Assembly (NCBI GenBank): GCA_024709685.1
Contig: JANJWF010000092.1
Span: forward strand, 1-64,000
DNA: 64,000 nucleotides
DNA from: Thiobacillus sp.
GTDB lineage: Bacteria > Pseudomonadota > Gammaproteobacteria > Burkholderiales > Thiobacillaceae
Direction: 5' to 3'
Of this stretch, positions 1-64,000 are shown piece after piece. Made by a program: the position numbers and the translations under genes. The notes beneath the pieces were generated by a model. It saw nothing but the letters and a program-made list of their open reading frames with translations. It was not told the origin of the DNA and made no database searches. The first letter of the stretch is position 1. Every line of letters starts with the position of its first letter.

Positions 1-513
1 CAGCGCCCAGCGGATCTCGTCCAGTGTGAGATGCCGCATCAGCATGCGATTTCCGGGCGCCATCTGATTCCAGGCGCAGCGCATGCCGCGCAGGTTCGGC
101 TGGGCTGGGTCGCGCAAGCGAAACTCGGTGATGAAATACAAAAAGCTCGGATCGCCATCGTCGTCGCCATGACGAACCCTGATCAGTGGCGATTTCACCC
201 CGACGGCAATCGGATTGACGCTGCGCGTGACCCGCCATACCTCGAAACGCCCCGGCTGCAGCGTCTGCGGCTCGTCGCGCACCGTATCAAGCTCGACCAC
301 GCAGAACGGATCGTATTCCTGCACGCTGTTGCGCGGCACGATGCGGCCGTATTGCAGGCGCACCGTCGCCGCGCCGGGCGGAATCGTTAGCGGCCGGTTG
401 AGTTGCACCGTCCAGCCGGCCGTATACGCGTAATGCGGCGACGCCGGGTCAGATGACTGCAACCCCGCGCATCCCGCCAGCCACAACACAAACCCGAACC
501 CGATCGCCCTCAT
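1..513 (-). CDS. Putative lipoprotein, partial (runs off left edge)
   Basis: Open frame of 171 codons on minus strand from ATG at 513 to window edge: MRAIGFGFVLWLAGCAGLQSSDPASPHYAYTAGW..., with lipobox LAGC. Absent from the ORF track because it is truncated. Confidence 0.75.
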   Translation of the reverse strand, partial: MRAIGFGFVLWLAGCAGLQSSDPASPHYAYTAGWTVQLNRPLTIPPGAATVRLQYGRIVPRNSVQEYDPFCVVELDTVRDEPQTLQPGRFEVWRVTRSVNPIAVGVKSPLIRVRHGDDDGDPSFLYFITEFRLRDPAQPNLRGMRCAWNQMAPGNRMLMRHLTLDEIRWAL

Positions 514-794
514 TTTGGCGCCTCCTGTTTAAATCTAGCATCTGGACATGGCCCCGGAATCGAGACTCCGACCGCCGGCGATGGCCGCGAGCCGGCGCCT
601 TTGCGGATGACCGCGCAGCGCTGCGGCGAGCACAATGGTCTGGTAGGATTTCACTGTCGGTTCCGTATCCTCCTGTGGAGCGACGCCGCGCCAGCCCGCT
701 TCGGCGCTGCCGGGTTGCACCTTTGGCGCATGACGTTCAGACTGCATCCCTTTGAGCCGGAACTTCCGGCGTTCGATTACCCTTTGTTCGATCC

Positions 795-1226
795 ATGGAG
801 CGCCTGATGCCCGCCTCATCCAAACCCCTCACCGAAGCTGCACTGCTGAAAATGCCGGCCTCCGCCTACATGAACGCCGACCAGGTAGCGTTCTTTCGCA
901 GCCGCCTCGAAGCCCTGCGCGAAGAAATGCTCAGCAATGCCGCCGATACCGGCGCAACCCTGAAGGAAAACGAGAACTTCGCCGATCCCAATGACCGCGC
1001 CACGGTGGAAGAGGAGCACATGCTCGAGCAGCGGGTGCGCGATCGCGAGCGCAAGCTGCTGAAGAAGATCAATTCCGCCCTCAAGCGGATCGACACCGGC
1101 GAATACGGGTGGTGCCTGGAAACCGGCGACCCGATCGGCCTGGCACGGCTGCTGGCGCGTCCCACCGCGGAATACTCGATCGAGGCGCAGGAGCGCCACG
1201 AAAGAATGGAAAAGCTGCACGCCTGA
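795..1226 (+). CDS. dksA: RNA polymerase-binding transcription factor DksA
   Basis: MNADQVAFFRSRLEALREEML...FADPNDRATVEEEHMLEQRVRDRERKLLKKINSALKRIDTGEYGWCLETGDPIGLARLLARPTAEYSIEAQERHERMEK is characteristic of DksA. Confidence 0.95.
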   Translation: MERLMPASSKPLTEAALLKMPASAYMNADQVAFFRSRLEALREEMLSNAADTGATLKENENFADPNDRATVEEEHMLEQRVRDRERKLLKKINSALKRIDTGEYGWCLETGDPIGLARLLARPTAEYSIEAQERHERMEKLHA

Positions 1227-1246
1227 ATCGGTCAAGGCTACCCGGG

Positions 1247-2305
1247 ATGGACGCCCTGGACGACACCGATCCACTCCCCATCACACTGCTGACGGGTTTT
1301 TTGGGCAGCGGCAAGACCACGGTGCTGAATCACCTGGTGCGCACGCTGCCACGTACCGCGATCCTGATGAACGAGTTCGGCGAGATCGCGCTTGACCACC
1401 AGCTGCTGCAAAAGATGGAAGGACCAATGGCGCTGCTTTCCGGTGGCTGCGTGTGCTGCACGATCTCGGGCAGCCTGTCGCCGACCCTGAAGAACCTGTG
1501 GATGGCACGGCAGAACGGCGCCATCCCGGCATTCGAACGCGCCATCATCGAGACGACCGGCATCGCCGACCCCGCGCCCGTGCTCGACAACCTGCTGCAC
1601 GACAACTGGGTGCGCGCACGCTTCCGTCTCGACGGCGTGATCACGACGGTCGATGCGCTGCTCGGCATGGGCCAGTTGGACGAGCACTTCGAGGCAGTAA
1701 AGCAGGTGTCGGTAGCCGACCGGCTGCTGCTGACCAAGACCGACCTCGCCCCGGCCGGCACCGTCGCCGCGCTGCGCGAACGGCTGGCGGCACTCAACCC
1801 TGCCGCCGACATCGTGACGGTGACGCACGGCGAGGTCGATCCCGCGGCGATCCAGAACCTGGGGCTGTGGAACGCCGAGACCCGCTCGCTCGAAGTGATG
1901 CGCTGGCTGAAGCCGCAGCGCTACCAGCCGGCTGCCGCCGGCAAGCTCGGCGGCAAGCCCGCAACAGCTTCGCACGACGCCCGTATCCAGGCGTTTTCGG
2001 TGGTGATCGACGAACCGGTCGATCGCTACGGCCTGCAGTCGGCGATCAGCATGCTCGCCTCATTCCGCGCGGAGAGCCTGCTGCGATTCAAGGCGATCGT
2101 CAATTTGCAGGGCGAAATGCAGCCCGTGGTACTGCATGGCGTGCAGCACGTGCTGTACCCGGAGGTCCGGCTCGACGCCTGGCCGGACGCCGACCATCGC
2201 AGCCGCTTCGTGTTCATCGTGCGCGACCTCGAACCGGGCTTCGTCGCCAAACTGCTGGCCGATTTCTCCGGCGCAGCCGCCGGCCACGCCGGCACTGTGT
2301 CATGA
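1247..2305 (+). CDS. CobW/P47K-family GTP-binding protein (metal chaperone-like)
   Basis: [20 protein letters not shown]-loop, GGCVCCTI (CxCC) motif and CobW C-terminal region. Start taken at ATG 1247 after dksA. Confidence 0.88.
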
Positions 2306-2541
2306 ACCTCGTCCAGAAATTCCTTATCGGGGCGATCCGCGTGTATCAACTGGCGCTCTCGCCCTGGCTGGGGCGGCAATGCCGCTACCTGCCGACCTGC
2401 TCGGAATACGGCAAGGAAGCCATCGAAAAACACGGCGCCCTCAAGGGTAGCTGGCTCGCCGCCAAGCGCATCGGACGCTGCCGTCCCGGCTGCCGTCACG
2501 GCTACGACCCTGTGCCGCCAGCCGATCCGCCAAAAAAGTAA
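2302..2541 (+). CDS. yidD: Membrane protein insertion efficiency factor YidD
   Basis: [76 protein letters not shown] overlap with upstream gene. Confidence 0.93.
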
Positions 2542-2734
2542 AATGCGCTCCCCGCTGCCGCGTTGTTTATTCCCGGCCCTGTTGTTCGGGGCAGCGACGT
2601 TCGCCCATGCACCCGGCGATTTCCAAGAGCATCAGCGGCGCGTGGCCGCTGCCAGCCGAGTGCTGCGGGTTGCCGCTACGGTTCGACAGCGATAATATCC
2701 AGCATTGCTTTTCAATTCCGACACCGCATACCCA

Positions 2735-3853
2735 GTGGCTCTCCCGTTTTTCAAAAAAGGCAAGGACAAGACGCCCGGTCCCGCGCATAAATCCGCGCCG
2801 ATGCCCGGCTCTGAGGAGGAATCCCCGCCTACCGAGCCGATTCTGGACATACGGACGGGTGGTGGCATCGTGGTCGAGGAGACAAGCGGTGCGCCCCAGT
2901 CGCCGGTGGATGAAGCAGCCATTCTTTATGCCAGCGGCCAGCCCGAGACGGCAGAACGTTTGCTGACGAACATTCTGCCCAAGAGTGATCGTCGTGCGTG
3001 GCACATGCTGTTCGATCTCTATGCCCTCCAGAACCGTGAAAAGGATTTCGAGCGGCTGGCACTGGCTTATGCGATGCGTTTCGAGACCTCGCCGCCGGTC
3101 TGGCAGCCAATGGGGGAGAGCCCTGCAGCCGGCAAACCCCAGCAATCCCAGACGGCCAGCCTGGAACTGCCCGGCCTGCTCGACAAGAATGCTGCAGCCA
3201 CGTTACGCGAAGGCATTGCCGCCACGGCGAAAGACGATGTGGTGCAAATCGACTTCTCGCGCATCGCAATGGTCGACGAAGCGGGTGCAGACGAATGCGT
3301 CGGCATTCTCAGCGCCGCTCGCAAGGCCAAACGCAAGTTGCGGGTCAGCGGCGTCGACCAGCTCATCGCGCTGCTGCAGGATCTCAATCGGGCCACCCAT
3401 AGCCGCTCCGTGCACTGGCTGCTGCTTTTGGAGCTGTATCAGACGCTGGGCCTGCAGGAAAACTTCGAGAATCTCGCGGTCGATTACGCCGTTCACTTCG
3501 AAGTGTCCCCGCCGTCCTGGAGCGAGGTGCGTGCCGCCGAAGTGGTGCAGGCCGCTCCGGCCGAGCCGCAGGATGACGCGCTGCGACTCTCCGGAGAAAT
3601 CGGCCCTGGCCATGATGGCGCGTTGCAGCAATTCGTCAGCCATGCCGCTATCCACGACGAAGTGCTGGTCGACCTGTCGCGTGTCACCCGCATCGATTAC
3701 GCCAGCATTGGCCAGTTCATCAGCGTGCTGATGCAGGGCCTGGGCAGCGGCAAGACGATCATTCTGCGCGGCCATAACGCCCTCATCCACGAACTTTTCC
3801 GCGTCATGGGCATCGACCAATTGGTGCAACTCATCCCGCACCACCCAGACTGA
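2735..3853 (+). CDS. STAS-domain protein with internally duplicated helical+STAS modules
   Basis: Two copies of an ELYxxxxxxxxFExLAxxYAxxFExSPPxW segment, each followed by an STAS-like stretch ([41 protein letters not shown]). GTG 2735 start favoured over TTG 2705. Confidence 0.65.
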
Positions 3854-3914
3854 CCGCTGCGCCCGGATCGCCCCGGCCGCGATCCAGCTCGTCGCCTCAT
3901 CTATAATCCGCCTC

Positions 3915-4460
3915 ATGGAACAATATCGCGGAACGACCATTCTCTCCGTCCGCCGTGGCGGCGAAGTCGCACTGGGGGGCGATGGCCAAGTCACGCTCGG
4001 CAATATCGTTATCAAGGCCACTGCACGCAAGGTGCGCCGCCTGTACCAGGAAAAGGTGCTGGCCGGGTTCGCCGGCGGCACCGCCGACGCCTTCACCCTG
4101 TTCGAGCGCTTCGAGGCCAAGCTCGACAAGCATTCTGGCCACCTCATGCGCAGCGCGGTCGAACTCGCCAAGGACTGGCGCACCGATCGCATGCTGAGGC
4201 GTCTCGAAGCCATGCTGGTGGTGGCCGACCGTGAGCACTCGCTCATCATCACCGGCAATGGCGACGTGCTCGAACCCGAACTCGGCATCGCCGCCATCGG
4301 CTCGGGCGGAGCCTTTGCCCAGTCTGCCGCCCGTGCACTGCTGGAAAACACCGACCTGCCCCCGCTTGAAATCGTCAAAAAAAGCCTCACTATTGCAGGG
4401 GATATCTGCATTTACTCGAACCAGAATCACGTGATTGAGGAGTTGGGGGCTAGGGACTAG
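3915..4460 (+). CDS. hslV: ATP-dependent protease subunit HslV
   Basis: [45 protein letters not shown]-terminal Thr catalytic region, followed by hslU. Confidence 0.96.
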
Positions 4461-4560
4461 GAACTAGGGGAGGTGCGGCCTGTGGCCACGCTTCTCTGAA
4501 AAACCCTGCGAAGCGGCGACATCTCCCCAGCCCCTAACTCCTAATCCCTAGCCCCTACCC
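4445..4560. repeat. Inverted pair of heptamer (CTAGGGN) repeat arrays flanking a ~60 nt loop between hslV and hslU
   Basis: Left arm 4446-4470 ggggctagggactaggaactagggg; reverse complement of 4531-4555 is ggggctagggattaggagttagggg (22/25 identical). Each arm has a 7-bp period. Confidence 0.85.
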
Positions 4561-5883
4561 ATGACGCCCAAAGAAATCGTCCACGAACTCGACAAGCACA
4601 TCGTCGGTCAGGCTGCCGCCAAGCGCGCGGTCGCGGTCGCCCTGCGCAACCGTTGGCGGCGCCAGCAGGTGGGTGATCCGCTGCGTCAGGAGATCACGCC
4701 GAAGAACATCCTCATGATCGGCCCGACCGGGGTGGGCAAGACCGAAATCGCGCGCCGACTGGCGCGACTCGCCAATGCGCCCTTCATCAAGATCGAGGCG
4801 ACCAAGTTCACCGAAGTCGGCTATGTCGGGCGCGATGTCGACACCATCATCCGCGACCTCATGGAAACGGCGGTCAAGCAGATGCGCGAGCAGGCAACGG
4901 CCAAGGTGCAGTTCCGCGCCGAAGAAGCGGCCGAGGAGCGCATCCTCGACGCCCTGCTGCCGCCGCCGCGCAGCGCCGGCTTCGGCGAGCCCGAGCCCGC
5001 ACGCGAAGAAGGCGCGGCGCGCCAGCGCTTCCGCAAGATGCTGCGCGAAGGCCAACTCGACGACAAGGAAATCGAGATCGAGATTGCGGCGGTCGGCCCC
5101 GGTATGGAAATCTTCACACCGCCGGGAATGGAGGACCTGTCGCAGCAATTGCAGGGCATGTTCCAGAGCTTGGGGCAAGGCCGTCGTCAGGTTCGCAAAC
5201 TGAAAGTGCGCGAGGCCATGAGGCTCCTGACCGAGGAGGAAGCCGGGCGTCTGGTCAACGACGAGGAGACCAAGCAGCAGGCACTCGAAGCGGTCGAGCA
5301 GAACGGTATCGTGTTCCTCGACGAGATCGACAAGATTGCCACCCGCAGCGACGCCCACGGCACCGATGTGTCGCGCCAGGGCGTTCAGCGCGATCTGCTG
5401 CCGCTGATCGAGGGCACCACCGTCTCGACCAAGTACGGCATGGTGAAGACCGACCACATCCTGTTCATCGCCAGTGGCGCTTTCCACCTGTCCAAGCCGG
5501 CCGATCTCATCCCCGAACTGCAGGGGCGGCTGCCGATCCGCGTCGAACTCCAGGCGCTCTCTGTGGAAGACTTCGAGCGGATCCTGACGGCCACCGACGC
5601 CTGCCTCACGCGCCAGTACGAAGCCATGCTGGCAACCGAAGGTGTCACGCTCAAGTTCACCGACAACGGCATCCGCCGCATCGCCGAGATTGCCTTCGAA
5701 GTGAACGAGCGCACCGAAAACATCGGTGCGCGTCGTCTATACACGGTGATGGAAAAGCTGCTGGAGGATATTTCCTTCGATGCCGGCGACGTCACCGGAG
5801 AATACATCGTCGACGCTGAGGCGGTCACCGCCCGTCTGGCCGCACTCGCCGCGCGCGAAGACCTCGCACGTTATGTCTTGTAG
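4561..5883 (+). CDS. hslU: ATP-dependent protease ATPase subunit HslU
   Basis: [49 protein letters not shown] Walker A, C-terminal ...LARYVL. Confidence 0.97.
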
Positions 5884-5979
5884 TTTTGTGGCGCGCCATT
5901 TTTGCCAATCGCGCCACGTTCTGTAGTTGTCCCTGTAATTTTTTTCACTTCCGGCTTCGGCCCAGGAAATCCTAAACAC

Positions 5980-6513
5980 ATGAAATCTGAAACGCTCGCA
6001 CCCATCGAAACCCGCGGCAATTTTCTCTCCGCTCTCCTGTTCGGCAGCCGCTGGCTGCAAGTCCCGTTGTATCTGGGCCTGATCGGCGCCCAACTGGTCT
6101 ATGTCGTGCACTTCATGATCGAACTGCAGCACCTCGTCGCCGGCACCTTCAGCCTTGACGAAGAAGCCATCATGCTCATCGTGCTGGGCCTGATCGACGT
6201 AGTGATGATTTCCAACCTGCTCATCATGGTCATCGTCGGTGGCTATGAAACCTTCGTTTCGCGTCTGAATCTGGAGGGCCATCCCGACGAGCCCGAGTGG
6301 CTGTCGCACGTCAACGCCAATGTGCTCAAGGTCAAACTCGCCACCGCGATCATCGGCATCTCGTCGATCCACCTGTTGAAGACCTTCATCAACGCCCCCA
6401 ACCTGGCTGACAAAGTGCTGCTGTGGCAGACCGTCATCCACATGGCGTTCATCGTGTCGGCGGTGGCAATTGCCTTTATCGACAAGCTGATGCCCCAGGC
6501 TGCGAAGCACTGA
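5980..6513 (+). CDS. YqhA-family (TIGR00645-like) inner membrane protein
   Basis: [38 protein letters not shown]...[31 protein letters not shown] is typical of the family. Confidence 0.85.
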
Positions 6514-6535
6514 AGTCGGGGTTTCCAGCGGCGTT

Positions 6536-6994
6536 TCAGTCCGTTTCCCGCATTTCGTCCAGGATTTCGAGCATGTCTTTCTCCCAGCGCTCGAAGAGCG
6601 GTTTCAGCTCGGGGTCAGGGAAAAACTCCTGCAGCATTTGCGGATGGCTTGCCACCAGAATGGTCTGATCCTCCTCCGCGAAGATCGTGATATTCAGCGG
6701 TAGAAACGGGATGAGCTCGGGGTTCCTGGCGGTCGCCTGCCTGACTTCCTCGTGCTTGCCGAAGTACACGACGCGGTACATATCGCTCTTGAACGCGCGG
6801 CGCTCCAGATTTTCGTTCACCTGCTGCAGGCGGGTGATCGTATAGCCCCGCGACGAAATGGAGGATTGCAGCAGGGTCATCGCCTCGGGGAACAGCCGGT
6901 TTACACGCGCCATCAGCAGGTCGGCGGCAACAGCGGGCGCGCACAACAGCAATGTGCAGGCGACGGTCACCGCCCACTTCAACGGATGTCTCAT
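6536..6994 (-). CDS. Exported DUF302-domain protein
   Basis: Signal peptide MRHPLKWAVTVACTLLLCAPAVA, then DUF302-like ...NPELIPFLPLNITIFAEEDQTILVASHPQMLQEFF; start overlaps the stop of the upstream gene. Confidence 0.72.
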   Translation of the reverse strand: MRHPLKWAVTVACTLLLCAPAVAADLLMARVNRLFPEAMTLLQSSISSRGYTITRLQQVNENLERRAFKSDMYRVVYFGKHEEVRQATARNPELIPFLPLNITIFAEEDQTILVASHPQMLQEFFPDPELKPLFERWEKDMLEILDEMRETD

Positions 6995-8040
6995 AGCGTG
7001 GCCTCCTCCATGATTGCGGTGTAGTTTTTGCTGAGTTCATCGCACATGCGAAGCAGTTCGGAGTTGTTGAACAGCCGACTCAGCACCGCGGGATTCACCG
7101 ACATCACCTGCACCTTGCCGTTCGTCTCCACAATGCTGATGCGGCAGGGCAGGAACATGCCGACCCGCGGATCGATGGCCAACGCCTGGTTGAGCAGGCT
7201 GATATTGCAGAAATAGACAATGACCTGTTTCTGATTTTCGTTGGCTGGCGAAGTCATGCCGTACTCCAGCGTCTGCACCCGCCCGTAGAAGAAGTTATTG
7301 TTGTTCACCGCCCGCTTGACGTTTTCCACCGTGGTATTGAGGTCATAAGGCGAATCCATGGCAATCACCGGACGATCCACCTTCGCCGTCGTCACCTCCT
7401 GCGAGAGCGGATGATTTTCGAATCCGCGCACATGGCTGACAATGTCGTCGATATCTTTTTCCTTGAGTCCCTGCTTGATGAAAGAGACCATCGGGGTGCC
7501 CTCACGACCACGCATCAGCGTCGCCTTGATCATGGCATCGGTCGATGCGGAAAGGAAACCCGGGTTATTCAGGGCAGGTGCCATGATGGGCAGGTCACGC
7601 GGGCGCGAAAACGTGACGCCAGTCCCCTTGCTGCCTTCGCCTTCCGCTCCATGGCATGCGGCGCAGTATTGTGCAAAAAGCTTCCTGCCGTGCGCCGGGT
7701 CGCCCGTGACGCGCTCCGCGGAATAGGTGGCGGAAATTCCCCTGTTCCAGGACCGCACATAGCGAACGATGGCGTCGACTTCGGCATCTTCCAGCGCAGG
7801 GAATGCCGGCATGACCCGGCCCGGGCGACCGAGATGTATGGTCTTGCGCAAGTAGTCGTCGCTGATTCCTGCCTGGAAGGAAGGCAACGCGAGCGGCACG
7901 CCGATTCCGCCGTTGCCATTCTCGCCGTGGCAGGCCGCACAATTGCGCCCGTATAACTGCGCGCCATCAGGCGCGGCCATGGCCGAGGAAATGCCGAGCC
8001 CTGCGAGCAGGGATGCTGCAAATAGTAGGCGCTTGAGCAT
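6991..8040 (-). CDS. Diheme cytochrome c fused to C-terminal DUF302 domain
   Basis: Signal peptide; two CAACH heme c sites (YGRNCAACHGENGNGG, FAQYCAACHGAEGEGS); C-terminal VIVYFCNISLLNQALAIDPRVGMFLPCRISIVETNGKVQVMSVNP. Confidence 0.85.
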   Translation of the reverse strand: MLKRLLFAASLLAGLGISSAMAAPDGAQLYGRNCAACHGENGNGGIGVPLALPSFQAGISDDYLRKTIHLGRPGRVMPAFPALEDAEVDAIVRYVRSWNRGISATYSAERVTGDPAHGRKLFAQYCAACHGAEGEGSKGTGVTFSRPRDLPIMAPALNNPGFLSASTDAMIKATLMRGREGTPMVSFIKQGLKEKDIDDIVSHVRGFENHPLSQEVTTAKVDRPVIAMDSPYDLNTTVENVKRAVNNNNFFYGRVQTLEYGMTSPANENQKQVIVYFCNISLLNQALAIDPRVGMFLPCRISIVETNGKVQVMSVNPAVLSRLFNNSELLRMCDELSKNYTAIMEEATL

Positions 8041-8078
8041 AATTTCCCCAGTGATCCGAGATGCCACCATGTTAAGTT

Positions 8079-8102
8079 TAATATATTAATATATCAATAT
8101 AT
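8079..8102. repeat. 3 x 8-bp AT-only tandem array containing the palindrome ATATATTAATATAT
   Basis: taatatat|taatatat|caatatat at 8079-8086, 8087-8094, 8095-8102, in a divergent intergenic region of a GC-rich genome. Confidence 0.7.
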
Positions 8103-8132
8103 TCTAGCGAGCCCTTTGGCCGCCCCGACTGA

Positions 8133-8158
8133 CTAATACCCTCATCTAATACCCTCAT
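8133..8158. repeat. Perfect 13-bp tandem duplication (ctaataccctcat x2)
   Basis: Direct reading of 8133-8145 and 8146-8158. Confidence 0.9.
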
Positions 8159-8240
8159 CGACATTACTGATTGGCTGCCCCCCCCGCCTCGAGCGGAAAA
8201 TTCGCAGATTAGTGTTTATTAATTTCGTTCGGAGATATCC

Positions 8241-10067
8241 ATGGCCACGCGTGACACCCTATCCCCCCAGGAAGCCCAATGCAATGGTGGTGCCGATTAC
8301 GCCGCGCTTGCGATGCAGGCGCTGCAGGAACCTGCCGACGCGGCCTACGCCAAGGAACTGATGGACCGCGTGGCGGATGACTGCCAGTTCACCAAGGATC
8401 TAGCGGCTTGCGCCATCGTGTACAAGGCACTGGGCGAACAGAGCCGCGCCGAGGCGTTGCTGCAGACCGCAGAAGACTTCTGCATGTCGGGCGAGGAGCA
8501 GGTAGCCCTGGCCGAGGCCAAGTTCAAGGTGCTCGGTGACAAGGCGGCGGCAGTGGGGGCGTACGAAAAAGCCCTAAAGGAAACCGGCAACCTCGACCCG
8601 CTGATCGATCTTGCGAAGAACGTGATGAACGTCATCGCCGACAGCGCCTTTGCGAAGAAGGTTCTGGAAAAGGCCGAGGCGAAGGTTTCGCGCGCGGTGG
8701 AATACAGCAAGCTGGCCGCAGCCGCAGCCGAGCACGTGCTCGACAAGGACTACGCGGCCGCGATCTTCAGCAAGGCAGCGGAAAAGCTTTCCAGCGTGCC
8801 GGATCTGCTGTCGCTGGCGGGAGAGGTCACCAAGACGTTGGGCGATCCCCAAAAAGCCAAGGCGCTGTACGAGCGCGCGCTTGCCGGCGCGACCGATTTC
8901 ACCGCCGCCAAAACCCTGATCGAATCGGCCAGGCAAGTCGGTGACGCCGCGTTCATGCAGGCCGCACTGAAGAAGGCCGGTGATCTTGCCAGCGCCACGG
9001 GCGAATACATCGAACTCGCGGAAGGGCTGGCCAGCGTCGGCGACAAGCCGGGGGCGACCGCGCTGCTCGACCGCGCAGAGGACGCGGTGGCGGGTCTCGA
9101 CGAGATGCAGAAACTGGTGACTGCAGTCGAGACGCATCTGGCCGACGACACCGAGCGCCTGACCCGGGTCAAGACCAAGCTCGAAAAGCGCCAGGCCAAC
9201 CACGCCCGTTACATGGAATTCCAGCAGCTGGAAAAGGACGCCGTCAATGTCAAGCAGTTCCTCACCCTCGCCGACCGCGTGCGGCTGGAACTGGAGGATC
9301 CGTTCTACGCCGCGAAGCTGATCGACTCGGCCGAGAAGCTGCTCGACGGTACCGCCTACCAGTTTTCGCGCTACAAGCCGATCCTGCTCGCGGTGGACAA
9401 GAACCTCGACGACACCGAATGGCTTTCCCGCCTGCTCGACCGAGCGGCGGAAAACGCCACCGACTTTGTCGCCTTCAAGGATCTGGTGATCAGTGCGGCG
9501 CACCTGCAGCACCGTGAACTGGGCGTTTCCAAGGCGCGCGCCTACCTTGCCGCGCGCGAGGCCGCGCTGGCGTCGGATCCACACGCCAGCGTCTACGACA
9601 GCGCAAAACTCGCCGAGGCGAGTTTTGCCGCCACCCAGGATATGGCCGAGGCCGGACGTCTGCTGGAAGCGGCACGCGCACAAGCCAAGGATCACTTCGC
9701 GCTGACCCATATCGGCCGCCTGTACGCGTCGATGGGTGACGACGTCAAGGCGGACGAACTTTATGCCGCAGCTGCGGCAAGCTGCTCCGACGGCGACGCC
9801 TGCATCCAGTTCATCGACCGGCTGAAAGGCTTTGCCCTGCCGGCCGACACGCTGAAGAAATGGTACGCCAAATGCGGAGACCATCTGAGCAAGCCCGCCG
9901 ACAAGCTGCGCTGGGCCGAAGGCATTACCGACGCCCTGAACGACAAGGTTTGGGCGGCCGATGCCTACGCCCAGCTCGCTGGCCAGTTCGGCGGCGACTC
10001 GCGTTTCGAGCTTAGCCGCCGCTCACATGCCGGCCTGGGCTACTTCGGCGCCATCCGCCGCCATTAA
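8241..10067 (+). CDS. Large cytoplasmic alpha-helical repeat protein (TPR/HEAT-like), function unknown
   Basis: 608 aa with recurring ~35-aa units (AKKVLEKAEAK..., AAAIFSKAAEKL..., AKALYERALAG..., MQAALKKAGDL..., ATALLDRAEDA...); no signal peptide. Confidence 0.75.
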   Translation: MATRDTLSPQEAQCNGGADYAALAMQALQEPADAAYAKELMDRVADDCQFTKDLAACAIVYKALGEQSRAEALLQTAEDFCMSGEEQVALAEAKFKVLGDKAAAVGAYEKALKETGNLDPLIDLAKNVMNVIADSAFAKKVLEKAEAKVSRAVEYSKLAAAAAEHVLDKDYAAAIFSKAAEKLSSVPDLLSLAGEVTKTLGDPQKAKALYERALAGATDFTAAKTLIESARQVGDAAFMQAALKKAGDLASATGEYIELAEGLASVGDKPGATALLDRAEDAVAGLDEMQKLVTAVETHLADDTERLTRVKTKLEKRQANHARYMEFQQLEKDAVNVKQFLTLADRVRLELEDPFYAAKLIDSAEKLLDGTAYQFSRYKPILLAVDKNLDDTEWLSRLLDRAAENATDFVAFKDLVISAAHLQHRELGVSKARAYLAAREAALASDPHASVYDSAKLAEASFAATQDMAEAGRLLEAARAQAKDHFALTHIGRLYASMGDDVKADELYAAAAASCSDGDACIQFIDRLKGFALPADTLKKWYAKCGDHLSKPADKLRWAEGITDALNDKVWAADAYAQLAGQFGGDSRFELSRRSHAGLGYFGAIRRH

Positions 10068-10222
10068 ACCAGCGACTTGCGGCGAAGCGCCCTCGTCGAT
10101 TGGCCAGGCAAAGCTCCGCGGTTTGGCGCATGCGGTGCATCGTTTGCCCCTTCACGCCCTCCGCCCGCTTACGCGGAGAGCGCGAGGCAGAAGGCGGCTC
10201 TCCGTTGCAATACCCCTGAAAA

Positions 10223-10250
10223 CAGCCCGGTTGAACGGGCTGCTTTTATT
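10223..10250 (+). terminator. Rho-independent terminator
   Basis: cagcccg-gttgaa-cgggctg stem followed by cttttattt. Confidence 0.8.
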
Positions 10251-10287
10251 TGTACACTTCGGAATGAAGATGCATCAGGAGTGCCTC

Positions 10288-11343
10288 ATGGTCGACAATC
10301 TTTCCGCTCTCATCGACACCGTGCAAAAGAACTGCACCATCGCAGATGCCCGCCATGCACGCGAGATGACGATGTGCACCTTTCTTCTGGAAATGCGCGA
10401 GTATTACCGCTGGGAAATGGAAATCCCCTACGGGGCCCGCCTGCCCAAAGACGAACTCGGCGACTGGCTGAACGCACGCGAAAGCCTATGGGACACGGTC
10501 GAGGAAGAGGATTTCGCACCGCTCCCGCTCAGCGAGGCCGGCATCGATCCATTCGAGGCCGACGACATCAACCGCGCGCTGATCCCACAGGGGCTCGTCT
10601 ACAGCAGCGGGCTGGGCTCGTTCCGCAAGCCCCATTTCGTGCTGGCCGAGCTCAAGCGGGCCGAAGTGCGTGAAGGCGTGCAGGTGCTGGTGGCGGGCTG
10701 CGAATACGCGCGCGACCTGATCGCGCCGCCGGCGGCGATGCGCGGCGGCGCCATCTTCCTGCGCATGGACGCGGTGCGTCGGCTGCTATGGAACAAGTAC
10801 GAAGAATGGCAGTGGAAGGAGAAGGACACTGCGCTGGGGCGCGCATTTGCGCACTACGACTTCGAATGCGACATCGAGCGTGGACTCGACCGCATGGCCG
10901 AAGCCGAAAGCGAGGCAATGATCCTGCATGAGATCGGTGAGGCTCGTGCGGAATCGCTGCTGGGGGACGACTGGAACGCGATGCTCGGCGAGCTAAGCTC
11001 CCGACACGCCGAACTGCTGGTACGCGCGGTACGCGACCACCTGGCCGACTGCCTGGTTACGCTGCCGACGCTGCTCGAGCGCGAAGCGGCCGGCTCGCTG
11101 CATTTCTATCAGGCCAACCTGTCCGGCCTGCGGCGCGCGCTGTTTCCGGCCCTGCCGCAGGCTTATGAAACTTGGCTGGGTAATCGTGATGTCGCCCCCA
11201 TCGCCGGCCTCGTGAGACGCGGTGCGGCTCACTGGCTGGACAAGGCGAGGCAGCTGACCGCCATCTATCATCGCAATCCGGCACAGGGAGATGCGCAGAT
11301 CAACGCACTGGCCGTTGGCGACCTCGCCAGTCTGAAGCTCTAG
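10288..11343 (+). CDS. Conserved hypothetical protein
   Basis: MVDNLSALIDTVQKNCTIADARHAREMTMCTFLLEMREYYRWEMEIPYGARLPKDELGDWLNARESLWD...; AGGAG upstream of ATG 10288 (alternative starts 10264, 10270). Resembles widespread uncharacterised proteins. Confidence 0.7.
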   Translation: MVDNLSALIDTVQKNCTIADARHAREMTMCTFLLEMREYYRWEMEIPYGARLPKDELGDWLNARESLWDTVEEEDFAPLPLSEAGIDPFEADDINRALIPQGLVYSSGLGSFRKPHFVLAELKRAEVREGVQVLVAGCEYARDLIAPPAAMRGGAIFLRMDAVRRLLWNKYEEWQWKEKDTALGRAFAHYDFECDIERGLDRMAEAESEAMILHEIGEARAESLLGDDWNAMLGELSSRHAELLVRAVRDHLADCLVTLPTLLEREAAGSLHFYQANLSGLRRALFPALPQAYETWLGNRDVAPIAGLVRRGAAHWLDKARQLTAIYHRNPAQGDAQINALAVGDLASLKL

Positions 11344-11351
11344 GTAGCAGA

Positions 11352-11378
11352 AACGGGCGTCGAGCGCCCGTTCCTTTC
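11352..11378. terminator. Hairpin terminator between convergent genes
   Basis: aacgggcg-tcgag-cgcccgtt followed by cctttcct. Confidence 0.7.
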
Positions 11379-11439
11379 CTCTTCTCCTCCGTATTGTTCC
11401 GGGATCGCGCCCCCCGGAGGGCTGTTGATTCGCCATGCG

Positions 11440-14400
11440 CTAAGGCGCGGGTGAAGTCGTATGCCCCAACTGTTCGGCGATTTCGTCGAGCAGTTGCTGC
11501 TCCTGATACGGCTTGCCGAGGTATACATCGACGCCAAGTTCCAGCGCTCGGTTGCGGTGCTTGTCCGCGGTACGCGACGTGATCATGATGATCGGTACCG
11601 TTTTCAGCCGCGCATCGGCGCGCATCAGGCGGGCCAGTTCGAATCCGTCCATGCGCGGCATTTCGACGTCGAGCAGCACCACGTCGGGGATCAGATCATG
11701 CATCTTTTCCAGGGCATCGACACCGTCCTTCGCGCTCTCCACCCGGAAGCCCTCGCGCATCAGCAGACGGGTCGTGATCTTGCGCACGGTGAGCGAGTCA
11801 TCGACCACGAGTACCAGCGGCGCCTGCAGGGCACTGCTGAGTTCGATCGCCTCGGCCGGTGCGGCACGCTCGACCTCGTTGCGCGGCAGGCTCGCCCAGC
11901 GCAGAGCCAGCGGCACCGGGTTGAGGATCAGGATCACGCGCCCGTCGCCGCCTACGGTGGCGCCGGCTACGCCGGTAATGCGCGCCATCTGCGGTCCGAT
12001 GTTCTTGACCACGATTTCGCGCGTGCCCTCGATCACGTCGAGCAGCACGGCAACCTGGCTGGAGCCGCTGGCGAGCAGCGCCACCGGGTTGTAGCGCTGA
12101 ACCTCATGGATCGCTTCAGCATCGCCCAAGAGATGCGGCAGATAGGACAGCGGGTAGGACACCCCACGCCATGTCACTTCGCCCGCTATCATCGCTTTTT
12201 CCAGTTCTTCCGGGCGGAGTTCCAGCACCTGCTGCACCAGCGGTGCCGGCAGCGCATAACTATTTCTGGCGGCCTTGACCATCACCGCCTGTGTCATCGC
12301 CAGGGTGAGCGGCAGGTAGATATGGAAGCTGGTGCCGGTGCCCGGCGTCGAACTGATGTCGATGCGGCCGCCCAGGGCGGCGATTTCACTCTTCACCACG
12401 TCCATGCCGACGCCGCGCCCGGCGACTTCGCTGACGGCTTCGGCAGTGGAGAAGCCGGCAGCAAAGATCAGCTGTGCCAACAGGGTTTCGGTAGGCTCGA
12501 TGCCAGGCAGCAGCAGGCCATTGGCCTCGGCTTTTTCGCGAATACGCGCGTAGTTGAGGCCGGCGCCATCGTCCTTAACAGTCAGCACCATTTCGTTACC
12601 GGACTGGCGCGCGCTAAATACGATTTCGCCGAACTCGGGCTTGTCGGCGGCGCGGCGCGCCTCGGGCGACTCGATGCCGTGCGCCAGCGCGTTGCGCAGC
12701 AAGTGCTCAAGCGGCGCGGTGACCTTTTCCAGCACCGAGCGATCGATATCCAGGTCGCCGCCCTGGATGTCCAGTTGCGCACGCTTGCCCACATCGCGCG
12801 CGGTCTGGCGCACGGTCCGGTACAGTCGCTCGGCCACCGAATACAGCGGCACCATGCGTACCCGCAGCAGATTCTGCTGCAATTCGCGGTTAAGGCGCAT
12901 CTGCTGGATCAGCGCAGCATCCGCCTCGCCGAGGCGCGCCAGCAGGATATGCTGCACGGTGGAAATATCGTTCACGCTCTCGGCGAGGAAGCGAGTGACC
13001 TCCTGGAAGCGGGTGAAGCGATCGAACTCCAGCGGGTCGAACTCTTCCCCGCCACCCTGGGCCTGGAAGGTCGCCTGCATCTGCGATTCGGCCTGGATCT
13101 CGACCTCGCGAATGTGCCCGCGCAGGCGCGTCAGCGCTTCCGTCAATTCGTTGACCTGGCGTTTGAAGCCGAACACTTCGCTCTCGATCCGCGAACGTGC
13201 GATGGCGACTTCGCCGGCCTGGTTGACCATGCGATCGACCCAGTCGGCGCGCACCCGCAGCGTCAGGGCGTTGCTCTCGCGCGTGACCGCGTGCGCCGGG
13301 GCTGCGACATCGGCCGGCGAAGCCTCCGGCGTCGGCTCTGCCTGCTCCGGCATCGGCTCGACCCGTCCAAGAACCGGCTCAATCGGTGCCTCAAGCGGCT
13401 CGGCTTGTTCCTCGGCAAGGTGATCGAGCTCGCCCCGCTTCAGACGGTCGACCGCGTCAGCCATGCGGTCGAACTGCGTCTCAAGCGTCTCAAACACCTC
13501 GGCGCTTGCGGTAAGCTGGCCTTCGATCACGGCGATCACACGCGCTTCCATCACGTGCGTCAGTTCACCCAGGCGCATGGCGCCGACCATGCGCGCGCTG
13601 CCCTTGATCGTGTGCAGGTTGCGTCGCAAGGCGGCACGCGCGGCCAGCCCGCTCGGCGTGGCCTTCCAGGCGCGCAGTTGCGCGCTCGTATCCGGCACCA
13701 GCGCCTCGGCTTCCTCCAGGAAGATCGGCAACAGTTGCGGGTCGATTTCATCGGCCACTTCACGTCGATCGAAGACCGGCGCCGGTGCCGCGGGCCCGAA
13801 ATCCTTGATCAGGGCGTCCATGTCTGGCAGGCCGGACGCCGCCGCTGCGGCGGGTACCTGGCCTGCGGAAAATACTTCAACGGCAGGCTCGATCGACGCT
13901 CCGCTGCCGGAGATTTCGGTGGTCTGTACCTCGAATTCGATGGCAGCCTCGGCAGAAGTGGCCCGTTCGTCTTCCAGTTCGCCCAGGGCCGCGATCAGAT
14001 CGTGTGCCGTCTCGGGCTGCTGCCCGCTTTCGATGGTCGCGATCATCTCGTGCAGACGCGACACGGCATCCTGAACCAGCGGAAGATGTGCGGGCGGCAG
14101 CGGGGTCTGCACAAAACGGTTCCAGTACTGCTCGAGTGCATGCGATAGCTCTGCCAGAACCGTGACACCCGCCGTGCCCGCGATGCCTGCCAGGGTGTGC
14201 ACAGCACGGCGCGCAGGTTCACTGATGGTACTGCCGGCAAGCTCGATGAGGCGGCCGGCTTCTTCCTCCAGTACAGCCAAGCGCTGATGCGCTTCGGCCA
14301 TGAAGATCTCGTATAGCCCACTGGAGAGGCAGCACGAACCAAAGCAGATCTCGTCGGGTTCACGCGGATCGTCGGACGCAGTCGCTGCAGCCGGGCTCTC

Positions 14401-17148
14401 GCCCAGGTCGAATCCATCGAGTACCGGTCGATCGGCAGCAGGCTCGACAGCATCCGACCGGAAGGCATCGAAATGAACCAGCGACTCGCCAACCTCGACG
14501 TCGATCGTCGAGGCAGCGGAAACCGCGTTCCATTCGCCGTCGCCATCGGCAGGAAACTCGATCTCGATGACGGGCAGTGTTTCGGCTGCCGCGCCGCGGT
14601 CAATATCCGTTTTGACCGCAACGATTATTTCGTCTTCAGCGGCCGTTGCGATCGGCGCAGTTTCGATTGCCGCGGACGCGGGCGCACTGTTGTCGGCGAG
14701 CGACTCCGTGTCGAACGGCTGTCCCTGCGCCACACGCTCAACCGCCGCCAGCAGGGGCGACACCGGCAGTGCTGTCGGCTGACGTTCCTGCAGTGCGATC
14801 ACCCATTCCTGAAACACGCCGCGCGCATGCCCGAGCAGACGCAATAGGTCGCTGCTGGCCGCCTTGCTTTCGGCCAGCCAGCCATTCATCAACTGTTCGA
14901 GATGCCATGCGGTTTCACCGAGCTCGGATAGCCCGACCATGCGGCCGCTGCCTTTCAACGTGTGAAATGCCCGGCGGATGACTGTCAGCGATTCCTGGTC
15001 ATCCGGATTGTTCTGGCAGGCATCCGCCGCCTCGCCCATGGTCGCCAACACATCGCCGGCTTCCTCCAGGAAGATGTCCAGCAGGTCCGGTTCGATTCCT
15101 TCCGGTATCGACGTCAGGCCGGTGATCTCGGTTCGAACACTGGTCCGGGTTGCGGAGGCGGCCGGCGTTGTGACGGTCGGCTCCGACAGGGTGAATTCCA
15201 GCGCATCGGCGTGCGGCGGATGCGTCGGCTGGACGGTCGCTGCCGCCGACACGGTATCGGGCTCAAAGGGAAAGAATTCGATGGGGTCGAGGGGCGCCGC
15301 CTCAGCGCGACCGATAGCCTGAGAGGACGCGGCGGTGTCGCCGTGCGCGGTTGGAACAGCACCGGTGGGTTCGGGTGCAACCGCGTCGACTGCGGTAGCG
15401 GGCCGGGGCTCGCCGACTACGTCAAGGAATTTTTTTTTTGTTTCCGCCGTGTCGCCGGGCATGCTGTCGGCATCGACCAGACCGAAATCGGCCAGCACGG
15501 GGTGCAGAATCCTCGCGGCGTCGGCGCGGCCGGCGCAATAGGATTCGATGAACAGCCCGAGACTGGAGAATGCGTCCGCCAGACGCTGCTGGGTTGCCAC
15601 ATCGGGATGCCCATGGCTCACAAACGGCTGCACGATGGTGGCTGCCGCGGCCAGCAGGCTCGCTGCATCGGGCAGTTCGAGCATCGTCAGCGCACCTTGC
15701 GCCTGCTGCGCCAGTCCGGTCAGGCCGGTGAGCGCCTCGCGCTCGCCGGCATCGCGGAAGAAGGCATCCAGCACCTCTTCCATCTGCTTGAGGTTCTGCC
15801 CGACTTCCTGCGCCATTTGGACGAGCATGTCGCGTTCCGCGTCGCGCTGGCTGCCCGAGTCGGTGACACTGGCGGGCATCTCGCTGCCCTCGATGAGCGC
15901 ACGCAGACGCGCCTGCTGGCCCTGGGCGCGCACGGCGAAATCGGCATGCAGGATATCTTCCCGGTCAATCGCGTTCTGCAGGAACAGCAGCGTGGCGGCA
16001 ACCTCCAGATTCTTCTGTTCGCCCGCTTCACCGTCGCGCCTGGCAGCGGCCACTACCGCCAGCCCGTCCAGCAACGGTTTCAGGCCACTCTTCTCGAGCA
16101 TCTGTGCCTGGGGCTGCATGCGCTCGAGCTGGGCCTGAAACTGCTCCAGCTGTCCTGCATTGCCTTCCACGTAGGCGTGCCAGTTGTCGCGTGCGACCTT
16201 CAGGCCGCTTTGCAGGGTCTCCAGCACCGGGCGCATGCGCGCCAGCGTCTCGGGGTCCAGCATGCCGCGGCCCGGCAGATACCGGTCGAGACCGAAGGTC
16301 GAACGGATCTCCGCCGCGCGGCCGCCCAGGGCCTGGCTCTTTGCCACGAAAAACAGCGCATCGCGCATCAGGCGCTCTGCGACCTCCGGCGAGCCCTCTA
16401 TCAAACGGCGCATTTGCAGGTCGACACGGGCGAGCAACTGCTTGACATGGAAATCGGCTTCCACGCCTTGCGCAATCAGGCTGTCGACGAAGCCCACACA
16501 TGCCCACCAGAACGACTGCGAAGCCTGCGACGGCGCGATGTGTTCGATTGCAGCCAGCGCATCGCGCATTCGCCGCAGCCCCTGCTCAGCCTCGATATTG
16601 CGAAGGAAGGCCAGCAGCCCACGCTGGAACTGGCCGCGCGCGGCCTTCACTTCAGCCGTCCGCTCCTCCGGCGTCAGGCCGTCGCTGGCGCGCTTGCCCT
16701 GCACATCGGTACGCAAATCGGGGAAGAACAGTTCGCCTTCGAAAACCCGCTCGGCGCCTTGCAGTTCGCGCAGGCGCTTGTACAGGGGGAACAGCGCCAA
16801 CTCGCCGCTGCCGCGTCCGTCCGCCAGGTCCTTGACCCAGCGTTGCAGGCCTTCCATCGCATTGCGCAGGGCACGCAACAACTCGCTGCTCGCCTGCAAG
16901 CGGTTTTCGTTGACGTCGGCCAGGCACGACTCCAGCGTGCCCGCCAGCGTCGCCGCGCCTTCAAGCCCCACCATTCGCAGCGCCCCGGTCACCTGGTGGG
17001 CGTCGTCACCTGCCAGCCGCAGGGCATTGGTCAGATCGGCATCGATGCTGTAGGCCTGAATACGCCCCAGTGCCGCCTGCAGGGCAGCGTCGATGTCTCC
17101 GCGCACCCAGTTCAGGGGGCCGGTATCGTAATCGAGTAAGGCGCTCAT
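11440..17148 (-). CDS. pilL: Type IV pilus chemosensory hybrid kinase PilL/ChpA (multiple Hpt, CheA-like core, CheW, REC)
   Basis: 1902 aa; several Hpt motifs (FHTLKGSGRMVGL, LHTIKGSARMVGA, VHTLAGIAGTAGV), H-ATPase (LEHLLRNALAHGIES), CheW-like, C-terminal receiver (VLVVDDSLTVRKITTRLLMREGF...DVVLLDVEMPRMDGFE). Confidence 0.93.
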   Translation of the reverse strand: MSALLDYDTGPLNWVRGDIDAALQAALGRIQAYSIDADLTNALRLAGDDAHQVTGALRMVGLEGAATLAGTLESCLADVNENRLQASSELLRALRNAMEGLQRWVKDLADGRGSGELALFPLYKRLRELQGAERVFEGELFFPDLRTDVQGKRASDGLTPEERTAEVKAARGQFQRGLLAFLRNIEAEQGLRRMRDALAAIEHIAPSQASQSFWWACVGFVDSLIAQGVEADFHVKQLLARVDLQMRRLIEGSPEVAERLMRDALFFVAKSQALGGRAAEIRSTFGLDRYLPGRGMLDPETLARMRPVLETLQSGLKVARDNWHAYVEGNAGQLEQFQAQLERMQPQAQMLEKSGLKPLLDGLAVVAAARRDGEAGEQKNLEVAATLLFLQNAIDREDILHADFAVRAQGQQARLRALIEGSEMPASVTDSGSQRDAERDMLVQMAQEVGQNLKQMEEVLDAFFRDAGEREALTGLTGLAQQAQGALTMLELPDAASLLAAAATIVQPFVSHGHPDVATQQRLADAFSSLGLFIESYCAGRADAARILHPVLADFGLVDADSMPGDTAETKKKFLDVVGEPRPATAVDAVAPEPTGAVPTAHGDTAASSQAIGRAEAAPLDPIEFFPFEPDTVSAAATVQPTHPPHADALEFTLSEPTVTTPAASATRTSVRTEITGLTSIPEGIEPDLLDIFLEEAGDVLATMGEAADACQNNPDDQESLTVIRRAFHTLKGSGRMVGLSELGETAWHLEQLMNGWLAESKAASSDLLRLLGHARGVFQEWVIALQERQPTALPVSPLLAAVERVAQGQPFDTESLADNSAPASAAIETAPIATAAEDEIIVAVKTDIDRGAAAETLPVIEIEFPADGDGEWNAVSAASTIDVEVGESLVHFDAFRSDAVEPAADRPVLDGFDLGESPAAATASDDPREPDEICFGSCCLSSGLYEIFMAEAHQRLAVLEEEAGRLIELAGSTISEPARRAVHTLAGIAGTAGVTVLAELSHALEQYWNRFVQTPLPPAHLPLVQDAVSRLHEMIATIESGQQPETAHDLIAALGELEDERATSAEAAIEFEVQTTEISGSGASIEPAVEVFSAGQVPAAAAASGLPDMDALIKDFGPAAPAPVFDRREVADEIDPQLLPIFLEEAEALVPDTSAQLRAWKATPSGLAARAALRRNLHTIKGSARMVGAMRLGELTHVMEARVIAVIEGQLTASAEVFETLETQFDRMADAVDRLKRGELDHLAEEQAEPLEAPIEPVLGRVEPMPEQAEPTPEASPADVAAPAHAVTRESNALTLRVRADWVDRMVNQAGEVAIARSRIESEVFGFKRQVNELTEALTRLRGHIREVEIQAESQMQATFQAQGGGEEFDPLEFDRFTRFQEVTRFLAESVNDISTVQHILLARLGEADAALIQQMRLNRELQQNLLRVRMVPLYSVAERLYRTVRQTARDVGKRAQLDIQGGDLDIDRSVLEKVTAPLEHLLRNALAHGIESPEARRAADKPEFGEIVFSARQSGNEMVLTVKDDGAGLNYARIREKAEANGLLLPGIEPTETLLAQLIFAAGFSTAEAVSEVAGRGVGMDVVKSEIAALGGRIDISSTPGTGTSFHIYLPLTLAMTQAVMVKAARNSYALPAPLVQQVLELRPEELEKAMIAGEVTWRGVSYPLSYLPHLLGDAEAIHEVQRYNPVALLASGSSQVAVLLDVIEGTREIVVKNIGPQMARITGVAGATVGGDGRVILILNPVPLALRWASLPRNEVERAAPAEAIELSSALQAPLVLVVDDSLTVRKITTRLLMREGFRVESAKDGVDALEKMHDLIPDVVLLDVEMPRMDGFELARLMRADARLKTVPIIMITSRTADKHRNRALELGVDVYLGKPYQEQQLLDEIAEQLGHTTSPAP

Positions 17149-17227
17149 GGTGTGTGTTCCCCAGATTGAGTGCAGCGGGCCTTCAGCTTGTCTCTTTGCG
17201 TTTCTCTTTGCGTTGCAGCCCGTCCGT

Positions 17228-19378
17228 TCAGGCGAGCTTGAAGCCCGCGATCGAGCTCTTCAGATCCTGCGCCAGCTGTTTCATGCCACCGATCGACTCG
17301 GCCGTCTGCCGGGTACCCGCACTCGTCTGCGCGGAAATCGCCTTGATGTCCTGCATGGTCTCGGCGACGAGCGTGGTCGCTTCGGCCTGGTTCTGCGTGG
17401 CCGCCGAGATGTCTGCGATCAGCGCGGCAAGTGTCTTCGACACGTCGCCGATCTCGGCCAGCGTCTGGCCTGCGGCATCGGACAGCTTGGCGCCCTCGAC
17501 CACGCCCTGGGTCGACACTTCCATCGCCGCCACGGTGTCGTGGGTGTCCGACTGAATGGTTTTCACGATGGCGGCGATCTGCTTGGTCGCATCGGCCGAG
17601 CGTTCCGCCAGCCGCTGCACTTCTTCCGCCACCACCGAGAAGCCGCGCCCGGCTTCACCTGCCGACGCCGCCTGAATGGCCGCGTTGAGTGCCAGCACGT
17701 TGGTCTGTTCGGTAATGTCGGAAATCAGTTCGACGATTTCACCGATCTCCTGCGACGATTCGCCCAGACGCTTGATTCGTTTCGACGTTTCCTGAATCTG
17801 TTCGCGCAGACCGTTCATGCTGGCAATGGCGTTGGCCACCGCCTGCTGGCCTTTTTCGGCGGCCGCGAGGGATTGTTTGGCCACCTTGGCGGACTCGATG
17901 GCGTTGCCCGACACCTGCTGCACCGATTCCGCGAGGCGGACGACGGCGGTCGAAGTTGTCTCGATCTCGTCGGTCTGCCGGCGCGCCGCCTGTTGCAGCG
18001 ATTCGGATACCTGACTGGCCTGGTTGGCTGCCTGGTCCATCTTCAACGTGGCGTTGTTAATCCCGCGCACCAGGCTGCGCAGCTCTTCCACCGTGTAGTT
18101 GATCGAGTCGGCGACAGCACCGGTGATGTCCTCGGTCACGCTGGCGTTGATGGTGAGGTTGCCCTCGGCCAGTTCGCCCAGTTCATCCATCAGGCGCAGA
18201 ATCGCCTCCTGGTTGCGGCTGTTTTCCTCCTCGCTCTTACGGGCCCGCGATTTGGTCTCGTTGATGTTGATCTGACCCAGCAACACCATCGAGACGATGG
18301 CCAGCACGCCGAACAGGGCGGCCAGCTGGTAGCCGAAGCCGCCGACGGCCCGGTATTCCTCTGACAGCTGGCCGGCGTCCCGCAGCAACTCGTCGCTGCC
18401 TGCGAAGAGTTTGTTGGCCGCCACCTTGGCCCGCAGCAGGGACTGCGTGTTGGCAAGCACCTCGCCCACCGCCTCGACCATGTCGGCCATGTTGGTGCCG
18501 AGGTCTTCCAGCGTCAGCATGCTGTCCTCGTTCTGGCTGGCCGCCCCCTCCATCAGTGCCTGCACCGTGTCACGGAACGAGGTTGTGTCCTTTTCCAGCT
18601 GCAGCACGACCTCGGGGTCGATCAGGTCCGACGACAGCAGCAGGTTGGCATTTTTCGGCAAACGCTGACTCAGCATCACGAGATGGTTCGCTCGCGACAC
18701 TTCGCGCAGGCTCGTGCCCCCATCGGCGAGCTGGCTGGCGAGCTGCTCGGACACCTCCTGCAAGTCGATACTCAGGGCATTGATGCGCTTGACGTTTTCG
18801 TTCATCGCCATCAGGTTTTTCTGCTGCGAAAGAATCTGCACGACCAGAGGGGCAAACTGGCCCCACTGGGTGCCGATTTTTCCCAGCGTGTCGCGCGCGG
18901 CGCCACTGGTGGCGGGTACCTCGGCGTCGCCATTGGTCAGTCCGGTCAGGGTCGCCTCGAAATCAGCCTTGCCCTCAGCCAGTTTCTTGAAGGCCGTGGC
19001 ATCGCCGAGCACGGCCCGCTGGGCCGCGAGCGGCAGGCGCTGCGAATACACTTGCAGTTCGCCGGCGCGGTTCTCGTATGCCGTGCGGTTGTCGAGCTGG
19101 ATCGAACTATGGATGGTGAAGCCGGCGGCCAGGAGCAGCGAAACGAGCAGGCTGCCGCCCATGTAGAGATATTGCCGCTCGACCGGAAGATGGCCGATCA
19201 GGGGCATGCGGCCCGGCTCCTTGTCAGCCAGTTTGCGCACGGTCTTCATGATCATGGTGGTGTTCTCGCCCCGATTCCTGCCCGAGGAGCTTCCCGTCAT
19301 GCGGCCTGCGAGCCCTTTGAGGCCAAACATCGTTGTCGCCATATTCATTGCTCCAAACCCTCCGCTCACTGGCGCCAA
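17228..19378 (-). CDS. pilJ: Methyl-accepting chemotaxis protein PilJ
   Basis: TM regions, type IV pili N-terminal sensor, MCP signalling domain ([51 protein letters not shown]); in the pil cluster. The start may lie internally. Confidence 0.92.
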
Positions 19379-19401
19379 CGCGCCGAGTATTCAATGTCCA
19401 A

Positions 19402-19923
19402 TTAGTTGCCGAACTGCGCTTCGGCCTTCAGAAAGTCGGCGTTGCCAAGCAATTGCCCGAAATCCATATCACACCAGTTGGCCCCGGCCTCGTCGGCGTA
19501 GTGACGTGCGATCCATGGATATGCCGCAGTCCCGCCACGTAATCGATAGCGGCTGATATTCTTCAGCCCCAGTGTGGCGTGCACCAGAAGGGCCGCGTTC
19601 ACGCCAAAATCGTGGTGCGGTATCAGCAGCCGGCAATCGGCATGGTCGGGCGTCACCCCCTGCCCCATGAAGTCGGCAAAATCGCTCACCGCGTACAGGT
19701 TGCCGCGGATGTTGGCGACGCCGCGAAACCAGCGGCGCGTTCCGGGAACCTTGACGATGGGCGGCAGCGGAACCACCTCCTCGGTATCGGAAAGGCTCAC
19801 CAGCCAGTTCACGTCGCCCACGCGGAAACCCAGCCTGGACCCCGTGTTGTCCCGGCTGGCTGCCGCCTGCAGCTGCTGCGACAGGGCGGTCTGAAATTCA
19901 CGCAGGTTGAATTTCTTGGCCAT
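19402..19923 (-). CDS. pilI: CheW-like protein PilI
   Basis: CheW fold motifs (RLGFRVGDVNWLVSLSDTEEVVPLPPIVKVPGTRRWFRGVANIRGNLYAVSDFADFMG). Confidence 0.9.
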   Translation of the reverse strand: MAKKFNLREFQTALSQQLQAAASRDNTGSRLGFRVGDVNWLVSLSDTEEVVPLPPIVKVPGTRRWFRGVANIRGNLYAVSDFADFMGQGVTPDHADCRLLIPHHDFGVNAALLVHATLGLKNISRYRLRGGTAAYPWIARHYADEAGANWCDMDFGQLLGNADFLKAEAQFGN

Positions 19924-19933
19924 CTCGGTCAGC

Positions 19934-20299
19934 TCAGCCCAGCGCCTTGATCTGCGACAACAGGTCTTCCGGCCTTACCGGTTTCACCAGGTACGCCTTC
20001 GCACCCTGGCGAATTCCCCACACCTTGTCGGTTTCCTGGCCTTTGGTGGTGCACATGATGATCGGAATATGCCTGGTCGCGTCTTCCTTTGAAATCATTC
20101 GCGTCGCCTGATAGCCGTTCATTCCCGGCATCACGACGTCCATCACGATCAAATCGGGCAAAGTCTGCTTGGCTTGCACGACGGCTTCTTCTCCGCTCTC
20201 GGCCATGCTGACCAGGTAGCCGTTCTTGACCAACAACTCAGACAGAAAAAATCGCTCGGTGGGGGAATCATCCACAACCAGAATTCGACTGATCGCCAT
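19934..20299 (-). CDS. pilH: Response regulator PilH
   Basis: ILVVDDSPTERFFLSELLVKNGY...LPDLIVMDVVMPGMNGYQATRMISKD-type receiver; cluster position. Confidence 0.9.
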   Translation of the reverse strand: MAISRILVVDDSPTERFFLSELLVKNGYLVSMAESGEEAVVQAKQTLPDLIVMDVVMPGMNGYQATRMISKEDATRHIPIIMCTTKGQETDKVWGIRQGAKAYLVKPVRPEDLLSQIKALG

Positions 20300-20325
20300 A
20301 ATTTTTATGCTCCTTGGAAAAACTG

Positions 20326-20754
20326 TTACACCCCGGAACAGGCGTGTTCGCGTACCGCCGTCAGCAGCGTGTCCTTGGTAAAAGGTTTGGTCAGGTATTC
20401 GTCCGACCCAACCATGCGGCCGCGTGCGCGATCAAACAGCCCGTCCTTGGATGACAGCATGATGACCGGTGTGCTGCGGTACTTGGCGTTGCGCTTGATG
20501 AGCGAGCAGGTCTGGTAGCCATCGAGACGCGGCATCATGATGTCGACGAAGACCACATGGGGCTCGTGATCGGTGATCTTGGACAGCGCGTCGAACCCGT
20601 CCTGCGCCAGGATGACCTCGCAGCCCGCCTGATTCAGGAAGATCTCCGCGCTGCGTCGAATGGTGTTGCTGTCATCGATCACCATAACCTTGACGCCCTT
20701 CAATGTATCGTTGTCCACACGTTTCTCCGCCAGGATCGCCGGGCGCGACGGCAA
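20326..20754 (-). CDS. pilG: Response regulator PilG
   Basis: VKVMVIDDSNTIRRSAEIFLNQAGCEVILAQDGFDALSKI...PHVVFVDIMMPRLDGYQTCSLIK; cluster position. The true start may be GTG at VDNDTLKG. Confidence 0.9.
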   Translation of the reverse strand: MPSRPAILAEKRVDNDTLKGVKVMVIDDSNTIRRSAEIFLNQAGCEVILAQDGFDALSKITDHEPHVVFVDIMMPRLDGYQTCSLIKRNAKYRSTPVIMLSSKDGLFDRARGRMVGSDEYLTKPFTKDTLLTAVREHACSGV

Positions 20755-20853
20755 TGCCGCGTCCCACGGTATTAAGCATTACGGCACCGACAGCCCCTTC
20801 TTTAGCGTTTGCCGCCCCCATCCTGCGCATGCATCCGAATGGCGCAAACGAAC

Positions 20854-20879
20854 AAGGGCGTTGCCTTCGCAACGCCCTT
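20854..20879 (-). terminator. Rho-independent terminator downstream of the 20906-21808 gene
   Basis: Perfect 11-bp stem aagggcgttgc-cttc-gcaacgccctt. Confidence 0.75.
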
Positions 20880-20905
20880 TCACCCCAGCAAATCCCGGGC
20901 AGACA

Positions 20906-21808
20906 CTACTTCCAGGATTCCTCGCTGGCGTTCTTTTCGACGCCCGCCACGGCACCCATGGTCGCCATGATGGCGTTGGGCAGGGACGAGATGCGCATGA
21001 ACTGCCCCATGCCCACATCCGGGAAGGCCAGGGCAATGCGGAAGCGGCCGTGAGGCGCGCTCACCTGGTTGTCCACGACATAAATCTCGTACGGCAGGCC
21101 GGCGATGCTTTCCTGCATATCGATTTTCTTGATCCATTCACCGTCGCTGTGCGCGCCGTCGTTCATCGCCACGCCGAACACCGCCAGCTTCTGGTTCGGC
21201 AGGACGACTTCGTAGACCTTGGTCGTCTTGCCCGCACCTTTGGCGAGATTGTCGCGCACCGCCTTCACCGCATCGGTAAAGCTGCCATACTCGGTCAGCT
21301 TGTTTTTCGACGAATCCAGACGCTCCATGCCGACCATGTAGCGGTAATTGGTCAGGCTGCTCGCCGACTCGTCGCCGCCAACGCCCTTGCCTGCCCCCAG
21401 CGTGGCCTGCAGACGGGCCTGCAGCGCCTTGACCGCTTCCTCCTTCTTGTCGAAGGATTTGCGAAAATACGCCCGGTACCAGTAATCCGGGTTGGTGTAC
21501 GCGATGTTGCCATTGGCCTTGACGCCCACGCGGATGGCCGCGCCCATCACGGCGTGCCCCCCCACCGAGCCCACTTCTTCGAGCATGGCATGGTCGGTGG
21601 CGATCACCACGCCGTAGCCCGCGAGGTCGGGCGGGAAATACTTGCCGATCACCTTGAAACCACCGGTTTTGAGTCTGGCCTCGACTGCCGCGGCCGCTGC
21701 CTGGACGGTACCGCCCGGCACCGCATCTCCCTGGATATAGGGAGATATTGCCCAGACACTTGCCGAAGACAGGAGCAGCGCCCCCGCTGAAATCCACCGC
21801 ACGATCAT
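20906..21808 (-). CDS. Exported protein of unknown function
   Basis: Signal peptide MIVRWISAGALLLSSASVWA, 300 aa, no catalytic motif recognised. Confidence 0.75.
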   Translation of the reverse strand: MIVRWISAGALLLSSASVWAISPYIQGDAVPGGTVQAAAAAVEARLKTGGFKVIGKYFPPDLAGYGVVIATDHAMLEEVGSVGGHAVMGAAIRVGVKANGNIAYTNPDYWYRAYFRKSFDKKEEAVKALQARLQATLGAGKGVGGDESASSLTNYRYMVGMERLDSSKNKLTEYGSFTDAVKAVRDNLAKGAGKTTKVYEVVLPNQKLAVFGVAMNDGAHSDGEWIKKIDMQESIAGLPYEIYVVDNQVSAPHGRFRIALAFPDVGMGQFMRISSLPNAIMATMGAVAGVEKNASEESWK

Positions 21809-21963
21809 GATTGTCTCCTTGAGTTTTTATGTAACCCGTTCGGCCGAATCTTTTTTCATACGGCCATTCGCGTGTGATGCTTTGGCTCAAACCTTGCACC
21901 GCCTGAGCTATAACGTCGCCCCCTGATTTAATCTTTAAGCACCAACAGAAATCAACCAGGGTG

Positions 21964-22146
21964 TCAAAGCGCCATCATCAGAAAATCGTCCTTGCGGGCG
22001 CCGCAATCCGGGCACGTCCAGTTGATCGGCACGTCTTCCCAGCGCGTGCCCGGCGGGATCCCGTCATCAGGCGCGCCGGCTTCCTCGCGGTAGATGTAGC
22101 CGCAGATCAGGCACATCCAGGTCTTGTATTTGGGGGCGTCAGGCAT
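21964..22146 (-). CDS. Rubredoxin
   Basis: MPDAPKYKTWMCLICGYIYREEAGAPDDGIPPGTRWEDVPINWTCPDCGARKDDFLMMAL; two CxxC knuckles. Confidence 0.95.
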   Translation of the reverse strand: MPDAPKYKTWMCLICGYIYREEAGAPDDGIPPGTRWEDVPINWTCPDCGARKDDFLMMAL

Positions 22147-22200
22147 GGGAAAGAGGGCGAATCGGCTAAAATCGGGAATTGATTTTAAGGCAGTGACGCC

Positions 22201-23043
22201 ATGCCCTCCATTTTTACCCCCAAACCGACGCCGCCGCTGGTGCTCAGCTTTGCCGCATCCGATCCGACCGGCGGTGCGGGCATCCAGGCCGACCTGCTGA
22301 CGCTCGCCAGCATGGGCTGCCACCCGCTGTCGGTGATCACCGCGATCACGGTACAGGACACCGCCCGGGTGGATGAGGTGCTGGCGATCGACGCCGAATG
22401 GGTGGCGGACCAGGCACGCATGCTGCTCGAGGACGTGCCGGTGGCCGCGTTCAAGCTCGGCATGATGGGCAGCCCCGAATCGATTGCGGTGATCGCGGAA
22501 ATCCTCGCCGACTACCCGGACATTCCGGTCATCCTCGACCCGGTGCTGGCATCCGGCCGCGGCGACGAGCTTGCCACCGACGACATGATCTCTGCCATGC
22601 GCGACCTGCTGATTCCGCAGACTACCGTGCTCACCCCCAACAGCCACGAGGCCCGGCGGCTGGCGCTGTTCGAGTCCGACGAGGAAGAACTCGACCTCGC
22701 TGCCTGCGCCAAGCACCTGACCGGCCTCGGTTGCGAGTACGTGCTGATCACCGGCACCCACGAAGCCACGCCACGCGTGCTGAACAGCCTGTACGACGTC
22801 GACGGCCACGTACAGACCGACGCCTGGGACCGCCTGCCCGGCAGCTATCACGGCTCCGGCTGCACCCTTGCCTCGGCCATCGCGGCCACCCTGGCCTACG
22901 GCCAGGACGTGCCGCAGGCCGTGCGCGACGCGCAGAATTTCACTTACGAGACACTCAAGGCGGCTTTCCGCCCCGGCATGGGCCAATACATCCCCGAGCG
23001 TTTCTTCTGGGCGCAGGATGCGCAAACCGAAGGCAATGCCTGA
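22201..23043 (+). CDS. thiD: Hydroxymethylpyrimidine/phosphomethylpyrimidine kinase
   Basis: PLVLSFAASDPTGGAGIQADLLTLASMGCHPLSVITAITVQDT; GSGCTLASAIAA. Confidence 0.93.
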   Translation: MPSIFTPKPTPPLVLSFAASDPTGGAGIQADLLTLASMGCHPLSVITAITVQDTARVDEVLAIDAEWVADQARMLLEDVPVAAFKLGMMGSPESIAVIAEILADYPDIPVILDPVLASGRGDELATDDMISAMRDLLIPQTTVLTPNSHEARRLALFESDEEELDLAACAKHLTGLGCEYVLITGTHEATPRVLNSLYDVDGHVQTDAWDRLPGSYHGSGCTLASAIAATLAYGQDVPQAVRDAQNFTYETLKAAFRPGMGQYIPERFFWAQDAQTEGNA

Positions 23044-23051
23044 TTTACGCC

Positions 23052-23687
23052 ATGCTTGAATTCCCGGGTGGCATCTATGCCATCACCCCTGAAATCGCCG
23101 ACACCGAGTGCTTGCTGGCGCAGGTCGAGGCCGTGCTCCTCGGCGGCGTGGCGGCCGTGCAATACCGAGACAAATCGGGCGACGTGGCCCGCCGCCACGA
23201 GCAGGCGAGCGAACTGGTCGCGCTGTGCCACCGCTTCGGCGTGCCGCTGATCGTCAACGACGACCTGCGCCTGGCCGACCTGTGCGATGCCGGCGGCGTC
23301 CACCTGGGACGCGACGACGGGGGCGTCAGGGAGGCGCGCATCATCCTCGGCCCCGGTAAATTCATCGGTGCCTCGTGCTACCAGAGCCTGGAACTTGCGC
23401 TGGCGGCGCAGTCGGCGGGTGCCGACTACGTCGCTTTCGGCAGCTTCTATCCCTCGCCGACCAAGCCTGCCGCCGGCCGCGCCGATGCCGAGCTGCTGCG
23501 TGCGGCGACCCGGGTCATCCGTGTCCCGATCGTGGCCATCGGCGGCATCACACCCGCCAACGCACCGCAGTTGCTGGATGCCGGCGCCGACAGCCTCGCG
23601 GTGCTTTCCGCACTGTTCGGCGCCCCCGACCTCCGCGCCAGCGCAGACGCGCTCAACCGGCTATTTGAAACCGAACCTGAAGAGTGA
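23052..23687 (+). CDS. thiE: Thiamine-phosphate synthase
   Basis: [13 protein letters not shown]...[14 protein letters not shown]...[24 protein letters not shown]...[14 protein letters not shown]...[12 protein letters not shown]. Confidence 0.93.
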
Positions 23688-23694
23688 CCCGAAC

Positions 23695-24972
23695 ATGAGC
23701 CGCAACCAAGAGCTTTTCGAACAATCGCAGAAGGTCATCCCCGGCGGGGTGAATTCGCCAGTGCGCGCCTTCCGGAGCGTCGGCGGCACGCCGGTGTTCT
23801 TCAGCCGCGCCAAGGGATCGCGTGTGTGGGACGCCGACGGCCGCGAATACATCGACTACGTCGGCTCGTGGGGGCCGGCGATTCTCGGCCACGCCCATCC
23901 GGGCACGGTGAAGGCGGTGCAGGACGCCGCCGCCAACGGCCTGTCGTTCGGCGCCCCGTCCGAGGCCGAACTGACCATCGCGCGCCGCATCATCGAACTC
24001 GTGCCGAGCATCGAGAAGGTGCGGCTGGTGTCGTCCGGAACCGAGGCGACGATGAGCGCGATCCGCCTGGCGCGCGGTTTTACCGGCCGCAGCAAGTTCA
24101 TCAAGTTCGAAGGCTGCTACCACGGCCACGCCGACTTCCTCCTGGTGAAGGCGGGCTCTGGCGCGCTCACCTTCGGCAACCCGACCTCGGCCGGCGTGCC
24201 GCCCGAAGTCGCGGCGCAGACCGTCGTGCTCGACTACAACGACGTCGCCGGGCTCGAGCGCACCTTTGCGGAGATCGGCAATGAAATCGCCTGCATCATC
24301 GTCGAGCCTTTCGCCGGCAACATGAACCTGGTCAAGCCGACCGCCGAATTCATGCGCGCGATGCGCCGCCTTTGCGACCAGCACGGCGCCCTGTTGATCT
24401 TCGACGAGGTGATGACCGGCTTCCGCGTCGACCTCGGCGGCGCGCAGAAGCTGCTCGGCATCAAGCCGGATCTGACCACGCTCGGCAAGGTGATCGGCGG
24501 CGGCATGCCGGTCGGCGCCTTCGGCGGCCGCGCCGACGTAATGGACGCGCTGGCGCCGGTCGGGCCGGTGTATCAGGCGGGCACGCTGTCGGGCAACCCG
24601 GTGGCGGTCGCGGCCGGCCTCGCCACGCTGGCCGCGATTTCAGAACCGGGCTTCCACGCGAACCTTGCCGCCCGCACCGAAAAACTGGTGAAAGGTTTGA
24701 CCGCCGCCGCTGCCCAAGCGAACGTGACCTTTTGCGCCGACTCGATCGGCGGCATGTTCGGCCTGTACTTCGCGCCCAAGCCGCCGGCGAGCTTTGCCGA
24801 GGTGATGCAGTGCGACAAGGAGAAATTCAACCGATTTTTCCATGCCATGCTCGACCGCGGCTTCTACTTCGCACCGTCGGCGTTCGAGGCGGGCTTCGTC
24901 TCTGCCGCGCACTCTGACGCCGATATCGACGCCACCGTCGCCGCCGCGCGCGAGGTGTTCAAGGCCCTATGA
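23695..24972 (+). CDS. hemL: Glutamate-1-semialdehyde 2,1-aminomutase
   Basis: [35 protein letters not shown]...[23 protein letters not shown]...[12 protein letters not shown]. Confidence 0.96.
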
Positions 24973-26036
24973 ACGACGAGTTGTCCCCCGAGGACGAACT
25001 GCGCCTCAACGTCCTGTTCAATACCGAACTCAAGGCGGTTCGCATCGACGAATCGACCATGACGCTGTGGGCGCTGACGCCGCGGGGCGAGGCAAGCGTG
25101 CCGCTGAAACCCACCGAGCGCGCCGACCGCTACCTGAAACGGGTACGGGAACAATTATCGGGGCACGCCCTGGGCTCGCCCGGCGGCTACCCGGTACACC
25201 TCACGCGCTGGACACGGCAGTCCCAGTCGGGCCTCTCGGTCCAGCATCTGGCGCAGCTCTTATTGATTGCGGAGGAAGAGGCTGTGGTCGCGGTGGTGCA
25301 TTCCCCCGCGCTCACCGAAGAGCTGGCACGCTACGCTTGGTGGTGCATGCCGACCATCGAGAACGCCCGCCTGATGCTGATGCGCGACGTGGTCTGCCGA
25401 AGCACCATCGGGCGCATGCTGGCGGAGTATTTGATCGAGAACCTGGCTTTCCTGCACGAGGACGATGTCGGGATTCTCGATACCGTGGCCGTGATGCTGT
25501 ACTCCGGCGTGCTGAGCGACGCCGAGCGGCTGGCGATCTGGAGACGCGGCGGCAGCCGCAATTCGTATTACGTCGCCTTCCTCGAACTGCAGTCCGACAA
25601 TCTTCCCGGCCCGCGCGCCGCGCGCACCGACCACCCGAGCGTGCCGCAACTCGCTGGCAATCCCTACAGCACCATGCTGGACAAGGCGCTGTCCGGACAG
25701 GGGCAGACCTTCCTCGCCACCACCGGCCTCGTCCTCGAACGCCCCGAAATCCAGGAAGTGGTGAACCACACCCTGAGCGCGCTGGCCAACTGGTGCGCGC
25801 CGCTGCGTCAGCTGGATGAGGCCACGCGCAGTGCCGCCCGCGCGGCACTGCTCGCCGCCGCGCCCCAATTCGAATCCGAGTGTGATGCACTCGACGCTTT
25901 GGCGGCAGCGGATGCCGACAGCGTACGGCCGATCTTCCTCAAGACGACCGCGATCGGCTCGCTGATGCGGCGCAAGATCCAGCCTGTCGTCACACCACTG
26001 CTCGACGCCATTGCGGCGCTACGGCGCCAGCCCTAG
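24969..26036 (+). CDS. Putative sulfur-metabolism protein, DsrS-like
   Basis: [48 protein letters not shown]...[29 protein letters not shown]...[24 protein letters not shown]; recalled similarity to DsrS of sulfur oxidisers, not verified by search. Overlaps the hemL stop. Confidence 0.55.
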
Positions 26037-28313
26037 CGACTGCTTCCCCAACGCGGCGTCGATGCTGGCGAGGAACTTGTCGGACTTCTCGAAGCCGATC
26101 ACCCTGAAATCCGACTGCGCGCCGTCGGCATTCCAGAAAATCAGCCCGGGCGGCCCGAACAGGTTGAAGCGCTTGAGCAGCGCCTTGTCGGCATCGCTGT
26201 TGGCGGTCACGTCGGCCTTGAGCAGCACCACGTTCGCCAGTCGCGCCTGGACCCTCGCATCGTTGAAGGTGAAGCGCTCCATTTCCTTGCAGGATACGCA
26301 CCAGTCGGCGTAGAAGTCCAGCATCACCGCGCGACCGTCTGCCTTGGCCGCGGCGAGGCGCGCGTCGAGTTCGGCGACGTCCTTCACCTTCTCGAATGCG
26401 AGGCCCTTCTGCTCGGCGGCCATCGCGCCGCCGCCGCCGACACCACCCTTGAAAACATCGAGCGGCTGCAGGAGGTCGCGGCTGCCCGCCAGCATGCCCA
26501 GGATGAGCGACAGCCCGCCGATCAGCAGCACCACGCCGAGCCCCTTCCACAGCCGCGCCCAGCCGGTCGCATGCGCCGGCAGCGGGTCGAGCGCATGCAG
26601 GTAGATCGCGGCGCCGACCAGCAGCAGCGCCCACAGCAGCATGTTGACCCAGGCTGGGATGACCGGCGAGATGAGATAGATGGCAATCGCCAGCATCAAC
26701 ACACCGAAGAAATACTTCACCGCGTTCATCCAGCCACCGGCGCGCGGCAGCAGCGCGCCGGCCGACACCCCGACGAGCAGCAGCGGGACCCCCATGCCGA
26801 GCGCCAGCACGAATAGTGCGATCCCGCCAAGGGCGGTGTTGCCGGTCTGCGCGATGAAGACGAGCGCGGCGGCCAGCGGCGGCGCGACGCAGGGGCCGAC
26901 GATGACGGCGGAGAGCGCCCCCATGACGAATACGCCGAGAAAGTTGCCGCCCTGCATCCGGTTGGACGCGACGGTGAACTTGCTCTGGACGAAGCTCGGC
27001 AACTGGATCTCGAAGAAGCCGAACATCGACAGCGCCAGCAGCACGAAGATGCCGGCGCCGATGCCGAGCGCCCACGGATTCTGCAGCGCGTTCGACAAGA
27101 GCGTGCCGGAGAGCGCCGCCGCCACCCCGGCCAGTGCATAGGTGATCGCCATGCCCAGCACGTAGGCGAGCGACAGCATGAATCCGCTGGTCTTCGTGAG
27201 CTCCTTTTTCTGGCCGGCGATGATGCCCGACAGGATCGGAATCATCGGGAACACGCAGGGGGTGAGCGCCAGCAGCAGGCCGAAGCCGAAGAAGGTGACG
27301 ATCATGGCCCAGAAGCTGCCGCCCTTCAGCACGCGCTCGATCCTCGAGGTGTCGGATTCGCTGGCGGCTTCGACCGGTGCTGCGGATATCGCGCTCATGG
27401 CCGCGGCGCCTCCCGTCGTGGCCAGGGTGAAATCGCGCCTGATCGGCGGATAGCAGATGCCGACCGCCTCGTTGCAGCCCTGCCAGGCCGCTTCCAGCAC
27501 CAGCTTTTCATCGGCGGCGAGTGCACGGGACAGGGTCACGGCAGCGGAAAAGTCCTGGTGATACACCTCGGTGCGGCCGAAGGTGGGGTCGTCCTTGACG
27601 TCCCCCGCCGGCGTGTCGGCCTTCGCCACCTTGACGTCGGCCGGGGATTTCACGACGAAGGCGAGCTTGTCCCGGTACATGTAGGTGTCGGCGGTCAGCG
27701 TGTAATCGAGCTTGACGCGCTGCGGGTCGGGCATGGTGGCGGCAACGAGGAAAGCCTCGTCCGGTGGCAGAACCTTCGGCATGCCCCGGTCGCCTGCCAG
27801 GCTGCGCAGGCCATCCAGCGCGGCCGCCGCAGGAGAAGCGGCCATGGCCGGCGCCGCCACGGCTGCCACGGTCAGCGCAGGCAGTTTGACGGTCTCGCTG
27901 AGGGTCTGCGGCGTGTAGCACAGTCCGGCGTCGGCGCAGCCCTGCGAGGTCGCTTTCAGGGTGACCGTCGCAGCGCCCGCGGCGCGCTCGATCGGCAGCG
28001 TGATGCGTACGTCCTTGCGGAAGGTTTCGACCTTGCCGAAGAATTCGTCCTCCTTCAGCTTGCCTGCGGGCAGCTGCGGTGCGCCGAGCACGGCCCCGTC
28101 AAGCTCGAACTTGAACTTGTTGCGGTACATGTAGTAGCCGTCTGCAATCTGCCAGCGTGCTTCCAGCGTATTGGCGTCGAGCGCGCGTGCCGTGAACTTG
28201 AACGCCACTTCGGGGTCAAGGAATTCTTCGGCGTGGGCTACTGGAAAATGTATAAGCGCACCCCAAAGTACGAAAAATGCAGCGAGGGGGCGAATCCACT
28301 TCGTTCTAATCAT
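26019..28313 (-). CDS. dsbD: Thiol:disulfide interchange protein DsbD with duplicated N-terminal alpha domain
   Basis: Signal peptide; two DsbD-alpha-like domains; TM domain (LALTPCVFPMIPILSGII...GPCVAPPLAAALVF); C-terminal thioredoxin domain (DFYADWCVSCKEMERFTF). Confidence 0.93.
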   Translation of the reverse strand: MIRTKWIRPLAAFFVLWGALIHFPVAHAEEFLDPEVAFKFTARALDANTLEARWQIADGYYMYRNKFKFELDGAVLGAPQLPAGKLKEDEFFGKVETFRKDVRITLPIERAAGAATVTLKATSQGCADAGLCYTPQTLSETVKLPALTVAAVAAPAMAASPAAAALDGLRSLAGDRGMPKVLPPDEAFLVAATMPDPQRVKLDYTLTADTYMYRDKLAFVVKSPADVKVAKADTPAGDVKDDPTFGRTEVYHQDFSAAVTLSRALAADEKLVLEAAWQGCNEAVGICYPPIRRDFTLATTGGAAAMSAISAAPVEAASESDTSRIERVLKGGSFWAMIVTFFGFGLLLALTPCVFPMIPILSGIIAGQKKELTKTSGFMLSLAYVLGMAITYALAGVAAALSGTLLSNALQNPWALGIGAGIFVLLALSMFGFFEIQLPSFVQSKFTVASNRMQGGNFLGVFVMGALSAVIVGPCVAPPLAAALVFIAQTGNTALGGIALFVLALGMGVPLLLVGVSAGALLPRAGGWMNAVKYFFGVLMLAIAIYLISPVIPAWVNMLLWALLLVGAAIYLHALDPLPAHATGWARLWKGLGVVLLIGGLSLILGMLAGSRDLLQPLDVFKGGVGGGGAMAAEQKGLAFEKVKDVAELDARLAAAKADGRAVMLDFYADWCVSCKEMERFTFNDARVQARLANVVLLKADVTANSDADKALLKRFNLFGPPGLIFWNADGAQSDFRVIGFEKSDKFLASIDAALGKQSLGLAP

Positions 28314-28629
28314 GTTTTTCGGTCTCCTTGACCAGCCAATCGAGATAGGCGGGCAATCCATGCGTTATCGGTGTTGCGATCAGTTCAGGCACGTCGTAAG
28401 GGTGGAGCGCGCGGACAATGACCTCCACCCGCGCATAATTCGCGGCGGTCGTCTTGATCAGCAGCGGGATTTCGTCCACCGCCTCCACCGCGCCCTGCCA
28501 CCGGTAGATGGAGCGGCACGCCGCCAAAACGTTCACGCACGCCGCCGCGTGGCCTTCGATCAGGGCATGCGCCAGTTTTTCAGCGGTGTCCTGATCAGGC
28601 ACAGTCGTCAAGATTAACAAAGGTTCCAT
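28306..28629 (-). CDS. cutA: Divalent cation tolerance protein CutA
   Basis: ILTTVPDQDTAEKLAHALIEGHAAACVNVLAACRSIYRWQGAVEAVDEIPLLIKTT...HPYDVPELIATPI. Confidence 0.94.
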   Translation of the reverse strand: MEPLLILTTVPDQDTAEKLAHALIEGHAAACVNVLAACRSIYRWQGAVEAVDEIPLLIKTTAANYARVEVIVRALHPYDVPELIATPITHGLPAYLDWLVKETEKHD

Positions 28630-28632
28630 GTC

Positions 28633-29127
28633 ATGCGCTTTGGTTGGATCGTACCTATTTTGCTGTCATTCCCCGTGCTGGAAGCCATCGGCATATTCTG
28701 GATGGCCGATGCCATCGGCGGCTGGGTGCTGCTGTGGCTGCTGCTCGACGTCGTCGCGGGCATTGCCCTCATCCGCGTCGAGCGCATCGCCTGGGGCGCC
28801 CGCCTGATGTTCTCCCTGCAATCGGGCACGCATCCACTGGCCTCGCTGCTGGCCAGCGGGCGTATTCTCCTCGCCGGCGGCCTGCTCGTCTTCCCCGGTT
28901 TCATCAGCGATCTCATGGCTGTGGCGCTGCTGCTGACTCCGGGCACCTGGGCGGGGCGCAGGCGAGACCCGCTGCGCCCCGCCAATGACGAGGCGCCCTC
29001 TCCCCAACCTCCGTGGGGAGAGTACCCTGAAGGGTATAAACACGCTGAAGGGCATAAAGGAGCGAACACCACGCCCAAAACGATTGACGGCGAATTCAGA
29101 CGCGAGTCCGACGATCCGTCGCGCTAG
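28633..29127 (+). CDS. fxsA: FxsA-family membrane protein
   Basis: VLEAIGIFWMADAIGGWVLLWLLLDVVAGIALIRVE...GGLLVFPGFISDLMAVALLLTP. Confidence 0.85.
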   Translation: MRFGWIVPILLSFPVLEAIGIFWMADAIGGWVLLWLLLDVVAGIALIRVERIAWGARLMFSLQSGTHPLASLLASGRILLAGGLLVFPGFISDLMAVALLLTPGTWAGRRRDPLRPANDEAPSPQPPWGEYPEGYKHAEGHKGANTTPKTIDGEFRRESDDPSR

Positions 29128-29136
29128 CCGTGCGAA

Positions 29137-30039
29137 TCACAACAGCCTCATCTGCCCGCGGTTGTGCCCTTCAGGGCGCGCCTGCCTGAGCTCGCCCAGC
29201 AGATCGTCCGACGTCGGATAGCGGTATTTCAGCCGCAGTTCACGCGTGGTGCGTGCATTCGACAACCGGCGCGACTCGCGCAAAAACGACAGCAGGGCCT
29301 CAGACAGCACCTGCTCCGCCTCGGCACGATTGACGCGGGGCGGCCGCGGCAGACCGAAGGCATCGGCGCAGTTGTCGAACCAGTCGCCCATTTTCAGCGG
29401 ATGCGCATCCACTGCGTGGTAGATGCGTTGCGAACGCCCGCGGAACAGCGCCGCCCACGCCAGGCGCGCGAGGTCGTCGGCATGGATGTGGTTGGTGTAG
29501 CTGTCGTCCTGGGAAACCAGCGCAGCCGTGCCGCGCCTGATGCGTTCGAGCGGCAGGCGGTCTGCGGCATAAATGCCGGGCGCACGCAGGATGCTCACCT
29601 GCACCCGCAATGCCGCGCCCCAGCGTCGCAACTGGCGCTCGGCGTCGATCCGCCGCACCGCGCGGTCGTTTACCGGCGCCACCGGGCGCGTTTCGCTCAC
29701 CCAGTTGCCGCCGCAGTCGCCATATACCCCGCTGGTGCTGATGTAGACCAGCGCGCCGGGCTTGTGCCGCCCGAGCGCGTGCAGCAAATGGGTGGTGCGG
29801 GGGTCGGTTTTACCGGCGTTGGGCGGCGGGGCAAAATGGAACACACCATCGACGCGCGGCAGGCGCTTCAGCGTCGCCGGCGCGTCGAGGTCGCCGACGT
29901 AGGGTGTCACACCAAGATCGCGCAGTTCGGCGGCGCGCTCGGGACGGCGGATCATGCCGATGAATTCGGCCTGTCCGGCATACCTCCTCACCAGCCGTTC
30001 GGCAACGTCGCCAAACCCGACAATCAAGACTTTTTTCAT
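29137..30039 (-). CDS. NAD(P)-dependent epimerase/dehydratase family protein (extended SDR)
   Basis: MKKVLIVGFGDVAERLVRRY...VYISTSGVYGDCGGNWVSETRPVAP; start at ATG 30039. Confidence 0.82.
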   Translation of the reverse strand: MKKVLIVGFGDVAERLVRRYAGQAEFIGMIRRPERAAELRDLGVTPYVGDLDAPATLKRLPRVDGVFHFAPPPNAGKTDPRTTHLLHALGRHKPGALVYISTSGVYGDCGGNWVSETRPVAPVNDRAVRRIDAERQLRRWGAALRVQVSILRAPGIYAADRLPLERIRRGTAALVSQDDSYTNHIHADDLARLAWAALFRGRSQRIYHAVDAHPLKMGDWFDNCADAFGLPRPPRVNRAEAEQVLSEALLSFLRESRRLSNARTTRELRLKYRYPTSDDLLGELRQARPEGHNRGQMRLL

Positions 30040-30140
30040 TGCACCTGCCTGATCCCCAAAGCCTGTAACCCTGCGCCCGCCAGGGTGTAAACACCATCCA
30101 GTCGGGCGATAATCCAGCCAACGCATTTTAAGCCTACATC

Positions 30141-31178
30141 ATGTCGTACCAGGTCACCCTTGAGCCCAGCGGGCACCAGTTCATCGTCGAGGACGACGAA
30201 ACCATCCTCGAAGCGGCCCTGCGCGAGGGATTCGCCCTCCCCTACGGCTGCCGCAATGGCGCCTGTGGCACCTGCAAGGGCAAGGTCCTCGCCGGCGACG
30301 TCGATCATGGCGCGCATTCACCCAACGCGCTGAAGGACGCGGAAAAGACGCGGGGCTTGGCGCTGTTCTGCCGAGCCAAGCCCCTCTCCGACCTGACCAT
30401 CGAAGCCAGGGAAATCGGCGCTGCGCGAGACATCGTGGTGAAGACCTTGCCGTGCCGGGTGGAAAGACTGGAGAAGCGCACGGACGACGTCATGGTGATG
30501 AAGATCAAGCTGCCCGCCAGCGAGCGCCTGCAATTCCTCGCCGGACAGTACATCGATATTCTGTTGAAGGATGGCCGTGCACGCAGCTATTCGCTCGCCA
30601 ACCCGCCGCACGACGACGCACTGCTGGAACTGCACATCCGCCACGTCCAGGGCGGCCTGTTCTCCAGTCATGTGTTTTCCACGCTGAAGGAACGCGACAT
30701 CCTGCGTCTGAAAGGCCCCCTCGGCAGCTTTTTTATCCGCGAGGACTCCGACAAGCCGATGATCTTCGTCGCCGGCGGCACCGGCTTCGCTCCGGCGAAG
30801 GCGATGCTGGAGCATGCCTTCGCGGCGCGCATGGATCGCGAAATGGTGCTGTACTGGGGGGTGCGCGCGCTGAAGGACCTGTACATGGCCGAGCTGGCGC
30901 TGCAGTGGCAGGCCGAGCATCCGAATTTCAGTTTCGTTCCGGTGTTGTCCAATCCGCAACCGGACGACCGCTGGCAGGGCCGTACCGGCCTGGTGCACGA
31001 GGCGGTGCTGGCGGATTTTTCCGATCTGTCGGGCTACCAGGTTTATGTCTGCGGCGCGCCGGCCATGGTCGATAGCGCGCGCGCGAGCTTCGTGGCGACC
31101 CGCAAGCTGCCCGAGGACGAGTTCTTCGCCGATTCCTTCGTCTACGCGGCGGACGCCGAGGCCGCACCCGCCGCCTGA
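30141..31178 (+). CDS. 2Fe-2S ferredoxin-type FAD/NAD reductase (CDP-6-deoxy-delta-3,4-glucoseen reductase-like)
   Basis: PYGCRNGACGTCKGKVLAGDVDH...ALFCRAKP 2Fe-2S site; RSYSLANPP flavin site; FVAGGTGFAPAKAMLEH NAD site. Confidence 0.85.
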   Translation: MSYQVTLEPSGHQFIVEDDETILEAALREGFALPYGCRNGACGTCKGKVLAGDVDHGAHSPNALKDAEKTRGLALFCRAKPLSDLTIEAREIGAARDIVVKTLPCRVERLEKRTDDVMVMKIKLPASERLQFLAGQYIDILLKDGRARSYSLANPPHDDALLELHIRHVQGGLFSSHVFSTLKERDILRLKGPLGSFFIREDSDKPMIFVAGGTGFAPAKAMLEHAFAARMDREMVLYWGVRALKDLYMAELALQWQAEHPNFSFVPVLSNPQPDDRWQGRTGLVHEAVLADFSDLSGYQVYVCGAPAMVDSARASFVATRKLPEDEFFADSFVYAADAEAAPAA

Positions 31179-31179
31179 A

Positions 31180-31698
31180 TCACAGTTCGCCCTTGGCGCC
31201 GGCCTGCATGATCTCGACCAGCGACTTGCGCACGGTCTCGATACGCGTCTTGAGTACCGGCGGCAGGCGTTTTTCCTGCGCCACCGCCCCGACGTTGACG
31301 TCCATCATCACCAGCCAGCCCCGGCCGCTGGCATCCTCGATCAGGGCGATGCGGCACGGCATGTAGATGGCAAATTCCAGATTGACGTCGATCAGGTCCT
31401 TGGCGAGCACTGCATCGCAAAACTGGAAAATCGTGATGGTGCGCTGCGGCTTGCCGGTGACCGCTTCCACCTGCTTGGACATCGGAAGTTCCGCCACCAG
31501 TTGCAGGTTCAGCGCGTTGGCGCGCAGGCGCATCGATTCCGCCGCCTCGCTCAGGCTGACGCTGGGCTCGATGGCGATCTTGTAGACGTCGCTCTGCCCG
31601 GCCGGCTTGGCCTTGGGCGGAGCCGCCCAGGCGGCGGGAGCGGGCAGCAAGAAAGTACCCAAAACGACGCCGATGACCGCAAAGAAAACAGGGCGCAT
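31180..31698 (-). CDS. Exported DUF302-domain protein
   Basis: Signal peptide; ...TITIFQFCDAVLAKDLIDVNLEFAIYMPCRIALIEDASGRGWLVMMD; matches the FC...PCRI pattern in the cytochrome-fused DUF302. Confidence 0.75.
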   Translation of the reverse strand: MRPVFFAVIGVVLGTFLLPAPAAWAAPPKAKPAGQSDVYKIAIEPSVSLSEAAESMRLRANALNLQLVAELPMSKQVEAVTGKPQRTITIFQFCDAVLAKDLIDVNLEFAIYMPCRIALIEDASGRGWLVMMDVNVGAVAQEKRLPPVLKTRIETVRKSLVEIMQAGAKGEL

Positions 31699-31777
31699 AG
31701 GGGCAGTCCTCCAGAATATTAGACTCTAACAATGTCGCCACCGGCATGCACCCGTACAAACGTGTCAGCCGGCTGCC

Positions 31778-32953
31778 CTACTCCTCCCGGCACAGCGCGA
31801 GTGCCTTTTGATAATGCTGGCAAGCTTCGCCGGGCTGGCCGCTCCGGGTCTTGAGCTCTGCCATGCGGATATGGCCCTCGGCACTCGCGGCGATGGCGAG
31901 GCTGGCTTCCAGATAGCTCTGCGCCTTGCCCCACAACTGCTGCGCACTGCACAACTGCGCCAGGGTCAGCAGCAACTGGGCGTCGCGCGGGTGGGCATGC
32001 AGCCATCTCTCGGCCTGTTCGATCTGCCGTACCGGGTTGCTGCCGCGCGCCTCGCCATACAGCGCGACCAGATCCTCGTGCCACGACCGGTTGAGCGCGG
32101 CTTCCAGCACATCGAGCGCCGTGTCATGGTGGCCGTCCTGCAGGAAGGCACGGGCGGCAGCGCGTGCGACCCAGGGGTCGACCTTGAAGTCGGCCGGGAT
32201 CTTCTTCCAGTATTCCAGCAGACTGCGGTTGTCCCCGGCACGACGCTTGAGGTTCTCAGCATAGGCCATGCGGCGCATCTGGGCGGCAACGCCGGATTCC
32301 AGCGCATTGCTGCGCGTCAGCGCGTCGAGCAGGCGCTCGACTTCGTCCCACTGCCCCGTCATCTGGCGCGCCTTGAGTTCGAGTCGCAGCAAGGCGGTGT
32401 GCTGCGGCGCAATACCCTTGGCGCGGTTGATTGCCGCCAGTGCCGCCACCGCATCCTTGGCGTCGAGGCGAGCCTCGGCCTCGAACAGCTGCGCCGCCAG
32501 CCCGGAACCATGTTCGGCGGCATCCCGAAGATGGCGCTCGCGCTGCGGCAGTGCGCGCATCTCCTGCGCGGCGCGGGCGGCCAGTACGCGTGCCAGCCCG
32601 AGACGGGGGGCATCGCCCTGCCATTGGCCCAGTGCCTGCTCGGCATCCTGGTACCGGCATTCGACATACGCCCGCAGACCGCCGACAAAATTCTCGTCAC
32701 GCCTTGCCGCCGCGCGACGTTCCCGCTGCGCTCGCACGATGCTGGGCAGATTGAGGGTCAGCGCGGCCAGCCGCAGCAGCAGCACGCCGCTCACCACCAG
32801 GACAACCAGTATCATCACGAAGCTGATGAAGGAGATTTCCGCCCGCCACGGTGGATACACCAGGACCACGTACCCCGGGTCATAACGGCCGGCCATTGCC
32901 AGGGCGACTGCCAGCACGACGATGATGAGCAGCGAAACCAGCCAGCGCATCAC
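31778..32953 (-). CDS. hemY: Heme biosynthesis-associated protein HemY
   Basis: N-terminal two-TM segment (MMRWLVSLLIIVVLAVALAMAGRYDPGYVVLVYPPWRAEISF) plus TPR region; follows hemX. Confidence 0.88.
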   Translation of the reverse strand: MMRWLVSLLIIVVLAVALAMAGRYDPGYVVLVYPPWRAEISFISFVMILVVLVVSGVLLLRLAALTLNLPSIVRAQRERRAAARRDENFVGGLRAYVECRYQDAEQALGQWQGDAPRLGLARVLAARAAQEMRALPQRERHLRDAAEHGSGLAAQLFEAEARLDAKDAVAALAAINRAKGIAPQHTALLRLELKARQMTGQWDEVERLLDALTRSNALESGVAAQMRRMAYAENLKRRAGDNRSLLEYWKKIPADFKVDPWVARAAARAFLQDGHHDTALDVLEAALNRSWHEDLVALYGEARGSNPVRQIEQAERWLHAHPRDAQLLLTLAQLCSAQQLWGKAQSYLEASLAIAASAEGHIRMAELKTRSGQPGEACQHYQKALALCREE

Positions 32954-33993
32954 GGATTCCCCTTGTGCGCCTCAAGCGCGGCAAGGCTGGCTTCGATGCC
33001 GGGCAGCTTGGCGGCGATCTGCAGGCTGGACAGACGCTTGAGCTCCTTGATCGCACCGGCAACGCCGGCGTCGCGCGTATTGAAGTAGCGGCTCAGCATT
33101 TCCGACGCTGCGCTCAGGTCGTCCCGGAACGCAGTCTGATCCCGGGCGAGCAGCGCCAGCCGCGCGGACAGCAGGCGCAGCCGCAGATTCTCGCGCAGGA
33201 AATAGGCCTGATCGGGCGGCAGCAGCACCGCTTCGTTGCCCTCGATGCGGCGGATCTGCACCAGGCTCTTCAGTTCGGTCCACAGCTCCTGGCCGATATC
33301 GGTCGCGCGCATACTGGCGCGTGGCGCGGATGCGGCCTCGGACGCCTGCGCGCTCGCCAGGGGCCAGCTGGCATGGTGCACCACCAACGCCTCAATGCGC
33401 GCACTCGCCCCCACCTCGTCGAGCACCGGCACCGAACGCAGGTTAGCCAGGTCGGCGGCAATGGCGCGGCGCAGCGCGGTGAACTGCGGCTTGTTCAGGT
33501 GCTGCAGTCGGGTATCGGCACCCTCCAGCGCAATGATCGCGGCTTTTACATTGCCCGCCAGCTGCAGCTGCTGTGCGGCGGTGAGCAGCACCTGCTCGAT
33601 CTCGGCCAGCGCCCACTGGTCGCGTCCCTGCGCCAGGTCCTTGTACAGGGTTTCGAGCGCCAGTTGCTGTTGCTGCGACATCGCCATCTGGCTTTCGATG
33701 CGGGCAACCTTTTCGCTGACCTGCCGCATCGCATCGTCTGCATTGCGGGCCAGCAGGCGCGCCTCACTCACGTCCTTGCCCGATTCGGCGAGTCGCCGCC
33801 CCAGTTCGGTCTTGAGGTCGCGGGCCTGTTCGTGGCCGTCGAACCATGACCAGGCCGCAGCGGCCAGCGCCAGCGCCGCGATCAACAGGGCGCCCAGTGC
33901 CAGCGCCGGATGCTGTGGGCGCAGCGCAGCTTGAGCAGGCACAGCGGACTGCGTGACGGGTTGCGGGAGGGGGCTTTGCGTGATCTCATTCAT
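32950..33993 (-). CDS. hemX: HemX-like uroporphyrinogen-III C-methyltransferase family protein
   Basis: N-terminal TM, coiled coil, LAQGRDQWALAEIEQVLLTAAQQLQLAGNVKAAIIALEGADTRL; between hemD and hemY. Confidence 0.88.
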   Translation of the reverse strand: MNEITQSPLPQPVTQSAVPAQAALRPQHPALALGALLIAALALAAAAWSWFDGHEQARDLKTELGRRLAESGKDVSEARLLARNADDAMRQVSEKVARIESQMAMSQQQQLALETLYKDLAQGRDQWALAEIEQVLLTAAQQLQLAGNVKAAIIALEGADTRLQHLNKPQFTALRRAIAADLANLRSVPVLDEVGASARIEALVVHHASWPLASAQASEAASAPRASMRATDIGQELWTELKSLVQIRRIEGNEAVLLPPDQAYFLRENLRLRLLSARLALLARDQTAFRDDLSAASEMLSRYFNTRDAGVAGAIKELKRLSSLQIAAKLPGIEASLAALEAHKGNP

Positions 33994-34757
33994 GGGTTGT
34001 TCCTGAACCAGTTGATCAGACCGTCTACCAAGCCTGCATCGCCGCCCTGCGTGGCGATGACGCGTGCAACACCGAAGCGCCGCGCCGCGTCGGCGATTTT
34101 CTCATGCGGGACGAAAAGCGGGGTGCGCAGCAGCAGCGGCACGGCCGTCTCGCCCAGCAGTGCCGCCAGGTTGTGCAGCGTTTCGGCACTCGTGACGGTC
34201 ACGGCATCGATCCCGCCCGCCCGCCAGCATGCGAGAAGCGGCGCGGCATCCGCGTGCGGCCGCTGACGCCGGTAGCACTCCAGGAAGTCCACCCGCGCCC
34301 CCCGCGCGGCGAGCGTGTCGGCCAGCAGCGCACGTCCGCCGACGCCGCGCACGATCACCACGCGTTTGCCCGCGACATCGGTCAGTTGCGGCAGCGTCAG
34401 CAGCGCCTCGCTGTCCTGGCCGTCCGGCGTGATGACGCCATTGATACCCTGCGCCTGCAACGCACGCGCGGTACCCGGCCCCACCGCAAAAATTTCGGTC
34501 GATGGCGCCAAGCCGCCGCCCGCCAGAATCGCCGCCATGCCGAATTGCGCGGCGCTGGGGCTGACGAAGATTGCGATATCGGCGTGACGCAGCCGCGCCA
34601 GCGGCTCGCCCAGCGCAGCCTGCGACACCGCCTCGATGGCGAGCGCGGGAAACACGTACGCCGCCCCGCCCGCTGCCTGGATTGCCTGTGCCAATGCGGC
34701 AGCCTGCGGGGCAGGACGCGTCACCAGCACCGTACGCCCGGCCAGCCGCCCGGTCAT
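33990..34757 (-). CDS. hemD: Uroporphyrinogen-III synthase
   Basis: [35 protein letters not shown]...[11 protein letters not shown]...[10 protein letters not shown]; between hemC and hemX. Confidence 0.9.
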
Positions 34758-35674
34758 GCCGGCAGGTTGTCGAGAATCGCGCGCGCGCCCTGCGCCAGCA
34801 GCTTGTCTGCAAGCTCCTGGCCAACGGCCTCGGGATCTGCCGCACCGCCCTCGGCACGGTCGTGGATGAAGCTGCTGCCGTCCGGATTCGCCACAAAGCC
34901 AGTGAGCACCAGCCGGCCGCCTTCGAGCACCGCATGCGCACCCAGCGGCACCTGACAGCTGCCACCCAGCACGCGGCTGACCTGGCGCTCGGCGCGCACG
35001 CAGGCGGCGGTGTCGGCATGGTTTAGCGGCGCGAGCATGGCAGCCACTTCGCGATTGCCGCTGCGAATCTCGATGCCGAGCGCACCCTGGCCCGCGGCGG
35101 GGATGCTGTCCGTCACGGAAAGCAGGCTCCTGATGCGGTCGCCGAGACCGAGACGCTTGAGGCCGGCGGCCGCCAGCAGGATCGCGTCGAACTGGCCCTC
35201 GTCAAGTTTTTTCAGGCGGGTACCGACGTTGCCACGCAACGGCTCGACAGTCAGGTGCGGGTAGCGCGCGCGCAACTGCGCTTCGCGGCGCAGGCTGGAA
35301 GTGCCGACCACGGCGCCTGGCGGAAGATCGGACAGGCGCCCGAAGCGATTGGAAACGAAGGCATCGCGCGGGTCCTCGCGCTCGCCGATCACCGCAAGTT
35401 CGAAGCCGGGCGGCAGTTCCATCGGCACGTCCTTCATCGAATGCACCGCCAGATCGGCCTGCCCCGCTTCCAGCGCGACCTCGAGTTCCTTGACAAACAG
35501 GCCCTTGCCGCCGATTTTCGACAACGTGATGTCAAGGACCTGGTCGCCACGCGTGGTCATGCCGAGGATGTTCACCGTGCAGCCCGGGTGCAGCGCACGC
35601 AGGCGGTCGCGGATATGCTGCGCTTGCCACATGGCGAGGGCACTTTCACGGGAGGCGATGGTCAGGGTCTGCAT
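34754..35674 (-). CDS. hemC: Hydroxymethylbilane synthase
   Basis: [29 protein letters not shown]...[26 protein letters not shown]...[36 protein letters not shown]. Confidence 0.96.
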
Positions 35675-35764
35675 GGCGGTAAGATACGACTGTTTGATTT
35701 GGTGAAGAATGGGGCGACACTGGCAACCTTTACGTGTCCGCATCCACCTGAAGGGATGACAGCA

Positions 35765-36247
35765 ATGTTGCGAACGCTCGCAGCCAAGGTGTTGATTTTA
35801 GCATGGGGGTTCTGGCTCTCCGGCGTTGCCGGTGCAGCAGAAGGGCTGGTTCATGCAAAGGATTTCCAGCGCGACGCGCGCATCGCCGCCAGGCTCCGCG
35901 TTCCCATCCTGGTCGTATTCACCACCCCTTACTGCCAGTATTGCACCCGCGTGAAGAACGAGTACCTGATTCCCATGCACAAGGATCCGGCCTACCGCAA
36001 CCGGGTCATGATCCGTGAGGTCACCGTCGACGCCAGCACGCCGCTGATCGGCTTCGACGGCAAAAGCACGACCGAAGGCGCGTTCGCCGCCGCCCACAAG
36101 GTATTCATGGTACCCACCGTGAAAGTATTCAGCACCGACGGCGGAGGGGTCGGCGAAGCCATCGTCGGCATGCTGACGCCGGACTACTATTTCGGCTATC
36201 TGGAAGCAGCCATCGACGAAGGCCTGAGCAAGGTGCGCGGCAAATAG
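35765..36247 (+). CDS. Exported thioredoxin-fold protein (CxxC)
   Basis: Signal peptide [50 protein letters not shown]; cis-Pro region [11 protein letters not shown]. Confidence 0.82.
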
Positions 36248-36327
36248 CTTCGTGCCCCGAGGCGCCGGATTCCGCCCGTTCGCGGAACCGCCGCGCTAGA
36301 ATCCCCTGCCATGCAGGGAGTCTCCAC

Positions 36328-36978
36328 ATGAAAACCCTATTGGCCGACGACCATCCGCTGATGCGCGAGGGGGTGCGACTGGTATTGTCGCAGCTGGAGC
36401 CTGCGGTCGAGATCATCGACGCCCACGACTACCCCAGCCTGTTTGCGCAGACCGCCCTGCATCCGGACCTCGACCTGGCACTGGTCGACCTCAACATGCC
36501 AGGTTTCGTCGGCGCGCAGGGAATCGCCCAGTTCCGCAACCGCTTTCCCGATATTCCGCTGGTGGTGCTGTCCGCCTCGGAATCCCAGCAGGACATTCGC
36601 GGCACGCTGGAGGCCGGTGCACTCGGCTATATCCCCAAAGCCTCGTCCAGCGCAGAAATGCTGGCTGCTTTGCGCCGTGTGCTGGCAGGCGACCTCTACG
36701 TGCCAGTCTGCCTGAATGGCGGTCATGACTGCCTGCATACGGTAGCCCCCGCGGATTTCGAAGCCCTGCAGCACAGCGGGCTGACTGCGCGCCAGCTCGA
36801 AGTCGCCCGCCTGCTGGCGCAAGGCTGCGCCAACAAGGCCATCGCCGGCATGCTGGCGATGTCGGAGGGCACGGTAAAGGTGCACATCGCGGCGATCTTC
36901 CGTGCATTCAACGTCACCAATCGCACCGAAGCCGTGCTGGCGATTCAGCGTGTGAGCCAGCGCCCTGGCATGCCGTGA
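36328..36978 (+). CDS. NarL/LuxR-family response regulator
   Basis: MKTLLADDHPLMREGVRLVL receiver; LTARQLEVARLLAQGCANKAIAGMLAMSEGTVKVHIAAIFRAF HTH. Confidence 0.92.
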   Translation: MKTLLADDHPLMREGVRLVLSQLEPAVEIIDAHDYPSLFAQTALHPDLDLALVDLNMPGFVGAQGIAQFRNRFPDIPLVVLSASESQQDIRGTLEAGALGYIPKASSSAEMLAALRRVLAGDLYVPVCLNGGHDCLHTVAPADFEALQHSGLTARQLEVARLLAQGCANKAIAGMLAMSEGTVKVHIAAIFRAFNVTNRTEAVLAIQRVSQRPGMP

Positions 36979-38843
36979 GCCTGTTGCGCGCCCGGCCCGG
37001 CCACCTGCTGCTTTCCAGCATCCGCAGCCGGATACTGGTGATTGCGCTGCTGCCGGCCATGCTGACCGAGTTCGGCATGGCCGCTTATTTCATCCGACAG
37101 GCTTTCGCGGCCGCCGAAGACAACCTGCATGCCCGGGCAGACGACGCTGCCCGGCACCTCACGCTCACATTGCCTCAAGCGCTGGCCAGTGGCGACGGCG
37201 CCCTCGCGTACGCGCTGCTCGAAGCCGAAGCCGGCGACAGCCGCAAGACCTTTGCCGTGGTAACCGACGCGCACGGACAGGTCCTCGCCCGCACCGGCCC
37301 GCCCCCGCAAGCGGCCGCCACGAACGCTTACTACGTGCGGGCAAGTGAAATCCGTTCGCCGACGGCCGCTCTGCTGGGGCGGGTGGAGGTCGGCGTGCCC
37401 TCTGCCGCGATCAGCGCGCTGAAGCGCGACACGCTGATTCATGCCGCCCTGCTGATGCTGGGTGCGCTGCTGCTCACCGGCGTGCTGGCGTGGCGTCTGT
37501 CCAACCGCCTGGCGGGACAACTGCGCCATGTCGGAAAGGTGGTCGCTCGGCTCGCATCCAACGATCCGACGGTGCGTACGCAATTGCCCCCGCAAGGGGA
37601 AGTCGGCGCCCTCGCCGCTGGAGTGAACGACATGGCCGAAGCGCTACAAGCGCATCGCGGCCAACTCGAGCGGCGCATCCGTGAGGCGACCGCCGACCTC
37701 GCCTCGAAAAGGGACATGGCCGAACGTGCCAACCAGGCCAAGTCTCGTTTCTTCGCTGCCGCCAGCCACGATCTGCGGCAGCCTTTGCACGCGCTGTCGC
37801 TGTTCGTCGCCGCGCTGAAGGAGCGCAACCACCAGCCCGAAACCCGGCTCCTGATCGATAACATCGAAGCCTCCACCGGGGTGATGGAACTGCTGTTCAA
37901 CGCCCTGCTGGACATTTCCCGACTGGATGCCGGCGCCATCGAACCGCGCCGGGTCCATTTTCCGCTGCAGAAAATGCTCACCGATCTCCGCCATCAGTTC
38001 GGTGCGGTGGCCTCCGAGAAACAGCTGCAGTTGCGCTTTCGGCCGTGCAACATCACCCTGTACAGCGACCCGCTGCTGATAGAGCGCATCCTCGTCAACC
38101 TGATTGCCAATGCCATCCGCTACACCGATGACGGGGGTCTGCTGGTTGCCTGCCGCCGCCGTGGCCGCATGGCGCGCATCAGCGTGATCGACACCGGACG
38201 CGGTATCCCGCCCGACCTGCAGGAGAGCGTGTTCCACGAGTTCGTGCAGCTGCACAACCCAGCGCGGGACCGCAGCAAGGGACTGGGTCTCGGTCTCGCG
38301 ATCGTGTCGCGCCTCGGGCGTCTCCTGGGGCACCGGGTGGACCTGCGCTCCCACCCCGGCCGTGGCTCGGTGTTCAGCATCGACCTACCCCTCGGCGACA
38401 CCCGCCTGATCCAGGCGCCGGCGCCCATCAGCGCGGCGGGCCAGATCCCCGCTGACGCGCTGGTGCTGCTGGTCGACGACGAAAACGCAATTCTGCGCGG
38501 CATGGCCGAGTTATTCGACAACTGGAACATCGACCTCGTCACCGCGCACAGCGCCGATGAAGCGATGCAATGGCTCGACAGCCTCGGTCGCGTGCCCGAC
38601 GTCATCGTGTCGGACTACCGACTGCCGGGCGACGCTGACGGCATCGCGGTTATCGGCCGTCTGCGCCTGAAATATGGCCAGGCCATCCCGGCCATCCTGG
38701 TCACCGGCGACACCGCACCCGACACGATCCAGCGCATCGGCCAGGCCGGTTTTCCGCTGCTGCACAAGCCGCTTCGCCCCGCCAAGCTGCGCGCCCTGCT
38801 CACCCACCTGATCCAGCAGGCGCGCACCCCGGCTGTGGGATAA
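36975..38843 (+). CDS. Hybrid sensor histidine kinase (HAMP, HisKA, HATPase, receiver)
   Basis: H-box FFAAASHDLRQPLHALSLF; N-box; GLGLGLAIVSRLGRLLGH; C-terminal VLLVDDENAILRGMAELF...DVIVSDYRLPGDADG; GTG start overlaps the upstream stop. Confidence 0.93.
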   Translation: MSLLRARPGHLLLSSIRSRILVIALLPAMLTEFGMAAYFIRQAFAAAEDNLHARADDAARHLTLTLPQALASGDGALAYALLEAEAGDSRKTFAVVTDAHGQVLARTGPPPQAAATNAYYVRASEIRSPTAALLGRVEVGVPSAAISALKRDTLIHAALLMLGALLLTGVLAWRLSNRLAGQLRHVGKVVARLASNDPTVRTQLPPQGEVGALAAGVNDMAEALQAHRGQLERRIREATADLASKRDMAERANQAKSRFFAAASHDLRQPLHALSLFVAALKERNHQPETRLLIDNIEASTGVMELLFNALLDISRLDAGAIEPRRVHFPLQKMLTDLRHQFGAVASEKQLQLRFRPCNITLYSDPLLIERILVNLIANAIRYTDDGGLLVACRRRGRMARISVIDTGRGIPPDLQESVFHEFVQLHNPARDRSKGLGLGLAIVSRLGRLLGHRVDLRSHPGRGSVFSIDLPLGDTRLIQAPAPISAAGQIPADALVLLVDDENAILRGMAELFDNWNIDLVTAHSADEAMQWLDSLGRVPDVIVSDYRLPGDADGIAVIGRLRLKYGQAIPAILVTGDTAPDTIQRIGQAGFPLLHKPLRPAKLRALLTHLIQQARTPAVG

Positions 38844-38882
38844 TCCGGGCCGGACCAACCCTGAGTGACTCGCCTCAAGACC

Positions 38883-40268
38883 ATGCACCTGCACATCCTC
38901 GGCATCTGCGGCACCTTCATGGGCGGCATCGCCGCCATCGCGCGCGCTGCCGGCCATACCGTCACCGGTTGCGACGCCAACGTCTACCCGCCGATGTCCG
39001 ACCAGTTGCGCGTACTCGGCATCGAGCTGACCGAAGGCTGGGACGCCAGCCAGATCGATCTCGATCCCGACGTTTTCGTCGTCGGCAATGTCGTCACCCG
39101 CGGCAACCCGCTGATGGAAGCGATCCTCGAGCGCGGGCTGCCCTACACCTCCGGCCCGCAGTGGCTCGCCGACAACGTGCTGCGCGACAAATGGGTGCTC
39201 GCGGTGGCCGGCACCCACGGCAAGACGACCACGTCCGCCATGCTCGCGTGGATCCTCGAGGACGCGAAGCTGCAGCCGGGCTTCCTGATCGGCGGCATCC
39301 CGCAGAACTTCGGCATCTCGGCGCGGCTGACCGACAGCCCCTTCTTCGTCATCGAAGCCGACGAGTACGACACCGCCTTTTTCGACAAGCGCTCCAAGTT
39401 CGTCCACTACCGTCCGCGCAGCCTCATCCTCAACAACCTCGAATACGACCACGCCGACATCTTCCCCGACCTCGCCGCCATCGAGACCCAGTTCCACCAC
39501 TTGGTCCGCACCGTGCCCGGCAACGGCCTCATCGTCGCCAACGGCCGCGAGGAAAACCTCGACCGCGTGTTCGAGCGCGGCCTGTGGACGCCGGTCGAGC
39601 GCTTCGGCAGCGCACGTGGCTGGACCGCCGGCGAGCCCGACGCCAACGGCAGCTTCGACGTATTCTTCGACGACACGCCGCAAGGCCGGGTGAACTGGGA
39701 CGTCATCGGCGAACACAACCGCATGAACGCACTCGCCGCCATCGCCGCGGCGCGTCACGCCGGCGTCCCCGCCGCCGCCGCGATCGATGCGCTTTCCCGC
39801 TTCGAGAACGTCAAGCGCCGCATGGAAGTGCGCGGCGCCGTGCACGGCATTACCGTCTACGACGACTTCGCCCATCATCCGACGGCGATCACCACGACCA
39901 TCGAAGGCCTGCGAGCGAAGGTCGGCCCGGCGCGCATCCTCGCCGTGCTGGAGCCGCGTTCCAACACCATGAAACTCGGCATCATGAAGGCGCAGCTGCC
40001 TGACAGCCTGGCCGACGCCGACCAGGTGTACTGCCACGGCGCCAACCTCGGCTGGGACGCCGCCGAAGCCTTGGCCCCGCTGGGCGGCAAGGCGCGCGTG
40101 TTCGATGACATCGACCGTCTCGTCAGCCAGCTCGTCGCCGACGCTCGCCCCGGAGACCATGTGCTGATGATGAGCAACGGCGGCTTCGGCGGCATCCACG
40201 CGAAGCTGCTGGATGCGCTGCATCATCACTACCACGAGGACATCGTGCTGATGCCGATGCACCGGTAG
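38883..40268 (+). CDS. mpl: UDP-N-acetylmuramate:L-alanyl-gamma-D-glutamyl-meso-diaminopimelate ligase
   Basis: MHLHILGICGTFMGGIAAIARAAGHTVTGCDANVYPPMSDQL...AVAGTHGKTTTSAMLAWIL...VYDDFAHHPTAI. Confidence 0.95.
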   Translation: MHLHILGICGTFMGGIAAIARAAGHTVTGCDANVYPPMSDQLRVLGIELTEGWDASQIDLDPDVFVVGNVVTRGNPLMEAILERGLPYTSGPQWLADNVLRDKWVLAVAGTHGKTTTSAMLAWILEDAKLQPGFLIGGIPQNFGISARLTDSPFFVIEADEYDTAFFDKRSKFVHYRPRSLILNNLEYDHADIFPDLAAIETQFHHLVRTVPGNGLIVANGREENLDRVFERGLWTPVERFGSARGWTAGEPDANGSFDVFFDDTPQGRVNWDVIGEHNRMNALAAIAAARHAGVPAAAAIDALSRFENVKRRMEVRGAVHGITVYDDFAHHPTAITTTIEGLRAKVGPARILAVLEPRSNTMKLGIMKAQLPDSLADADQVYCHGANLGWDAAEALAPLGGKARVFDDIDRLVSQLVADARPGDHVLMMSNGGFGGIHAKLLDALHHHYHEDIVLMPMHR

Positions 40269-40405
40269 GGGGGTATGCGCAGGCATGCAGGCCCCTCTCG
40301 CCTGCGTGCTTGCGGTGGAGGGGCTCTGGATGGCTTCGCCGCTGCGCTAGCAATGACGGCCGCACCCGATTTATGGAATCTCCTCCATGCCGGTAAAATC
40401 CGGAG

Positions 40406-40960
40406 ATGATCGTCTATCTCCATGGCTTCAATTCCACCCCCGCATCCGGCAAGGCGCGCCTGCTCGGCGAGCACATGACCCGGATCGGGCGGCAGGCGGA
40501 CTACCTCTGCCCCGCGCTGCCCAACAGCCCGCGCGAGGCCATCGCCCAGGTCGAGGCCGCGCTCGCGTCGCACGCAGGCCCGGTCACCCTGGTCGGCAGT
40601 TCGCTGGGTGGTTTCTACGCCACCCATCTGGCTGAAAAGCACGGCTGGAAGGCGGTGCTGGTGAACCCCGCGGTGCACGCCCATGTGCTGATGCGTGGCG
40701 TGCTCGGCCCCCAGACCAACTGGCACACTGGCGAGAAGTGGACCTTTACCGAAACGCATCTGGCCGAACTCGCGGCGCTCGACGTGCCAGCGATCACGCG
40801 ACCCGAACGCTACCTGCTGCTGGCGCAGACCGGCGACGAGGTGATCGACTACCATGACGCCGTCGGCTATTACGCCGGCGCCCGGCAAATCATCGAGGAA
40901 GGCGGCGACCACGGCTTTGCCGGGTTCGAACGCCACGTCCAAACCATCCTGGATTTCTGA
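40406..40960 (+). CDS. YqiA/YcfP-family alpha/beta-fold esterase
   Basis: MIVYLHGFNSTPASGKARLLGEHM...VTLVGSSLGGFYATHLAEKHGWKAVLVNPAVHAH...EGGDHGFAGFERHV. Confidence 0.9.
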   Translation: MIVYLHGFNSTPASGKARLLGEHMTRIGRQADYLCPALPNSPREAIAQVEAALASHAGPVTLVGSSLGGFYATHLAEKHGWKAVLVNPAVHAHVLMRGVLGPQTNWHTGEKWTFTETHLAELAALDVPAITRPERYLLLAQTGDEVIDYHDAVGYYAGARQIIEEGGDHGFAGFERHVQTILDF

Positions 40961-40966
40961 TTTTTC

Positions 40967-42850
40967 ATGCACCTCATTTTTGAAGAAGACGGCCATTTCA
41001 AGGCCGGCTCCATCCTGTCCGAAACCGAAGCCACTGCGCAGGTGGAAGCCGCCTCGGGCAAGCGCAGCAAGATCAAGGCGACCGCGATCCTGCTGCGTTT
41101 TGCCGCGCCTTCACCTATCGAGGTGATGACGGAGGCCGAGGCGCTGGCAGCGGAACTTGATGCGGACTTCCTGTGGGAAGCGGCCGGCAGCGACGAATTC
41201 GCGTTCGAGCAATTGGCACAGGAGTACTACGGTCACGCGCCGCGCCCGGCGGAATCCGTGGCGCTGCTGCAAAAGCTGCACGCGTCGCCGATCTTCTTCC
41301 ACAAGAAAGGCAAGGGACGCTACCGGCCCGCCCCCCCCGAGACGCTGGCGGCGGCCAAGGCCGGGCTGGAGAAGAAGCGGCTCGCGGCGGAAAGGCAGGC
41401 ACGGCTGGCGACCGAACTCGCCAGTTTCAGGCTGCCCGAGGAATACGTCTCACTGATCCCGCGCATCCTCATCGCGCCGGACAAGAACACGCTCGAATAC
41501 AAGGCGCTGGAGGATGCGGCGACGGCCACCGGGCTGTCACAGCTGCGACTCATCGAGCGCTGCGGGGCGATTCCATCGACGCTCGACTTTCATCTGGCGA
41601 CTTTCCTGCTGGAATACTTCCCGCGCGGCACCGGCTTCGCCGACGTCACCGAGCCTGCTGTGCTTGATCCAAGCGATCCGCCCCAACTGCCGACGAGCGG
41701 CGTGCGCGCCTTCTCCATGGACGACGAGGCAACCACCGAGATCGACGACGCGCTGTCGGTCGAATGGCTGGACTCGGGCAATATCCGCGTCGGCATCCAC
41801 ATCGCCGCGCCCGCGCTCGGCATCCCGCCCGGCTCGGAACTCGACAAAGTGGCGCGCGATCGGCTGTCCACTGTCTATTATCCCGGCGACAAGATCACCA
41901 TGCTGCCGGAAGCGCTGATCCACCATTACACCCTGGGCGAAACCCACGATTGCCCGGCGCTGTCGCTGTATCTGGAGGTGGCGCCCGATCTACGGATTTC
42001 GGCCACCGAGACCAGGCTCGAAATGGTACATATCGCCGACAATTTGCGCCATGAGACGCTGGAGACGCTGTTCAACGACTACACCCTGCGTAATCCGGAC
42101 GCGCCGGATTACCCCTACCGCCGCGAACTCGAGTGGCTGCGCGACTTCACCGCCGTGCTGGAGGCCGGACGCGGCAAGGCCGACCCGGTCGATCGCATCG
42201 ACTACAGCTTCAAGCTCGAAGGCGAACGCATCAGCATCGTGCCGCGCAAGCGCGGCAGCCCGCTCGACCAGGGGGTGTCGGGACTGATGATCTTCGCCAA
42301 CGCGCACTGGGGCGGCTGGCTGGCGGAGAAGCGGGTGCCCGGCATCTACCGCGCGCAGGCCAACGGCAAGACACGTATGACCACCGCGCCCGACCCGCAC
42401 CAGGGCCTGGGTGTCGACCAGTACGCGTGGTCGACGTCGCCCCTCAGGCGCTATGTCGACCTCGTCAACCAGCGCCAGCTGATCAGCCTGGTACAGGGGG
42501 CCGATCCGGTCTACCCGCCGCGCAGCGAACAGTTGTTTGCGACAGTGCGCGACTTCGAGTTGACCTACGATGCCTACCACGACTTCCAGCGCCGGCTGGA
42601 GCGCTACTGGATGCTGCGCTGGCTGATCCAGGAGAACGTCAGCGAAGTGACCGCGAGCGTCATTCGCGAGGACCTGGTGCGTTTTGACAATCTGCCGCTG
42701 GTGACGCGCGCACCTTCTGCGATGGGTGTCGCGCCCGGCGCAAAAGTGCGGCTCGCGATTTCAGACATCGACCTGCTCGACATCGACTTTCACGCCGAAT
42801 ATCTGGAAACCGTGACGGCAACGCCTGACAGCACCGTCGTCCTTCCGTAG
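40967..42850 (+). CDS. RNB-domain (RNase II family) exoribonuclease
   Basis: VRAFSMDDEATTEIDDALSVEWLDSGNIRVGIHIAAPALGIPPGSELD...TVYYPGDKITMLPE...YAWSTSPLRRYVDLVNQRQL. Confidence 0.92.
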   Translation: MHLIFEEDGHFKAGSILSETEATAQVEAASGKRSKIKATAILLRFAAPSPIEVMTEAEALAAELDADFLWEAAGSDEFAFEQLAQEYYGHAPRPAESVALLQKLHASPIFFHKKGKGRYRPAPPETLAAAKAGLEKKRLAAERQARLATELASFRLPEEYVSLIPRILIAPDKNTLEYKALEDAATATGLSQLRLIERCGAIPSTLDFHLATFLLEYFPRGTGFADVTEPAVLDPSDPPQLPTSGVRAFSMDDEATTEIDDALSVEWLDSGNIRVGIHIAAPALGIPPGSELDKVARDRLSTVYYPGDKITMLPEALIHHYTLGETHDCPALSLYLEVAPDLRISATETRLEMVHIADNLRHETLETLFNDYTLRNPDAPDYPYRRELEWLRDFTAVLEAGRGKADPVDRIDYSFKLEGERISIVPRKRGSPLDQGVSGLMIFANAHWGGWLAEKRVPGIYRAQANGKTRMTTAPDPHQGLGVDQYAWSTSPLRRYVDLVNQRQLISLVQGADPVYPPRSEQLFATVRDFELTYDAYHDFQRRLERYWMLRWLIQENVSEVTASVIREDLVRFDNLPLVTRAPSAMGVAPGAKVRLAISDIDLLDIDFHAEYLETVTATPDSTVVLP

Positions 42851-42879
42851 AATCGGATCCGATCTCAAGTTTCCGCCGC

Positions 42880-43779
42880 ATGGTTCACGCCGCTTCCGCC
42901 CCCCCCCTCGCCGCACCGTCCAGGCAGGACACGCGCATGGCATTGGCCCTGCTGGCGTCGGCGGCCGTTCACGGCATGCTGCTGTCGACCCAGTTCGTGC
43001 TGGTCAATCCGCGCCTGTTCGAAGACCACAGCCTGCCGATGGAAGTGGTCCTGACCAACGCCAAGAGCCTGGAGTCTCCGCTCAACCCGGATGCACTGGC
43101 GCAGGTGAACCTGGCCGGTGGCGGCAATACCGATGAGGACCGACGGCTGAAGAGCCCGCTGCCCGCCAGCAGCACGACCCAGACGGGCAGCGACAGCGAC
43201 GAAGCTGCCATGCAGGCGCGCGTGGCCGAGCTGGAGCAGCAGGCGAGGACCCTGCTGAGCAAGCTGCAGTCCGACGCGCAATTACGGGACGAGCGGCAGG
43301 CCGCGCCGGCGGCGCCGGCCCAGCCCGCCATCAACGCCAGCCAGCTCAGCCATCAGGCGCGTGAAATGGCGCAATTACAGGGCCAAATCTCGCAACAGTG
43401 GGACGAATACCAGAAGCGCCCCAAACGCGCCTTCGTCGGCGCCAACGTCCGCGAATACGCGTTTGCGCGCTATGTCGAGGACTGGGTCGCGAAGGTCGAA
43501 CGCGTCGGCAACCTGAATTATCCGGAAGCCGCACGGCGCCAGGGAATTTACGGCAGCCTCAAGCTGACTGTTTCGATCTACGCAGACGGCCGCATCGAGA
43601 AGATCGAGGTGGACAGCTCGTCCAGATCCAAGATTCTCGACGCTGCGGCGATCAAGATTGTCGAACTCGCCGCACCGTACGCCGCCTTCCCCGACGATAT
43701 GCGCAGCAAGACCGACATTCTGTCGATCACGCGCACCTGGACCTTCACCCGCTCGGACCAGCTCGTCGGCACTGACTGA
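42880..43779 (+). CDS. TonB-family energy transducer protein
   Basis: N-terminal TM (MALALLASAAVHGMLL), coiled middle, C-terminal YVEDWVAKVERVGNLNYPEAARRQGIYGSLKLTVSIYADGRIEKIEVDSSSRSKILDAAAIKIVELAAPYAAFP. Confidence 0.87.
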   Translation: MVHAASAPPLAAPSRQDTRMALALLASAAVHGMLLSTQFVLVNPRLFEDHSLPMEVVLTNAKSLESPLNPDALAQVNLAGGGNTDEDRRLKSPLPASSTTQTGSDSDEAAMQARVAELEQQARTLLSKLQSDAQLRDERQAAPAAPAQPAINASQLSHQAREMAQLQGQISQQWDEYQKRPKRAFVGANVREYAFARYVEDWVAKVERVGNLNYPEAARRQGIYGSLKLTVSIYADGRIEKIEVDSSSRSKILDAAAIKIVELAAPYAAFPDDMRSKTDILSITRTWTFTRSDQLVGTD

Positions 43780-43919
43780 ATTCCCTCGGGTCATTACGGC
43801 GTTTCAAACCCTGTTCGCCGAGCGCACCCGGGCCTGCGAGAGAGACTGCCAATCCGAGTGCTCGAGCGAAGCCGTGACGCGACGCACGCGGTCCTGGACC
43901 GCTGACCGCCGCCACCCTG

Positions 43920-43944
43920 AACCCGCCCCTGTGGCGGGTTTTTT
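43920..43944 (+). terminator. Rho-independent terminator
   Basis: aacccgcc-cctgt-ggcgggtt then tttta. Confidence 0.88.
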
Positions 43945-43990
43945 ATGCCCGGCCCGCGCGTCTTTACCTGTGGAGCGTCGATTTATTGTG

Positions 43991-44006
43991 TTTATCACGT
44001 GATAAA
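43991..44006. promoter_or_regulatory. 16-bp perfect palindrome TTTATCACGTGATAAA upstream of fbp
   Basis: Self-complementary by direct reading, in an AT-rich patch 56 bp before the fbp start. Confidence 0.6.
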
Positions 44007-44061
44007 ATGTTTAATTGTTCTAATATTTTGAATTAATTTAATTCCGCTCTTTGAGATTGTC

Positions 44062-45075
44062 ATGCACACCGGCACCAACCTCACCCATTTAATCATCGAA
44101 GAACATCGCCGCATCGCGGGCGCCACCGGCGACTTCACCTCGCTGCTGAACGACGTCGTCACCGCTTGCAAGGCGATCTCCAACGCCGTCAACAAGGGCG
44201 CGCTGCTGGGCGTGATGGGTGCACTCGACTCCGAGAACGTGCAGGGCGAGACGCAGAAGAAGCTCGACGTCATCACCAACGACATCATGATCCGCTCCAA
44301 CGAGTGGGCCGGCCACCTCGCCGGCATGGCGTCCGAGGAGATGGACGATGTCTATCCCATCCCCGGCCAGTACCCGCTCGGCAAGTATCTTCTGGTGTTC
44401 GACCCGCTCGACGGCTCGTCGAACGTCGACGTCAACATTTCGGTCGGCACCATCTTCTCGATCCTCAAGGCCCCGGTCGCCGGCCGCGCCGCCAAGGCGG
44501 AAGACTTCCTGCAGGCCGGTACCCGGCAGGTCTGCGCGGGCTACGCGATCTACGGTTCGTCGACCATGCTGGTGCTGACCTTCGGCCACGGCACCAACGG
44601 CTTCACGCTCGACCGCGACGTCGGCGAGTTCGTGCTGACCCACCCCAACATGACCATCCCCGCCGAGACCCGCGAATTCGCGATCAACGCGTCCAACATG
44701 CGCTTCTGGGAGAAGCCGGTGCAGCGCTACGTCGACGAGTGCCTCGCCGGCAAGACCGGTCCGCGCGGCAAGGACTTCAACATGCGCTGGGTCGCCTCGA
44801 TGGTCGCCGAGGTGCACCGCATCCTCACCCGCGGCGGCATCTTCATGTACCCCAAGGACACCAAGGATCCCGCCAAGGCCGGCAAGCTGCGTCTTCTGTA
44901 CGAAGCCAACCCGATGGCCTTCGTTGTCGAGCAGGCGGGTGGCGCTGCCACCACCGGCTACCAGCGCATCCTCGACCTCGCGCCTGAAGGGCTGCACCAG
45001 CGCGTGCCGGTGATCCTCGGCTCGAAGACCGAGGTCGACACGGTGACGGGCTACCATCACGAAAAGGCCGCCTGA
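44062..45075 (+). CDS. fbp: Class I fructose-1,6-bisphosphatase
   Basis: [35 protein letters not shown]...[26 protein letters not shown]...[33 protein letters not shown]. Confidence 0.97.
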
Positions 45076-45098
45076 CCCGGAGTCGCGGTTGGTCGACG

Positions 45099-45124
45099 AA
45101 GCCGGGCGCTGCCCGGCTTTTTTG
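45099..45124 (+). terminator. Rho-independent terminator downstream of fbp
   Basis: aagccgggc-gct-gcccggctt then tttt. Confidence 0.88.
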
Positions 45125-45137
45125 TCGCCGGCGGTCG

Positions 45138-45482
45138 CTAGCGCAGCATGATCGCGGCCAGCGAAACGCCAAGGGCGGCCAGCGCCAGCGCAAGGGCCAG
45201 GCCGGCGAGCGCCATCTGCCGCCTGAAGCGCGATTCCGCGATGGCCGCACCCGCCTCGAGCGCAGCCACCGTTTTCTGCAGCTGCTCGGCCAGTTCCTTC
45301 ACATGCAGCGCATTCTGCGAGGCTGCAGACTGCAGCTCGCTAATCTGCTGTTGCAGCACGCCGCCAGGATCCTGCGCGGGCGCCTCAGTCTTGCGCGTGG
45401 TGAAGACCGGCAAGGCCGCCGAAACAATCTCACTGACGAAGGGCAGGATTGCCTTGACCGCGGGAATCAGCCATGTCCCCAT
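45138..45482 (-). CDS. Small membrane-associated coiled-coil protein, unknown function
   Basis: MGTWLIPAVKAILPFVSEIVSAALPVF...LQQQISELQSAASQNALHVKELAEQLQKTVAALE...MALAGLALALALAALGVSLAAIML; opposite the fbp terminator. Confidence 0.65.
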   Translation of the reverse strand: MGTWLIPAVKAILPFVSEIVSAALPVFTTRKTEAPAQDPGGVLQQQISELQSAASQNALHVKELAEQLQKTVAALEAGAAIAESRFRRQMALAGLALALALAALGVSLAAIMLR

Positions 45483-45748
45483 GAAACCTCCTTGTCTGGA
45501 TTGCGGTGGTCGCTGCCAATTTAGCGCAGGTGCGGTCCCTCACGCCATCTTCCCGCCGCGGTTGCGCAGCATGCCGCAAGCGCGCCGGCGCCAGCTCTTC
45601 TTTGCACGGCGTGCTCGACCACGATCGAGACCCAACCAGGGCGCGCGCAATATTCAGACATGGGGCGTGCAGACCGCTATAGTGTGGGAACGGATTGCAG
45701 AAAGAGGCGTTTGCCCGATTTGAGGCAGATTACAATGGGAAGGCAATC

Positions 45749-46306
45749 ATGGATACCGTCAACCTCACCCACCATTTCCTGATCGCCATGCCGGGCATGG
45801 TCGATCCCAATTTCAACGGCACGCTGACCTATATCTGCGACCACAGCGATCAGGGTGCGCTGGGAGTGGTGGTCAATCGTCCGATCGATCTGGAACTGTC
45901 GACGCTCTTCGAGCAGATCGGCCTGTCCCTGCCCGAGCGCCTGCACCACAGAGCCGTATATTTTGGCGGACCGGTGCAGACCGAGCGCGGCTTCGTGCTG
46001 CACACGCCGCCGCTCACCTTCAGTTCCACCCTCACCGTCAACGACTCGGTCAGCCTCACCACCTCGAAGGACGTGCTCGAGGCTGTGAGCCAGGGTGGCG
46101 GACCGGAAAAGTTCATGGTGTCGCTGGGCTACGCGGGCTGGGCAGCCGGCCAACTGGAAGACGAAATCAAGCAGAACGCCTGGCTCTCCGTAGCTGCCGA
46201 CCCGCAGGTGATTTTCGACCTGGCGCCCGAAGAACGCCTGCCCGCCGCGATGAAGCTGCTGGGCATCGACTTCGCCAGCCTGTCCGAAGACGCCGGACAC
46301 GCTTGA
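45749..46306 (+). CDS. YqgE/AlgH family protein
   Basis: [55 protein letters not shown]...[16 protein letters not shown]. Confidence 0.94.
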
Positions 46307-46740
46307 GCTTCGTCGACACGCATGGCACGGTGCTGGCCTTCGACCTGGGCCTCAGGCGCACCGGTGTAGCTTCGGGCGAGTTGTCGATCGGCGTCGCGCA
46401 CCCACTCACCGTCATTCAGGCGGATTCCACCGAAGCACGGCTCGCCGCCATCGCCAAGCTGCTCTCCGAATGGCAGCCGGTGCTGCTGGTGCTCGGCCTG
46501 CCCACCCACGCCGACGGAAGCGAGCACGAGATGACGCGGGTGGCCAAAAACTTCGCGCGCAAATTAGAATCACGTTTCCATCTACCGGTGTTTCTGGTCG
46601 ACGAGCGCCACACCAGCACGGCGGCCGAATCCGAATTGCACGAACGCGGCATCCACGGCAAGAAGAACAAGGCGTTGGCGGACGCCGTGGCCGCCCAACT
46701 GATACTGCAGGGATTTTTCGATGCACGCCTCATTGCCTGA
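46303..46740 (+). CDS. ruvX: Putative pre-16S rRNA nuclease RuvX/YqgF (TTG start overlapping upstream stop)
   Basis: [26 protein letters not shown]...[27 protein letters not shown]...[18 protein letters not shown]...[14 protein letters not shown]. Confidence 0.93.
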
Positions 46741-47215
46741 AGTCGATTCTCTGATTGCGCGACTGGCCGACGCCATCGCGCCGATACTCACGCCTGCCAC
46801 CGCCATCGTCGGTATCCACACCGGCGGGGTGTGGGTGGCAGAACGTCTGCATGCCCTGCTGCAGTGCGCCCTGCCTCTCGGCACGCTCGACATTTCGTTC
46901 TACCGCGACGACTTTTCGCGCATCGGCCTGCACCCTCAGGTGAAGCCGTCCAACCTGCCCTTCGATCTGGAAGGCCGCGCCATCCTGCTGGTCGACGACG
47001 TGCTGCACACCGGCCGGACGGTGCGCGCGGCGATGAACGAACTGTTCGACTACGGCCGCCCGGCCTCGATCCGGCTGGCGGTGCTGGTCGACCGCGGCGG
47101 GCACGAATTGCCGATCCGTCCCGATTTCGCCGGCATCACCCTCGCCGTGCCCGGCCACCAGAACATCAATCTTTCTCGCCTCGACGACGGCCACCTGACC
47201 CTTTCTCTTGCATGA
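46721..47215 (+). CDS. pyrR: PyrR bifunctional regulator/uracil phosphoribosyltransferase
   Basis: [17 protein letters not shown]...[77 protein letters not shown]. Confidence 0.94.
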
Positions 47216-48165
47216 ACCCACAACTCACCCAGGACGGCAGGCTACGGCACCTGCTCACGCTCGACGGCCTGCCACGCGCCACCCTCATGGAAATCCTCGA
47301 CACTGCCGAATCCTTCATGGACGTCGGCGAGCGCGAGGTGAAGAAAGTCCCGCTGCTGCGCGGCAAGTCGATCTTCAATCTGTTCTTCGAACCGTCGACG
47401 CGCACCCGCACCACCTTCGAGATCGCCGCCAAGCGCCTGTCCGCCGACGTGGTCAACCTCAACATCGCCACCTCCAGCCAGACCAAGGGCGAGGCGATCC
47501 TCGATACCGTCGACAACCTCGCCGCAATGCATGCCGACATGTTCATCGTGCGCCATTCGCAGTCGGGTGCCGCGCACTTCATCGCGCGCCACGTGGCGCC
47601 GCACATCTCGGTGGTGAATGCCGGTGACGGCCGCCACGCGCACCCCACGCAGGGCCTCCTGGACATGTTCACCATCCGCCGCTTCAAAGGTGCGTTCCAC
47701 AATCTCACGGTTGGCATCGTCGGCGACGTGCTGCACTCGCGCGTGGCGCGCTCGCAGATCCACGCCCTGACCACACTGGGTGTGCCGGAAGTGCGCGTGA
47801 TTGCCCCGAAAACCCTGCTCCCCGCCGGGGTCGAGCAGATGGGCGTGAAGGTGTTCCACAATCTGGATGCAGGCCTTGCCGGCTGTGATGTCGTCATCAT
47901 GCTGCGCCTGCAGAACGAGCGCATGAAGGGCGCGCGGTTGCCCTCCGCGCAGGAATACTTCAAGTTCTTCGGCCTGACCTCTGAAAAACTCGCGCTCGCC
48001 AAGCCGGACGCGATCGTCATGCACCCTGGCCCGATGAACCGCGGCGTCGAAATCGACTCGGAAGTGGCCGACGGCCCGCAATCGGTCATCCTGCCCCAGG
48101 TGACCTACGGCATTGCGGTGCGCATGGCCGTGATGGCCCTGCTTGCAGGGGGCACGGCAGCATGA
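47212..48165 (+). CDS. pyrB: Aspartate carbamoyltransferase catalytic subunit
   Basis: [31 protein letters not shown]...[16 protein letters not shown]...[17 protein letters not shown]. Confidence 0.96.
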
Positions 48166-49448
48166 AAATCCATATCAGGAACGGCCGCGTGATCGACCCG
48201 ATGAGTGCGCGCGACGAAGTCGTCGACGTGTACGTGGCGGCGGGCAGGATCGCCGCCATCGGCGAGGCGCCGGCGGACTTCCGCGCCAACCGCACCCTCG
48301 ACGCGACCGGCCTCGTCGTCTGCCCGGGCCTCGTCGACCTGTCGGTGCGCCTGCGCGAGCCCGGCTTCGAATACCGCGCCACGCTTGAATCCGAGATGCT
48401 CGCCGCGGCGGCGGGCGGCATCACCTCACTAGCCTGCCCGCCCGACACCGATCCGCCGCTGGACGAGCCAGGGCTGGTGGAGATGCTGAAATTCCGCGCC
48501 AGGAACCTGCTCGGGCCACGCGTGTACCCCCTCGGCGCGATGACGCAAAAGCTCGAGTGCAGAATGCTTACCTAGATGGCCGAACTGACCGAAGCGGGCT
48601 GCCGCGCCTTCACCCAGGCCGATGCGCCGATGACCGACAATCAGGTGCTGCTGCGCGCAATGGAATACGCTTCCACCTTCGGCTTGAGCCTGTGGCTGCG
48701 GCCGCAGGATGTGTCGCTGGCACACGGCGGCGTGGCGCACGACGGTGCGGTCGCCTCGCGCCTCGGTCTGCCCGGCATTCCGGCGCTGGCCGAGACGGTG
48801 GCCCTGGCAACCATCCTGCAGCTGGCACGCGAAACCGGCGCCCGCGTGCATCTGGCGCGCCTGTCGACGAGCGAAGGCCTTGCCATGGTGCGCGCCGCCA
48901 AGGCACAGGGGCTCGCGGTCACCTGCGACGTTGCCAGCCCGCACGTGCACCTTTCGGAAAACGACCTCATCAGCTTCGATTCCCACCTGCACCTGGTGCC
49001 GCCCCTCAGGAGCCTGCGCGACCGCGACGCCATCCGCGAGGCACTGCGCGATGGCACCATCGACGCACTGTGCTCGGACCATACCCCGGTCGATGAGGAC
49101 GTGAAACAGGTCCCGTTCGGCGAATCGGCACCGGGCGCTTCAGGTGTCGAACTTCTGCTGCCACTGACCCTGAAGTGGGCACGCGAGATGGACGTGCCAC
49201 TGATGCAGGCCATCGGTCTGATCTCATGGAAGCCTGCGCAGATCCTCGGGGTGCCCGCCGGCACCCTTGCGGTCGGCGGCTGGGCCGACCTCTGCGTGTT
49301 CGACGAAGCGGCCGAATGGATCGTCGGCCCGCGGACGCTGACCAGCCAGGGAAACAACACGCCCTTCCTCAATCACCTGATGCTGGGCCGCGTACACTAC
49401 ACGCTGATCGACGGCCATATCGACTTTGAAGCGCCGCATTCGCCGTGA
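48162..49448 (+). pseudogene. Dihydroorotase-like (PyrX/PyrC') gene interrupted by in-frame TAG at 48573-48575
   Basis: Frame 48162-48575 ends ...LGAMTQKLECRMLT*, and the same frame resumes at ATG 48576 MAELTEAGCRAFTQADAPMTDNQVLLRAMEYAS..., reconstituting one DHOase-like protein. The HxH metal motif is replaced (GLVDLSVRLREPG). Confidence 0.85.
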
Positions 49449-51034
49449 CGTCACACATGGCGGATAAGTTTTCCGCCATGCCCCGCGTGTCGTTCCCCCT
49501 GTTGCTGGCCTGCCTGCTTGCCGGCGCCCTGGCAGTCGGCGGCTTCGCACCGTTCGGCTACTGGCCCTTGCCGCTGCTGAGCCTGGGCGTGCTGTTTGCG
49601 CTGATGCAACGGACCCGCTCGGCGGCTGCCGGCTTCGCCGCCGGTTTGGCGTGGGGGCTGGGATTTTTCATTGCCGGGGTGAGCTGGGTATTCATCAGTC
49701 TGGCGGAATACGGCGGAATGACGCCATGGCTGGCAGCCCTCGCAACCTTCCTGTTCTGCACACTGCTGGCGCTGTTGCCCGCTGCGGTCGGCTTCATCCA
49801 GGGACGCTGGCGCCTCCCGCCGACGCAGCGTTTGCTGCTGCTGATCCCGCTCGCGTGGGGGGCGACGGAATGGGTACGCGGTTGGCTGTTCACCGGCTTT
49901 CCCTGGCTCGCAATCGGCTATTCGCAGGTCCCCGCCAGCCCGCTCGCAGGCTACGCTCCGCTCGTCGGCGTCTACGGCGTGTCGTTCCTGCTGGCGCTGA
50001 TCGCGGCCCTGCTGGCGTGGATCGCGACAACACGCGACCGGTTGGCGCTGCGCATCTGGGCCGCGGCAGCGGTCGTCGCGCTGGGGGTCGGCGGCCAGGC
50101 CCTGCGGGGCGTCGTCTGGACGACGCCGGACGGCGCCCCGACTTCGGTGGCGCTGCTGCAGGGCAACATCCCGCAGGACATGAAATGGCAGCCGGAAAAA
50201 GCCCTCGCCACGCTGGAGGTCTATGCGCGCATGGCCGCCGCCTCGCCGGCACGGCTCATCGTGCTGCCGGAAACCGCGCTGCCGCTGTTCGAGTCCGACC
50301 TCCCTGACGGCTATCGAGACGAACTGGCCCGTCTCGGCCGACAAAACGGCGGCGATGTGCTGACAGGGCTTCCTACCGGCTCGCTGGAGGGCGATTACTA
50401 CAATAGCGTCGTCAGTTTCGGCAGTGCACCGATGCAGCGCTACCACAAGGTGCATCTGGTGCCCTTCGGCGAGTACATACCCTTGAAGGCGGTGTGGGGC
50501 TGGGTGATCGAGGTGCTGCACATCCCGCTGTCCGATTTTGCGCGCGGCGATGTCAGGCAGGCCCCGCTCGTGATCGGCGGTCAGCGGGTGGCGGCCAACA
50601 TCTGTTACGAGGATGCCTTCGGCGAGGAAATCATCCGCCAACTGCCGGCGGCGAGTGTGCTGGTGAACGTGAGCAACCTGGCCTGGTTCGGCGACTCGCT
50701 GGCGCCCTGGCAGCATGCCCAGATGTCCCAGATGCGTGCGCTGGAAACCGGACGCATGATGCTGCGCGCGACCAATACCGGCGTCACCGCGATCATCGAT
50801 GTGAAGGGCCGAATGCTGGCCAGCCTGCCGCTTTTCACCGCCGGCAGCCTTGCCGGCGAAATCCAGGGCTATGCCGGCAGCACGCCATACGTGCGCTGGG
50901 GCAACACGCCGGTACTGGCGCTATGGGGGCTGCTCGGCGCCGGCCTGCTGCTCGCCTGGATCTACCCGCGCGGGGCAGGCCGTGGCTGTACAGCCGTTAA
51001 AGCGGCAACAGCCGCGCTCAGGCGGCGGCCTTGA
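49445..51034 (+). CDS. lnt: Apolipoprotein N-acyltransferase
   Basis: N-terminal multi-TM (GFAPFGYWPLPLLSL); ARLIVLPETALPLF (Glu), YHKVHLVPFGEYIPLK (Lys), VAANICYEDAFGEE (Cys). Confidence 0.94.
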   Translation: MTSHMADKFSAMPRVSFPLLLACLLAGALAVGGFAPFGYWPLPLLSLGVLFALMQRTRSAAAGFAAGLAWGLGFFIAGVSWVFISLAEYGGMTPWLAALATFLFCTLLALLPAAVGFIQGRWRLPPTQRLLLLIPLAWGATEWVRGWLFTGFPWLAIGYSQVPASPLAGYAPLVGVYGVSFLLALIAALLAWIATTRDRLALRIWAAAAVVALGVGGQALRGVVWTTPDGAPTSVALLQGNIPQDMKWQPEKALATLEVYARMAAASPARLIVLPETALPLFESDLPDGYRDELARLGRQNGGDVLTGLPTGSLEGDYYNSVVSFGSAPMQRYHKVHLVPFGEYIPLKAVWGWVIEVLHIPLSDFARGDVRQAPLVIGGQRVAANICYEDAFGEEIIRQLPAASVLVNVSNLAWFGDSLAPWQHAQMSQMRALETGRMMLRATNTGVTAIIDVKGRMLASLPLFTAGSLAGEIQGYAGSTPYVRWGNTPVLALWGLLGAGLLLAWIYPRGAGRGCTAVKAATAALRRRP

Positions 51035-52460
51035 CCCGAGTGGTGTTGCGACCGTCGCGCTTGGCTTCCAAGAGCGCCCCGTCGGCACGCGCCAAGGCAT
51101 CGTTTTCTCCGTGGTCGTCGCGACTGTACTCGGACAGGCCGCCGCTCCACGAGAGTTTCTGCGTCACGCCGGGGATGAGTTCGACGCTTTCCGGCATGCC
51201 GGCACGCAGGCGTTCGGCTAGATCCTGCGCTCGCTCGAGTGGAGTGTCGGGAAACAGCACGCAAAACTCGTCGCCGCCGAGGCGGGCGATGAAGTCGCTG
51301 GTACGCAGGCAGCTCTTCAGTGCATTGCCGAACTTGATGATGAGCTGGTCGCCCGCCTCGTGGCCGAACGTATCGTTGACCTGCTTGAAGTTGTCGATGT
51401 CGAGGATCAGCAGGCTATGGGTCCCGCCCTCCTTCAGGCTGGCGAACAGTTCCTTCTGCTTTTCATCGAAACTCAGCCGGTTGTTAACCTGCGACAGGTG
51501 GTCGAGGCGCGCCTGGGTCGTGACCTCCTTCTGCCGCCCCACCATCACCCTGCCGAGCTTCAGCATGGTATCGAGCGGCATCCGGAACTCCGCCAAGCTG
51601 ACCGGATAATCGGCACGCAGGCGCTGCTGTCGAAGGTCGTTGGTGAATTTCACCAGGATGCGCAGATTGTCGGTGACCCGATTGCGCACCGCGAGGACGA
51701 CAGCCAGCACCACAATGGCGATCACCAGACTGGCCATCAGCCAGCCGAGCACGTAGGGCGCCACATCTTCAACCACCGGGGTGACGGGGCGCCACACGGC
51801 GATCTGCCACGGTGTACCGGCCAGCGCGATCAGGGTGGGACGGGTGTGGCGCTTGATCGCCTGATTGCCGCGACGCATCAGCACCCTGGGTGCATCGCCC
51901 GCCTGGCGTTGCTGCAGTTCGGCGTAGGCGGCGGCATCCGGCAGCGGCAGCGTGTCGAACAGGCCCTGCAGCTGGGGAACGCTTTGCTCGATGATGACAA
52001 AACCGAGCCGTTTGCCGGCGCTGTCCGTCACCGGATGCGACACGGACAGGTTGAAGCTGGCGGTGGCCGTCGCACCGCTGCGTCCGGCGTCAGCCAGCAG
52101 CCGTCGCGTGTCGCCCGGCAGGAAACCCGGCAGCAGTTGGCGCTCGCCTTCGGTGACGAACAGCAGGGTCGCTTCCTGATCCAGGGCATAAAGATTGGCG
52201 GCTTGTGCCTGGCAAACATCCGGGGCGGCAGTGACGAAACACGCCAATGTCTGCGGATGGGTGGCAATCCGCTCAGCGTCCCGCCGCATGGCGTCCGCCA
52301 GGAATTCGATCTGCGCGGCCATCACCGGCTTGCCCAGTTCCTCCGCGACCGGCTGCACCTGCGGCCGCGACAGGAAAATTGCGGCCGTGACCAGCCCCGC
52401 CAGCAGCACCAAGGCTGCGACCAGGACCAGGCCAAACCGCAATATGGACGTGTGGGGCAT
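51018..52460 (-). CDS. Membrane-anchored diguanylate cyclase (extracytoplasmic sensor + GGDEF)
   Basis: TM at the N-terminus and mid-protein; FIARLGGDEFCVLFPDT intact GGDEF; start at ATG 52460. Confidence 0.9.
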   Translation of the reverse strand: MPHTSILRFGLVLVAALVLLAGLVTAAIFLSRPQVQPVAEELGKPVMAAQIEFLADAMRRDAERIATHPQTLACFVTAAPDVCQAQAANLYALDQEATLLFVTEGERQLLPGFLPGDTRRLLADAGRSGATATASFNLSVSHPVTDSAGKRLGFVIIEQSVPQLQGLFDTLPLPDAAAYAELQQRQAGDAPRVLMRRGNQAIKRHTRPTLIALAGTPWQIAVWRPVTPVVEDVAPYVLGWLMASLVIAIVVLAVVLAVRNRVTDNLRILVKFTNDLRQQRLRADYPVSLAEFRMPLDTMLKLGRVMVGRQKEVTTQARLDHLSQVNNRLSFDEKQKELFASLKEGGTHSLLILDIDNFKQVNDTFGHEAGDQLIIKFGNALKSCLRTSDFIARLGGDEFCVLFPDTPLERAQDLAERLRAGMPESVELIPGVTQKLSWSGGLSEYSRDDHGENDALARADGALLEAKRDGRNTTRVKAAA

Positions 52461-52640
52461 GGATGCGCCAGCAGGCTCCAACCTCTTTTGTTTGTTGCCT
52501 CCGCAATGGCCTGCCCCCGATTCCCCCGGAAAGCGCGCCGACATGACGCTGTACGCAGCAAAATCCATGCCCCCCTCAGGTCCCCCAGGGTATCCTGCCG
52601 GATCTGCCGTCACCCCGCTGTGAAGACATCACGTCCGCGT

Positions 52641-53087
52641 CTACTGGCGGCCGGTGCTGCCGAAACCGCCTTCGCCTCGCTGGCTGGTTTCGAAGTCCTC
52701 CACGATGCTGAATTCGGCCTGGACCACCGGCACGATGACGAGTTGCGCCAACCGCTCCATCGGTGCGAGTTCAAATGCCTGCTGGCCGCGGTTCCATGCC
52801 GAGACCATGAGCTGACCCTGATAGTCCGAGTCGATCAGCCCCACCAGGTTGCCCAGCACGATGCCGTGCTTGTGGCCGAGTCCGGAACGCGGCAGGATCA
52901 GCGCGGCATAGCCAGGGTCGGCCAGATGGATGGCCAGCCCGGTCGGGACCAGGCGCGTTTCGCCGGCCGCCAGCGTCAGCGGGGCGTCGATGCAGGCGCG
53001 CAAGTCGAGCCCGGCGGCACCCGCGGTGGCGTAATGCGGCATTTGATCGCGCAGACGCGCGTCGAGAATCTTCACATCCATCTTCAT
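52641..53087 (-). CDS. dut: Deoxyuridine 5'-triphosphate nucleotidohydrolase
   Basis: [13 protein letters not shown]...[36 protein letters not shown]...[12 protein letters not shown]. Confidence 0.96.
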
Positions 53088-53103
53088 TTCTGTCGGGATC
53101 TCG

Positions 53104-54282
53104 TCAGTTCAGCAGATTTACCAGATGACTTACCAAGGCTCGTGCCTGGGCAAGCTTGTCGGCGCGCGGCAACGGATGCAGCCCCTGGTCGTCGAACAAC
53201 ACCAGTTCGGCCGTGTCCTGCCCGAGCGTATCCTGCGCCAGGTTGCCGACCAGGAGCGGCAGCTTCTTGCGCTGGCGCTTGGCTTCTGCACGCTCAGCCA
53301 GTTGCTCGGTCTCGGCGGCAAACCCCACGCAAAAGGGCGCATCCGGCAGGGCGGAGACCTCGGCCAGGATGTCGGGGTTGGGCACCAGTTGCAGCGTCAG
53401 GCCCGCGGCGCTTTTCTTGATCTTCTGCGTCGCCGCGGCTTCCACCCGGTAATCGGCCACCGCCGCCACCGCGATGAAGACGTCGGCGGGCAGTTCGCGC
53501 AGCACCGCATCGTGCATCTCCGCCGCGCTCCGCACGTCGACGCGACGCACGCGCGCCGGGGCGGCAAGACAGGTCGGGCCCGACACCAGGCACACCTCGG
53601 CGCCGGCCTCAGCCGCGGCCTGCGCCAGCGCATAGCCCATCTTGCCGGAGCTGAGGTTGGTCAGCCCGCGCACCGGGTCGATCGGCTCGAAGGTGGGGCC
53701 GGCGGTGACCACGACCCGTCTGCCGGCGAGTGGCCCCGCCCCCAGCAAGCCGGGCAGGGCCGCCAGGATTTCTGCCGGCTCCAGCATGCGCCCGAGGCCG
53801 CTCTCGCCGCAGGCCTGCTCGCCCGCAACAGGGCCGAGTACAGTCACCCCGTCCCCACGCAACTGCCCGAGATTGCGCCGGGTCGGTGCGGCCGCCCACA
53901 TTTCTCGGTTCATCGCCGGGGCGACAGCGAGCCGGCAGGTGCGCGCAAGACACAGGGTGGACAGCAGGTCGTCCGCCCGTCCCTCTGCAAGTTTCGCCAT
54001 GAAGTCGGCCGAAGCCGGCGCCACCAGCAGGAGGTCGGCATCGCGCGACAGATGGATATGCGCCATGCCGTCGCCGCTGGCGGCATCCCACAGCGAGGTC
54101 AGGACGGGCTGGCCGGACAGCGCCTGAAACGTCAGCGGTGTGACGAACTGCTGCGCCGCAGCGGTCATGACCACCCGCACCTCGGCGCCGGCCTTGACCA
54201 GCAGGCGGCACAACTCCGCCGTCTTGTAGGCGGCAATGCCGCCGGTCACCCCCAGGATGATTTTTTTGTGTGCCAGCGACAC
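53104..54282 (-). CDS. coaBC: Bifunctional phosphopantothenoylcysteine decarboxylase/phosphopantothenate-cysteine ligase
   Basis: [38 protein letters not shown]...APAMNREMW...[34 protein letters not shown] start at 54282. Confidence 0.94.
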
Positions 54283-54345
54283 GGTCTCGATTCCCCTGCG
54301 CGCTTTCCATGAATAATGGCGGCATTCTACGGGAGGGAATTGGGG

Positions 54346-55020
54346 ATGGCGATTCGCGATTGGCCGGAGGACGCGCGACCGCGCGAGAAGCTGCTGAAAC
54401 AGGGTGTCGCGACCTTGAGCGACGCCGAACTGGTAGCGGTGTTCCTGCGTACCGGCGTAGCCGGTAAAAGCGCCGTCGACCTCGGGCGTGAACTGATCGA
54501 GCGTTTCGGCGGCCTGGGCGGATTGTGCCGGGCCGACCGCAAAGCGGCCTGCTCCGCGCCCGGCGTCGGTGAGGCCAAGTACGCGCTGCTGCAGGCGGTG
54601 ATGGAAATGGCCCGGCGCACGCTGGCCGAGGACATGCAGGCACGCGACGCGCTGACGTCTCCGTCGGCCGTGCACGACTACCTGCGGCTGATCATGCGCA
54701 GCAAGGAATACGAGGTGTTCTGCTGCGTATTTCTCGATGCGCAGAACCGGGTGATCACGGTAGAAGAGCTGTTTCGCGGCACGCTGACGCAGACCAGCGT
54801 CTATCCGCGCGAGATCGTCAAGCGCGCGCTGGCGCACAACGCTGCCGCGCTGATCCTGGCGCACAACCATCCCAGCGGGGTGGCCGAGCCCAGCCTGGCC
54901 GACCGCAACCTGACCCGCATCCTGGTGGATACGCTGGCTCTGGTGGACGTACGCGTACTCGACCATTTCATCGTGGCGGGCGCGTCCTCTCTATCGTTCA
55001 GGGAGTCCGGGCATCTCTGA
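54346..55020 (+). CDS. radC: RadC/JAB1-MPN-like DNA repair-family protein
   Basis: [37 protein letters not shown]...[43 protein letters not shown]. Confidence 0.94.
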
Positions 55021-55032
55021 GCGGCCCCGCGC

Positions 55033-55062
55033 TTGCCTCCCGCTCGCAGGCTGTGGTATAAA
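55033..55062 (+). promoter_or_regulatory. Putative sigma70 promoter for rpmBG
   Basis: ttgcct-N18-tataaa with extended -10-like tgtgg. Confidence 0.45.
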
Positions 55063-55075
55063 TCGCGGTTCTCGG

Positions 55076-55110
55076 GTTAACCCCTATCGTTAACCCTCAC
55101 CGGTTAACCC
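55076..55110. repeat. Three GTTAACCC repeats in the rpmB leader (spacing 13 and 14 bp)
   Basis: GTTAACCC at 55076-55083, 55089-55096, 55103-55110. Confidence 0.8.
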
Positions 55111-55130
55111 TCAATTTTTGGAGCAGCATC

Positions 55131-55367
55131 ATGGCTCGCGTATGTGTCGTGACGGGCAAGAAGCCCATGGTCGGGAACAACGTTTCCCACGCCAACAACA
55201 AAACCAAGCGTCGTTTCCTGCCCAACCTGCAGTACCGCCGGTTCTGGGTCGAGAGCGAGAACCGCTGGGTTCGTCTGCGTCTGTCCAATGCGGCGCTGCG
55301 CACCATCGACAAGAACGGCATCGAGTCCGTGCTGGCCGACCTGCGCGCCCGCGGCGAAGCCGTCTAA
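55131..55367 (+). CDS. rpmB: 50S ribosomal protein L28
   Basis: [78 protein letters not shown]. Confidence 0.98.
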
Positions 55368-55397
55368 CCCCCCAACCAATCAGCAAGGATCCAGATC

Positions 55398-55565
55398 ATG
55401 GCCAAAGGCGGACGCGAAAAGATCAAGCTGGAGTCCACTGCGGGCACCGGCCATTTCTACACCACCACCAAGAACAAGAAGACCATGCCCGAGAAGATGG
55501 AGATCAGCAAGTTCGATCCCAAGGCTCGCAAGCACGTGATGTACAAGGAAACCAAGCTGAAGTAG
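55398..55565 (+). CDS. rpmG: 50S ribosomal protein L33
   Basis: [55 protein letters not shown] (55 aa, below the ORF-track cutoff). Confidence 0.97.
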
Positions 55566-55608
55566 TCATTCGGCGTTTCCTGAAGTAACACCGTCTTGCC
55601 GGCATGCT

Positions 55609-57036
55609 CTATGCCGGCAACCGCACCATCCCGAGCGTATCGACCACCTCTCCGTCCCCCGTCGAATCCGACAACACGACCGCCCGGTCGCCGGATCGCG
55701 CGAGTGCGTGCGCATACAGCCACTGCGCCGCCCCGGCAATGCGCGCCCGCGGCTCAAGGCCGGACGGACCATGCAAGGGCGACACGCCCCATACCAGCGC
55801 GAGGCTTCGGTACAAGCGCTCCGAATCCGTGAGTGCGATGACCATCGCCTGCGGTCTGAATCGTGCAATCGCTGCGACGGACGCGAGGCTGCGTGCATGG
55901 ATGATGATTGCACGCGCCTCCAGTTGCTGCGCGAGCTGACAGGCGGCGAAGCCGACCGCTTCGCTGGCGGATACGGCTCCACGATGCACAAGGCGGCTCT
56001 GCGCCATCGACGCGGCATATTCGGCTTCGGTTGCCGTGAGCACGCGGCGAAGCATGTTCACCGCAGCGACCGGATTTTTACCCACGGCGCTCTCTGCCGA
56101 CAGCATGACCGCATCGGTTCCATCGAGTACGGCATTGGCGATATCGGTCACCTCGGCTCGCGTCGGATGGTCGTGCTCGACCATCGATTCCAGCATCTGG
56201 GTGGCCGTGACCACCGGGCGGGCGCTGGCATTCGCGGCGGCGATAATCCGTTTTTGCACCAGCGGGATCTCCGCAAGATCGGTTTCCACCCCGAGATCGC
56301 CGCGCGCGACCATGACCGCGTCCGCAAACGCTATGATCGAATCGAGATGCGCCAGTGCATGGCGCGTCTCGATTTTCGCCATCAAGAGCGGCTGATCGCC
56401 GCCCGCAAGCAACGCGCGCACCCGCGCCAGATCGTCAGCAGTCTGGACGAACGAAACCCCGATCCAGTCGACGCCTTCAGCCGCCGCAAAGGCCAGATGC
56501 CTGCGATCGTCCAGGGTGGGAACGAGCGCGGACAGCTGGGAGTCGGGGACATTGATCCCTGCGCCCGAGCGCAGCGTGCCACCGATCACGACTTCGCAAT
56601 CGACACGGCCAGCGGATACGGCCAGCACGCGAAGTTCGATCGAGCCGTCCGCTAGAAACACGGTTTCACCGGGGCGAAGCGCGTCCAGCAACTCGGGGTG
56701 GCGCACCGGAAGCCTGTTGGAATCGTGCGGCGTTTCCGCCAGCGATACCTGCGACCCTTCGACCAGTCGGTACGCCCCCTCCTGCAGGGGGCCGACCCGG
56801 AACTTGGGACCCGGCAGGTCGGCCAGGATCGCGACCGGCCGCTCCAGCCGGCCCGCCAGTTCGCGCACCTGCCGGATGCGGCGCGTATGGTCGGCGTGGT
56901 CGCCGTGCGACAGATTGATGCGGGCGACGTCCATCCCTGCGGCGATCATCCGCCGCAACACATCCTGTGTATCGGTGGCCGGCCCCAATGTGCAGACGAT
57001 TTTCGTACGCCGCCAAGTGTGCTCTGTCATGGGCAC
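55609..57036 (-). CDS. pyk: Pyruvate kinase
   Basis: RRTKIVCTLGPATDTQDVLRRMIAAGMDVARINLSHGDHADHTRRI...VMVARGDLGVETDLAEIPLVQKRII...VTATQMLESM. Confidence 0.96.
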   Translation of the reverse strand: MPMTEHTWRRTKIVCTLGPATDTQDVLRRMIAAGMDVARINLSHGDHADHTRRIRQVRELAGRLERPVAILADLPGPKFRVGPLQEGAYRLVEGSQVSLAETPHDSNRLPVRHPELLDALRPGETVFLADGSIELRVLAVSAGRVDCEVVIGGTLRSGAGINVPDSQLSALVPTLDDRRHLAFAAAEGVDWIGVSFVQTADDLARVRALLAGGDQPLLMAKIETRHALAHLDSIIAFADAVMVARGDLGVETDLAEIPLVQKRIIAAANASARPVVTATQMLESMVEHDHPTRAEVTDIANAVLDGTDAVMLSAESAVGKNPVAAVNMLRRVLTATEAEYAASMAQSRLVHRGAVSASEAVGFAACQLAQQLEARAIIIHARSLASVAAIARFRPQAMVIALTDSERLYRSLALVWGVSPLHGPSGLEPRARIAGAAQWLYAHALARSGDRAVVLSDSTGDGEVVDTLGMVRLPA

Positions 57037-57114
57037 AATCTTAGCAGGCAGGCCGACCGGTGACGCCGCAATGGCCAGCGGGTGCCATCGAAGCTGAGCC
57101 CAGCCCGGGTGCGT

Positions 57115-57142
57115 GCAATAAAAACCCGCCGGTTGGCGGGTT
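57115..57142 (-). terminator. Rho-independent terminator downstream of the desaturase gene
   Basis: Minus-strand aacccgcc-aacc-ggcgggtttttatt. Confidence 0.85.
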
Positions 57143-57218
57143 GTTCATTCGGACTTCGCGGGTGCTTGTCTCGGGCCGTTCTCATGCAAGCGGCCGCGGT
57201 ACGTTCATTTGCAAGCGA

Positions 57219-58391
57219 TCAGGCGTAACTGCGCAGCCGCACCGAGAACTCCTGCAGCGACTGGATGCCGCTTTCCTCGGCACGCTTGCACCAGGCCTGC
57301 AGCTGCTCCAGCAGTTGCTCGCGGCTGGCGCTGGAACGCCCCCACAGTGCGGCCAGTTCCTGGCGCATGCGGTAGACGGTTTGCAGGCGCTCACTCTTGT
57401 CGAGTAGTCGATCCAGTTCGACCTTGTCGGAGGCGGCGAGCTCGGCCGGTTCCTTGTGCAGCGAGCGGCGGAAACGGTCGAGGCTCCAGTTCTGCGGCAG
57501 GTTCGTGCCGGCTTTCAGCCTGGCGATCTCGGCCGCGCTGTCGGCACGCACACTCTTCACGAAGCGCATCATCACGTCGTAGCGATGAGTGATGATGGCC
57601 TGCAGCGTATCGAGGTCGCACAGCGGCTTGGCCGGCTGCCATTTCACCGTGGGCGCCTTCTTGCGTATCGTTGCGAGCCCCACATAGGACATCAGCTTGA
57701 TGTAGAGCCAGCCGATGTCGAACTCGAACCACTTGTTCGACAAGCGTGCCGAGGTGCCGTAAGCGTGGTGGTTGTTGTGCAGCTCCTCACCGCCGATCAG
57801 GATGCCCCACGGAACGATGTTGGTACTGGCGTCCTCGCAGGCGAAGTTGCGGTAGCCCCAGTAGTGGCCGACGCCGTTGATGATGCCGGCGGCGGTGACC
57901 GGGATCCACGCCATTTGCACCGCCCAGACGGTCAGGCCGATGGGGCCGAACAGGGCAAGATCGATTGCGAGCATCAGGGCGACGCCCTTGGCCGAGTGGC
58001 GGCTGTAGAGGCTGCGCTCCAACCAGTCATCGGGCGTACCGTGGCCGTACTTCTGAAGCGTCTCCTCGTTCCTGGCCTCGGCGCGGTACAGTTCGGAACC
58101 TTCCCAGAACACCTTCCTGATGCCGCGCGTCTGCGGACTGTGCGGGTCTTCGGCGGTTTCGCACTTGGCGTGATGCTTGCGATGGATGGCGACCCATTCT
58201 TTGGTGACCATACCGCTGGTGAGCCACAGCCAGAAGCGGAAGAAATGGCTGGTGATGGGATGCAGATCGACGGAACGGTGCGCCTGCGAGCGATGGAGAA
58301 AAATGGTGACGGCTGCGATGGTGATATGGGTCAGCCCAAGTGTGACCGCCACATATCCCCACCACGGTAGATCCAACAAGCCTAATTGCAT
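57219..58391 (-). CDS. Acyl-CoA/fatty acid desaturase
   Basis: Histidine boxes HRSQAHRS, HRKHHAKCE, HNNHHAYGTSAR in a multi-TM protein. Confidence 0.93.
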   Translation of the reverse strand: MQLGLLDLPWWGYVAVTLGLTHITIAAVTIFLHRSQAHRSVDLHPITSHFFRFWLWLTSGMVTKEWVAIHRKHHAKCETAEDPHSPQTRGIRKVFWEGSELYRAEARNEETLQKYGHGTPDDWLERSLYSRHSAKGVALMLAIDLALFGPIGLTVWAVQMAWIPVTAAGIINGVGHYWGYRNFACEDASTNIVPWGILIGGEELHNNHHAYGTSARLSNKWFEFDIGWLYIKLMSYVGLATIRKKAPTVKWQPAKPLCDLDTLQAIITHRYDVMMRFVKSVRADSAAEIARLKAGTNLPQNWSLDRFRRSLHKEPAELAASDKVELDRLLDKSERLQTVYRMRQELAALWGRSSASREQLLEQLQAWCKRAEESGIQSLQEFSVRLRSYA

Positions 58392-58473
58392 GTTTCTTTT
58401 TCAGGGTCCAGGAAATCGGATAATGATATCCCATGAATCCCCAACCCGCCTGACGGGGTTCGGGGATCGTTCG

Positions 58474-59757
58474 CTACGAACTCGCCGGCGAGACGAGACG
58501 GACGACGCGCTGCGGGACGGCGATCTCGATCCCGGCGGCCTTGAAGCGCCGCCAGATCGCCCAGTTGATGCCGGAACGCACATTGTTCCCCTCGCTCGGG
58601 TCACGAATCCACACTCCCAGTTCCAGCACGATGCCATTCTCGGCGAATTCCTTCAGCAACACCCCCGGAAGATTGCCCGGGTCGTCGAGAATCACCTGTT
58701 TCTGCTCGTGCGCAGCTTCCAGCATCAATGCCTCTGCCTGCTCCAGATCGGTATCGTAGAGCACCTGTATCGGAAGGGCGACCTTGACGTTGCGCCTGGA
58801 ACGCGAGTGGTTGACGACCGTCTGGGAGATCAGCATCTCGTTGGGAACGATACTTTCGGTGCCGTCGAGCGAATGCAGCAGGGTGTAGCGGGTGTTGATC
58901 TGGCCGACCTCGCCGAACTTATTGTCGACCGTGACGCGGTCGCCGATGCGGACCGAGCGGTCGAGCAGGATGATGAAGCCGGAGATGTAGTTGCTCGCCA
59001 CCTTCTGCAGGCCGAATCCGATGCCGACGCCGAGCGCGCCGCCGAACACCGACAGCACGGTGAGGTCGATCCCCACCGCCGGCAGCGCCACCAGCACGGC
59101 CAGCACCAGAAACACGGAGCGTGTGGCTTTCGACAGCGCCATGCGCAGCGACAGGTTCATCTGCTCGACGCCCATCAGGCGGCTTTCAACCAGGCGTGCC
59201 AGCATCAGTGCAGCCAACACTGCCACCACGATCACTGCCGCCGCCTGGAGCAGCAGCCACAATGAGACGCGGTGGCTGCCCAGGTTGAACGACAGCGTCT
59301 CCATCGCTGCATGGATGCGTGGCAACAAGCCGGTGATGTGGAGCGCGAACGCGGCCCAGATGAACCAGGCGGCGGTGCGTTCCCAAACCTTCAGAGTCTC
59401 CCGCGACTCGAACGCGTAGCGCAGCGCATAAACCACCAGCCGGACGCCTGCCAGCGACAGCAGCAGGGGGATTGCCAGATTCAGCAGATGCGTGCTGGAG
59501 AACCAGATTCCGGTAATCTCGCGCCCGAGCAGCAACGCCAGAAGCATCACGAGCGGGAAACCGACCCGGCGCAACCCTGCGCGCCCGGCTGACCACAGGA
59601 TTTCCTTCCTCTCGAGATACGGTTTCACCAGCCGCATCGCACCCCAGGCGACGAGCGCGCACACCGCCAGCACGCCCAACTGCCACAGCAGGGCGAAATC
59701 CTGGCTGTCTCCGATGAGGCGTGTCAGCAGGCTGTCGAACGGAATGGGCTTGTCCAC
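58474..59757 (-). CDS. MscS-family mechanosensitive ion channel
   Basis: VLSVFGGALGVGIGFGLQKVASNYISGFIILLDRSVRIGDRVTVDNKFGEVGQINTRYTLLHSLDGTESIVPNEMLISQTVVNHS. Confidence 0.94.
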   Translation of the reverse strand: MDKPIPFDSLLTRLIGDSQDFALLWQLGVLAVCALVAWGAMRLVKPYLERKEILWSAGRAGLRRVGFPLVMLLALLLGREITGIWFSSTHLLNLAIPLLLSLAGVRLVVYALRYAFESRETLKVWERTAAWFIWAAFALHITGLLPRIHAAMETLSFNLGSHRVSLWLLLQAAAVIVVAVLAALMLARLVESRLMGVEQMNLSLRMALSKATRSVFLVLAVLVALPAVGIDLTVLSVFGGALGVGIGFGLQKVASNYISGFIILLDRSVRIGDRVTVDNKFGEVGQINTRYTLLHSLDGTESIVPNEMLISQTVVNHSRSRRNVKVALPIQVLYDTDLEQAEALMLEAAHEQKQVILDDPGNLPGVLLKEFAENGIVLELGVWIRDPSEGNNVRSGINWAIWRRFKAAGIEIAVPQRVVRLVSPASS

Positions 59758-59764
59758 GGCGGCC

Positions 59765-60994
59765 TCAGAAGCTGTGCGTGTACTGCGCGCTCAGGATGTC
59801 GACCGCGTTGTCATACTCGCCCGTGAGGATGATGGGGCCGCTGGGGGGGCTCTTCAGCCCGACTTCCTCCACGAACAGGTGGGCATAGCCAAAGTCGATC
59901 CTGCTGCGCTCGCTGAACCGGTACTGCCCGCCGACTGACAGCCAGGTGCGGGAACCATCTGGAATCCGGGGGGTACGGTAGAAATCCGGTACCGGCGTTT
60001 CGTCATACGCCACGCCGCCGCGCAGGCTCCAGGCATCGCTCATGTGCCAGGTCGCACCCAGTGAATAGCGCCAGTTGTCGTCCCAGTTTTCCGGCGTGGG
60101 CGGCAGGGGGTATGCGATTGACGTATAGACCACTGCAAGGCGATCGAACGAACTCCAGCCGGTCCAGGTCACGTCGGCCAGCACATCCACATTGGGCGAC
60201 AGCTTGTGGAAAACGCTCAGGGAAGCGCTTGCGGGCAGGGTGAGATCGGCTGTCACCTCACCGCTCGGAGGCAGGGGAAGCGAGACATTTGATGCAAGCG
60301 TCCCTTCCAGCGTGTAATCCACTTCGGAGCGATAGGAGAGCCCGATGCGTGTGCCAGTCGCCGGCTGCCAGAGCACGCCCAGGTTCCAGCCCCAGCCGTA
60401 ATCGTCCCCGTCGACCGTCATCAGGGAACCGGGGGCGGCCGGCGAAATATTGTTTGTCAGGGTCGCTTCGACGCGCTGGACATTGAGCCCGCCCCCCAGC
60501 GACAGTTGATCGTTGACCTTCCAGGCGATGGAGGGATTGATATTGATGGTCTTGACCTCGGACTTGAGTGCCTGGAAGCGGCCGACCCAGCCTGTATCGT
60601 ATTCGGTCTTGAGGCCGAAGGGACTGTTGAGGCCCAGCCCCAGATGTACGTCCGGCGTCAGGCGGTACGCGAAATAGGCGTTTGGCACGAAGGTCAAGTC
60701 CCCTGCGTCACCGCCCTGCCCGCCACCGACGGCAGGCGTCACAGTCCCCGAAAACTCCATCTTGGGTTTGATCAGGTGCCCCACCACCACGAGTTGGCGG
60801 TCGGGCAGCAAGGTCATGCCTGCGGGGTTGAAATAGATGGTGCTGGCATCCTCGGCCACGGCGGCGGCACCCGCGTAGGCGTTGCCCAAGCCACTGGCGT
60901 TCTGCTCGATCAGAGAAAAGCCGGCGGCGTGGGCAAGATGGGTGCAGCCAGCCAGGGCCAGCCCCGCAGCCAGCCGATTGACGCGATACGACAT
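59765..60994 (-). CDS. FadL/OmpP1-type outer membrane transporter
   Basis: Signal peptide; AGFSLIEQNASGLGNAYAGAAAVAEDASTIYFNPAGMTLL; beta-barrel ending ...VDILSAQYTHSF. Confidence 0.93.
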   Translation of the reverse strand: MSYRVNRLAAGLALAGCTHLAHAAGFSLIEQNASGLGNAYAGAAAVAEDASTIYFNPAGMTLLPDRQLVVVGHLIKPKMEFSGTVTPAVGGGQGGDAGDLTFVPNAYFAYRLTPDVHLGLGLNSPFGLKTEYDTGWVGRFQALKSEVKTININPSIAWKVNDQLSLGGGLNVQRVEATLTNNISPAAPGSLMTVDGDDYGWGWNLGVLWQPATGTRIGLSYRSEVDYTLEGTLASNVSLPLPPSGEVTADLTLPASASLSVFHKLSPNVDVLADVTWTGWSSFDRLAVVYTSIAYPLPPTPENWDDNWRYSLGATWHMSDAWSLRGGVAYDETPVPDFYRTPRIPDGSRTWLSVGGQYRFSERSRIDFGYAHLFVEEVGLKSPPSGPIILTGEYDNAVDILSAQYTHSF

Positions 60995-61023
60995 GTGAAG
61001 ATCTCCCTTTTTTTGGACTGAAT

Positions 61024-62856
61024 TCATCCGCGCACAAAATCCGCGTACATCGCCTCGACCGCGGCGCGGTAACGGTCGAGCACCTGGTTGCGCTTGAGCT
61101 TGAGGGTGGGCGTCAGCAGGCCGTCGTCCACCGTCCAGGGTCTGAGCTCGGGATGCAGACGGCGAATCTGTGCATAGCCCGGAAAATGTTTGAGATGACG
61201 CACCACACGCTGGGTCAGCGCCTTCGTCACCTTCGGGTCGCGCAGGGCTGCCGGGTTCCCGGGGTCGACGTTGAGGCCCGCTGCGAAGCCCTGCCAGTGC
61301 TCTTCGTTGAGCACGGTCAGTGCGGCGAGATAGGGCTTGCCTTCGCCGACCACCATCACCTGCTCGAACAGGGGGTCGAGCAGGATGGCAGACTCCATGT
61401 CGGCGGGGGGCACCTTCTCGCCGTTGTTCAGCACGATGATGTCCTTGATGCGGCCGATGATCGTGTAGTGGCCACGGGCGTCGACGCTGGCCTTGTCGCC
61501 GCTGTGGAGCCAGCCCTCGGGATCGAGGATGGCTCGGGTGGCCACCTCGTCCTGCCAGTAGCCGCGCATCACGCAGCGGCTGCGCGTCAGCAATTCGTCG
61601 TTGTCGCCTATCCTCACTTCGATGCCGGACAACGGCTGGCCGATGCTGGCGGGCACGTTGGAGTCGGGCCGGTTCACGCACACCACCGGACTGGTCTCGG
61701 TGAGCCCGTAGCCCTGATAAACCGGCACGCCGAGGCCGATGAACACACGGGCGATGTCGGGCGAGAGGGCGGCGCCGCCGGAAATCGCCAGCTTCAGTCG
61801 CCCGCCCAGCTGTTCCGCAACCGTGCTTGCCACCAGGCGATCGAACAGCGGCCATAGCAGCAGTTCGGGATGCCAGCCGGCCCGATCCTGGCCGCGCTCG
61901 AAACGCCGCCAGCCGGCGCGCACCGCAAGTCTGAACAACACCCTGGGGAGCAGGCCTTTCTTCGCCAGCCCATCCTGGATGCGTCTGTACACCCGCTCGT
62001 AGATGCGCGGCACCGAGATCAGCACGGTGGGGCGGATCCCCTGCAGGTCCTGCGCGAGCAGGGCGATCGAGCGCGCATACGCGACCTCGGCACCGAGCAG
62101 CATCGGCAGGTAATAGCCGCCGGTACGTTCCAGCGTGTGCGACAGCGGAAGAAAGGACAGAAACACCTCGTGCGGCGCAAAACCCACGCATTGCGAGGCA
62201 TAGAACGCGTTCCACAGCAGGTTCTCGTGCGTCAGCATCACGCCCTTGGGCCGTCCCGTGGTACCCGAGGTGTAGACGATGCTGGCGAGCAAGTCGGCGG
62301 ACAGATGCCGCCCGGGCAAGGGGGTGCCCGCCGCTGCGGCCAGCCAGTCGGCAGCCACCACGACAGGCGTGCTCGCGTTCATCGGGCCGGTTTCCGCCGG
62401 GGTCAGGCTGACGATGCGCGTCAAGGCGGGGACCGAGCCGGCAATTCCGGCGAGCTTCCTGTGCTGGAATTTGCCTTCGACGAGCAGCAGCCTGGCACCG
62501 GAGTGGTTGAGGACATAGGCTGCGCTGTCGGGACGGTCGTCGAGGTAAAGCGGCACGGTGACGAGGCCCAGCCCCAGCGCGGCCTGGTCGAAAATCACCC
62601 ATTCGACGCAGTTCTTCAGCATCACCGCCACGCGATCGCCGGCAACGAGCCCTTCCTTCACCAGTGCTGCCTGCCAGCGTGCCACCTCGGTCGCCACGCG
62701 CGCCCAGGTGAAGCTCACCCAGGTGTTGCGCAGTTCGTCGAACTGACGGTAGGCGACCTGATCCGGCGTCGCCGCGACGCGTTGACGAAACAGGCCGCAC
62801 AGCGTGCCCAGCGTATCGGGATGAAACGGGACCGGAGCGTGGCGCGTATCGATCAT
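61024..62856 (-). CDS. Long-chain acyl-CoA synthetase/AMP-binding protein
   Basis: SIVYTSGTTGRPKGVMLTHENLLWNAF; YGLTETSPVVCVNRPDS; KDIIVLNNGEKVPPADMES. Confidence 0.93.
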   Translation of the reverse strand: MIDTRHAPVPFHPDTLGTLCGLFRQRVAATPDQVAYRQFDELRNTWVSFTWARVATEVARWQAALVKEGLVAGDRVAVMLKNCVEWVIFDQAALGLGLVTVPLYLDDRPDSAAYVLNHSGARLLLVEGKFQHRKLAGIAGSVPALTRIVSLTPAETGPMNASTPVVVAADWLAAAAGTPLPGRHLSADLLASIVYTSGTTGRPKGVMLTHENLLWNAFYASQCVGFAPHEVFLSFLPLSHTLERTGGYYLPMLLGAEVAYARSIALLAQDLQGIRPTVLISVPRIYERVYRRIQDGLAKKGLLPRVLFRLAVRAGWRRFERGQDRAGWHPELLLWPLFDRLVASTVAEQLGGRLKLAISGGAALSPDIARVFIGLGVPVYQGYGLTETSPVVCVNRPDSNVPASIGQPLSGIEVRIGDNDELLTRSRCVMRGYWQDEVATRAILDPEGWLHSGDKASVDARGHYTIIGRIKDIIVLNNGEKVPPADMESAILLDPLFEQVMVVGEGKPYLAALTVLNEEHWQGFAAGLNVDPGNPAALRDPKVTKALTQRVVRHLKHFPGYAQIRRLHPELRPWTVDDGLLTPTLKLKRNQVLDRYRAAVEAMYADFVRG

Positions 62857-62871
62857 GGCAGCTTAAGGCGA

Positions 62872-64000
62872 TCAGGCAGCCGCCTTGGCCAGGACCGCGG
62901 CAAAAAAACCGTCGGTTCCGTGCACCGCGGGGGACAGCTTCAGCATGGGCCCGGTATCGAGCGGAATCTTGTTCTGCGCCAGCAGTTCATTCACCGGCAG
63001 CAGGGCAAACCCGCCTTCTGCCACAAGGCCCTCGACGATGGCCTCGTTCTCTTCCGGCAACAGGCTGCAGGTCGCGTATACCAGCCGGCCGCCGGGTTTC
63101 AGCAGCCTTGCCGCCGCGCGCAGGATGGAAGCCTGTTTCTGCGTCAGTTCCGCCACGGATTCGGGCGACTGGCGGAATTTAAGATCGGGATTGCGGCGCA
63201 GCGTACCCAGCCCCGAGCACGGCGCATCGACCAGCACGCGGTCGAGCTTGCCGGCGAGCCGCTTCACCCGGGTGTCGGTTTCCGAAACGATGAGCTGCGG
63301 CATCACGTTCGACAGGCCCGAGCGTGCCAGCCGCGGCTTCAGGTTGGCGAGCCGCTTCTCCGCCACATCGAACGCGTACAGCCGGCCGGTCGACGCCATC
63401 ATCGCGCCGATGGCGAGCGTCTTGCCGCCGGCACCCGCGCAGAAGTCGCACACCATCTCGCCGCGCCGCGCGCCGAGCAGCAGGGCGAGCAGCTGGCTGC
63501 CTTCGTCCTGTACTTCCAGGCTGCCATCGAGAAACAACGGATGGCGGTTGATCGCCGGATGGTCCTTGAAGCGGATGCCCCACGGCGAATAGCGCGTCGG
63601 CTCGACCGCCATGCCCTCCGCCTGCAACTGCGCCAGCACAGCGTCACGATCCGCCTTGTGCGCGTTCACCCGCACGTCGAGCGGCGCCGGCTGCTGCAGT
63701 GCGCGGCCGAGCGCAAGGATGTCGGCGTCCGGCATCGAACGCTGCAGTTTCTCGACCACCCAGTCGGGTAATTCGGCAGCAACCGCCAGCGGCAGTTCAT
63801 CGGTCCTGGCGCTGCGGATATGGTCGATGAGTTCGGGCTTGGCGAATTTTTCCAGCGTGGCACCGCTCATGCCGCGCACCTTGATCAGCCAGGCGATGAT
63901 GAGGGTGCGCGGGTTGGCTGCCGGCACCACCACCGACAGATAGCGGTAGCGCCGCAGCACGCCGAACACGGCTTCGGCGACGAATGCGCGATCGCGTGCG
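62872..64000 (-). CDS. RsmB/NOP2-family 16S rRNA m5C methyltransferase, partial (runs off right edge)
   Basis: VCDFCAGAGGKTLAIGAMM, VLVDAPCSGLGTLRRNPDLKF, VYATCSLLPEENEAIV; frame stays open past 63969 (ARDRAFVAEAVFGVLRRYRYL). Confidence 0.92.
   Translation of the reverse strand, partial: ARDRAFVAEAVFGVLRRYRYLSVVVPAANPRTLIIAWLIKVRGMSGATLEKFAKPELIDHIRSARTDELPLAVAAELPDWVVEKLQRSMPDADILALGRALQQPAPLDVRVNAHKADRDAVLAQLQAEGMAVEPTRYSPWGIRFKDHPAINRHPLFLDGSLEVQDEGSQLLALLLGARRGEMVCDFCAGAGGKTLAIGAMMASTGRLYAFDVAEKRLANLKPRLARSGLSNVMPQLIVSETDTRVKRLAGKLDRVLVDAPCSGLGTLRRNPDLKFRQSPESVAELTQKQASILRAAARLLKPGGRLVYATCSLLPEENEAIVEGLVAEGGFALLPVNELLAQNKIPLDTGPMLKLSPAVHGTDGFFAAVLAKAAA

Follow-up and report, generated by a model that had tools for sequence, protein, structure and literature searches.

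Introduction

To our knowledge, few cellular genes use programmed slippage to produce a truncated isoform, dnaX and copA being the cases known to us. Such genes are hard to find, as the short product contains no new coding sequence to compare (Baranov et al. 2005, PMC1088944). In dnaX of Thermus thermophilus, RNA polymerase (RNAP) slips on a run of nine A's and the gene yields tau and gamma; the threshold for slippage by bacterial RNAP is about 9 A's (PMC5009743, PMC1088944). E. coli dnaX relies on -1 ribosomal frameshifting at A_AAA_AAG, and slippage there has been linked to the presence of a single tRNA-Lys(UUU) (PMC5009743). In E. coli copA, a -1 frameshift gives an N-terminal copper chaperone. 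Efficient -1 frameshifting is usually stimulated by a downstream RNA structure and an upstream SD-like sequence. Such stimulators are usual rather than obligatory: for one proven IS case, none has been established (PMC4066793). A relative of another kind is FimL of Pseudomonas, which is homologous to the N terminus of ChpA (PMC3535393) and which acts together with ChpA in bringing PilG to the pole (PMC10519157).

Here we describe a locus that resembles each of these systems in part. It lies in the window, by which we mean the whole stretch of 64,000 nucleotides analyzed from a Thiobacillus draft genome, and consists of a run of ten A's (A10) within a chpA/pilL-like gene. As in T. thermophilus dnaX, the run is long, in frame, and contained in a single ORF, stops in both other frames are close, and a short N-terminal isoform is expected. 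The gene and pathway differ, however, and chpA has ten A's, a -1 frame stop fixed at the third codon, and relatives with shorter, ribosome-type versions of the site. The heptamer is of the same class as that of E. coli dnaX, with which a single tRNA-Lys(UUU) is shared, and chpA of the sister genus has the identical A_AAA_AAG followed almost immediately by a -1 stop; unlike at E. coli dnaX, neither a stem-loop nor an SD-like element was found at the chpA site. In common with copA, a frameshift would free an N-terminal domain that is a separate gene in other bacteria, although the slippery site is another one, the copA product is much smaller, and its pathway is unrelated. The predicted isoform also shares length and homology with FimL-type proteins, which share the ChpA N terminus, but it would be made from chpA itself and keeps histidine 51 (H51).

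The main text of the surveys of bacterial recoding that we consulted in the open-licence literature names neither chpA/pilL nor chemotaxis nor Thiobacillus, and we found no paper in that literature that joins Thiobacillus, frameshift, and chpA. The deep species sampling now available gives comparative evidence of nucleotide-level selection on a truncating slippage site.

A Pil-Chp kinase gene with an in-frame A10 tract

The ORF at 11440 to 17148 (minus strand) encodes a protein of 1902 aa with an N-terminal Hpt block followed by further Hpt, HATPase, CheW, and receiver domains; its Pfam matches are Hpt (four), H-kinase_dim, HATPase_c, CheW, and Response_reg. Upstream on the same strand lie genes for a pilJ-like chemoreceptor (17228 to 19354; Pfam PilJ and MCPsignal), a CheW-like (PilI) protein (19402 to 19923; Pfam CheW), and two single-domain, PilH/PilG-like response regulators (19934 to 20754; Pfam Response_reg at 19934 to 20299 and 20326 to 20754). 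With multiple Hpt domains, HATPase, CheW, and receiver in one protein, and with PilJ, CheW, and response-regulator genes adjoining, the ORF is the Pil-Chp kinase ChpA/PilL. Its convergent neighbor at 10141 to 11343 (plus strand) encodes a DUF6866 protein with both N and C domains.

The preliminary description placed the tract inside pilL/chpA near codon 570 of 1902, and the ORF and its in-frame reading agree. The T10 at 15430 to 15439 of the plus strand is A10 on the coding (minus) strand, read as GAA ACA AAA AAA AAA TTC CTT GAC, so that the run comprises the third base of codon 570 and codons 571 to 573. Translation of the window gene also upheld the claim that a slip in either direction truncates the kinase. 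Deletion of one A gives TKKNSLT*, ending at a TAG (15417 to 15419, minus strand) in the +1 frame, which an A9 or A12 transcript would enter. Addition of one A gives TKKKIP*, ending at a TGA (15422 to 15424, minus strand) in the -1 frame, the frame of an A11 transcript or of a -1 ribosomal shift.

In the source assembly (a draft of 2.55 Mb, 79% complete), a pattern search found A10/T10 only once, in chpA. This single run is not significant by itself, because about 0.5 A10/T10 runs per genome are expected from a first-order Markov model derived from the window. One A10 in 2.5 Mb of genome is about what chance would give, but conservation of the run in 52 species is far beyond chance. Other homopolymers in the window are a C9 at 42899 to 42907 and two C8 runs, at 41331 to 41338 and 8178 to 8185.

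Conservation of the site in Thiobacillus

The source genome belongs to the genus Thiobacillus in the GTDB sense, which includes T. thioparus DSM 505 and T. denitrificans RG. A genus-wide search found one or a few A10 runs per genome, with chpA almost always among their locations. At the site, all 52 species read nCA AAA AAA AAR Tnn nnT GAn in identical codon phase. The preliminary description would have been contradicted by synonymous interruption of the tract in close relatives; the run is an uninterrupted A10 in 50 species, and in the other two it is A9G, ending in AAG, with the heptamer A_AAA_AAG surviving. An in-frame heptamer of the form X_XXY_YYZ (A_AAA_AAA or A_AAA_AAG) is therefore present in 52/52 species, in agreement with the view of the tract as slippage prone. 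Within these 52 chpA genes, an in-frame A_AAA_AAR occurs at this site only, and there is no second A run of 8 or longer. By pattern search, the candidate recoding motif C-A10-TTCCTTGA (15422 to 15440, minus strand) occurs in 51 of 56 genomes of the genus and in 0 of 61 genomes from 11 other genera of the family, and a reversed control gave 0. We left out as counterexamples G026, which has only a 110-residue chpA fragment, and G060, an 89% complete draft with no match.

The stops are conserved as well. A TGA stands at exactly the third codon of the -1 frame in all 52 species; for background positions the share is 2.3%. In the +1 frame, too, a stop is reached within 15 codons in 52/52, but the place of this stop varies whereas that of the -1 stop is fixed. 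The locus has two features expected of a transcriptional slippage site, a run of about 9 or more A's or T's (9 to 10 A's in 52/52) with nearby stops in both nonzero frames, and also the conserved -1 frame stop characteristic of programmed -1 ribosomal frameshifting. In the window gene and those of G034 and G015, the protein around the tract has been lost or changed, and A10 and the -1 TGA are retained.

We considered whether the protein rather than the nucleotide sequence is conserved, with a Lys-Lys-Lys motif required and its AAA codons due to chance or bias. KKK is indeed invariant in the 52 species, but AAA makes up only 36% of the Lys codons in these chpA genes, and its share at the three tract columns is 100%, 100%, and 96% of species, the next best of 34 Lys columns reaching 67%. 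Moreover, the flanking constraints cross amino acids. The codon before the run encodes Ala, Thr, or Ser and is always nCA, with 15 changes inferred by Fitch parsimony at its first base and 0 at its second and third. The second codon after the run encodes Leu, Ile, Val, or Ala and always ends in T, and the next codon always starts with GA; where this second codon is Leu, it is CTT in 48 of 48 cases, against a CTT usage of 6.1%. That nCA and nnT GA persist across amino acid changes argues that selection at the tract acts on nucleotides, and counting changes on the tree lessens the concern that species are nonindependent samples. In addition, three species of another family (f35, below) encode QKK at the site. 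A purely protein-level requirement seems to us very improbable.

Least credible of all is that the A10 is an assembly artifact or serves the opposite strand, for instance as an antisense terminator. The draft state of the source genome would allow for an error, but the site was found independently in about 50 assemblies, including those of the cultured T. thioparus DSM 505 and T. denitrificans RG and the single-contig G011 and G024. The tract is phase-locked to the chpA frame, and on the opposite strand no GC-rich hairpin is apparent by eye ahead of the T10. What the genes themselves show is the signal, its frame, the stops that await a shift, and the nucleotide-level conservation of these elements.

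Related sites outside the genus

At the homologous site, three species of the sister genus read GCA AAA AAG CTT GAA, with KKA* in the -1 frame, and one species of another genus of the family has AGA AAA AAG. Among the other genera of the family that were examined, only g28 and a single g36 species have the site. When 399 genomes of the order were scanned for the pattern, 4 genomes outside Thiobacillus had matches. Those in G412 and G442 are not in chpA and were set aside as chance; those in G235 and G273 are in chpA and led to a distant family, f35. There, 12 of 15 species have an in-frame slippery A_AAA_AAR at the homologous chpA site (A10 in 5, A9G in 3, A8G in 1, and CAA AAA AAG in 3), and in 9 species a -1 stop follows at the third codon, once as TAG rather than TGA. 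The f35 genes have a GC content of about 52%, so single A runs are less striking in them, and it is the position and the stop that count. In the sister genus and in the f35 species with 7 A's (3) or 8 (1), the run is shorter than the roughly 9 A's associated with transcriptional slippage. Families f3, f11, f15, f22, f23, f27, f29, f33, f34, f45, f47, and f50 have ChpA N termini without a slippery site at the homologous place. Because the other family genera examined and the other order families sampled lack it, the site is not essential to ChpA.

A probable programmed recoding site

Kept exactly, in frame, and beside a stop, A10 looks like a built-in frameshift signal and not like a random mutational switch. 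We consider it highly probable that the tract is a programmed recoding (frameshift) site, similar to that of dnaX, that yields a short second protein. RNAP would stutter on A10 and add an A, and/or the ribosome would slip back one base on A_AAA_AAA or A_AAA_AAG; a fraction of translation would thereby enter the -1 frame and be ended two codons later by the conserved TGA. From chpA, the cell would thus obtain full-length ChpA and an N-terminal isoform of about 575 aa ending in KKKIP. Since the tract is fixed in length and the heptamer survives where it ends in AAG, selection appears to preserve its slipperiness at the level of expression.

The preliminary description had inferred an ON/OFF or graded switch of twitching chemosensing. 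As phase variation, replication slippage at A10 would turn chpA on or off between cells. A run this long can be hypermutable, and both indels truncate the kinase. Phase-variable tracts usually vary in length, however, and between species this one is fixed, at exactly A10 in 50 of 52 and A9G in the other 2, and every species is in the ON frame. In related lineages the site persists with only 6 to 7 A's, and A_AAA_AAG, the only form in related genera, is too short for phase variation; nor would such a switch require a stop fixed at the third codon. We therefore regard phase variation as decidedly improbable. The locus is a warning against automatically classing A-rich slippery sites of GC-rich genes as phase variation.

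That slippage takes place in the cell, how efficient it is, and which machine slips are points that we infer. Whether RNAP or the ribosome slips, the short protein would be identical (...KKKIP*), and the two processes may operate jointly; the chances that we assign to each below overlap with that of programmed recoding as a whole, of which they are the two possible machines.

We see close to an even chance that slippage is mainly transcriptional, as in T. thermophilus dnaX, with off-by-one mRNAs giving the short product. The tract stays at 10 A's (9 in A9G), which reaches or exceeds the RNAP threshold, and both nonzero frames are closed close by. The usual ribosomal stimulators were not found: the consensus RNA structure downstream of the tract has only -1.9 kcal/mol over 19 species, single-sequence z-scores range from near 0 to -1.1, and an SD-like sequence upstream occurs in 10/52 species against a background of 15%. 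We rejected both the stem-loop and the SD-like stimulator as conserved elements. Furthermore, ribosomal slipping alone would not explain the preference for A10, because A_AAA_AAA is less shifty than A_AAA_AAG for E. coli ribosomes (PMC5009743). Against mainly transcriptional slippage, runs of just 6 to 7 A's, below the usual length for RNAP, occur with the heptamer intact in the sister genus and in three f35 species, and the stop with a fixed place is that of the -1 frame, the +1 stop being variable.

The main process may instead be -1 ribosomal frameshifting or sliding on the AAA Lys codons, as in E. coli dnaX, a possibility that we rate as serious, if distinctly short of even. An in-frame A_AAA_AAR with a nearby stop is common to all positive lineages, including those with the shorter A_AAA_AAG. 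A complete Thiobacillus genome has one tRNA-Lys, with anticodon UUU, and on iterated AAA the ribosomes of E. coli slide (PMC4363877). The missing conserved stimulators count against this option, which also leaves the strict A10, in place of A_AAA_AAG, unexplained.

The predicted N-terminal isoform

The slippage product would be an N-terminal ChpA isoform of about 575 to 605 aa. From the window gene (15422 to 17148, minus strand), it would comprise codons 1 to 573 plus Ile-Pro, about 575 aa, a prediction that draws on translation, on an all-helical block in a modeled orthologue, and on the existence of this block as a separate gene elsewhere. In the AlphaFold model of the T. denitrificans orthologue (mean pLDDT 76, pTM 0.37), the all-helical block extends to about residue 556 and is followed by a weak linker (557 to 577) and then a small helical unit, in the second helix of which lie the tract-encoded residues 601 to 603. 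The lineage of the window gene, with G034 and G015, has lost (at 15100 to 15430, minus strand) a helical hairpin segment that other ChpA proteins of Thiobacillus have after the tract. The tract is at the end of the N-terminal block, a natural protein boundary, and this placement supports a separate N-terminal product of about 570 aa, as suggested in the preliminary description, as the likely purpose of the site.

The first 110 or so residues of the block resemble CheA P1/Hpt domains. An Hpt domain at residues 27 to 104 (16837 to 17070, minus strand; Pfam E=8.6e-08), within the short isoform, contains the invariant H51. A PDB fold search with the N-terminal model returned only partial, CheA P1-like matches, none with E <= 0.001, so this search gave no homologue of known structure for the block as a whole. 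Besides Hpt, neither Pfam nor NCBIfam contains an N-terminal family matching it.

In some genomes the block is a gene of its own. At the split chpA loci L333 and L332 (genomes G533 and G661), it is a gene of 556 or 558 aa, with pilJ on one side and, on the other, a kinase gene of 1210 to 1229 aa without the block. In a third genome it is a 560-aa ORF between enoyl-CoA hydratase (ECH) and NUDIX genes, an arrangement like that of P. aeruginosa fimL. By tblastn, the ChpA N-terminal block is thus homologous to stand-alone ORFs of 556 to 560 aa, as expected of FimL (about 560 aa). In 10 near-complete Thiobacillus genomes, we found no second copy of the block, only chpA and one fragment with E=0.03.

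Because the block is a separate gene elsewhere and has no second copy in Thiobacillus, slippage may supply a FimL-like partner. The isoform, the functional reading of which is based on homology, would then work like FimL, providing a FimL-type partner in genomes without a fimL gene. We say "works like" only, as no gene of its own for FimL was found in the 10 Thiobacillus genomes. Nor would the isoform simply be FimL, because the FimL-like ORF L334 has, by eye, Lys at the aligned position where Thiobacillus keeps H51; L333 and L332 keep the His. In our judgment, the chances are even that one gene encodes both the Pil-Chp kinase and its own FimL-like partner, in a ratio set by the exact A10. This would be a dnaX-style source of isoforms within a chemosensory system, retained across two families whose proteins are as little as about 35% identical. 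Should the short protein be produced, recoding would be the means by which the Pil-Chp pathway fixes how much kinase there is per N-terminal partner, and the roles of FimL-type proteins and of the ChpA N terminus could be tested through silent codon changes in cultured environmental strains of Thiobacillus.

Additional observations on chpA

In the draft genome G017, a TAA interrupts chpA (L210/L078) after roughly codon 1240, reflecting either a disrupted gene or an assembly error. At codon 4 of chpA (17137 to 17139, minus strand), Leu is encoded by TTA in 42/42 species with Leu at that position, although TTA makes up 1% of Leu codons. This suggests another nucleotide-level constraint, in the initiation region or in an upstream regulatory element.
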